From Lachnospiraceae bacterium (GTDB lineage: Bacteria; Bacillota; Clostridia; Lachnospirales; Lachnospiraceae), in NCBI GenBank assembly GCA_017634975.1, contig JAGBMJ010000143.1, forward strand, positions 1 through 33,069: a stretch of 33,069 nt of DNA, in the 5' to 3' direction. The position numbers and the translations under genes were made by a program. Position 1 is the stretch's first letter. Each line of letters begins with the position of its first letter. The notes under the pieces were generated by a model. That model was not told the origin of the DNA. It saw nothing but the letters and a program-made list of their open reading frames with translations, and searched no databases. Shown piece after piece: positions 1-33,069 of this stretch.

Positions 1-749
1 AGCAGCGGAACCGTAAAGAATAAAATATTGCAGATCTGTAAAAACAGATTGGAACCGCCGGCAAGGGAATCCATGTAGTTATTCACATTAACGCCTCCCA
101 TCCCACGGAAGGAAAGCAGGAAAATTGCAACAAAAACCAGCAGCAAAACCGTAGATAAATGATAAAAGACTTTAATGTTGCGTACCTTCTTCAAGACAGA
201 CATTAAAACAAGACTTAATATCGTGCAGTAAGCAAGCGGCAACAGAGGAGTTACGAGAGTGCCTATAAGTGCTGCAGCGATCTGTACGGGACCGAGAACG
301 CCCCGGATGCCAAAGCTCTGCACAGCAGCAGCAAAATGGCCGATGAACATGGAAAAGAGTACCATAAATTCCATGATACTTTCTGCCATATAGGTGTGCC
401 AGAATTTGGCGGACAAAAGCTGCCAGTGGGAAAGCGGAAGCGTGACCATATGCTCACGGTCGGACGAAAAGAACAGGACATTGAATACCACCAGCATACT
501 GAAGATCATGGAGAAGGCGGAAATGATGTGGACCTCCGAAAGCAGAGCGTTCATCGTATTATTTTCCACCATCAGCGCAAGAGACATGATATAGGTGATA
601 TATCCGACGATCAGACAGCAGGGAAGCATGATGCAGCTGAACGCTATGAGACCGAAAGCGAGATAAAGACTTCCTTTTAATCCTTTTTTCGGTGTGGGCA
701 TTTCAAAATTGGCTCGATAGACGTTGAAAAGAGTGCGGACATTATTCAT
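1..749 (-). CDS. ABC-2 type exporter permease (partial, 3' end outside window)
   Basis: An open frame runs from an ATG at 749 (minus strand) to the window edge, 249 codons with no stop. An AAGGAG ribosome site lies 5 nt before the ATG. The protein starts MNNVRTLFNVYRANFEMP and has several hydrophobic segments (about residues 28-55, 75-95, 120-140, 150-175 and 190-210). A stretch reading SSDREHMVTLPLSHWQLL follows the third segment; this 'D-x-x-LLxLP' pattern is typical of Firmicutes ABC-2 exporters of the putative ATP-binding cassette membrane family (PF16949-like, by recollection). It lies 54 nt downstream of an ABC ATPase gene in the same orientation, so the two probably form one exporter. 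The substrate cannot be told from the sequence. Confidence 0.85.
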   Translation of the reverse strand, partial: MNNVRTLFNVYRANFEMPTPKKGLKGSLYLAFGLIAFSCIMLPCCLIVGYITYIMSLALMVENNTMNALLSEVHIISAFSMIFSMLVVFNVLFFSSDREHMVTLPLSHWQLLSAKFWHTYMAESIMEFMVLFSMFIGHFAAAVQSFGIRGVLGPVQIAAALIGTLVTPLLPLAYCTILSLVLMSVLKKVRNIKVFYHLSTVLLLVFVAIFLLSFRGMGGVNVNNYMDSLAGGSNLFLQICNILFFTVPL

Positions 750-803
750 AAGAACTCCTTTATCACTGCTTCGGTCGGTTCAAGGCTTCCAAGAGCAGAA
801 AGC

Positions 804-1559
804 TTATTTTTTGTAACGGATCATCTCCAGGAAGATCTCTTCCAGGTCCTGACCGGGATGTGCAGCGGAGAGATCCTCTACGGTACCCTGATAGAGGGAT
901 TGGCCATAGTTCATGATGATGATGTGGTCGCATAGTTTTTCGGCAACCTCCAGTACATGGGTCGAAAACAGTACACAATTACCTTTTGCGGCGTGTTCCC
1001 GCATCATCTGTTTGAGCTCATAAGCAGCAGACGGATCCAGACCGGTCATCGGTTCGTCCAAAATCCACGCAGGCGGATTGTGCGTCAGCGCCGCGATGAC
1101 CATCAGTTTCTGCCGCATTCCGTGGGAGTATTCCCGCATAGGGGTCTCCAGGGCGTCGAATATACCGAAGCGGGCAGCAAGATCCTTTACACGGGGAGCC
1201 CGCTCTTCTTCCGGGATCTTATAGATATCAGCCACAAAGTTGATATATTCCAGTCCGGTGAGCTGCAGCAAAACATCGGGATTGTCGGCAACGTAAGCGA
1301 AAGACTGTTTTGCTGCAAGAGGTTCCTTTACGATATCGTGGCCTGCGATCAGGGCGCGTCCGGTTACCGGTCGCAGTATCCCGGTCAGCATCTTGATCAC
1401 GGTGGTTTTGCCGGCGCCGTTTGGACCGGCAAAACCGACGATTTCCCCTGCTTTGATGGAAAAACTCATATCATCCACGGCTTTATGGTCACTCCCGTAG
1501 ATCATGCTGAGATTTTCTGCCTGAATTAAGATCGTATCCTGAATTGAAGTGTTCTCCAT
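804..1559 (-). CDS. ABC transporter ATP-binding protein
   Basis: A 251-residue cytoplasmic ATPase that would energise the neighbouring permease. Visible motifs: Walker A GPNGAGKT at residues 45-52; the signature as SHGMRQK, a common variant of LSGGQ in ABC-2 exporters; Walker B WILDEP followed by MTGLDP; and the H-loop histidine in LFSTHVLEVAE. Length and order are normal for a DrrA/CcmA-type subunit. I use the ATG at 1559 because AGGA lies 6 nt before it; the GTG one codon upstream (1562) is only 3 nt from that site. The gene has its own promoter (1658-1686, minus strand) and precedes the permease, so this is a two-gene operon that continues out of the window. The transported substrate is unknown. 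Confidence 0.93.
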   Translation of the reverse strand: MENTSIQDTILIQAENLSMIYGSDHKAVDDMSFSIKAGEIVGFAGPNGAGKTTVIKMLTGILRPVTGRALIAGHDIVKEPLAAKQSFAYVADNPDVLLQLTGLEYINFVADIYKIPEEERAPRVKDLAARFGIFDALETPMREYSHGMRQKLMVIAALTHNPPAWILDEPMTGLDPSAAYELKQMMREHAAKGNCVLFSTHVLEVAEKLCDHIIIMNYGQSLYQGTVEDLSAAHPGQDLEEIFLEMIRYKK

Positions 1560-1657
1560 CACAGATCCTTTCTGAATAGTAGAAAATGAATGTTACTATC
1601 ACAGTCCTGAAAGACCGCTAACCGTAAATGGGGTATATGCCCAAAGAGTTATAAAAT

Positions 1658-1686
1658 ATTATAAAGTATTTGATCTTATTTGTCAG
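1658..1686 (-). promoter_or_regulatory. Sigma-A promoter of the ABC exporter operon
   Basis: On the minus strand CTGACA (1686-1681) is followed by exactly 17 nt and then TATAAT (1663-1658). This predicts transcription from about 1651 and a leader of roughly 90 nt before the ATPase start at 1559. The -35 boxes of this promoter and the divergent one at 1714-1742 are only 27 nt apart, so a single regulator could control both. Confidence 0.8.
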
Positions 1687-1713
1687 CAGGGGGATTTGTG
1701 AGCTTTTTGTGTC

Positions 1714-1742
1714 TTGTATCAGAGGGATAAATCGGATATAAT
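1714..1742 (+). promoter_or_regulatory. Sigma-A promoter of the DUF2812 gene
   Basis: TTGTAT (1714-1719), a 17-nt spacer and TATAAT (1737-1742). The predicted start of transcription, near 1749, leaves about 70 nt of leader to the ATG at 1820 and makes the in-frame ATG at 1751 (no ribosome site, almost at +1) an unlikely start. Confidence 0.8.
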
Positions 1743-1819
1743 AAAACGGTATGGGCAGAAGAAAACGGGAGATTTTTTCGGCCCGATATTCGGAAGAATG
1801 TTCTGAAAGGGGAAAGAAC

Positions 1820-2428
1820 ATGGGAATTCAGAAAAAGTTTTTTGCGGCACTGAGGTATATCGTTCCTTCCGAAATGGAAACGTATCTGGAAGAAATGAGT
1901 GCAAACGGACAGATCCTCAGACCGGTAGGGGAGAGCGGTTTGTTTTATTTTGAGTTTATTGAGGAAAAGCCGCAGAAAACCAGGTTCATCGTGGATCACA
2001 GCGGAATGTCCAAGGTAGCGTATATGCAAACGGCTGTAGATAGTGGCTGGGATTATATGGGAAAAAGCTTTAACTGTGAAATCTGGCGTAAGAACTACGA
2101 AGACAGCAACCGTCCGCCGGCGTTTACAGATCAGGAGGGCGTACAGAAGCATTGTCTGCGGCAGGGGCTGGTGATGGCGGCAATGGCTTTGGTGTGTCTT
2201 GCTCTGGCGGTTGCCATTGTATATTTTATGCGTGAAGAACGCCTGCAGGGAATCTCGGCACATACGGTTCAGTATGCGATCATGCTCATCACGCAGCTTC
2301 CGTTTATTCTGTATTTTGCCTGGGCAGGTCGTAAGCTTTTGGCGGAAGCGGCACATCTGAAAGAAGTGATCGCCAGGGGGGCCATCCGGAAAAGGGCTTC
2401 TGTGATTAGCGAGAGCGAAGACGAATAA
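1820..2428 (+). CDS. DUF2812 domain membrane protein
   Basis: A 202-residue protein. Residues 1-92 match the DUF2812 pattern: an 'E-x-x-LEEMSANGQILRPV' opening, a beta-rich middle with FYFEF and TRFIVD, then 'YMQTAVDSGWDYMGKSFN' with the typical Gly-Trp-x-Tyr. Two membrane segments follow at about 116-137 and 150-170, then a charged cytoplasmic tail. I chose the ATG at 1820 because GAAAGGGG lies just upstream and the family begins close to this point; an ATG at 1751 in the same frame would add 23 residues with no ribosome site. DUF2812 proteins often sit beside PadR regulators; none is visible here. The function is not known. A terminator follows directly. Confidence 0.85.
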   Translation: MGIQKKFFAALRYIVPSEMETYLEEMSANGQILRPVGESGLFYFEFIEEKPQKTRFIVDHSGMSKVAYMQTAVDSGWDYMGKSFNCEIWRKNYEDSNRPPAFTDQEGVQKHCLRQGLVMAAMALVCLALAVAIVYFMREERLQGISAHTVQYAIMLITQLPFILYFAWAGRKLLAEAAHLKEVIARGAIRKRASVISESEDE

Positions 2429-2451
2429 TCGGAACAGATCTTATATACAGG

Positions 2452-2478
2452 CAGGCGCCCATCGGGTGCCTGTTTTTT
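2452..2478 (+). terminator. Rho-independent terminator after the DUF2812 gene
   Basis: CAGGCGCCC (2452-2460), loop ATC, GGGTGCCTG (2464-2472), then a run of six T. The 9-bp stem has one G-T pair. Confidence 0.92.
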
Positions 2479-2504
2479 GATAAATTCAATGTTTGCCGAG
2501 CTAC

Positions 2505-2572
2505 CCGTCCCCGCGTTCTCTGAATCATGAGGACAAAAGGACCGTCCCCGCGTCCTCAAACATGATTTGAGG
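2505..2572. repeat. REP-like palindromic element with a duplicated CCGTCCCCGCGT core
   Basis: Two near-identical 16-mers, CCGTCCCCGCGTTCTC (2505-2520) and CCGTCCCCGCGTCCTC (2542-2557), lie 37 nt apart, and each is followed within a few bases by CATGA. The second unit sits in nested palindromes: TGAGGAC (2528-2534) pairs with GTCCTCA (2552-2558) around GGACcGTCC, and CCTCAAA (2554-2560) can pair with TTTGAGG (2566-2572). The reverse strand reads GGGGACGGTCCTTTTGTCC. From memory, that resembles dispersed repeats in clostridial genomes linked to REP-associated (TnpA_REP) transposases. No transposase gene is present, so this would be a non-autonomous copy. Confidence 0.6.
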
Positions 2573-2926
2573 GAACATAAAATTATTACGTTAATTCAGG
2601 AGAAAAAGAGAAAGAATGGAAGAATGGTATACATAAGTGGAATAAGTAAATACGTGAGAGAAGTTGTCTGCAGTCAACATAAATCGGAGAAGAAGTAGAA
2701 ATTAAATCAGGAATAAATATAAAGATGAGGGAGGAATAAAGACAAAAGAAAATCCGAAAATTGACCAAAATGGTCTGACAGGGAAAGTGATAATAATTTT
2801 ATAAACAATAGTTAACGATAATAAAATCAAAGAGAAGAGAATGCCGGGTAACATAAATACAGAAGTAAACATAATATTTGGAGGGAGCAGGGAAGATCAG
2901 TTGACGTAAGATATAGACATAAAGGG
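2573..2926. other. AT-rich, purine-biased gene-free spacer
   Basis: About 350 nt without a credible gene. The plus strand is strongly A/G rich and clearly lower in GC than the flanking genes. A 60-codon frame on the minus strand (2586-2768) has no ribosome site and a low-complexity composition, so I do not call it. The only structured element I see is the palindrome at 2763-2775. I could not find a convincing TTGACA/TATAAT pair for the helicase gene downstream. Confidence 0.6.
2763..2775. promoter_or_regulatory. Perfect inverted repeat GACCA-aaa-TGGTC, possible operator
   Basis: GACCA (2763-2767), AAA, TGGTC (2771-2775) is a perfect 13-bp palindrome inside the AT-rich spacer, about 150 nt before the helicase gene. 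Short interrupted palindromes of this size are typical operators for dimeric repressors, but no regulator gene is adjacent and a chance occurrence is possible. Confidence 0.3.
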
Positions 2927-5566
2927 TTGACAGAAAGGGATTATGTCTTGAAACGTACGTTCTGTTATGCTAGTATTGAGAGCATGGGTGCAGACAATGA
3001 GCAGGTGACAATTAAAGAACTTAACGAAACAGTAGTGAAGCCTTCGTTTGTTATTCCGATCTCGGTCCGGCAGCTGGTGGAGTTTATGCTCCGGTCGGGG
3101 GATATCGATAACCGGAGGACAATGTCACCGGAAAAAGCGATGCAGGAGGGGAGCCGTCTGCATCGCAAACTGCAGCGGAGTCAGGGGCCGGAGTACAGTG
3201 CCGAGGTGATGCTGCGGTATGAGTATGTGACGGAAAACTATGTGGTGCGCATCGAGGGGCGGGCAGACGGCATCATAAACGAGAGCCTTGCCAGACCACA
3301 GGAACCGGATATACAGGCAAATCAAATTTCGTTAAATCAATATTTAATAAACGAGGAATTTGATCAGATCACGATCGATGAGATCAAGTGCGTACACAGG
3401 AAACTGGACCGGATGACGGCGCCGGAACCGGTGCATCTGGCGCAGGCGAAGGTGTACGCATATATTTATGCATTGCAGAACAGGCTGCCTCTGATCCGGG
3501 TGCGGATGACCTATTGCAATGCGGAGACGGAGGAACTGAAGTACTTCTTTGAGGAGTACGCCTGGAATGAGATCCGGGACTGGTTTGAGGATCTGATGCA
3601 GGGGTATCGCAAGTGGGCGGACTTTGCCTTTGCGTGGAGAGAGACCAGGCAGATATCGATCGGAGGACTGGAGTTTCCTTTTTCGTACCGGGAAGGACAG
3701 CGGCAGCTGGCGGTATATGTGTATCAGACGATAAGGGAGCGGAAGAAACTTTTTCTGGAAGCACCCACGGGAGTCGGCAAGACCGTAACCACCCTGTTTC
3801 CGGCCATCAAGGCAATGGGGGAGAATCTGACGGACCGGATCTTTTACTTAACTGCCAAAACGATCACCAGAACAGTGGCATGTGATACACTGCAGATCAT
3901 GCGTAAGCAGGGGCTGCGGCTGAAAAGTATTGAGATCACGGCAAAGGAAAAGATCTGTCCTTTGGAAAAGACGGAGTGCAATCCGGAAGCATGTCCGTAT
4001 GCAAAAGGGCATTTTGACCGTATCAATGATGCGATCTACGATGCTGTCATGAATTATGACGGGATGGACCGGGATACGGTAAGCGAGATCTCGGAAAAGT
4101 ATCAGGTATGCCCGTTCGAACTGAGTCTGGATCTGAGTCTGTTCTGCGATACCATCATCTGTGATTATAATTATGCATTTGATCCGCATGTGGCTCTGAA
4201 GAGGTACTTTGCGGACGGAAACAGCGGAGAATATACCTTCCTGGTAGACGAGGCACACAACCTGGTCGATCGCGGGAGGGATATGTATAGCGCGGCATTA
4301 TTTAAAGAAGATTTTCTTTCACTGAAGCGGGTGCTGAATGAGGTGACGGAAAAGGCGGCAAACGGGGAACTGAAAAGCAAAAAGAAAACAAAAGGGATCC
4401 CGCTTCTGTTCAAGGTGATCCGCGGACTGGATAAGTGCAACCGGGAGATGCTGCGTCTGAAACGGGACTGTGAGAAAGTGAATGTTTTGGGGGAGATCGA
4501 TGCTTTTGCCGGGCTGGTACAGGGACTGAACACTTCGTTGACGGAATTTCTGGAAGAGGAAGAGAATACCGGCGTAAAGGATGAAGTGCTGGAATTCTAT
4601 TTTCTGATCGGACATTTTCTGACCATCTATGAGAAGCTGGATGAGAACTATCGCATCTATACGGAGCTTATGGAAGACGGGAAGTTTATGCTGAAACTCT
4701 TATGCGTCGACCCGGGGAAGAATCTGGCAGAATGTATGGCAAAGGGACGCAGCAGTATCCTGTTTTCGGCAACCCTGCTGCCGATCCAATACTATAAAAA
4801 GCTTTTGGGCGGTGAAAATACGGATTATGAAGTGTATGCAAAATCCTCTTTTAACCGGGATAAACTGGGGGTTTTTATCGGAAGGGATGTGACGAGCAAA
4901 TATTCCAGAAGAAACGAAAAGACCTATTTCAACATCGCCAGACATATTTCCGAGATCGTATCGGTCAAAGAGGGCAATTACATGATCTTTTTCCCGTCGT
5001 TTGCCTTTATGAAGGAAGTGCAGCAATGCTATGAACAGTACTTCCTTGAAGAAGGTGTGACGGAATGTATCTCACAGAAGGAGAGGATGAACGAAAGCGA
5101 ACGGGAAGAGTTCCTTTCGAGATTTGTTAAAACAGGCCTGGTTCTGCCGGAAGCAGCGGGGAAGACAAGGGTGCCGGACACCCTTCTGGGATTCTGCGTA
5201 TTGGGAGGGATCTTTTCCGAGGGGATCGATCTGAAGGAGGATGCCCTGATCGGAAGTATCATCATAGGTGTCGGTTTTCCGCAGATCTGCAGTGAACGGG
5301 AGATCATAAAAGAATTCTTTGACGAAAAAGGATTTGATTATGCCTACCGCTATCCGGGAATGAACAAGGTATTGCAGGCGGCCGGCCGTGTGATCCGAAC
5401 GGAAAAGGATCAGGGGATCGTGGCACTTCTGGACGAACGTTTTCTGGAGTATTCCTACCAGAGGATGTTTCCGAGAGAATGGCAGGGGTTTTCGGTAACG
5501 AACGTGAACGGGATCGGAAATGCAGTAAGTGCCTTTTGGGAGATGCAGCTTGGCGAAGAACAGTGA
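2927..5566 (+). CDS. DinG/Rad3-type iron-sulfur helicase with N-terminal PD-(D/E)XK nuclease domain
   Basis: Up to 879 residues. The N-terminal part shows all RecB/Cas4-family nuclease motifs in order: GSRLH (H79), GRADGI (D114), DEIK (E152, K154) and QAKVY (Q173, Y177). A superfamily 2 helicase of the XPD/DinG class follows: Walker A APTGVGKT (K285), cysteines C344, C351, C356 and C395 suited to a 4Fe-4S cluster, DEAH box 441-444, and C-terminal motifs GIFSEGID and AAGRVIRTEKD. Such proteins unwind DNA 5' to 3'; the nuclease domain suggests combined unwinding and cutting in repair. The start is uncertain. TTG 2927 gives the longest frame, but TTG 2948 has AAAGGGA 7 nt upstream and is likelier; ATG 2984 is also in frame. 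All lie before the nuclease domain, so the domain content is unaffected. Confidence 0.9.
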   Translation: MTERDYVLKRTFCYASIESMGADNEQVTIKELNETVVKPSFVIPISVRQLVEFMLRSGDIDNRRTMSPEKAMQEGSRLHRKLQRSQGPEYSAEVMLRYEYVTENYVVRIEGRADGIINESLARPQEPDIQANQISLNQYLINEEFDQITIDEIKCVHRKLDRMTAPEPVHLAQAKVYAYIYALQNRLPLIRVRMTYCNAETEELKYFFEEYAWNEIRDWFEDLMQGYRKWADFAFAWRETRQISIGGLEFPFSYREGQRQLAVYVYQTIRERKKLFLEAPTGVGKTVTTLFPAIKAMGENLTDRIFYLTAKTITRTVACDTLQIMRKQGLRLKSIEITAKEKICPLEKTECNPEACPYAKGHFDRINDAIYDAVMNYDGMDRDTVSEISEKYQVCPFELSLDLSLFCDTIICDYNYAFDPHVALKRYFADGNSGEYTFLVDEAHNLVDRGRDMYSAALFKEDFLSLKRVLNEVTEKAANGELKSKKKTKGIPLLFKVIRGLDKCNREMLRLKRDCEKVNVLGEIDAFAGLVQGLNTSLTEFLEEEENTGVKDEVLEFYFLIGHFLTIYEKLDENYRIYTELMEDGKFMLKLLCVDPGKNLAECMAKGRSSILFSATLLPIQYYKKLLGGENTDYEVYAKSSFNRDKLGVFIGRDVTSKYSRRNEKTYFNIARHISEIVSVKEGNYMIFFPSFAFMKEVQQCYEQYFLEEGVTECISQKERMNESEREEFLSRFVKTGLVLPEAAGKTRVPDTLLGFCVLGGIFSEGIDLKEDALIGSIIIGVGFPQICSEREIIKEFFDEKGFDYAYRYPGMNKVLQAAGRVIRTEKDQGIVALLDERFLEYSYQRMFPREWQGFSVTNVNGIGNAVSAFWEMQLGEEQ

Positions 5567-5687
5567 AACAGTTTATAAAGCAAAAAAAGCGTGCAGAGTG
5601 CAGCATTCTGTGATAAAATAATCAATTATGTATTTGCCGTAACAGGGCATTTGCTATTTGACAGAATAAAACGGGAGGAGACTTGCC

Positions 5688-7001
5688 ATGTGGGCTTACG
5701 AGAGTGTATTCTATCAGATCTATCCGCTGGGATTCTGCGGGGCACCGTATGAAAACGATGGGGTAGCACAGTCGAGGATCCTGAAAGTGCTGGATTGGAT
5801 TCCGCACATCAGGAAGCTGGGCTGTAATGCGATCTACTTTTCGCCGGTCTTTGAATCGGATACGCACGGGTACAATACGCGGGATTACACAAAGCTGGAT
5901 ACCAGACTCGGTACGAACGAGGATTTTGCGCGAGTCTGCAGTGAATTGCATAAGGAAGGGATCAAAGTTGTCCTGGACGGTGTGTTCAATCATGTGGGGC
6001 GTGGATTCTGGGCATTTCAGGATGTGCTTCACAACCGTGAATCTTCTCCGTATGTAAGCTGGTTCAACCGTATTGATTTTGGCGGCAACTCCAATTACAA
6101 CGACGGCCTGTGGTATGAGGGCTGGGAAGGCAATTATGATCTGGTCAAGCTGAACCTGCATAATGAAGATGTGATACAGCACATCTTCCATGCGGTCGAG
6201 GGCTGGATCAAAGAGTTTGACATCGACGGGATCCGGCTGGATGTGGCATATTGTCTGGATCACGAGTTCCTGCGCAGACTGCGGGAGTTTACGGACAGCA
6301 AAAAAGAGGATTTCTACTTATTAGGAGAGGTATTGCACGGAGAGTACGGCCGGATGCTGAATGAGATGCACCTGCATTCGCTGACCAATTACCAGTGCTA
6401 TAAGGGGATCCATTCCGGATTTAATTCCTGCAATATGTTTGAGATCGTTCACAGCCTGATGCGGCTGTTCGGACCGGAAGACTGGACCGTCTGCCGCGGT
6501 GCGCATCTGTTATCCTTTGCGGATAATCATGATGTGTCCCGTATCGCATCGCTGATCCAGGATCCGAACTGTCTGCCACTGGTCTATGCGATGGTATTCG
6601 GTATGCCGGGCATCCCCTGTGTCTACTACGGCAGTGAATGGGGGACGAAGGCGGACAAATCCCAGGGGGATCCGGCACTGCGGCCTTCCTTTGATGCGCC
6701 GGAGTGGAATGCGCTTACGGACTATATCGCAAAGCTGGCCGCAGCAAAGAAAAACAGCAAGGCGCTCAATTACGGCGGTATGCGCAATGTCCTGCTGCAG
6801 AATAAACAATGTATCTTTGAGAGAAAAACGGATGGCGAGCGCGTGATGGTTGCAATCAACATGGACAGCAATCCGTACTGGGCGCACTTTGATGCGGGCT
6901 GCGGACAGGCCACGGATCTGATCACGGGACAGCTGCACGATTTCGGAGGCGGCAGTGAGCTTCCGCCGTACAGCGCGGCGTTCTGGCTGATGGAGAGATA
7001 A
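5688..7001 (+). CDS. Cytoplasmic GH13 alpha-amylase family glycosidase
   Basis: A 437-residue glycoside hydrolase with a family 13 (beta/alpha)8 barrel. It begins directly with MWAYESVFYQIYPLGF, has no signal peptide, and therefore acts inside the cell on imported or stored alpha-glucans. The conserved regions are in order: VVLDGVFNHVG; GIRLDVAYCLD with nucleophile D185; LLGEVLHG with acid/base E214; and FADNHD with the third carboxylate D282. It lacks the N-terminal beta domain of cyclomaltodextrinases and is shorter than secreted amylases, so the exact substrate (maltodextrin, cyclodextrin or alpha-1,6 linkages) cannot be assigned. GGGAGGAG precedes the ATG. It lies 40 nt upstream of valS in the same direction and could be co-transcribed with it. 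Confidence 0.92.
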   Translation: MWAYESVFYQIYPLGFCGAPYENDGVAQSRILKVLDWIPHIRKLGCNAIYFSPVFESDTHGYNTRDYTKLDTRLGTNEDFARVCSELHKEGIKVVLDGVFNHVGRGFWAFQDVLHNRESSPYVSWFNRIDFGGNSNYNDGLWYEGWEGNYDLVKLNLHNEDVIQHIFHAVEGWIKEFDIDGIRLDVAYCLDHEFLRRLREFTDSKKEDFYLLGEVLHGEYGRMLNEMHLHSLTNYQCYKGIHSGFNSCNMFEIVHSLMRLFGPEDWTVCRGAHLLSFADNHDVSRIASLIQDPNCLPLVYAMVFGMPGIPCVYYGSEWGTKADKSQGDPALRPSFDAPEWNALTDYIAKLAAAKKNSKALNYGGMRNVLLQNKQCIFERKTDGERVMVAINMDSNPYWAHFDAGCGQATDLITGQLHDFGGGSELPPYSAAFWLMER

Positions 7002-7041
7002 TCATTGATAAATATTATATAGAAGAAAGAGGAAACACAAA

Positions 7042-9702
7042 ATGGCAAAAGAACTGGCAAAAACCTATGATCCCAGTGGGATCGAAGACCGGCTGTATCA
7101 GAAATGGCTGGATAAGAAGTACTTCCATGCGGAAGTGGATGAGAGTAAGAAACCGTTCACGATCGTGATCCCGCCCCCAAATATCACGGGACAGCTGCAT
7201 ATGGGGCACGCACTGGACAATACCCTGCAGGATATCCTGATCCGCTTCAAACGTATGCAGGGCTATAATGCGCTGTGGCAGCCGGGTACGGACCATGCTT
7301 CCATCGCGACGGAAGTGAAGATCATTGAGAAGCTGAAAGAGGAAGGTATCCGGAAGGAAGATCTGGGACGTGAGGGTTTTCTGGAACGTGCCTGGGCCTG
7401 GAGAAAAGAGTACGGCGGACGTATCGTATCCCAGTTAAAGAAGATGGGATCTTCCTGTGACTGGGACCGTGAACGTTTCACTATGGATGAAGGCTGCAAC
7501 AAGGCGGTCAACGAAGTATTTGTTAAGATGTACGAGAAAGGCTACATCTACAAAGGCTCCCGTATCATCAACTGGTGTCCGGTATGCAACACTTCGATCT
7601 CGGATGCGGAAGTAGAGTACCAGGAGCAGGCAGGGCATTTCTGGCATATCAAGTATCCGATCTTAAACGATGATGATACCGAGAGTGGGGAATATCTGAT
7701 CTTTGCTACCACACGTCCGGAGACGATGCTGGGCGATACCGCTGTGGCGGTACATCCGGAAGATGAGCGCTACAAGCATCTGATCGGTAAGAATCTGATG
7801 CTGCCGCTGATGAACCGCAAGATCCCGGTAGTGGCAGATGAATATGTAGACCGTGAATTCGGTACCGGTGTCGTAAAGATCACCCCGGGACATGACCCGA
7901 ACGACTTTGAGGTGGGCAAGCGTCACAATCTGCCGATCATCAATATCATGAACGATAATGCAACGATCAATGCGAACGGCGGAAAGTACGAGGGCATGGA
8001 CCGTTACGAAGCCAGAGAAGCCATCGTGAAAGAACTGGATGCCATGGGACTGCTGGTAAAGATCGAGGACCATGTACATAACGTAGGTACCCATGACCGC
8101 TGCAAGACGACGGTAGAGCCGCTGGTAAAAGCGCAGTGGTTTGTAAAGATGGACGAACTGATCAAGCCGGCGCAGAAGGCGGTAAGAGAAGGCGAGATCC
8201 GTCTGGTACCGGAGAGCATGCAGAAAACCTATTTCAACTGGACCGACAATATCCGTGACTGGTGTATTTCCAGACAGCTGTGGTGGGGCCACCGGATCCC
8301 GGCGTACTATTGTGATAAGTGCGGCGAGACGGTTGTGGCAAAGACGGCTCCGGAGAAGTGTCCAAAGTGCGGGGAGACACATTTTACGCAGGATCCGGAT
8401 ACACTGGATACCTGGTTTTCTTCAGCGCTGTGGCCGTTTTCAACCCTGGGCTGGCCGGAGCAGACGAAGGAACTGAAGTACTTCTATCCGACGGATGTGC
8501 TGGTAACGGGCTATGATATCATCTTCTTCTGGGTCATCCGTATGATCTTCTCGGGCTACGAGCAGATGGGCGAGAAGCCGTTTAAGACGGTGCTGTTCCA
8601 CGGGCTGGTAAGAGATGACAAGGGCCGCAAGATGAGCAAATCTCTGGGCAATGGTATCGATCCGCTGGAGATCATCAGGCAGTATGGTGCAGATGCGCTG
8701 CGTCTGACGCTGGTGACCGGTAATGCACCGGGTAACGATATGCGTTTCTACTATGAAAAAGTAGAGGCAAACCGTAATTTTGCAAACAAGATCTGGAATG
8801 CTTCCCGATTCATTATGATGAATATGGAAGATACACAGCCGACGAAGCCGGAAGTGGCAGATCTGAAGCCGGCAGACCGCTGGATCACTTCCCGTGTGAA
8901 CCGTCTGATCAAAGATGTGACGGAGAATATGGAGAAGTACGAGCTGGGTGTGGCAGTACAGAAGATCTACGACTTTATCTGGGATGAATTCTGCGACTGG
9001 TACATTGAGATGGTGAAGCCGCGTCTGTATGCAAAGGATGATGCAACGTCCCGAAATGCTGCGCTGTATACCTTAAAGACTGTGCTCATTGATGCGCTGA
9101 AACTGCTGCATCCGTATATGCCGTTCGTAACGGAGGAGATCTTCTGCACGCTGCAGGAGGAAGAAGAATCCATTATGGTTTCCGATTGGCCGGTCTATGA
9201 CGAGGCGAGAAATTTTGCAAAGGAAGAAGCGGAGATCGAGACCATCAAAGAAGCCATCCGCGGTATCCGTAACGTACGTACGGAGATGAATGTGCCGCCT
9301 TCAAAGAAAGCACAGGTATTTGTGGTTTCCGATTCGGAAGAGAAGCGTGCGGTATTTACCGGCAACAATGACTTCTTTAAGACCCTGGCGTATGCATCCG
9401 AAGTGATCGTACAGGCGGATAAGACCGGCATTGCTGACGATGCGGTATCCGTAGTGATCGCACATGTCAATATCTATATGCCGCTGGGAGATCTGGTGGA
9501 TCTGGAGAAAGAACTGGAGCGCCTGAAGAAAGAGGAACAGCGTCTGGAGGGCGAATTGAAACGTGTCAACGGTATGCTTTCCAATGAGAAGTTTGTTTCC
9601 AAGGCGCCGGAAGCCAAGATTGCCGAAGAGAAGGCAAAACTGGAAAAGTACACGAAGATGATGGAGCAGGTGAAGGCACAGATCGCGAACCTGGAAAAAT
9701 AA
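7042..9702 (+). CDS. valS: Valine--tRNA ligase
   Basis: An 886-residue class I aminoacyl-tRNA synthetase that charges tRNA-Val with valine in the cytoplasm. It shows the ATP-binding HIGH motif as HMGH (53-56) after PPPNITGQL, an editing (CP1) domain with [13 protein letters not shown], the KMSKS motif at 530-534, the anticodon-binding domain starting near WNASRF, and the C-terminal charged coiled coil of about 65 residues typical of ValRS. The length is normal. AGAGGAAA precedes the ATG. Firmicutes valS genes often carry a T-box leader, but the upstream gene ends 40 nt before this start and no T-box sequence (GGGTGG-like) is visible here or before the amylase gene. Confidence 0.98.
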
Positions 9703-9732
9703 AAAAGTAAAAATACACAAAAAACACAAAAA

Positions 9733-9772
9733 AACGGGAAAAATTGATGCGGGGGCATTGATTTTTCCCGTT
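9733..9772. terminator. 40-nt near-perfect hairpin after valS, possible terminator
   Basis: AACGGGAAAAAT (9733-9744) pairs with ATTTTTCCCGTT (9761-9772). Inside, ATGC (9747-9750) pairs with GCAT (9755-9758) around GGGG, separated from the outer stem by TG on each side. No T-run follows the stem, but the T5 within the right arm could act in either direction. It most likely ends the valS transcript. Its right arm contains the -35 box of the next promoter. Confidence 0.55.
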
Positions 9773-9786
9773 GATTTCTGTATAGT
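9758..9786 (+). promoter_or_regulatory. Promoter for the 55-aa ORF / zinc-ribbon TPR operon
   Basis: TTGATT (9758-9763), a 17-nt spacer and TATAGT (9781-9786). The -35 box is part of the right arm of the hairpin at 9733-9772, so extrusion or terminator folding and promoter use overlap at this site. Confidence 0.55.
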
Positions 9787-9831
9787 AATTTTGTATGTGT
9801 GAAAGTGGATTTGTGAACGGAGCAGTCGAAG

Positions 9832-9999
9832 TTGATCATATTTGAAGAAGAATTAAAAAAATTCAGCAGGAGTCTGGAGATAGCGGATACGGAAGATGCG
9901 GTATACAGCGAAGATCTGACGGATATGATGAGCATCTTTATCAATCTCGCAAATGATTATGACGAGACGCCCGTGGATGTGGATGTAGAAGACGAATAG
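9832..9999 (+). CDS. Small acidic protein of unknown function (55 aa, TTG start)
   Basis: A 55-codon frame from TTG 9832 to TAG 9997-9999. GGAG lies 9 nt before the TTG and a plausible promoter lies about 50 nt upstream. The product opens with IIFEEELKKFSRSLEIADTE and ends in DVDVEDE; it is very acidic, has no membrane segment and looks mostly helical. The stop is 11 nt before the start of the zinc-ribbon/TPR gene, so the two are probably translated from one mRNA. I do not recognise a family. Being short and TTG-initiated, it would be missed by many gene callers. It could be a partner or regulator of the TPR protein, but that is inference from position only. Confidence 0.6.
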   Translation: MIIFEEELKKFSRSLEIADTEDAVYSEDLTDMMSIFINLANDYDETPVDVDVEDE

Positions 10000-10010
10000 G
10001 AGATAAGGGG

Positions 10011-11423
10011 ATGGAGTGTTACAATTGTGGTTTCCCCTTATCGGAGTTGGGCTATTGCACCAGCTGCGGAGCGGACGTGCGTAAATATAAAAAGATCATG
10101 TTTACGGCAAACCGTTTATACAATGACGGTTTGGATCGCGCAAGTGTGCGGGATCTGTCCGGAGCGATCAGATCCCTGCGGGGAGCATTGCGTTGTAACA
10201 AAAATCATATCGATGCAAGAAATCTTTTGGGACTGGTCTATTATGAAATGGGTGAGGCGGTCGCAGCTTTTGTAGAGTGGGTGATCAGCAAGAACATTCG
10301 CCCGGAAAAGAACCTTGCAGATGAATATATCAATATGGTACAGTCGGATAAAGGCCGGCTGGATACCATCGGAGCCACATTAAAGAAGTATAATGTTGCA
10401 TTGGATCTTTGCAATCAGGGGGAGCGCAGCTACGATCTGGCTGTGATCCAGCTGAAAAAAGTATTGAGTCTCAATCCGAAATATGTAAAAGCACGTAAAC
10501 TGCTGGCGTTGTTGTATCTGAATAAAGGGGATTATGACAAAGCGCTGAAAGGGTTAGAAGCCTGTCGGGATATCGATTGCGGTGACGTGGATACGCTCCG
10601 CTATCTGCAGGAAGCGGAATTAGGAATGTATGGCGGGGATCCCGCCGGCGGAAAAAAGCGTAGAGAGAAGAAGGAACCGGTTGCGGCAGTCAGCTTCAGC
10701 AGCGGTAATGATACGGTCATTCAGCCGGTAAGGCACAAAGAGTCTATGGGACTGACGGCATTGCTGGAGATCGCACTGGGCATTCTGGTCGGTGTATTGG
10801 TCACGTATTTTCTGATCGTGCCGGGGCGTGAAGCGGCGGTTCGTACGCAGAGTAACGAACAGCAGGCACTTTTGGGCGAACAGATGGATGCCAAGAATGC
10901 CGAGATCGCTGATATGAATGCACGTATCCGTGAACTGGAACAGACGATCACGGATCAGCGTATGGAATTGGACGGCTATACGGGAAGCAATGGTATTCTT
11001 TCTGTATATGATCATCTGCAGGCGGCAGCCAGTGCCTATCTGGACAGTTCGGAAAGTGCACTGACGGTGGAGCAGTATCTGGGGATGATACCGGAATCGT
11101 ATCTGGAAACAGCATCGCCGGAATTCCGGGAGCTGTATACGCAGCTGAAGGCGGAGATCGGAGATTCTGTGGCGGAAAGCTACTACGATGCCGGTCTGGA
11201 AGCCTACCGGCAGCAGGACTATACGGTAGCGATCAGCAGCCTGGAAAAAGCATGTACATATGACCCGGGGAATGATGATGCATTGTATTATCTGGGTGTA
11301 TGCTATTATGATAGCGGTAATGTGAGCACAGCATCGGAGAAGTTTAATCAGCTGCTGGCACGTTTTCCGGAAAGCGCTCAGGCAGATAAAGCAAGACAGC
11401 GTCTGGAAGAGATCGGGGAATAG
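10011..11423 (+). CDS. Zinc-ribbon, TPR and coiled-coil single-pass membrane protein
   Basis: A 470-residue protein. Residues 1-19 form a zinc ribbon with CYNC (C3, C6) and CTSC (C16, C19). TPR-like helical repeats follow over about 30-210 (for example LSGAIRSLRGALRCNKNHID and YDLAVIQLKKVLSLNPKYVK). A single membrane segment lies at about 250-269, then a probable coiled coil at 285-325 and two further TPR units near the C-terminus, the last one YbgF-like. The zinc ribbon and first TPR block should be cytoplasmic and the second block outside. TPRs mediate protein contacts, so a scaffold for an envelope or signalling complex is likely, with no known client. GGAG and AAGGGG precede the ATG. Confidence 0.85.
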   Translation: MECYNCGFPLSELGYCTSCGADVRKYKKIMFTANRLYNDGLDRASVRDLSGAIRSLRGALRCNKNHIDARNLLGLVYYEMGEAVAAFVEWVISKNIRPEKNLADEYINMVQSDKGRLDTIGATLKKYNVALDLCNQGERSYDLAVIQLKKVLSLNPKYVKARKLLALLYLNKGDYDKALKGLEACRDIDCGDVDTLRYLQEAELGMYGGDPAGGKKRREKKEPVAAVSFSSGNDTVIQPVRHKESMGLTALLEIALGILVGVLVTYFLIVPGREAAVRTQSNEQQALLGEQMDAKNAEIADMNARIRELEQTITDQRMELDGYTGSNGILSVYDHLQAAASAYLDSSESALTVEQYLGMIPESYLETASPEFRELYTQLKAEIGDSVAESYYDAGLEAYRQQDYTVAISSLEKACTYDPGNDDALYYLGVCYYDSGNVSTASEKFNQLLARFPESAQADKARQRLEEIGE

Positions 11424-11427
11424 GTAT

Positions 11428-11456
11428 TTGTAAGATATGTCACTTCTTTATATCAT
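11428..11456 (+). promoter_or_regulatory. Sigma-A promoter for the 191-aa membrane protein
   Basis: TTGTAA (11428-11433), a 17-nt spacer and TATCAT (11451-11456), placed just after the stop codon of the TPR gene. The predicted start near 11463 falls immediately before AGGAGG (11465-11470). Confidence 0.65.
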
Positions 11457-11481
11457 ACAATTTTAGGAGGAATGAACAAAG

Positions 11482-12057
11482 ATGAAGACAGTAAAGGTAA
11501 AGCAGAAAAAGAATGAGGAAAAGAAGGATATTGCGGGGCGCATAGTCGGTCTCATCTTTCTGACATTGCTGATCGCAGTTGGTTATTATATGTACGACAT
11601 GTTCCGGCCTCTTTCGATTGATTCGGATACAACAGCCGGTGACTGGCATCATACGGCGGAGATGAATGAGAAGAGAACCGAGCATTGGGTGTTTAACAAT
11701 GACGGAACCGCGATGAGCTATACCATGAACAATGAAACCAAGATGATGGAAGATGAGGTCACCTATGACTATTATATATGTATTGCACAGGAAACCTATC
11801 AGCAGTACATTGATCAGGGTATCCTGAAGAAAGCGGCATCCGGCGGCTATGAGGACAGCAACGGCGTAAAGTATTCCACGCTGGATTCCGATAAGACACA
11901 GGCAGAAATGGTGCTGACCACATCCCATGTCAGAAAAGCGGACGAGAAAACGCTCCGAATCCGTGTGACGCATCTGAGCAAGGTAGAAATGGATGTTATA
12001 TTTATCAATGATCGTTGGACTACGACTACCACACGTTTGACAAAGAATCTGTTCTAA
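11482..12057 (+). CDS. Membrane-anchored protein of unknown function
   Basis: A 191-residue protein. A lysine-rich start (residues 1-16) precedes one hydrophobic segment (about 17-38), which would leave the rest outside the cell. The outer part, from about residue 50, is beta-rich: GDWHHTAEMNEKRTEHWVFNNDG is followed by repeated strand-like stretches, resembling a lipocalin-like or DUF4923-type fold in outline only. AGGAGG lies 11 nt upstream of the ATG; another ATG at 11472 is out of frame, only 1 nt from that site, and stops after 14 codons. The gene has its own promoter and terminator, so it can be expressed alone. I do not recognise a named family. Confidence 0.75.
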   Translation: MKTVKVKQKKNEEKKDIAGRIVGLIFLTLLIAVGYYMYDMFRPLSIDSDTTAGDWHHTAEMNEKRTEHWVFNNDGTAMSYTMNNETKMMEDEVTYDYYICIAQETYQQYIDQGILKKAASGGYEDSNGVKYSTLDSDKTQAEMVLTTSHVRKADEKTLRIRVTHLSKVEMDVIFINDRWTTTTTRLTKNLF

Positions 12058-12074
12058 GGGAAACATAGGATCAA

Positions 12075-12124
12075 ATACCCTTGCAGTCGGGAAAGGCAAA
12101 ATGCCTGTGTGCAGGGGTATTTTT
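12075..12124 (+). terminator. Rho-independent terminator with a branched stem
   Basis: ATACCCTTGCA (12075-12085) pairs with TGCAGGGGTAT (12110-12120, one G-T pair), followed by TTTT. The loop contains a second stem, AGGCA-aaa-TGCCT. It ends the transcript of the preceding membrane protein. Confidence 0.85.
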
Positions 12125-12165
12125 ATGCCCTGAAATTTTGAGACGATGTGTAAAGAGGCTTAAAT

Positions 12166-12912
12166 GTGAATACAGAAGAAAAACGGTCGAATGACCGGGG
12201 ACAACAGTTCAGAGAAGGTTTTCGCGATGGAGTTCCCATAGCGTTGGGATATCTTGCGGTAGCATTTACATTAGGGATACAGGCAAAGGAAGCCGGGATG
12301 AGTGTCTGGGAGGCGACGGTGATGTCACTGGTAAATGTGACTTCGGCCGGAGAATTTGCGGCTTTGACGATCATCAGCTCGGCATCGTCATATCTGGAGA
12401 TGGCGATCTCCCAATTGATCATCAATCTGCGCTATATGCTGATGAGTTTTGCACTGTCCCAAAAAGTGTCGCCGGAATTGAGCGTTCCGCACCGTATGGG
12501 CATGGCGTTTGGCGTGACGGATGAGATCTTCGGCATATCCGTCGGCCGCGACGGGGCACTTAGCCCGTTTTATAACTATGGTGCTATGAGTATTGCACTT
12601 CCCGGGTGGACGGTCGGAACGGCACTGGGGGTAGTGATGGGGAATGTCCTGCCGGATAGCGTGGTGAGCGCACTCAGTCTGGCCCTATACGGGATGTTCC
12701 TTGCGATCATCATCCCGAAAGCGAGAGAGGACAAGCATGTACTGGCGGCGGTGATCGTAGCGATGGCGGCCAGCTGGCTGTGTACAAAGCTGCCGGTGGT
12801 CCGGGAGATTTCGGCGGGAACGCGCATCATTTTGCTGACCGTGATCATCTCGCTGATCGCAGCCTTGGTATTTCCGGTAAAAGATGAACAGGAGGCAGGA
12901 GAACATGAATGA
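12166..12912 (+). CDS. azlC: AzlC family branched-chain amino acid exporter, large subunit
   Basis: A 248-residue inner membrane protein that, with AzlD, exports branched-chain amino acids or analogues. The family opening is clear: FRDGVPIALGYLAVAFTLGI followed by SVWEATVMSLVNVTSAGEFA, and LRYMLMSFALSQ in the middle. Several membrane helices follow and the length is normal. It starts at GTG 12166, with AGAGG 7 nt upstream; the overlapping ATG at 12164 runs straight into a stop. Its last codons overlap the azlD start by 8 nt (ATGAATGA), implying translational coupling. No azlB-type repressor gene is nearby. Confidence 0.95.
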   Translation: MNTEEKRSNDRGQQFREGFRDGVPIALGYLAVAFTLGIQAKEAGMSVWEATVMSLVNVTSAGEFAALTIISSASSYLEMAISQLIINLRYMLMSFALSQKVSPELSVPHRMGMAFGVTDEIFGISVGRDGALSPFYNYGAMSIALPGWTVGTALGVVMGNVLPDSVVSALSLALYGMFLAIIIPKAREDKHVLAAVIVAMAASWLCTKLPVVREISAGTRIILLTVIISLIAALVFPVKDEQEAGEHE

Positions 12913-13222
12913 TCTGTGGCATAATGTATGGATCTATATAGCGATCATGGCGGTGGTGACTTACCTGATCCGTATGCTGCCCCTGACGCTGCTGCGTAAG
13001 GAGATCCAAAACCGGACACTGAAATCGTTTCTGTACTATGTGCCGTATGTGACGTTGTCCGTAATGACTTTTCCGGCGATCCTGCATGCGACACAGAGCA
13101 TTTATTCGGGAGCTGCAGGCTTTTTTACGGCACTTTTGCTTGCCTACCGGAAAAAGAGTCTTCCGGTCGTGGCGGTATGTGCGTGCACGGTGGTCTTTGT
13201 GCTGGAACTGGCAGGAATATGA
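12905..13222 (+). CDS. azlD: AzlD family branched-chain amino acid exporter, small subunit
   Basis: A 105-residue membrane protein with three to four hydrophobic helices, the normal partner of AzlC. It shows the family features VTYLIRMLPLTLLRK near the N-terminus and FLYYVPYVTLSVMTFPAIL in the second helix. I start it at ATG 12905: GGAGG and GCAGGAG lie just upstream within the end of azlC, and the 8-nt ATGAATGA overlap with azlC is the usual arrangement. An in-frame ATG at 12884 would add seven charged residues with a poorer ribosome site. No clear terminator follows before the next promoter. Confidence 0.95.
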   Translation: MNDLWHNVWIYIAIMAVVTYLIRMLPLTLLRKEIQNRTLKSFLYYVPYVTLSVMTFPAILHATQSIYSGAAGFFTALLLAYRKKSLPVVAVCACTVVFVLELAGI

Positions 13223-13267
13223 GGATACGACGGTACGACCCGGCCACGAGCTGCGCACCGGCCGATG

Positions 13268-13305
13268 AGTTGTAACGATGCAACTATAAGTTGCGGCTTT
13301 GCAAC
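13268..13305. promoter_or_regulatory. Tandem GTTG-N8-CAAC operator (two copies, 21-bp period)
   Basis: Two 17-mers, AGTTGTAACGATGCAAC (13268-13284) and AGTTGCGGCTTTGCAAC (13289-13305), repeat with a 21-bp period, i.e. two helical turns, so both copies face the same side of the DNA. Each is itself an inverted repeat GTTG-N8-CAAC. Across the junction GCAACT-ata-AGTTGC (13280-13294) is also a perfect palindrome. The element ends 10 bp before the -35 box of the DUF5684 promoter, centred at about -64, the position of an activator site. The binding protein is unknown; a LytTR-type or other dimeric regulator would fit the geometry. Confidence 0.6.
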
Positions 13306-13315
13306 CAATTCTTTC

Positions 13316-13344
13316 TTGCCAAACAGGTATTTATTATATATAAT
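13316..13344 (+). promoter_or_regulatory. Near-consensus sigma-A promoter of the DUF5684-DUF4234 pair
   Basis: TTGCCA (13316-13321), a 17-nt spacer and a perfect TATAAT (13339-13344), with the tandem operator at 13268-13305 directly upstream. Transcription should start near 13351, about 50 nt before the ATG at 13400. Confidence 0.85.
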
Positions 13345-13399
13345 GTGCTTGTTACAAGAAAGTTCACAAAAATATCACAAATCAAGGAGGGGTAACAAA

Positions 13400-13777
13400 A
13401 TGGATAATGAAGCAATGGCGGAGGCAATAGGCGGAGCGGTTTCCGGCACATCTCTGGTGTTCAGTCTGGTAGTGCTTGTGCTTATGGTAATTGCTTACTG
13501 GAAGATGTTTGAGAAGGCAGGCGTGGAAGGATGGAAGAGTCTGATCCCGCTCTATAATCTGTACATCCTGTTCCAACTGGCCTGGGGCAATGGACTTTTG
13601 TTCCTGTTAATGCTGATTCCCTGCGTAAACATTGTAGTTGGTCTTATTCTGGATTGGAAAATCTGCAAGGCTTATGGCCAGGGAGTTGGTATCTTTGTAC
13701 TGATGCTGTTCCTTCCGAACGTTGCATGGCTGTACCTGGGCTTCAGCAATAATGTTCAGTACATCGGGCCGCAGTAA
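13400..13777 (+). CDS. DUF5684 domain small membrane protein
   Basis: A 125-residue protein with about four hydrophobic segments. The core 'YWKMFEKAGVEGWKSLIPLYN' followed by a membrane helix and DWKICKAYGQG matches the DUF5684 family, whose members are small integral membrane proteins, often beside signal peptidases or other envelope proteins. AAGGAGGGG lies 8 nt before ATG 13400; the same frame is open 45 codons further upstream but that part spans the promoter and operator, so it is not translated. It lies 22 nt ahead of the DUF4234 gene and shares its promoter and terminator. The biochemical role is not known. Confidence 0.88.
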   Translation: MDNEAMAEAIGGAVSGTSLVFSLVVLVLMVIAYWKMFEKAGVEGWKSLIPLYNLYILFQLAWGNGLLFLLMLIPCVNIVVGLILDWKICKAYGQGVGIFVLMLFLPNVAWLYLGFSNNVQYIGPQ

Positions 13778-13799
13778 GGTCTGAAGAAAGGATACGACT

Positions 13800-14150
13800 A
13801 TGATGATCAAAGAACGTAACATTGCAGTATGTGTGGTACTTTCCATCGTGACCTGCGGTATTTACGGTATTTACTGGCTGTATAAGATGGTGGAGGAAGC
13901 AGATTACCTGACGGGGAATCCGAATCCGCAGCCACCGATCGTAGTGATCCTGCTGAGTATCGTGACCTGCTCGATCTACCTGATCATCTGGCTGTACAAT
14001 ACCGGCAAGCGTTTCGATGAGATGAGTGTACGGGAAGGCAGAGGGGAAGGCAACAACGGGATCCTGTTCCTGCTGCTTGCGATCTTCGGATTGGCGATCG
14101 TGGACTATGTGCTGATCCAGGATAACCTGAACAAGCATGCAAATGCGTAA
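13800..14150 (+). CDS. DUF4234 domain small membrane protein with internal repeat
   Basis: A 116-residue membrane protein. It carries two copies of the DUF4234 signature: VVLSIVTCGIYGIYWLYKM (about residues 12-30) and ILLSIVTCSIYLIIWLYNTG (about 50-69), followed by a third hydrophobic helix (about 88-104). The duplication suggests two similar helical hairpins. AAAGGA lies 7 nt before the first of two adjacent ATG codons (13800, 13803). It forms a bicistron with the DUF5684 gene under the promoter at 13316-13344. Function unknown; both products are small hydrophobic proteins and may work together in the membrane. Confidence 0.88.
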   Translation: MMIKERNIAVCVVLSIVTCGIYGIYWLYKMVEEADYLTGNPNPQPPIVVILLSIVTCSIYLIIWLYNTGKRFDEMSVREGRGEGNNGILFLLLAIFGLAIVDYVLIQDNLNKHANA

Positions 14151-14175
14151 AAACTGTATTTGTTAAAAAAGTAGA

Positions 14176-14209
14176 AAGGATCCGGGGGTATATCTTCCGG
14201 ATCCTTTTT
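14176..14209 (+). terminator. Rho-independent terminator after the DUF4234 gene
   Basis: AAGGATCCGG (14176-14185) pairs perfectly with CCGGATCCTT (14197-14206) around an 11-nt loop, and five T in a row end the element. Confidence 0.95.
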
Positions 14210-14246
14210 GTCAGAAGACACCGGAATGTGCGAGAATCCCAAGTAC

Positions 14247-14275
14247 TTGAAATTTTGGATGTTTTGTGTTATAAA
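14247..14275 (+). promoter_or_regulatory. Sigma-A promoter of the activase-like gene
   Basis: TTGAAA (14247-14252), a 17-nt spacer and TATAAA (14270-14275), with TG one base before the -10 box (extended -10). It probably also drives the ATP synthase operon, because no terminator or clear promoter separates the two. Confidence 0.75.
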
Positions 14276-14325
14276 TATTGTGTTTTTTGGTAACCGTGAA
14301 TTTGAGCAGATGAGAGAGTTTTGAA

Positions 14326-17300
14326 GTGGAAGAGAATAAGAAGATTTATCATGTGGGATTGGATATCGGTTCAACAACCGTAAAAGTAGTGGCTATTGAT
14401 CCGGAAGGAAAAGTGGTCTATTCGGAGTACCGCAGACATCATGCTGAGGTACGTCAGGTATTGGAACAATTACTGGGAGAATTGATGGATACCATCGGAA
14501 ATGCCCAGTGTACCATAGAGATTACCGGAAGCGGCGGCCTGCAGCTGGCAGAGCGTCTGCAGATCCCGTTTGTGCAGGAGGTCGTAGCGGTCGTAGGTGC
14601 GGTACGACAGCTGTACCCGCAGACGGATGTGATCATTGAGCTGGGCGGAGAAGATGCAAAGCTGGTGTATCTGACCGGCGGTGTGGAACAGCGTATGAAC
14701 GGCATCTGCGCCGGCGGTACCGGTGCGTTTATCGATCAGATGGCATCCCTGATCCAGACGGATGCAGCCGGACTGGATCTGCTGGCAAAGGATGCACATG
14801 CAAAGTATCCGATCGCGGCTCGCTGCGGCGTGTTTGCAAAGACGGATATCCAGCCGCTCATTAACGATGGTGTAGCAAGAGAGGATCTGGCGATCAGTAT
14901 CTTTCAGGCGGTGGTGGATCAGACCATTTCCGGTCTGGCATGCGGCCGTCGTATCAAGGGAAAAGTGGCATTTCTGGGCGGACCTCTGCATTTCCTGCCG
15001 AGACTCCGTGAACGTTTTGCGGATACCCTGCATCTGGGACCGGATGAGCAGATCGTGCCGGAGAACGGACATCTGTTTGCAGCACATGGTGCGGCGATCC
15101 ACGGCCAGCGCGGAGGTGCGGTATCGCTCGGAGAGATCAGGGAAAACCTGGCACATGTCGGTACCGGCATGGAACTGGAGCATCTGCAGTGTCTGTTTGA
15201 AACGGAAGCGGATCTGGAAGCATTCCGTGAGAGACAGCGGAGCAATAAGGCACCGGCCGGAGATATCAAAGAGTATCATGGCAACTGTTTTCTGGGCATA
15301 GACGGCGGTTCTACAACAACCAAGATGGCACTGCTGTCCGAGGACGGAAAGCTTCTGTATTCCTATTACGGAAATAACAAAGGTGACCCGGTCGGCTGCG
15401 TGAAAGAAGCGATCCGCGGCCTGGCGGAGGTGATGCCGAAAGACGCAAAGATCGCACATGCATGCTCTACCGGATACGGTGAAAAACTGTTAAAAGAAGC
15501 ATTCGGCCTGGATGAGGGCGAGGTGGAGACCATTGCGCACTACTATGCAGCGCGCTTTGTGGATCCGGAAGCCGATTGTATCATCGATATCGGCGGACAG
15601 GATATGAAGTGCATCCGTATCAAGAACGGCAGTGTGGATTCCATTCTGCTGAACGAAGCGTGTTCTTCGGGATGCGGCTCTTTTATAGAAAACTTTGCGG
15701 ATTCCATGGGATACACGGCGAAGAGCTTCTCGGAACTGGCGCTGAAGTCCAAGATGCCGCTGGATCTGGGAACCCGTTGTACCATTTTTATGAACTCCAA
15801 CGTAAAGCAGGCACAGAAGGAAGGTGCGGCAGTTGAGGATATTGCAGCCGGACTGGCATATTCGGTTGTAAAAAATGCGTTGTTTAAGGTGATCCGTATG
15901 ACGGATCCGGCGCAGCTGGGCGAGCATATCATCGCACAGGGCGGTACGTTCTTAAGCGATGCGATATTGCGATGCTTTGAACTGGTATCCGGGCGCGAAG
16001 TGATCCGGCCGGCAGAAGCAGGTCTGATGGGGGCCATGGGTGCGGCGCTGATCGCAAAAGAACGCTGGACCGGTGGCGTATCTTCCATGCTCTCCTTTGA
16101 AGAGATCGCGGATCTGACCTTTACCACATCGCAGTCCAGATGCAAGGGCTGCCAGAACCGTTGCCGCCTGACGATCGGCCAGTTCTCCAACGGTCACAGA
16201 TATATTACCGGTAACCGCTGTGAACGTGTTGTGGGTGGCGGCGGAAAGAAGAACGATGCGCCGAACCTGTTCGAATTCAAACGTAAGAGGATGTTTGACT
16301 ATGAGCCTTTGGAGGCAACCCAGGCACCCAGAGGCGTGATCGGTATTCCGCGCGTTCTGAATATGTATGAGAATTATCCGTTCTGGGCGGAGTTCTTCAA
16401 ACATCTTGGATTCCGTGTGGTGATCTCGCCGTTCTCGGATCAGAATCTGTATCGTCTGGGTATGGATTCGATCCCGAGTGAATCCGAGTGCTATCCGGCA
16501 AAGATGGTACACGGTCATATCACCTGGCTTGTGGAGCAGGGCGTGGACCGGATCTTCTATCCGTGCGTTTATTATGAGCGAAAAGAAAATGCGAATGCGC
16601 AGAACCATTATAACTGTCCGATGGTCATTTCCTATCCGGAAAACGTCCGCAACAATATGCAGATCATTTCGGAGAAGAACATCAATCTGATCTCGCCATT
16701 CATTGCATTTACCGATGAGCAGGTGCTGACGAAGTGCCTGGAAAGCGTAATGCATGAAAACTTTGAGATCAGTAAAAAAGAGGTTCGGGAAGCGGTGCAT
16801 ATCGGCTGGGAAGCTCTACTTAAGTGCAAGGCCGATATCACGGAGGAAGGCCGCAAGACGGTTGCCTGGCTGAAAGAACACAAAGCACATGGTATCGTAC
16901 TGGCCGGACGTCCGTATCATCTGGATCCGGAGATCAACCATGGTATTCCCGAGATGATCCAGAGTCTCGGCTTTGCGGTATTGACGGAAGACAGCGTAGC
17001 TGCACTTGCAGAGGTAGAGAGCGGTCTGCGTGTGACGAATCAGTGGACCTACCATGCAAGACTGTATGCCGCAGCGGAATATGTGGCGACACAGGATGTG
17101 CTGGATCTGATCCAGCTCAACTCCTTCGGCTGTGGTCTGGATGCCGTAACGGCAGATCAGGTACGTGAACTGCTGGAAAAGAGAAACCGTCTGTATGCAT
17201 TACTGAAGATCGATGAGATCAGCAACCTGGGTGCGGCACGTATCCGTGTGCGTTCCCTGGCAGCAGCGATCCGTTCCAGAGACAGCGGTCCGCAGAAAAA

Positions 17301-18570
17301 AGTGACTCCGGTGGAATATCCGAGAGTGGAATATACGAAAGAGATGAACGACGCGGGATATACGATCCTGTGTCCGGAAATGTCCCCGCACCATTTCGAA
17401 CTGGCCAAGGCGGCATTTGAAACCTGCGGTTATCGTCTGGCATTGATGAAGAATGAAAACCACAATGTCATCGATATGGGACAGCGCTATGTCAATCATG
17501 ATGCATGTTATCCGGCGATGATCGTGACCGGTCAGATCATGGATGCGGTATCTTCGGGGGATTATGATACGAAGCGCCTGGCCGTGATGATGGTACAGAC
17601 CGGCGGCGGCTGTCGTGCATCCAATTATGTGGGCTTTATCCGCAAGGCGCTGAAGGAAGGCGGCTACGGACATATCCCCGTGATCTCACTGAATGTAAAC
17701 GGTATGGAGACCAACTCCGGTTTCACGCCGTCCGTGACCCTGCTGTATAAGGTGATGCAGGCCGCTATGTACGGTGACCTGATGGCAAATATGCGCTATC
17801 ATGCCAAGGCGTATGAAGTGGAAGAGGGTGCTACGGAAGCCATGTACGATAAATGGCAGAAGAAGTGCATTGAGTCGATCCGGCAACACAGCAGCATGCA
17901 TACTTTCTATAAACTCTGCCGTCAGATGGTCAATGATTTTGACTCGATCGAACTGCGCACGGATATCGTGAAGCCGAAGGTCGGTATCGTAGGCGAAGTA
18001 CTTGTAAAATACATGCCGCTTGCAAACGAGCATCTGGCGGATCAGCTGGAGAAAGAAGGCGCGGAAGTGGTAATGACCGAAATGGTTACCTTCCTGGAAT
18101 ACTGCTTCTCCGGTGCGATCTACCGAGGAAAGAAGCTGGGCAAGAGCAAGAAGGCGGCTATGGCGGCACGTTTTGGTCTGGGACTGGTCGACAGCATCAA
18201 GAAGAAGACCGATAAGATGCTGGAGGAAAGCAAACACTTTACCCCGGCGGGACGGCTAAGTCAGATCAAGAGTTTTGCGATGGAGATCCTGCAGCAGGGT
18301 AACCAGACCGGAGAAGGCTGGTATCTGCCGGGCGAGATGATCGAGCTGATCCATCAGGGCGTGAACAATATCGTCTGTGTGCAGCCGTTCGGATGTCTGC
18401 CGAACCACATCGTGGGTAAGGGCGTTACCAAAAAGGTCAAGGAGAAATATCCTGAGGCCAATATCGTAGCGATCGATTACGACCCTTCCGCAAGTAAGGT
18501 GAACCAGCTGAACCGTCTGCGCCTGATGCTGGAAGTGGCGCAGGAAATGCTGCGAAACGAAGGAAAGTAA
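14326..18570 (+). CDS. Giant 2-hydroxyacyl-CoA dehydratase activase-related protein
   Basis: A 1414-residue protein fusing parts otherwise found as activator and dehydratase subunits. Two ASKHA ATPase domains of the BcrAD/BadFG family come first: GLDIGSTTVK and GICAGGTGAF (C128) at about 8-255, then FLGIDGGSTTTK and EACSSGCGSF (C446, C450) at about 322-575. A cysteine cluster follows (C606, C609, C613), then a DUF2229 domain with SESECYPAK (C722), and an HgdB-like C-terminal half with GGGCRASNYVGF. The archetype HgdC uses ATP to inject one electron from a 4Fe-4S cluster into the dehydratase. The large fused form is widespread in Clostridia but its substrate is unsettled. It starts at GTG 14326 with only a weak GAGAG upstream. 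The ATP synthase operon begins 30 nt downstream. Confidence 0.9.
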   Translation: MEENKKIYHVGLDIGSTTVKVVAIDPEGKVVYSEYRRHHAEVRQVLEQLLGELMDTIGNAQCTIEITGSGGLQLAERLQIPFVQEVVAVVGAVRQLYPQTDVIIELGGEDAKLVYLTGGVEQRMNGICAGGTGAFIDQMASLIQTDAAGLDLLAKDAHAKYPIAARCGVFAKTDIQPLINDGVAREDLAISIFQAVVDQTISGLACGRRIKGKVAFLGGPLHFLPRLRERFADTLHLGPDEQIVPENGHLFAAHGAAIHGQRGGAVSLGEIRENLAHVGTGMELEHLQCLFETEADLEAFRERQRSNKAPAGDIKEYHGNCFLGIDGGSTTTKMALLSEDGKLLYSYYGNNKGDPVGCVKEAIRGLAEVMPKDAKIAHACSTGYGEKLLKEAFGLDEGEVETIAHYYAARFVDPEADCIIDIGGQDMKCIRIKNGSVDSILLNEACSSGCGSFIENFADSMGYTAKSFSELALKSKMPLDLGTRCTIFMNSNVKQAQKEGAAVEDIAAGLAYSVVKNALFKVIRMTDPAQLGEHIIAQGGTFLSDAILRCFELVSGREVIRPAEAGLMGAMGAALIAKERWTGGVSSMLSFEEIADLTFTTSQSRCKGCQNRCRLTIGQFSNGHRYITGNRCERVVGGGGKKNDAPNLFEFKRKRMFDYEPLEATQAPRGVIGIPRVLNMYENYPFWAEFFKHLGFRVVISPFSDQNLYRLGMDSIPSESECYPAKMVHGHITWLVEQGVDRIFYPCVYYERKENANAQNHYNCPMVISYPENVRNNMQIISEKNINLISPFIAFTDEQVLTKCLESVMHENFEISKKEVREAVHIGWEALLKCKADITEEGRKTVAWLKEHKAHGIVLAGRPYHLDPEINHGIPEMIQSLGFAVLTEDSVAALAEVESGLRVTNQWTYHARLYAAAEYVATQDVLDLIQLNSFGCGLDAVTADQVRELLEKRNRLYALLKIDEISNLGAARIRVRSLAAAIRSRDSGPQKKVTPVEYPRVEYTKEMNDAGYTILCPEMSPHHFELAKAAFETCGYRLALMKNENHNVIDMGQRYVNHDACYPAMIVTGQIMDAVSSGDYDTKRLAVMMVQTGGGCRASNYVGFIRKALKEGGYGHIPVISLNVNGMETNSGFTPSVTLLYKVMQAAMYGDLMANMRYHAKAYEVEEGATEAMYDKWQKKCIESIRQHSSMHTFYKLCRQMVNDFDSIELRTDIVKPKVGIVGEVLVKYMPLANEHLADQLEKEGAEVVMTEMVTFLEYCFSGAIYRGKKLGKSKKAAMAARFGLGLVDSIKKKTDKMLEESKHFTPAGRLSQIKSFAMEILQQGNQTGEGWYLPGEMIELIHQGVNNIVCVQPFGCLPNHIVGKGVTKKVKEKYPEANIVAIDYDPSASKVNQLNRLRLMLEVAQEMLRNEGK

Positions 18571-18600
18571 AAAAAGGCAAAGCCTGGGGGCATAGAAGGG

Positions 18601-19467
18601 ATGAGCAAACAGCAGAGAAGAAATATCATCATCGTATCGATTCTGTTTCTGGCGGCGATCATTGCAGGGATTGTAATGATGCCGCAGCCGGAAAAGCATG
18701 AGACGATCAAGGCTGCCATGCGTGACGCTGTTCTGCACGACGAGAATAAGATCGCTTTCTTTGGTTTTGCCGTGGATCCGTCCCTGGTATCCGGCTACAT
18801 TGTTACGGCGGTGCTTTTGTTCATCGCACTGCTGATCCGGATTTTTGCCATCCCGAAGTTTCAGATGGTGCCGGGCAGATTCCAGTTTCTGATCGAGCAG
18901 TGGGTAGGTATCTTTGACGGCCTGGCAAAGACAAACTCCCCGCATAAAAACGGCGCGCTGGGCGCCTATATCTTCGGTGCCGGTACCTATATCTTTGCCG
19001 GTACCATGTTTGAACTCTTCGGTATTCAGGGTATCACCACCGAAGGGCACAGTATTTCTCTGCCGGCACCGCTGGCAAATATCAACGGTGCGATCTGTAT
19101 GGGCTTTCTGTCCTATCTGTTTATTTTATCCGGCGGTATTTTGGTGAATAAGGTAAAGGGCGTGGGGAAGACACTGAAAGAGTTTTCCCTTCCGGTTTCC
19201 ATGACCTTCCGATTGTTCGGAGCCCTGCTTTCCGGTATGCTGACGACGGAACTCGTGTATTATTACATCAATCTGAGTTTTGTCCTGCCGGTGATCGTAG
19301 GACTTTTGTTCACGGTGCTGCATGCATTGATCCAGGCCTATGTCCTGACAATGCTGACCAGTGTATATTACGGTGAAGTGACAGAGGTCAGTGAACAGAA
19401 ACCGAAAAAGAAGAAAAAGAACAAACCGAACAAACTGAACAATGATGCGGAAATCGCAGAAGCATAA
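18601..19467 (+). CDS. atpB: ATP synthase F0 subunit a
   Basis: A 288-residue membrane subunit forming the two ion half-channels beside the c-ring. The essential arginine is R204 in SMTFRLFGALLSGM, where most homologues read RLFGN, so the usual asparagine is replaced by alanine. HALIQAYVLTMLTSVY matches the last conserved helix. The N-terminus has one membrane helix (about 9-27), then a loop with the conserved short helix region. The C-terminus carries a lysine-rich tail (KPKKKKKNKPNK, about 267-278) beyond the family's usual end. No atpI precedes it. It is the first gene of the operon; the ribosome site is weak (AGAAGGG right at the ATG). Confidence 0.95.
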   Translation: MSKQQRRNIIIVSILFLAAIIAGIVMMPQPEKHETIKAAMRDAVLHDENKIAFFGFAVDPSLVSGYIVTAVLLFIALLIRIFAIPKFQMVPGRFQFLIEQWVGIFDGLAKTNSPHKNGALGAYIFGAGTYIFAGTMFELFGIQGITTEGHSISLPAPLANINGAICMGFLSYLFILSGGILVNKVKGVGKTLKEFSLPVSMTFRLFGALLSGMLTTELVYYYINLSFVLPVIVGLLFTVLHALIQAYVLTMLTSVYYGEVTEVSEQKPKKKKKNKPNKLNNDAEIAEA

Positions 19468-19493
19468 AAGAACAGATAACGGAGGATAAAAAA

Positions 19494-19865
19494 ATGAAAC
19501 AGTTAAAGAAGATGGCAGTAATGTTGGCAGCAGTGATCCTGCTCATCGGTGCGGTGGCATCGGTAAGCGCTTTGCAGGCGAATGCAGCGGACAGTGCAGA
19601 GACAGCTGTGGCAGCAGAGGCACAGGCAGGCGCGGACAGCAGCACGGGCATGAAAGCACTGGCAGCTTCCATCGCCATCGGTCTGGCAGGTATCGGCGGT
19701 ACCATTGCCATGGGTATGGCGATCGCAAAGTCCAACGAAGGTGTAGCAAGACAGCCGGAAGCAGCCGGCAAGATCCAGACGCAGCTGATGCTCGGCCTGG
19801 TATTTATCGAGACCGTTGTTATTTATGCATTGATCGTAGCGATCCTGATCGTCTTCGTATTATAA
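19494..19865 (+). CDS. atpE: ATP synthase F0 subunit c with N-terminal signal-like extension
   Basis: A 123-residue proteolipid, about 45 residues longer than usual. The c hairpin occupies about 53-123: first helix with GLAGIGGTIAMGM, loop R86-Q87-P88, and second helix with the ion carboxylate E106 in FIETVVIYAL. Ahead of it residues 1-31 look like a Sec signal peptide: positive MKQLKK, a hydrophobic core and ANA before A32, then an alanine-rich acidic linker. GGAGG precedes the first ATG, so the extension is translated. The position equal to the sodium-binding glutamine (Q32 in Ilyobacter) is M73, which argues for proton coupling. An internal Met53 has no ribosome site. Confidence 0.95.
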   Translation: MKQLKKMAVMLAAVILLIGAVASVSALQANAADSAETAVAAEAQAGADSSTGMKALAASIAIGLAGIGGTIAMGMAIAKSNEGVARQPEAAGKIQTQLMLGLVFIETVVIYALIVAILIVFVL

Positions 19866-19904
19866 AAAAAGGTCTATTATTGAACGATTCGGAGGTTTTG
19901 TGTT

Positions 19905-20399
19905 ATGCCGTTGGGAATTGACTTTACACAGATATTGCTGCATTTATTCAATGTGATCATACTGTTTGTAGGTCTCTACATCCTGCTGTATGCGCCGGTG
20001 AAGGCGTTTATGCAGAAGCGCAGCGACTACTATGCGGATCTGGAGAAGGATACCAAAGCCGCATTGGAAGAAGCAAATGCAAAAAAAGCAGAGTATGAGG
20101 AAAAGCTGGCAGCCGTGGAACAGGAGATCGAGGAGCAGCGCAAGGCTGCCAACAGTGAGATCGCGGCCATGAAGCGGGAGCAGAGCGAGGCGGCCAAAGA
20201 GGAAGCCAGAAAGATCCTTGAGAGTGCGAGAGAAAACGGTGAGAAGCAGAAGCTGATGATCATCAGCGGTGCCCGTGAGGATATCACGCATATGATCGAA
20301 GAGGCAACCCGCAAGGTTATGGCGGGAGAAGCGTCTGCAGATCCTTACGAGGATTTTATCCGGAATGCGGAAAGGAGCCGTGCAAATGGCCACAAGTAA
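19905..20399 (+). CDS. atpF: ATP synthase F0 subunit b
   Basis: A 164-residue peripheral stalk subunit of normal length. One membrane helix (about 10-30, ILLHLFNVIILFVGLYILL) leads into a long charged coiled coil (about 35-145) with the usual alanine- and glutamate-rich heptads. The C-terminus, which normally grips delta, ends in YEDFIRNAERSRANGHK and carries no fused delta domain. GGAGG lies 9 nt before the ATG. The last 14 nt overlap the alpha gene, leaving no room for a separate atpH between them. Confidence 0.95.
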   Translation: MPLGIDFTQILLHLFNVIILFVGLYILLYAPVKAFMQKRSDYYADLEKDTKAALEEANAKKAEYEEKLAAVEQEIEEQRKAANSEIAAMKREQSEAAKEEARKILESARENGEKQKLMIISGAREDITHMIEEATRKVMAGEASADPYEDFIRNAERSRANGHK

Positions 20400-22140
20400 G
20401 ATACAGAAAGCCGTTCTCTATGCTGCGAAGGAGCCGACTGCGCAGCAGCAGGAAAGGCTTTTGCATTTTTTGGAAGAAAAATACGGCAGGGCTTATGAAC
20501 TGGACTGGCATGAGGATGTGAGTACCGGCAATGGCTTTCGACTGGTGGTGGGCGACGAAGTGTACGACAACACCAAGGAAGGCCGCTTTTTGCAGTTGAA
20601 AGAACTGCTGGGCGAGCTGGCGCTCCGGGAGGATGCGGAAGATGTGATCTCACTGTACCGTTCCTCCATCGACAGCTGGGATGCCGAGACAGTGGCGGAA
20701 GAAGAAGGTACGGTGCTTTCGGTCGGCGACGGTATCGTATTTATTGACGGACTGGGCGGCGCGGAATATGGCGAGATCGTGGTATTTGAGTCCGGCGTGA
20801 AGGGAATGTTCCAGGATATCCGTCAGGATACCATGGGCGTGATCCTGTTTGGTGACGACAGTGAAGTGCGTGTGGGCAGCCGTGTGCGCCGCACAAAAAA
20901 GACGGCAGGTATCCCGGTAGGGGATGCGTTCCTGGGACGTGTGGTCAATGCACTGGGTGAGCCGATCGATGGGATGGGGCCGATCGCGGCCTCGGATTAC
21001 CGTATCGTGGAAGCACCGGCGGCAAGCATCATTGACCGTCAGTCGGTAGACACGCCGATGTACACGGGACTGCTTACGATCGACTCGATGTTCCCGATCG
21101 GACGCGGACAGAGAGAGCTGATCATCGGCGACCGGCAGACCGGCAAGACAACGATCGCACTGGATACGATCCTGAACCAGAAGGGGAAGGACGTGATCTG
21201 CATCTATGTGGCGATCGGACAGAAAGCCGGCAGCATCGCGCAGCTGGTCGGAAATCTGAAGAAAAAGGGCGCTATGGATTATACGGTCGTTGTCAGTGCA
21301 ACGGCCAGTGAACCGGCACCCATTCAGTATATCGCGCCTTATGCGGGAACTTCGCTGGGTGAGTATTTTATGTATCAGGGCAAGGATGTGCTGATCGTTT
21401 ACGATGATCTCTCAAAGCACGCGATCGCTTACCGCGCCTTATCCCTGCTGCTGGATCGTTCCCCGGGACGTGAGGCGTATCCGGGCGATGTCTTTTATCT
21501 GCATTCCAGACTGCTGGAACGCTCCGCGCATTTATCGGATGCGCTGGGCGGCGGCAGTATGACGGCACTGCCGATCGTAGAGACCCAGGGAGGCGATGTA
21601 TCGGCGTATATTCCGACGAACATCATCTCCATCACGGATGGCCAGATCTTTCTGGAGAGCGACCTGTTCTTTTCCGGACAGCGGCCTGCCGTAAATGTCG
21701 GACTTTCCGTATCCCGTGTGGGTGGCGCGGCACAGACTAAGGCAATGAAAAAGGCGGCCGGCTCGATCCGTCTGGATCTGGCACAGTATCGCGAGATGGA
21801 GATCTTTACCCAGTTTTCCAGTGATCTGGATGAAGCCACCCGAAAACAGCTGGTCTACGGACAGGGGCTGATGCAGCTGCTGCGGCAGCCGCAGGGCAGC
21901 CCGTTTTCCCTGCATGAGCAGGTAGTGATCCTGGTGGCTGCGACTGCGCATGTAATGCAGGATGTGGATCCGCTCAGGATCACGGAATTCAGGAAAGCGC
22001 TGCTGGCGTATTTTGAACAGAAGAAACGGACCTTGATGCAGAAGATCGATACCGAAGGCACGATGTCGGACGAACAGAAGGCAGAGATCATAGAGACGGC
22101 AAAGGAGTATCTTGAGCTGTGGCAAACGGCAGAGAAATAA
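20386..22140 (+). CDS. atpA: ATP synthase F1 subunit alpha fused to a delta (OSCP) C-terminal domain
   Basis: A 584-residue protein, about 80 longer than a normal alpha. Residues 82-584 are a standard alpha: VLSVGDGI (101-107), Walker A GDRQTGKT (248-255), VYDDLSKHA and the arginine finger R444 in SVSRVGG. Residues 6-76 are not alpha-like. They follow the C-terminal domain of delta: 'VLYAAKEPTAQQQERLLHFL' corresponds to the 'V-x-x-A-x-x-L-s-x-x-Q' opening, and GDEVYD with EGR (56-67) to the E. coli GDMVIDGSVRGR. Delta's N-terminal helical domain is missing and no atpH lies in the operon. ATG 20386 is chosen over the in-frame 20365 because AAAGGAG lies 8 nt before it. It overlaps atpF by 14 nt and atpG by 22 nt. 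Confidence 0.95.
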   Translation: MATSKIQKAVLYAAKEPTAQQQERLLHFLEEKYGRAYELDWHEDVSTGNGFRLVVGDEVYDNTKEGRFLQLKELLGELALREDAEDVISLYRSSIDSWDAETVAEEEGTVLSVGDGIVFIDGLGGAEYGEIVVFESGVKGMFQDIRQDTMGVILFGDDSEVRVGSRVRRTKKTAGIPVGDAFLGRVVNALGEPIDGMGPIAASDYRIVEAPAASIIDRQSVDTPMYTGLLTIDSMFPIGRGQRELIIGDRQTGKTTIALDTILNQKGKDVICIYVAIGQKAGSIAQLVGNLKKKGAMDYTVVVSATASEPAPIQYIAPYAGTSLGEYFMYQGKDVLIVYDDLSKHAIAYRALSLLLDRSPGREAYPGDVFYLHSRLLERSAHLSDALGGGSMTALPIVETQGGDVSAYIPTNIISITDGQIFLESDLFFSGQRPAVNVGLSVSRVGGAAQTKAMKKAAGSIRLDLAQYREMEIFTQFSSDLDEATRKQLVYGQGLMQLLRQPQGSPFSLHEQVVILVAATAHVMQDVDPLRITEFRKALLAYFEQKKRTLMQKIDTEGTMSDEQKAEIIETAKEYLELWQTAEK

Positions 22141-23015
22141 AAAACCGTATCGGCAGTGTACGAAATACCAGAAAGATCACGAATGCGATGTATCTGATCT
22201 CTTCTTCCAAGCTGCGTAAAGCCAGGGCAGAACTAGCCAAAACAAGACCGTTCTTCCGGGCAACGGAGCATGAGATCAAGCGGATTTTCCAAAGTACTTC
22301 GGAAGTGGAGTCGCAGTATTTCTACCCGTCCTCCGGACCGACCAAAGCAGAGACCGTAGCGTTTCTGGTGATCACTTCAGACCGCGGGCTGGCAGGTGCA
22401 TACAACTATAATGTGATCCGGCGCGCAGAGGCGGAGATCCGCAAACGGGAAAAGGTGCGGCTCTTTGTGATCGGTGATTACGGCCGCCGGTATTTTAAGC
22501 ATCATAACGGACCGGTGGAGGAAACCTTTTTTTATACGGCACAGGATCCCACGTTCCGCAGGGCCAGAGAGATCAGTTACACATTGCTGACGGAGTATAC
22601 CGAGGGGCGTGCGGACGAGATCCGTATCATCTACAGTGATATGGAAAATGATATGGTCAGTACCGTCAAGTGCGTGCGTGTACTGCCCTTTGAACGTAAG
22701 ATGTTTCTTTCGGAGGAAGAGGCGGAGAACAGTTCCGACCAGATGTATAAGTTTGAGCCGTCTGCCTCCAAAGTGCTGGATCAGATGATCCCGTCTTATA
22801 TGGCTGGTTTCATCTACGGCGCGATGGTCGACAGTTTTTCGGCGGAACAGAATGCAAGAATGAATGCGATGCATACCGCTACCGAGAACGCGGACGAGCT
22901 GATGGGAGATCTGCAGATCGAATACAACCGCGTGCGGCAGTCCGCCGTCACACAGGAGATTACCGAGGTAGCTTCGGGAGCCCGGGCACAAAAGAAAAAG
23001 AAGAAAAAATTTTAG
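22119..23015 (+). CDS. atpG: ATP synthase F1 subunit gamma with oligolysine C-terminus
   Basis: A 298-residue central shaft subunit. The N-terminal helix reads EIKNRIGSVRNTRKITNAM, the middle has the conserved ITSDRGLAGAYN, and the C-terminal helix RMNAMHTATENADELMGDLQ to QEITEVASGA matches the family. It then runs past the usual end with ARAQ, six lysines and phenylalanine. In known structures the gamma C-terminus lies inside the upper part of the alpha3-beta3 ring, so this tail would point toward the delta position. It starts at GTG 22119 within the end of atpA (22-nt overlap), with AAAGGAG about 11 nt upstream. Confidence 0.95.
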   Translation: MANGREIKNRIGSVRNTRKITNAMYLISSSKLRKARAELAKTRPFFRATEHEIKRIFQSTSEVESQYFYPSSGPTKAETVAFLVITSDRGLAGAYNYNVIRRAEAEIRKREKVRLFVIGDYGRRYFKHHNGPVEETFFYTAQDPTFRRAREISYTLLTEYTEGRADEIRIIYSDMENDMVSTVKCVRVLPFERKMFLSEEEAENSSDQMYKFEPSASKVLDQMIPSYMAGFIYGAMVDSFSAEQNARMNAMHTATENADELMGDLQIEYNRVRQSAVTQEITEVASGARAQKKKKKKF

Positions 23016-24458
<1,443 letters not shown>

Positions 24459-24478
24459 AGACGGAGAAATAAAACGGA

Positions 24479-24898
24479 TTGAATACGTTTCATCTGAAAA
24501 TCTATGAGTCAGACAGCGCCTTTTTTGAAGGCGAAGCGGAGATCGCGGTGATCCCCGTGGAGGACGGGGAATACGGTGTGATGGCAGGGCATGAGAATGC
24601 CGTGGTAGCCGTGATGCCGGGGATCATGCATTATCGTCCCGTGGGTGGGGAGATGCAGTATGCATCGGTCGGTAACGGCATGCTCCGTGTGGAAAAGAAC
24701 GATGTGCTGGTGCTGGTGGAAACTGCGGAGCGTCCCGAGGAGATCAATGAGGCACGTGCACGGGCGGCGGAGGAAGAGGCCCGGGAAGCCATGCTGCAGA
24801 AGAAGAGCTATCAGGAATACCGGCTTGCGGAGATCCAGCTGGAGCGGGAACTGGCCAGACTGAAGCTGATGGACTACCGGGATGGACCGGGAAACTAG
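24479..24898 (+). CDS. atpC: ATP synthase F1 subunit epsilon
   Basis: A 139-residue subunit that couples the gamma shaft to the c-ring and can inhibit ATP hydrolysis. The N-terminal beta sandwich shows 'FHLKIYESDSAFFEGEAEIA' and GEYGVMAGHENAVVAVMPG, and the C-terminal helices start at about 85 (AERPEEINEARARAAEEEA). Length and layout are normal. It starts at TTG 24479; GGAG lies 12 nt upstream, rather far, so translation may depend on coupling with atpD, which ends 20 nt before. It is the last gene of the operon; no terminator is seen directly after it, and a new promoter overlaps its end. Confidence 0.94.
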   Translation: MNTFHLKIYESDSAFFEGEAEIAVIPVEDGEYGVMAGHENAVVAVMPGIMHYRPVGGEMQYASVGNGMLRVEKNDVLVLVETAERPEEINEARARAAEEEAREAMLQKKSYQEYRLAEIQLERELARLKLMDYRDGPGN

Positions 24899-24924
24899 AC
24901 AAATGATGCAGAGTATGGTAGAAT
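24896..24924 (+). promoter_or_regulatory. Extended -10 promoter overlapping the atpC stop codon
   Basis: TAGACA (24896-24901), a 17-nt spacer and TAGAAT (24919-24924) preceded by TG one base before. It would give the small gene at 24978 its own transcript independent of the ATP synthase operon. Confidence 0.55.
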
Positions 24925-24977
24925 TCGCCTATATGTACGGAATTTAAGGAAAAATGGGTGAAGTCGGAGGAAGAATT

Positions 24978-25193
24978 ATGGCAGAACTGGACAGACAGGC
25001 AACGGAACTGGAAACCCTGATGCATTCGTTATCCTTTGCGGATGAAGGCGCCGGCGTGGTACAGACAGCAAATACAACCATGCGGCAGAAGGATATTGAT
25101 TTTCTGGTAGCGATCCTGCAGGAATTACAGGAATATCGTGAGATCGGAACGGCAGAGGAATGTCGTGCATACAAAGCAAAGGCGCTTGGCTGA
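24978..25193 (+). CDS. Small helical protein of unknown function (71 aa)
   Basis: A 71-residue soluble protein beginning MAELDRQATELETLMHSL and ending in EECRAYKAKALG, with predicted helices at both ends and no membrane segment or cysteine motif. GGAGG lies 7 nt before ATG 24978; an upstream in-frame ATG at 24954 would put this ribosome site inside the gene, so the shorter form is preferred. A promoter overlapping the atpC stop and a terminator-like hairpin after the gene make it a self-contained unit. I do not recognise the family, and its place after the ATP synthase operon need not mean a link in function. Confidence 0.7.
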   Translation: MAELDRQATELETLMHSLSFADEGAGVVQTANTTMRQKDIDFLVAILQELQEYREIGTAEECRAYKAKALG

Positions 25194-25241
25194 TCTTTGG
25201 ATGGAGAGCCTTTGGCGTGTTGTAAGGGAGTGTTGCTGAGA

Positions 25242-25276
25242 AGGGCGGGGCGTTACAGAACCTGCCCTCTTATTAT
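25242..25276 (+). terminator. Probable Rho-independent terminator after the 71-aa gene
   Basis: AGGGCGGG (25242-25249) pairs with CCTGCCCT (25261-25268, one G-T pair) around an 11-nt loop; the tail CTTATTATTT is T-rich but interrupted, so termination may be partial. Confidence 0.6.
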
Positions 25277-25321
25277 TTGTGTAGAAAGGGCATGAAAATG
25301 CCTGTGTTTTTTGGAGGAAGC

Positions 25322-26959
25322 ATGTCGGCACAGGTGAAAAAGTCCCTGGTGGTACAGGGAAGCATACTGGCGATCGCGGGACTGATCACAAAAGTGATCG
25401 GTTTTATTTACCGTATCCCGATGGCGAATATCCTGGGGAATACCGGAAATGGTCTGTATTCGGTGGCTTTCGGTATCTACAATATTGCTCTGACCCTGTC
25501 TTCCTACAGCATGCCGCTGGCGGTCTCGAAACTGATGAGTGCGCGGCTGGCCAAAGGACAGTATAAGAATGCCTATCGTCTGTTCCGCTGTGCACTGGCC
25601 TTTGCGATCGTAACCGGCAGTATCGCCTGTGCAGCACTCTTTTTCGGAGCGGAAGCTTTTGCGGGGATCTATCATAAAGAAGGATTGGAATACCCGCTGC
25701 GGGTATTGGCACCGACGGTATTTGTCGTTGCTTTATTGGGAACCTGCCGCGGATTTTTTCAGGGACACCGTAATATGGTACCGACAGCGGTCTCCCAGGT
25801 GATCGAGCAGATCGTTAATGCTATCGTGAGTGTGGCGGCGGCTTCGGCTTTTGTCCGGATCGCATCGGAACGGGTCGGGGCATCCGGCAGAGACGTACCG
25901 AATGTGGTCTCGGCTGCAGCGGCAGCCGGCGGGACCATGGGGACCTTTGCCGGTGCATTTACGGCGCTTCTGATCTTTGTTCTCATTTCTCTCGGAAGGC
26001 AGAAAGCACGCCGGATCGAACTTTCCGGGGAGGATCTGGCAGATGAGGATTACGGGCTGATCGCCAGAGCGATCCTGCTTACCATGCTTCCGGTGATCCT
26101 GAGCCAGACGATCTATCAGATCGGGTATACTCTGGATGATCTGCTTTTCGGTAACCTGATGGTGAAGAAGGGGTATGCCGAGAATACGGTCACCAGTATG
26201 CAGGGGGTATTCAACACACAGTACAATCAGATGGTAAATCTGCCGGTGGCGATCGCAACGGCGATGGCATCTGCAGCATTGCCGAGCATTGTAGCGTCTT
26301 TTGCCAGGGGCGAAACCGAACGGGTAAAGGAGAAGATCTCATCGGTACTGAAGGTAAATATGCTGATCGCCATTCCGGCAGCCGCCGGGTTGGCTGCATT
26401 GGCAGAGCCGGTGATGGGGGTTCTGTTCCCGAGACTGGGAGATTATATGCCAATGGCGGTGATGCTTTTGCGGACGGGTTCGTCGGCCGTTGTATTTTAT
26501 GCATTATCTACCCTGACCACTTCGATCCTGCAGGGAAGCGACCGTATGCGTCTGCCGGTGATCCATTCGGCCATCTCGCTTACGATCCATGTGATCCTTG
26601 TGGCCGTCTGTGCATGGTTTACCGATCTGGGCGTGTATGGCCTGATCATCGGTAATGTCACGTTCCCGTTGCTGGTATGTACACTCAACTGCCGCAGCGT
26701 GGCAAAACGGGTGGGGTACTGTTTCCAATGGAAGAATACCTTTATCAAACCGGCAGCGGCTGCGATCGTTATGGGCGTCGTGGCATTCGGCATCTATACA
26801 TCGATTGCGGATGCTCTCGGTATGCTGGTGGCCATGATCGTGGCAATATGTGCTGCCGTGGCCGTCTATGGCGGTATGCTGCTGGTACTGAAGGCGGTGA
26901 CGCTCAGTGAATTAAAAGCGATGCCCCTGATCGGAAAATTCTTTCGGAAAAGAACGTAA
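25322..26959 (+). CDS. SpoVB/MurJ-like polysaccharide or lipid-linked precursor flippase
   Basis: A 545-residue integral membrane protein of the MOP/PST exporter superfamily, with about 14 hydrophobic helices. The opening 'QGSILAIAGLITKVIGFIYR' followed by IPMANILGNTGNGLY is the typical start of the Firmicutes SpoVB/YtgP group, which moves lipid-linked wall or polysaccharide precursors across the membrane. It may serve in peptidoglycan synthesis, spore cortex or capsule export; the sequence alone does not decide. The start is uncertain: ATG 25322 has GGAGGA only 3 nt upstream but fits family starts, whereas ATG 25298 has AAAGGG 7 nt upstream and would add eight residues. No sporulation gene is adjacent. 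Confidence 0.9.
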   Translation: MSAQVKKSLVVQGSILAIAGLITKVIGFIYRIPMANILGNTGNGLYSVAFGIYNIALTLSSYSMPLAVSKLMSARLAKGQYKNAYRLFRCALAFAIVTGSIACAALFFGAEAFAGIYHKEGLEYPLRVLAPTVFVVALLGTCRGFFQGHRNMVPTAVSQVIEQIVNAIVSVAAASAFVRIASERVGASGRDVPNVVSAAAAAGGTMGTFAGAFTALLIFVLISLGRQKARRIELSGEDLADEDYGLIARAILLTMLPVILSQTIYQIGYTLDDLLFGNLMVKKGYAENTVTSMQGVFNTQYNQMVNLPVAIATAMASAALPSIVASFARGETERVKEKISSVLKVNMLIAIPAAAGLAALAEPVMGVLFPRLGDYMPMAVMLLRTGSSAVVFYALSTLTTSILQGSDRMRLPVIHSAISLTIHVILVAVCAWFTDLGVYGLIIGNVTFPLLVCTLNCRSVAKRVGYCFQWKNTFIKPAAAAIVMGVVAFGIYTSIADALGMLVAMIVAICAAVAVYGGMLLVLKAVTLSELKAMPLIGKFFRKRT

Positions 26960-27017
26960 ATAAGCCTTCCCGCTTTGGGAAAGATGCCCGAGGGGCGGAT
27001 GAGGAGTTTTGAACAGT

Positions 27018-29402
27018 ATGAAATTAAGCGACTTAAAACAGGGCGAAAAAGCAAGGATCACAGATGTTGGCGGAGAGGGAGCTCTCAGGCAGCACTTTTT
27101 GGATATGGGACTGATCCCGGGAGCGGATGTGGAACTGGTGAAGTTTGCCCCCATGGGTGATCCGGTGGAGTATCGTGTATACGGCTATGAACTGACCCTG
27201 CGTCTGGCAGATGCAGAGCAGATCACCGTGGAAGAACTTCCCCATAAAAAAGAAACATCTCCTGACGGAGAAACTCTGAAGCCGCGCAAAGACGCGTCGG
27301 GTTCCCGTGATCACAGATCACGATCAGAAGCAGAGCATCCGGGTCTGGGGGAAGAAGGACGCTATCATGAAAAAGAAACGGAGAATCCCCTGCCGGAGGG
27401 AACGCCGCTGACCTTTGCACTGGTCGGCAACCAGAACAGCGGAAAGACCACGCTGTTTAACCAGCTGACCGGATCGAACCAGCATGTCGGAAACTTTCCG
27501 GGGGTTACGGTCGATCGCAAGGATGGAGAGATCCGCGGACAGAAGGGGACGCTGATCACGGACCTGCCGGGCATCTATTCCATGTCGCCGTATACCAGTG
27601 AAGAGATCGTTTCCAGGGATTTTGTCCTGAAGGAAAAGCCCAAGGCGATCATAAATATCGTGGATGTGACCAGTATCGGGCGGAATCTGTATTTGACGAT
27701 GCAGCTGCTCGAGATGGGACTGCCGATGGTGGTAGCACTCAATATGATGGATGAGATGATCGGCAACGGCGGCTATGTGGACATCAACGCGATGGAGGAG
27801 ATGCTGGGTGTGCCGGTTGTGCCGATCTCGGCAGCAAAGAATGAGGGTGTGGATGAACTGGTGCATCATGCGATCCATGTGGCGAAATATCAGGAAACAC
27901 CGACGGTGCAGGATTTTTGCGACAGTACGGATCATGGCGGTGCCGTACACCGCTGTATTCATGCAGTGATGCATCTGATTGAGGATCACGCGGTGAATGC
28001 GGGGATCCCCGTACGGTTTGCGGCAGCCAAGCTGATCGAAGGAGATCAGCTGCTTCTGGAACAGCTGGCGCTGGAGCAGAATGAAAAAGAGATGCTGGAG
28101 CATATCGTGCTGCAGATGGAAAAAGAGCGTGGTATGGATCACAGTGCGGCGATGGCGGAAATGCGCTACGCCTACATCAATAAGGTGTGCGACCGCTGTG
28201 TGGAAAAGCCGGCGGAGAGTAAGGAACATATCCGCAGCCGGCAGCTGGATCGTGTGCTGACCGGCAAATATACCGCGATCCCGGTGTTTGTACTGGTGAT
28301 GGCAGCCGTGTTCTTCCTGACCTTCGGTTTGATCGGGCCGTTTCTGCAGGACCTGCTGGCGGCAGGGATTGAAAAACTGGGAAGTGTTGTGGATGGCATG
28401 ATGGATGCAGGGCAGGTGAACTATGCCGTGCGCAGTCTGGTGATGGACGGGATCTTTGAAGGCGTGGGAAGCGTGGTCAGTTTCCTGCCGATCATCGTGA
28501 CCATGTTTTTCTTTCTCTCTCTTCTGGAGGACAGCGGGTATATCGCGCGTGTAGCGTTTGTGATGGACAAGCTGCTGCGAAAGATCGGCCTGTCCGGGCG
28601 CAGTATCGTGCCGATGCTGATCGGGTTTGGCTGTACGGTGCCGGCGGTCATGTCCACACGTACCCTGCCCTCGGCAAGGGACCGCAGGATGACGATACTG
28701 CTCACGCCGTTTATGTCCTGTACGGCCAAGCTGCCCATCTATGGTTTCTTTGTGAGTGCATTCTTTCCGGAGTACAGCTGGCAGATCATCACGGGACTGT
28801 ATCTGCTGGGGATCGTTACCGGGATCCTGGTATCCTTATTGTTTAAGAAGACACTGTTCAAAGGTGAGGCGGTACCGTTTGTGATGGAACTGCCCAATTA
28901 CCGTATGCCGGGGGCGAAGAATGTGCTGCAGCTTTTGTGGGAAAAAGCCAAGGACTTTCTGCAGAGAGCCTTTTCCGTGATCCTGATCGCGACGATCGTG
29001 GTATGGTTCTTAAAGAGCTTTGATCTGCGATTTGAACTGGTAGAGGATGCGCACAGCAGCATCCTGGCAATGATCGCCGGATGGTTCGTTCCTTTGATGC
29101 AGCCGGTCGGAATGGGAGACTGGCGTATCATCACGGCACTGGTGAGCGGGTTTATGGCGAAGGAAAGTATGGTCTCCACTATGGAAGTGCTCTTTGCACC
29201 GGAGGGGGTAGCAGGCGTGATCCCGACGGCGGCAGCGGCTGCAATGCTGGTCTTTTCGCTGCTCTATACTCCCTGTGTGGCTGCAGTGGCATCCATCCGC
29301 CGGGAACTGGGAAATAAGTGGGCGATGTGTGTGGTGCTGTGGCAGTGCGGGATCGCGTGGGTGGCGGCCCTGCTGGTAAATCTGCTCTGCTCCGGTCTGT
29401 AA
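27018..29402 (+). CDS. feoB: FeoA-FeoB fusion, ferrous iron transporter
   Basis: A 794-residue fusion of the two Feo proteins. Residues 1-75 are an FeoA SH3-like domain (MKLSDLKQGEKARITDVGG, FLDMGLIPGADVELV). A charged, probably disordered linker of about 50 residues follows. FeoB begins near 130 with its G-protein domain: G1 GNQNSGKT (137-144), G3 DLPG (182-185) and G4 NMMD (242-245). The membrane part contains the gate motifs GFGCTVPAVMSTRTLPSARD and FMSCTAKLPIYGFF, each with its conserved cysteine. It imports Fe(II), coupled to GTP hydrolysis. ATG 27018 has GAGGAG 11 nt upstream; TTG 27009 is only 2 nt from it. No FeoC gene follows and I see no recognisable Fur box; the flippase gene ends 58 nt upstream. 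Confidence 0.96.
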   Translation: MKLSDLKQGEKARITDVGGEGALRQHFLDMGLIPGADVELVKFAPMGDPVEYRVYGYELTLRLADAEQITVEELPHKKETSPDGETLKPRKDASGSRDHRSRSEAEHPGLGEEGRYHEKETENPLPEGTPLTFALVGNQNSGKTTLFNQLTGSNQHVGNFPGVTVDRKDGEIRGQKGTLITDLPGIYSMSPYTSEEIVSRDFVLKEKPKAIINIVDVTSIGRNLYLTMQLLEMGLPMVVALNMMDEMIGNGGYVDINAMEEMLGVPVVPISAAKNEGVDELVHHAIHVAKYQETPTVQDFCDSTDHGGAVHRCIHAVMHLIEDHAVNAGIPVRFAAAKLIEGDQLLLEQLALEQNEKEMLEHIVLQMEKERGMDHSAAMAEMRYAYINKVCDRCVEKPAESKEHIRSRQLDRVLTGKYTAIPVFVLVMAAVFFLTFGLIGPFLQDLLAAGIEKLGSVVDGMMDAGQVNYAVRSLVMDGIFEGVGSVVSFLPIIVTMFFFLSLLEDSGYIARVAFVMDKLLRKIGLSGRSIVPMLIGFGCTVPAVMSTRTLPSARDRRMTILLTPFMSCTAKLPIYGFFVSAFFPEYSWQIITGLYLLGIVTGILVSLLFKKTLFKGEAVPFVMELPNYRMPGAKNVLQLLWEKAKDFLQRAFSVILIATIVVWFLKSFDLRFELVEDAHSSILAMIAGWFVPLMQPVGMGDWRIITALVSGFMAKESMVSTMEVLFAPEGVAGVIPTAAAAAMLVFSLLYTPCVAAVASIRRELGNKWAMCVVLWQCGIAWVAALLVNLLCSGL

Positions 29403-29441
29403 TACGTATACTTACTTTTGCCAACCTGATATAACGGAATG

Positions 29442-29490
29442 AAAAGACACATTATCATATGACTTTGGTCATAAGGATAATGTGTCTTTT
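29442..29490. terminator. 15-bp perfect hairpin: feoB terminator and first copy of a shared element
   Basis: AAAAGACACATTATC (29442-29456) is the exact reverse complement of GATAATGTGTCTTTT (29476-29490). The loop holds a second perfect stem, ATGAC-tttg-GTCAT (29459-29472). With A4 and T4 at its ends it can terminate transcription from either side, and it probably ends the feoB mRNA. Its inner stem and right arm belong to the element repeated before the pilin-like gene. Confidence 0.8.
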
Positions 29491-29524
29491 GTCACTATAC
29501 CGGCGGATGCATATGGATTATAAT
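29459..29524 (+). promoter_or_regulatory. Regulated promoter, copy 1 of the TGAC-N4-GTCA element
   Basis: The palindrome ATGAC-tttg-GTCAT (29459-29472) is followed by GATAATGTGTCTTTTGTCACTA (to 29497) and then, 22 nt after the last base, by a perfect TATAAT (29519-29524). There is no good -35 hexamer (TATACC at 29496-29501), which fits a promoter needing an activator. The same element stands at the same distance from TATAAT at 30082-30146. Confidence 0.55.
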
Positions 29525-29567
29525 GACCACTATGGCAAAAAATCAGTGCATTCGGGGAGGATAACGC

Positions 29568-30068
29568 TTGATGATACCTATGGGATACGGGAAAAGCTCG
29601 CTGGGAACCTGTTTTGGAGTATTCATTATCCTGGGCGGAGTCTGGCTTACGACAACGCTGGTGAAAAGCGGTGCGGACATGGCGGATGCAAGGTATATCA
29701 TGATCGGCGCTGTTTTACCGGCGTTTCTGTTTATTATGATGGATCTGACAAATAATCTGAAGAACCGGAACAATATCGAGTATATGCATCGGATGCTGGA
29801 GTATCCCGCGGTGAAAGGAAAGATCGTAGAGATCAAAAAATACCGTTTTCATTTTGGAGTCCGTGAGGAGATCACTTCCGATCAATTTCATTATCGCAGT
29901 TACGTATACCGTGTCGTAGCATCCTTTTATGATGAAAAAAACAGATGTGAAAAAAAGGTTGTTTCCGAATTTTATGCGCGGGATCCCAGACGGTGGATAC
30001 TGTCGGATCGTGTGGATATTCATTATTCTCCGGCCGGAGAGTGTTGGATCGAATTGGATGAAAAATAG
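29568..30068 (+). CDS. DUF3592-like membrane protein
   Basis: A 166-residue protein with two membrane segments (about 11-30 and 40-58) followed by a soluble, beta-rich domain (about 75-166). That domain reads AVKGKIVEIKKYRF, YRSYVYRVVASFYDE, then DRVDIHYSPAGECW, a pattern seen in DUF3592-type domains (a 'G-x-V' opening and a 'V-x-V-x-Y-x-P' ending). Function is unknown. GGGGAGG lies 7 nt before TTG 29568 and 10 nt before ATG 29571; either could be the start and the product differs by one residue. It shares a promoter element with the pilin-like gene downstream, which suggests joint regulation. Confidence 0.75.
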   Translation: MMIPMGYGKSSLGTCFGVFIILGGVWLTTTLVKSGADMADARYIMIGAVLPAFLFIMMDLTNNLKNRNNIEYMHRMLEYPAVKGKIVEIKKYRFHFGVREEITSDQFHYRSYVYRVVASFYDEKNRCEKKVVSEFYARDPRRWILSDRVDIHYSPAGECWIELDEK

Positions 30069-30114
30069 ACACGGCTTCATGTGACAAAAGTCATATTGAT
30101 AATATGTCTTTTTT
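30067..30114 (+). terminator. Hairpin and T-run after the DUF3592-like gene
   Basis: AGACA (30067-30071, overlapping the stop codon) can pair with TGTCT (30105-30109), and inside ATGTGAC (30079-30085) pairs with GTCATAT (30090-30096, one G-T pair) around AAAA. Six T follow (30109-30114). It is weaker than the copy at 29442-29490. Confidence 0.5.
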
Positions 30115-30146
30115 CACTACCAGCTATTTCTTCGTTTGTATATAAT
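30082..30146 (+). promoter_or_regulatory. Regulated promoter, copy 2 of the TGAC-N4-GTCA element
   Basis: TGAC-aaaa-GTCA (30082-30093), then GATAAT, TGTCTTTT and TCACTA as in copy 1, and a perfect TATAAT at 30141-30146. The distance from palindrome centre to TATAAT is 53.5 bp, identical to copy 1. The -35 position (TACCAG) is again far from consensus. Confidence 0.55.
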
Positions 30147-30231
30147 GCGCTTGTAACGGATCAGAACCAAAAGTTCTTACGGCTGCGGCAGCCGGAAATG
30201 AAAATTCTGCTTCACAAACGGAGGAATGATA

Positions 30232-30795
30232 ATGAAAAGATACAGGAACAACAAAGGGTTCTCATTGGTTGAACTGATCATTGTGGTTGCGATCATAGCG
30301 GTACTGGTGGGTGTACTGGCACCGCAGCTGATAAGGTATGTTGAAAAAGGAAAAGTATCTGCCGATACCGAGTTTTGCGATACACTGCACAGCGCGATCA
30401 CTTATGCATTGATGGACTACGATGTACAGACGGCAACGGATGGCAGTACGCATTGGATCCATGAACTTACAAGACCTTATCCGGGATATACACTGCCTTT
30501 GTGTGATATCGATACCAGCCCGCTTCCGGTTCAGTACAGACATTGCAAGTTTACGGAAACCGTAGCGGAGATCATGGGATTTAATCCGTGGGATTGCACG
30601 CCGGAAGAGCTGGGACTGCTGTCGACGCCAATGTCCGGATACGTTTTGGAACCCTATGCACTTGTGAATGATACCGGCACAGCGTTTGCTGTACTTCTGG
30701 ATTATTCCGATCGTACCGGAAACAGGGATGGTGTTATGTTCGGATACGATCATTATCAGAATCTGGAAGATTCCAAGGTGATCTATATAAAATAA
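30232..30795 (+). CDS. Orphan type IV prepilin-like protein
   Basis: A 187-residue prepilin-like protein. The leader MKRYRNNKG is followed by FSLVELIIVVAIIAVLVGVL: prepilin peptidase would cut after G9, leaving an N-terminal phenylalanine to be methylated and the glutamate E5 needed for assembly. The rest is a soluble globular domain (about 35-187) with an N-terminal helix stem (APQLIRYVEKGKVSADTEFCDTL) and several beta-like stretches, ending in a YIK tail. I start at ATG 30232 because GGAGG lies 7 nt upstream; ATG 30226 is 1 nt from it. No pilus assembly ATPase, platform protein or peptidase gene is in the window, so its machinery must be encoded elsewhere, or it may act as a minor pseudopilin. 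Confidence 0.9.
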   Translation: MKRYRNNKGFSLVELIIVVAIIAVLVGVLAPQLIRYVEKGKVSADTEFCDTLHSAITYALMDYDVQTATDGSTHWIHELTRPYPGYTLPLCDIDTSPLPVQYRHCKFTETVAEIMGFNPWDCTPEELGLLSTPMSGYVLEPYALVNDTGTAFAVLLDYSDRTGNRDGVMFGYDHYQNLEDSKVIYIK

Positions 30796-30808
30796 ATATC
30801 GGAAACCA

Positions 30809-30837
30809 TTGTAAACGGATGCCGGATGACGTATAAT
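30809..30837 (+). promoter_or_regulatory. Sigma-A promoter of the small membrane protein / sensor kinase operon
   Basis: TTGTAA (30809-30814), a 17-nt spacer and a perfect TATAAT (30832-30837), just after the pilin-like gene. Transcription should start near 30844. Confidence 0.8.
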
Positions 30838-30872
30838 CTTTAAGGAATAAAAGATCGGAGAAACGATTTACA

Positions 30873-31103
30873 ATGAAACTGGTAATTCTTATAATCGCAA
30901 TGATTTTTGTGATCGGCTGGGCAGGCTGGATCATCGTCAATCCGGATGGATATCGTACCTATCTGCAGAATCATCCGGAGATGGACAAGAACGGGACATG
31001 GAGCGATGCATCGGATGCAAAGCTTCGGATCACCGGAGTGCTGATCATTGCAGCGATGCTGGCTTGCGGATTCTTCTGGCTGAAGCTGACCGGGGTGATT
31101 TGA
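30873..31103 (+). CDS. Small two-helix membrane protein (DUF6199-like)
   Basis: A 76-residue protein with two membrane helices (about 2-23 and 51-72) and a short charged loop (NPDGYRTYLQNHPEMDKNGTWSDASDAKLR). A first helix ending in a WIIVNP-like turn, an aspartate/serine-rich loop and 'LRITGVLIIAA' at the second helix resemble small proteins annotated as DUF6199. GGAG lies 12 nt upstream of ATG 30873. It ends 18 nt before the sensor kinase gene and shares its promoter, so it may be an accessory membrane factor of that kinase; this rests on position only. Confidence 0.7.
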   Translation: MKLVILIIAMIFVIGWAGWIIVNPDGYRTYLQNHPEMDKNGTWSDASDAKLRITGVLIIAAMLACGFFWLKLTGVI

Positions 31104-31121
31104 TCTCCTTTTCTGCAGCGG

Positions 31122-32954
31122 ATGGATGATATGACTGAGGAAAAAGCAGGAACAGAAAGACGCATCACGATCACGGGTATCCTGTATGGTACCGTGATCA
31201 TGGTGCTTTTGTTGTTTTTGGTGACATGTACGGATTTTTCGGATGGGATCCGGAACTATCCCGGGACGCATTATCAGCCGTGTATCGATGGATGGTCCGG
31301 TGAAAAAAATGAACCGGTGAACATGCGTAAGATTGCCACCGAGATCAAAGAAGTTCCGAAGATCCGGGTTCATCGCAAGCTTCCGGAGGAGATCCTGCCG
31401 GGGGAGATGCTGAATATCAGCAGTCATAATCTGTTTTTTGATGTATATGTGGATGGAACATGTATTTACCGCTATGAACCGGTGGAAAATCTCACCGGTT
31501 ACGGTACCGGGGATGTATATCATACGGTACCGGTGACATCGCAGGATGCTGGGAAGGAAGTTGTTCTGGATGTGGAACTGGAGCATGCCAGAAGGAATGG
31601 CGGGCGGTTTTCGGATGTGGTCGTCTGCAGTACGCAGGATTTTTATTATCTGATCTTTCGGGAGAGAGGTTTTGCATTTCTGCTGTCCGGACTGATCATT
31701 TTTCTGGGAATGTCCATTCTGGTATTTCATTTTACAATTGCGCGGAAGAATACGGAAAGTTATGATCTGTTTTCCTTTGGGATCAGTGTGATCATGATCG
31801 GTTTATGGACGATGATCGAAACCGATGTACCGCAGCTGCTGATACGGATGACCAATGCGCTGCGTGTTCTGGATTATACCCTTCTGCTTTTTATGATCTA
31901 TCCGGTGGAGCGCTTCATTTATTCCATTACAAAAAAGAGTAATCCGTTGCATCCGAAAATCTCTTTCGGACTGCTGATTGTGATCATGACGATCGCTCTG
32001 ATCGCAAGATTTGTCTATGGGCTGGATATGCATAGTATGATGGGGCTGATCATGCCGTACTATGCATTTTCTATCTTTCAGATCGGATGGATGCTGGTAC
32101 AGAATCGAAGGTATTGCCGGAAAAACGGGATTGATGAAGGGCTGCATTTTTTCTATTTTGGTGCGATATTCTTTTTGGGAGGAGGCCTGATCGATGTGAT
32201 CCGGTATATCTTCATCGGGAAGGAAATCAGCGTTAACGGCAATTTCCTTCGTATCGGTTTAACGATCTTTCTGTTTACCCTGCTGGTACAGATGGTGGAA
32301 ATATATATCAAAAAAGAAATGGCGGTACGTGAAGAGCGTAAGAAGACATTATTGATGGCAGAGAACAGGATCCTTACGGAACGCGCCGAACTTTCGCAGA
32401 CTTTGCATGACCGGCTGGGACACAGTATCAATGGTTCGATCTATCAGCTGGAAGCCGGTAAACTGCTTTTGGAAAAAGACCCGGAAAAAGCGCGTGGGAT
32501 GATCCAGGCCGTGATCGATCAGCTCCGTACCGGTATGGATGAGATCCGGGCCATCCTTCGGAAAGAGCGGCCGGAAAAGAATAAAATGGCGCTGATACAT
32601 CTGCAAAAGCTGTGTGCGGATTGTAAGGCAAAGGGGATGGAGGCGGAGCTGCAGACGGAAGGAAATCTGTCTGTGATACCGGATGATCTGTGGGAAATCA
32701 TTTTGGATAATTGTTATGAGGCCGTAAGTAATTCGATGAAGTATTCCAAAGCAAAGAAGATCGAACTGCGGATCATGGTGATGAATCAGATGGTGCGCTG
32801 TGTTGTATCGGATAACGGAATAGGGTGCAGCCGGATCATTGACGGTATGGGCATCTCCGGTATGCGGCAGAGAATACGGGCCGCAGGCGGGACGATCAGT
32901 TTTGAATCGGAAGCCGGATTTCTGGTAAACATGCTGCTGCCGCTGAAAAAGTAA
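31122..32954 (+). CDS. Sensor histidine kinase, HisKA_3 (NarL/LiaS type)
   Basis: A 610-residue membrane kinase. One helix (about 18-38) leads to an outer domain (about 40-185), then about seven membrane helices (about 185-400), a 7TMR-DISM-like layout, then a coiled linker and the kinase. The HisKA_3 motif is LHDRLGHS with phosphorylated H429; the ATPase domain shows LDNCYEAVSNS (D529, N530) and SDNGIG (564-568), then GISGMRQRIRAAGG. Such kinases pass phosphate to LuxR-type response regulators. The partner is probably the gene whose promoter begins at 33010. The start is ATG 31122 or 31131, both with poor ribosome sites, which suggests coupling to the small gene 18 nt upstream. The signal sensed is unknown. 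Confidence 0.92.
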   Translation: MDDMTEEKAGTERRITITGILYGTVIMVLLLFLVTCTDFSDGIRNYPGTHYQPCIDGWSGEKNEPVNMRKIATEIKEVPKIRVHRKLPEEILPGEMLNISSHNLFFDVYVDGTCIYRYEPVENLTGYGTGDVYHTVPVTSQDAGKEVVLDVELEHARRNGGRFSDVVVCSTQDFYYLIFRERGFAFLLSGLIIFLGMSILVFHFTIARKNTESYDLFSFGISVIMIGLWTMIETDVPQLLIRMTNALRVLDYTLLLFMIYPVERFIYSITKKSNPLHPKISFGLLIVIMTIALIARFVYGLDMHSMMGLIMPYYAFSIFQIGWMLVQNRRYCRKNGIDEGLHFFYFGAIFFLGGGLIDVIRYIFIGKEISVNGNFLRIGLTIFLFTLLVQMVEIYIKKEMAVREERKKTLLMAENRILTERAELSQTLHDRLGHSINGSIYQLEAGKLLLEKDPEKARGMIQAVIDQLRTGMDEIRAILRKERPEKNKMALIHLQKLCADCKAKGMEAELQTEGNLSVIPDDLWEIILDNCYEAVSNSMKYSKAKKIELRIMVMNQMVRCVVSDNGIGCSRIIDGMGISGMRQRIRAAGGTISFESEAGFLVNMLLPLKK

Positions 32955-32980
32955 GGAATACAGTTGATGTAAACGATGAG

Positions 32981-33003
32981 CCTGTCGTGAAGACAGGTTT
33001 TTT
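32981..33003 (+). terminator. Rho-independent terminator after the sensor kinase
   Basis: CCTGTC (32981-32986), loop GTGAA, GACAGG (32992-32997), then six T. Confidence 0.9.
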
Positions 33004-33009
33004 GTTCGG

Positions 33010-33038
33010 ATGACAATACAAACGCACCGGAGTATAAT
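33010..33038 (+). promoter_or_regulatory. Sigma-A promoter reading out of the window
   Basis: ATGACA (33010-33015), a 17-nt spacer and TATAAT (33033-33038). A reading frame may begin at ATG 33059 (GGAAGG 7 nt upstream) with MIF, but only 11 nt of it are visible; the context makes a response regulator likely but this is inference. Confidence 0.7.
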
Positions 33039-33069
33039 GGTTTATGGAAGGCACGGAGATGATTTTCGT

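Follow-up and report, generated by a model that had tools for sequence, protein, structure and literature searches.

The F-type operon of the window and its fused alpha gene

The window, a stretch of 33,069 nucleotides from a Lachnospiraceae bacterium, contains an F-type operon on the forward strand (18601-24898) with the gene order a-c-b-[deltaCTD-alpha]-gamma-beta-epsilon, and a Pfam domain was found in each product. The operon begins with atpB (subunit a, 288 aa, 18601..19467; PF00119, E = 3.5e-15), atpE (subunit c, 123 aa, 19494..19865; PF00137, E = 7.1e-16), whose product carries a signal-peptide-like N-terminal extension of about 45 residues (KQLKKMAVMLAAVILLIGAVASVSALQANAADS...), and atpF (subunit b, 164 aa, 19905..20399; PF00430, E = 1.1e-9). 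These are followed by the fusion gene (20386..22140, 584 aa), which shares 14 bases of overlap with atpF, and by atpG (gamma, 22119..23015; PF00231, E = 1.4e-89), atpD (beta, 23031..24458, start uncertain; TIGR01039, 793.6 bits) and atpC (epsilon, 24479..24898, TTG start), the last encoding both epsilon domains (PF02823 and PF00401). atpH is absent from the operon.

Immediately 5' of atpB is a gene for a 1414-aa CoA enzyme activase-type protein (BcrAD_BadFG and DUF2229; 14326-18570), and right 3' of the epsilon gene is a 79-aa frame without a significant Pfam match (24954-25193). A single 797-aa frame at 27009-29402 contains both FeoA and FeoB domains.

The initial annotation had read the fusion gene as a delta/OSCP C-terminal domain (CTD) joined to an otherwise normal alpha, in a continuous frame with its own ribosome site, and had predicted that residues 1-80 would match the C-terminal half of PF00213. 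That match was found: positions 99-171 of the 172-position profile align with residues 3-74 of the fusion, with 28.9 bits (E = 1.4e-6) for the whole protein and 32.2 bits (E = 1.4e-7) for residues 1-97, above the gathering cut-off of 22.3. The delta CTD thus occupies residues 1-74 (20386..20607). It is followed by a linker and the retained alpha N-terminal helix (DVISLYRSSIDSW), up to EGTVLSVGDGI (20608..20736), and by a complete alpha with the P-loop GDRQTGKT, for which TIGR00962 (atpA) matches residues 84-575 with 733 bits, above the equivalog cut-off of 484.45. Five NCBIfam delta models and one b/delta model match the same N-terminal stretch, but none reaches its full-length cut-off, the outcome expected of half a delta; the full delta model TIGR01145 scores 22.4 bits against a cut-off of 57.5. 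The start codon (ATG, 20386) is preceded by AAAGGAG, and the frame is unbroken to 22140. In the DNA, the PF00213 match starts at 20317, 5' of the ATG, and by position runs back into the b gene.

A profile built from 13 members of the genus was searched against the PDB. The top match, with E = 1.8e-12, was 9jc1_I, a chain whose name gives delta plus alpha; 113 of its residues aligned with 112 profile positions, across the delta domain and the linker and then into alpha, with one single-residue gap and a gap-free linker. Matches were also obtained to the Bacillus PS3 delta chain 6n2y_I (9.9e-4) and to 5t4o_L (1.1e-6), which we take to be E. coli delta. The GD.VYD and GR stretch of the profile aligned with GDMVID and RGR of 5t4o_L, which bears out the correspondence proposed earlier for GDEVYD and EGR in the window protein.

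The copies of the operon on contigs C120 and C104 of the window genome are 99.98% identical over 12,001 bases, and the C120 copy is probably a redundant contig of an assembly with 7.46% contamination. This contamination and the duplicated stretch are what could be said for reading the fused frame as an error of assembly, a frameshift or a sign of operon decay. The probability of such an origin is negligible, as every subunit of the window operon retains its domains and the join is free of stop codons in 24 of the 25 fusion-bearing genomes of the genus (it is interrupted by Ns in the 25th) and in at least 46 of the 80 loci listed from named genomes. These independent genomes refute the artefact reading, and the frame is therefore not a sequencing join. 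A split delta, with its N-terminal domain (NTD) as a separate small gene, was also considered, prompted by a PF00213 match spanning positions 14-172 with a stop inside it in another genome (G015). It was rejected, because the sequence ahead of the stop belongs to the C-terminus of b, lying in the frame of alpha and separated from it by a gap of a few bases. At the level of sequence, the window fusion is confirmed as a real, conserved delta CTD fused to a complete alpha.

Occurrence of the fusion and of a conventional operon in the same cells

Of 35 genomes in the window's genus, 25 carry the fusion, the window genome included, as do 53 of 294 genomes sampled from its order (stop-free frame, E up to 1e-9). 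A fusion frame was present in 7 of 398 genomes sampled from the phylum, four of which are shared with the order sample. A scan of named genomes returned 159 related loci, and among the 80 listed, at least 46 (L076-L121) are stop-free across the join, some of these frames ending early or at a contig end (e.g. L099, L101, L103). Their record titles name Lachnospiraceae, Oscillospiraceae, Ruminococcus, Faecalibacterium, Eubacterium, unplaced Clostridia and one Peptoniphilaceae bin. At least 34 of the same 80 (L122-L155) are ordinary delta and alpha neighbours separated by a stop.

In mycobacteria, delta is fused to b. As in the mycobacterial protein (7jg5_d is presumably among its solved chains), delta is joined in the window to another stator subunit, but the partner there is b and here is alpha; the b/delta model NF009961 gives 16.5 bits against 328 for residues 1-97, and b is encoded by a separate 164-aa gene. 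The alternate F1Fo enzyme known as N-ATPase is a second F-ATPase without a separate delta gene, a feature that the window enzyme shares; the fusion scores 606 against the 750.5 cut-off of the N-ATPase exception model TIGR03324. The delta-CTD/alpha fusion, which the initial annotation had not counted as an established type, was in fact engineered, and noted in Acidaminococcus, in 2025 (PMC12229609). The authors describe the same gene fusion without the NTD in Acidaminococcus fermentans, with UniProt G4Q3K6 and A0A1I2C5T3 as similar cases; going by the description in that paper, the domain order is that of the window protein. No further report of a natural delta-alpha fusion was found in a search of titles and abstract openings, which lay mostly outside subscription journals. 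The window fusion is thus a further member of a type already in print, and the trait is much more widespread than the three cases named in PMC12229609. What we add to the known type is its scale, a co-resident second enzyme, full-length forms and the repeated NTD-less state.

According to the initial annotation, a full-length atpH elsewhere in the genome that assembles with this enzyme would count against the fusion. A full-length atpH is indeed present in the window genome; it lies on contig C123 in a separate conventional operon, which encodes a full delta (162 bits) and its own alpha. Within the genus, a full delta was found in 32 of 35 genomes, and 22 contain both a full delta and the fusion. 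This raises the possibility of a hybrid, in which the full delta from the conventional operon is shared with the fusion enzyme and supplies the missing NTD. We consider it very unlikely, given the genomes in which the fusion stands alone. The selection comprised 62 genomes, one of them included for a near relative and the rest for a fusion. Two or more alphas (E up to 1e-120) occur in 40 of these, only a full-length fusion in three and only a separate pair in one. The remaining 18, drafts among them, yielded an NTD-less fusion as their sole alpha (E up to 1e-120), and the search for a full delta gave nothing in any of them. Eight of the 18 are at least 98% complete according to tables, with ratings reaching 100%; the 18 include Faecalibacterium sp. 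An121 (G727) and Candidatus Paralachnospira caecorum (G725). From these genomes, the natural enzyme probably does without the delta NTD, absence from draft genomes being no proof.

Evolution of the fusion and of the NTD-less state

In a tree of 123 alpha cores, the fusions and two separate delta/alpha loci (G322 and G324:C51) fall on one deep branch (78 rows, SH-aLRT 100), set apart from the alphas that the same genomes encode in conventional operons. By its place in this tree, the fusion is assigned to a deep second F-ATPase lineage, which often occurs beside a conventional operon with a full delta. The exceptions are two NTD-less fusions, L248 (G409) and L249 (G582), on another alpha branch; in G582 there is another alpha as well (L250), which has a separate delta of its own. 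Given these two fusions on another branch, the deltaCTD-alpha architecture probably arose at least twice. L248 was also considered as a full-length fusion, in view of its 659-aa stop-to-stop frame, and this was rejected, as the sequence reads NTD-less.

Some members of the second lineage retain a full but divergent delta before alpha, for example in L121 (676 aa) and in frames of 671-697 aa. The NTD-keeping fusions, of about 670-697 aa, are L121 (1645-3675), L165-L167, L169, L172-L177, L180-L184, L187 and L255. They place three delta NTDs on each F1, a form that goes unmentioned in the available text of PMC12229609. On contig G322:C23 (L168 and L258), a delta and alpha of the second-clade type are separated by a single TGA inside the matched stretch, likely the layout before fusion or after a re-split.

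NTD-less rows adjoin full-length ones in the tree at L171/L165 and L252/L184, each pair sharing one genus code, and at L251/L169. A more careful tree was built from 58 rows (38 NTD-less, 13 full fusions and 7 separate, 5 of these as outgroup), leaving out L248, L249 and 25 of the 63 second-clade NTD-less rows, all 25 from the 48-row NTD-less clade of the 123-core tree. On it, the NTD-less state requires six changes, four of them forced by the starred branches, and a history with one change was obtained in 0% of 200 bootstrap trees. Constraining the NTD-less rows together made the tree 108.7 log units worse (AU p = 1.97e-9), and a single origin of the NTD-less state was rejected for these 58 rows. 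Topology tests on the alpha sequences thus show that the NTD-less state has more than one origin. One clade of all second-lineage fusions was not rejected (AU p = 0.13).

No delta NTD was found in any frame of the window locus or of the other NTD-less loci (64 in total). A profile of the NTD, built from the 13 full-length fusions and run on six frames of these loci, gave a best E value of 1.4, on the opposite strand. The DNA preceding the fusion frame amounts to some 1.4 kb or more in 63 of them and to 178 bases in L019. The same profile was run on 13 control loci, three of them training rows. Eight others were matched with E < 0.04 (L168 and L258 being one gene), L250 was matched at 0.55 only, and L248, itself NTD-less, gave no match. 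In all 12 NTD-less loci examined for it, the upstream frame, b by sequence, either overlaps the fusion or stops fewer than 100 bases short of it. The repeated NTD-less state is what would be expected if the NTD were useless or obstructive once delta had been fused. Together with the full-length forms, it offers a natural experiment on the purpose of the delta NTD.

Probable ion coupling and proposed multi-stalk assembly of the fusion enzyme

A Na+-binding c-ring is recognized by Gln or Glu at position 32 and Glu-Ser/Thr-Thr at positions 65-67 (Ilyobacter numbering). We extracted c subunits from 141 of the 155 loci tried, some genomes being represented twice. The conventional operons beside second-clade enzymes have Gln (30) or Glu (10) together with ETT in 40 of 40 loci, which correspond to 36 distinct alpha cores. 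In the second clade, position 32 is Met or Ile in 96 of 96 loci and never Gln or Glu; the two fusions outside it have Asp. The window-type c, read from the identical c on contig C120, departs from the Na+ rule, with Met at the position of the Na+-ligand Gln and ETVVIY at the carboxylate. The main NTD-less clade has ETA, ETV or ETL and retains the hydroxyl at position 66. The c motifs suggest that the co-resident conventional enzyme is Na+-coupled, and the fusion enzyme is likely H+-coupled; this is not certain, because Thr is kept at position 66 despite Met and ETV. The N-terminal extension of the window c is also present in most c genes of the main NTD-less clade and is missing from the c of conventional operons and of full-length-fusion relatives (71-93 aa).

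Butyrivibrios carry genes for two ATP synthases, one for H+ and one for Na+, and membranes of Pseudobutyrivibrio ruminis showed both activities (PMC11026938, citing Schoelmerich et al. 2020). An H+/Na+ pair in one Lachnospiraceae cell is the pattern that the c motifs point to here. Unlike the present case, the butyrivibrio passage of PMC11026938 is silent on a delta-alpha fusion. In a study of 62 butyrivibrio genomes, all F0F1 subunits were counted as present in all, and fusions go unmentioned in the text available (PMC4478896).

Every ATP synthase known to date is stated to contain just one a subunit in each complex (PMC12229609). Ueno et al. (2025) engineered a deltaDN-alpha FoF1 of Bacillus PS3, with 9JC1 among the depositions, in which the delta NTD was removed by design because it sits on the three-fold axis and restricts the enzyme to one stalk (PMC12229609). 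The product carried as many as three stalks and three a subunits, with a mean of about two stalks by both gels and H+/ATP, an a-subunit ratio of 2.2 and an H+/ATP of 5.8 compared with 3.0; protons per turn are given as the number of c multiplied by the number of a (PMC12229609). The window fusion has the same layout, the delta CTD on the N-terminus of alpha, the NTD absent and the linker of near-equal length. As far as described, the PS3 enzyme differs from the window enzyme in being designed and in lacking the epsilon C-terminal domain, which the window epsilon keeps. Stalk number was measured for the PS3 enzyme, whereas the window enzyme is known here from its genes.

By analogy, we consider it fairly probable that the natural enzyme assembles with more than one peripheral stalk, and the authors of PMC12229609 call a multi-stalk enzyme in A. 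fermentans highly likely. In it, delta has been cut down to its b-binding CTD, now part of alpha. Since each F1 holds three alphas, each with a delta CTD, it would offer three b-binding sites, and the three-fold axis would be empty, with no delta NTD to break the symmetry and restrict the enzyme to one stalk. Up to three b2 dimers could dock, each with an a subunit, and the number of protons moved per turn would double or triple. In such a low gear, ATP could be made at low proton-motive force and, in reverse, more protons could be pumped per ATP against a weak gradient. We infer the assembly from the engineered homologue, and the physiological role likewise goes beyond the genes.

Three identical delta CTDs do not oblige three b2 dimers to bind. 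The fusion may only replace the delta anchor, with one b2 on one delta CTD, the other two empty and an ordinary H+/ATP. Triple-stalk particles were extremely few in cryo-EM of the engineered enzyme, although the authors blame the loss of stalks in sample preparation (PMC12229609). Full-length delta-alpha fusions, with three NTDs per F1, also persist in the same clade; three NTDs per F1 can therefore be tolerated, and fusion alone need not serve multi-stalk assembly. Such a single-stalk enzyme does not obviously explain the repeated NTD-less state, and it does not agree with the average of about two stalks indicated by gels and H+/ATP for the engineered enzyme (PMC12229609). We regard it as possible but rather unlikely, and rank multi-stalk assembly above it.

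Gene content gives no backing to a role of the multi-stalk enzyme at low proton-motive force in the window genome, where searches for RnfC (E up to 1e-30) and for a PF00346 large subunit (E up to 1e-10) both came back empty. There the enzyme may therefore run mainly as an ATP-driven low-gear pump. In the genus, where relatedness is uncontrolled and several genomes are incomplete, PF00346 (the Ech-type large subunit) was found in 6 of 35 genomes, all six fusion-bearing, and RnfC in 23 of 35, namely 14 of 25 with the fusion and 9 of 10 without.

Taken as a whole, the proposal is evenly balanced: a multi-stalk, multi-a F1Fo may have evolved naturally and several times, by delta-alpha fusion and then loss of the NTD four to six times in parallel within one anaerobic lineage, giving a low-gear H+ machine often found beside a conventional Na+ ATP synthase. 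The question of stalk number is directly testable in the native enzyme of Faecalibacterium sp. An121, in which no F-type alpha other than the fusion was found. If the proposal is true, nature has made the multi-stalk, multi-a enzyme that is otherwise known only by engineering.
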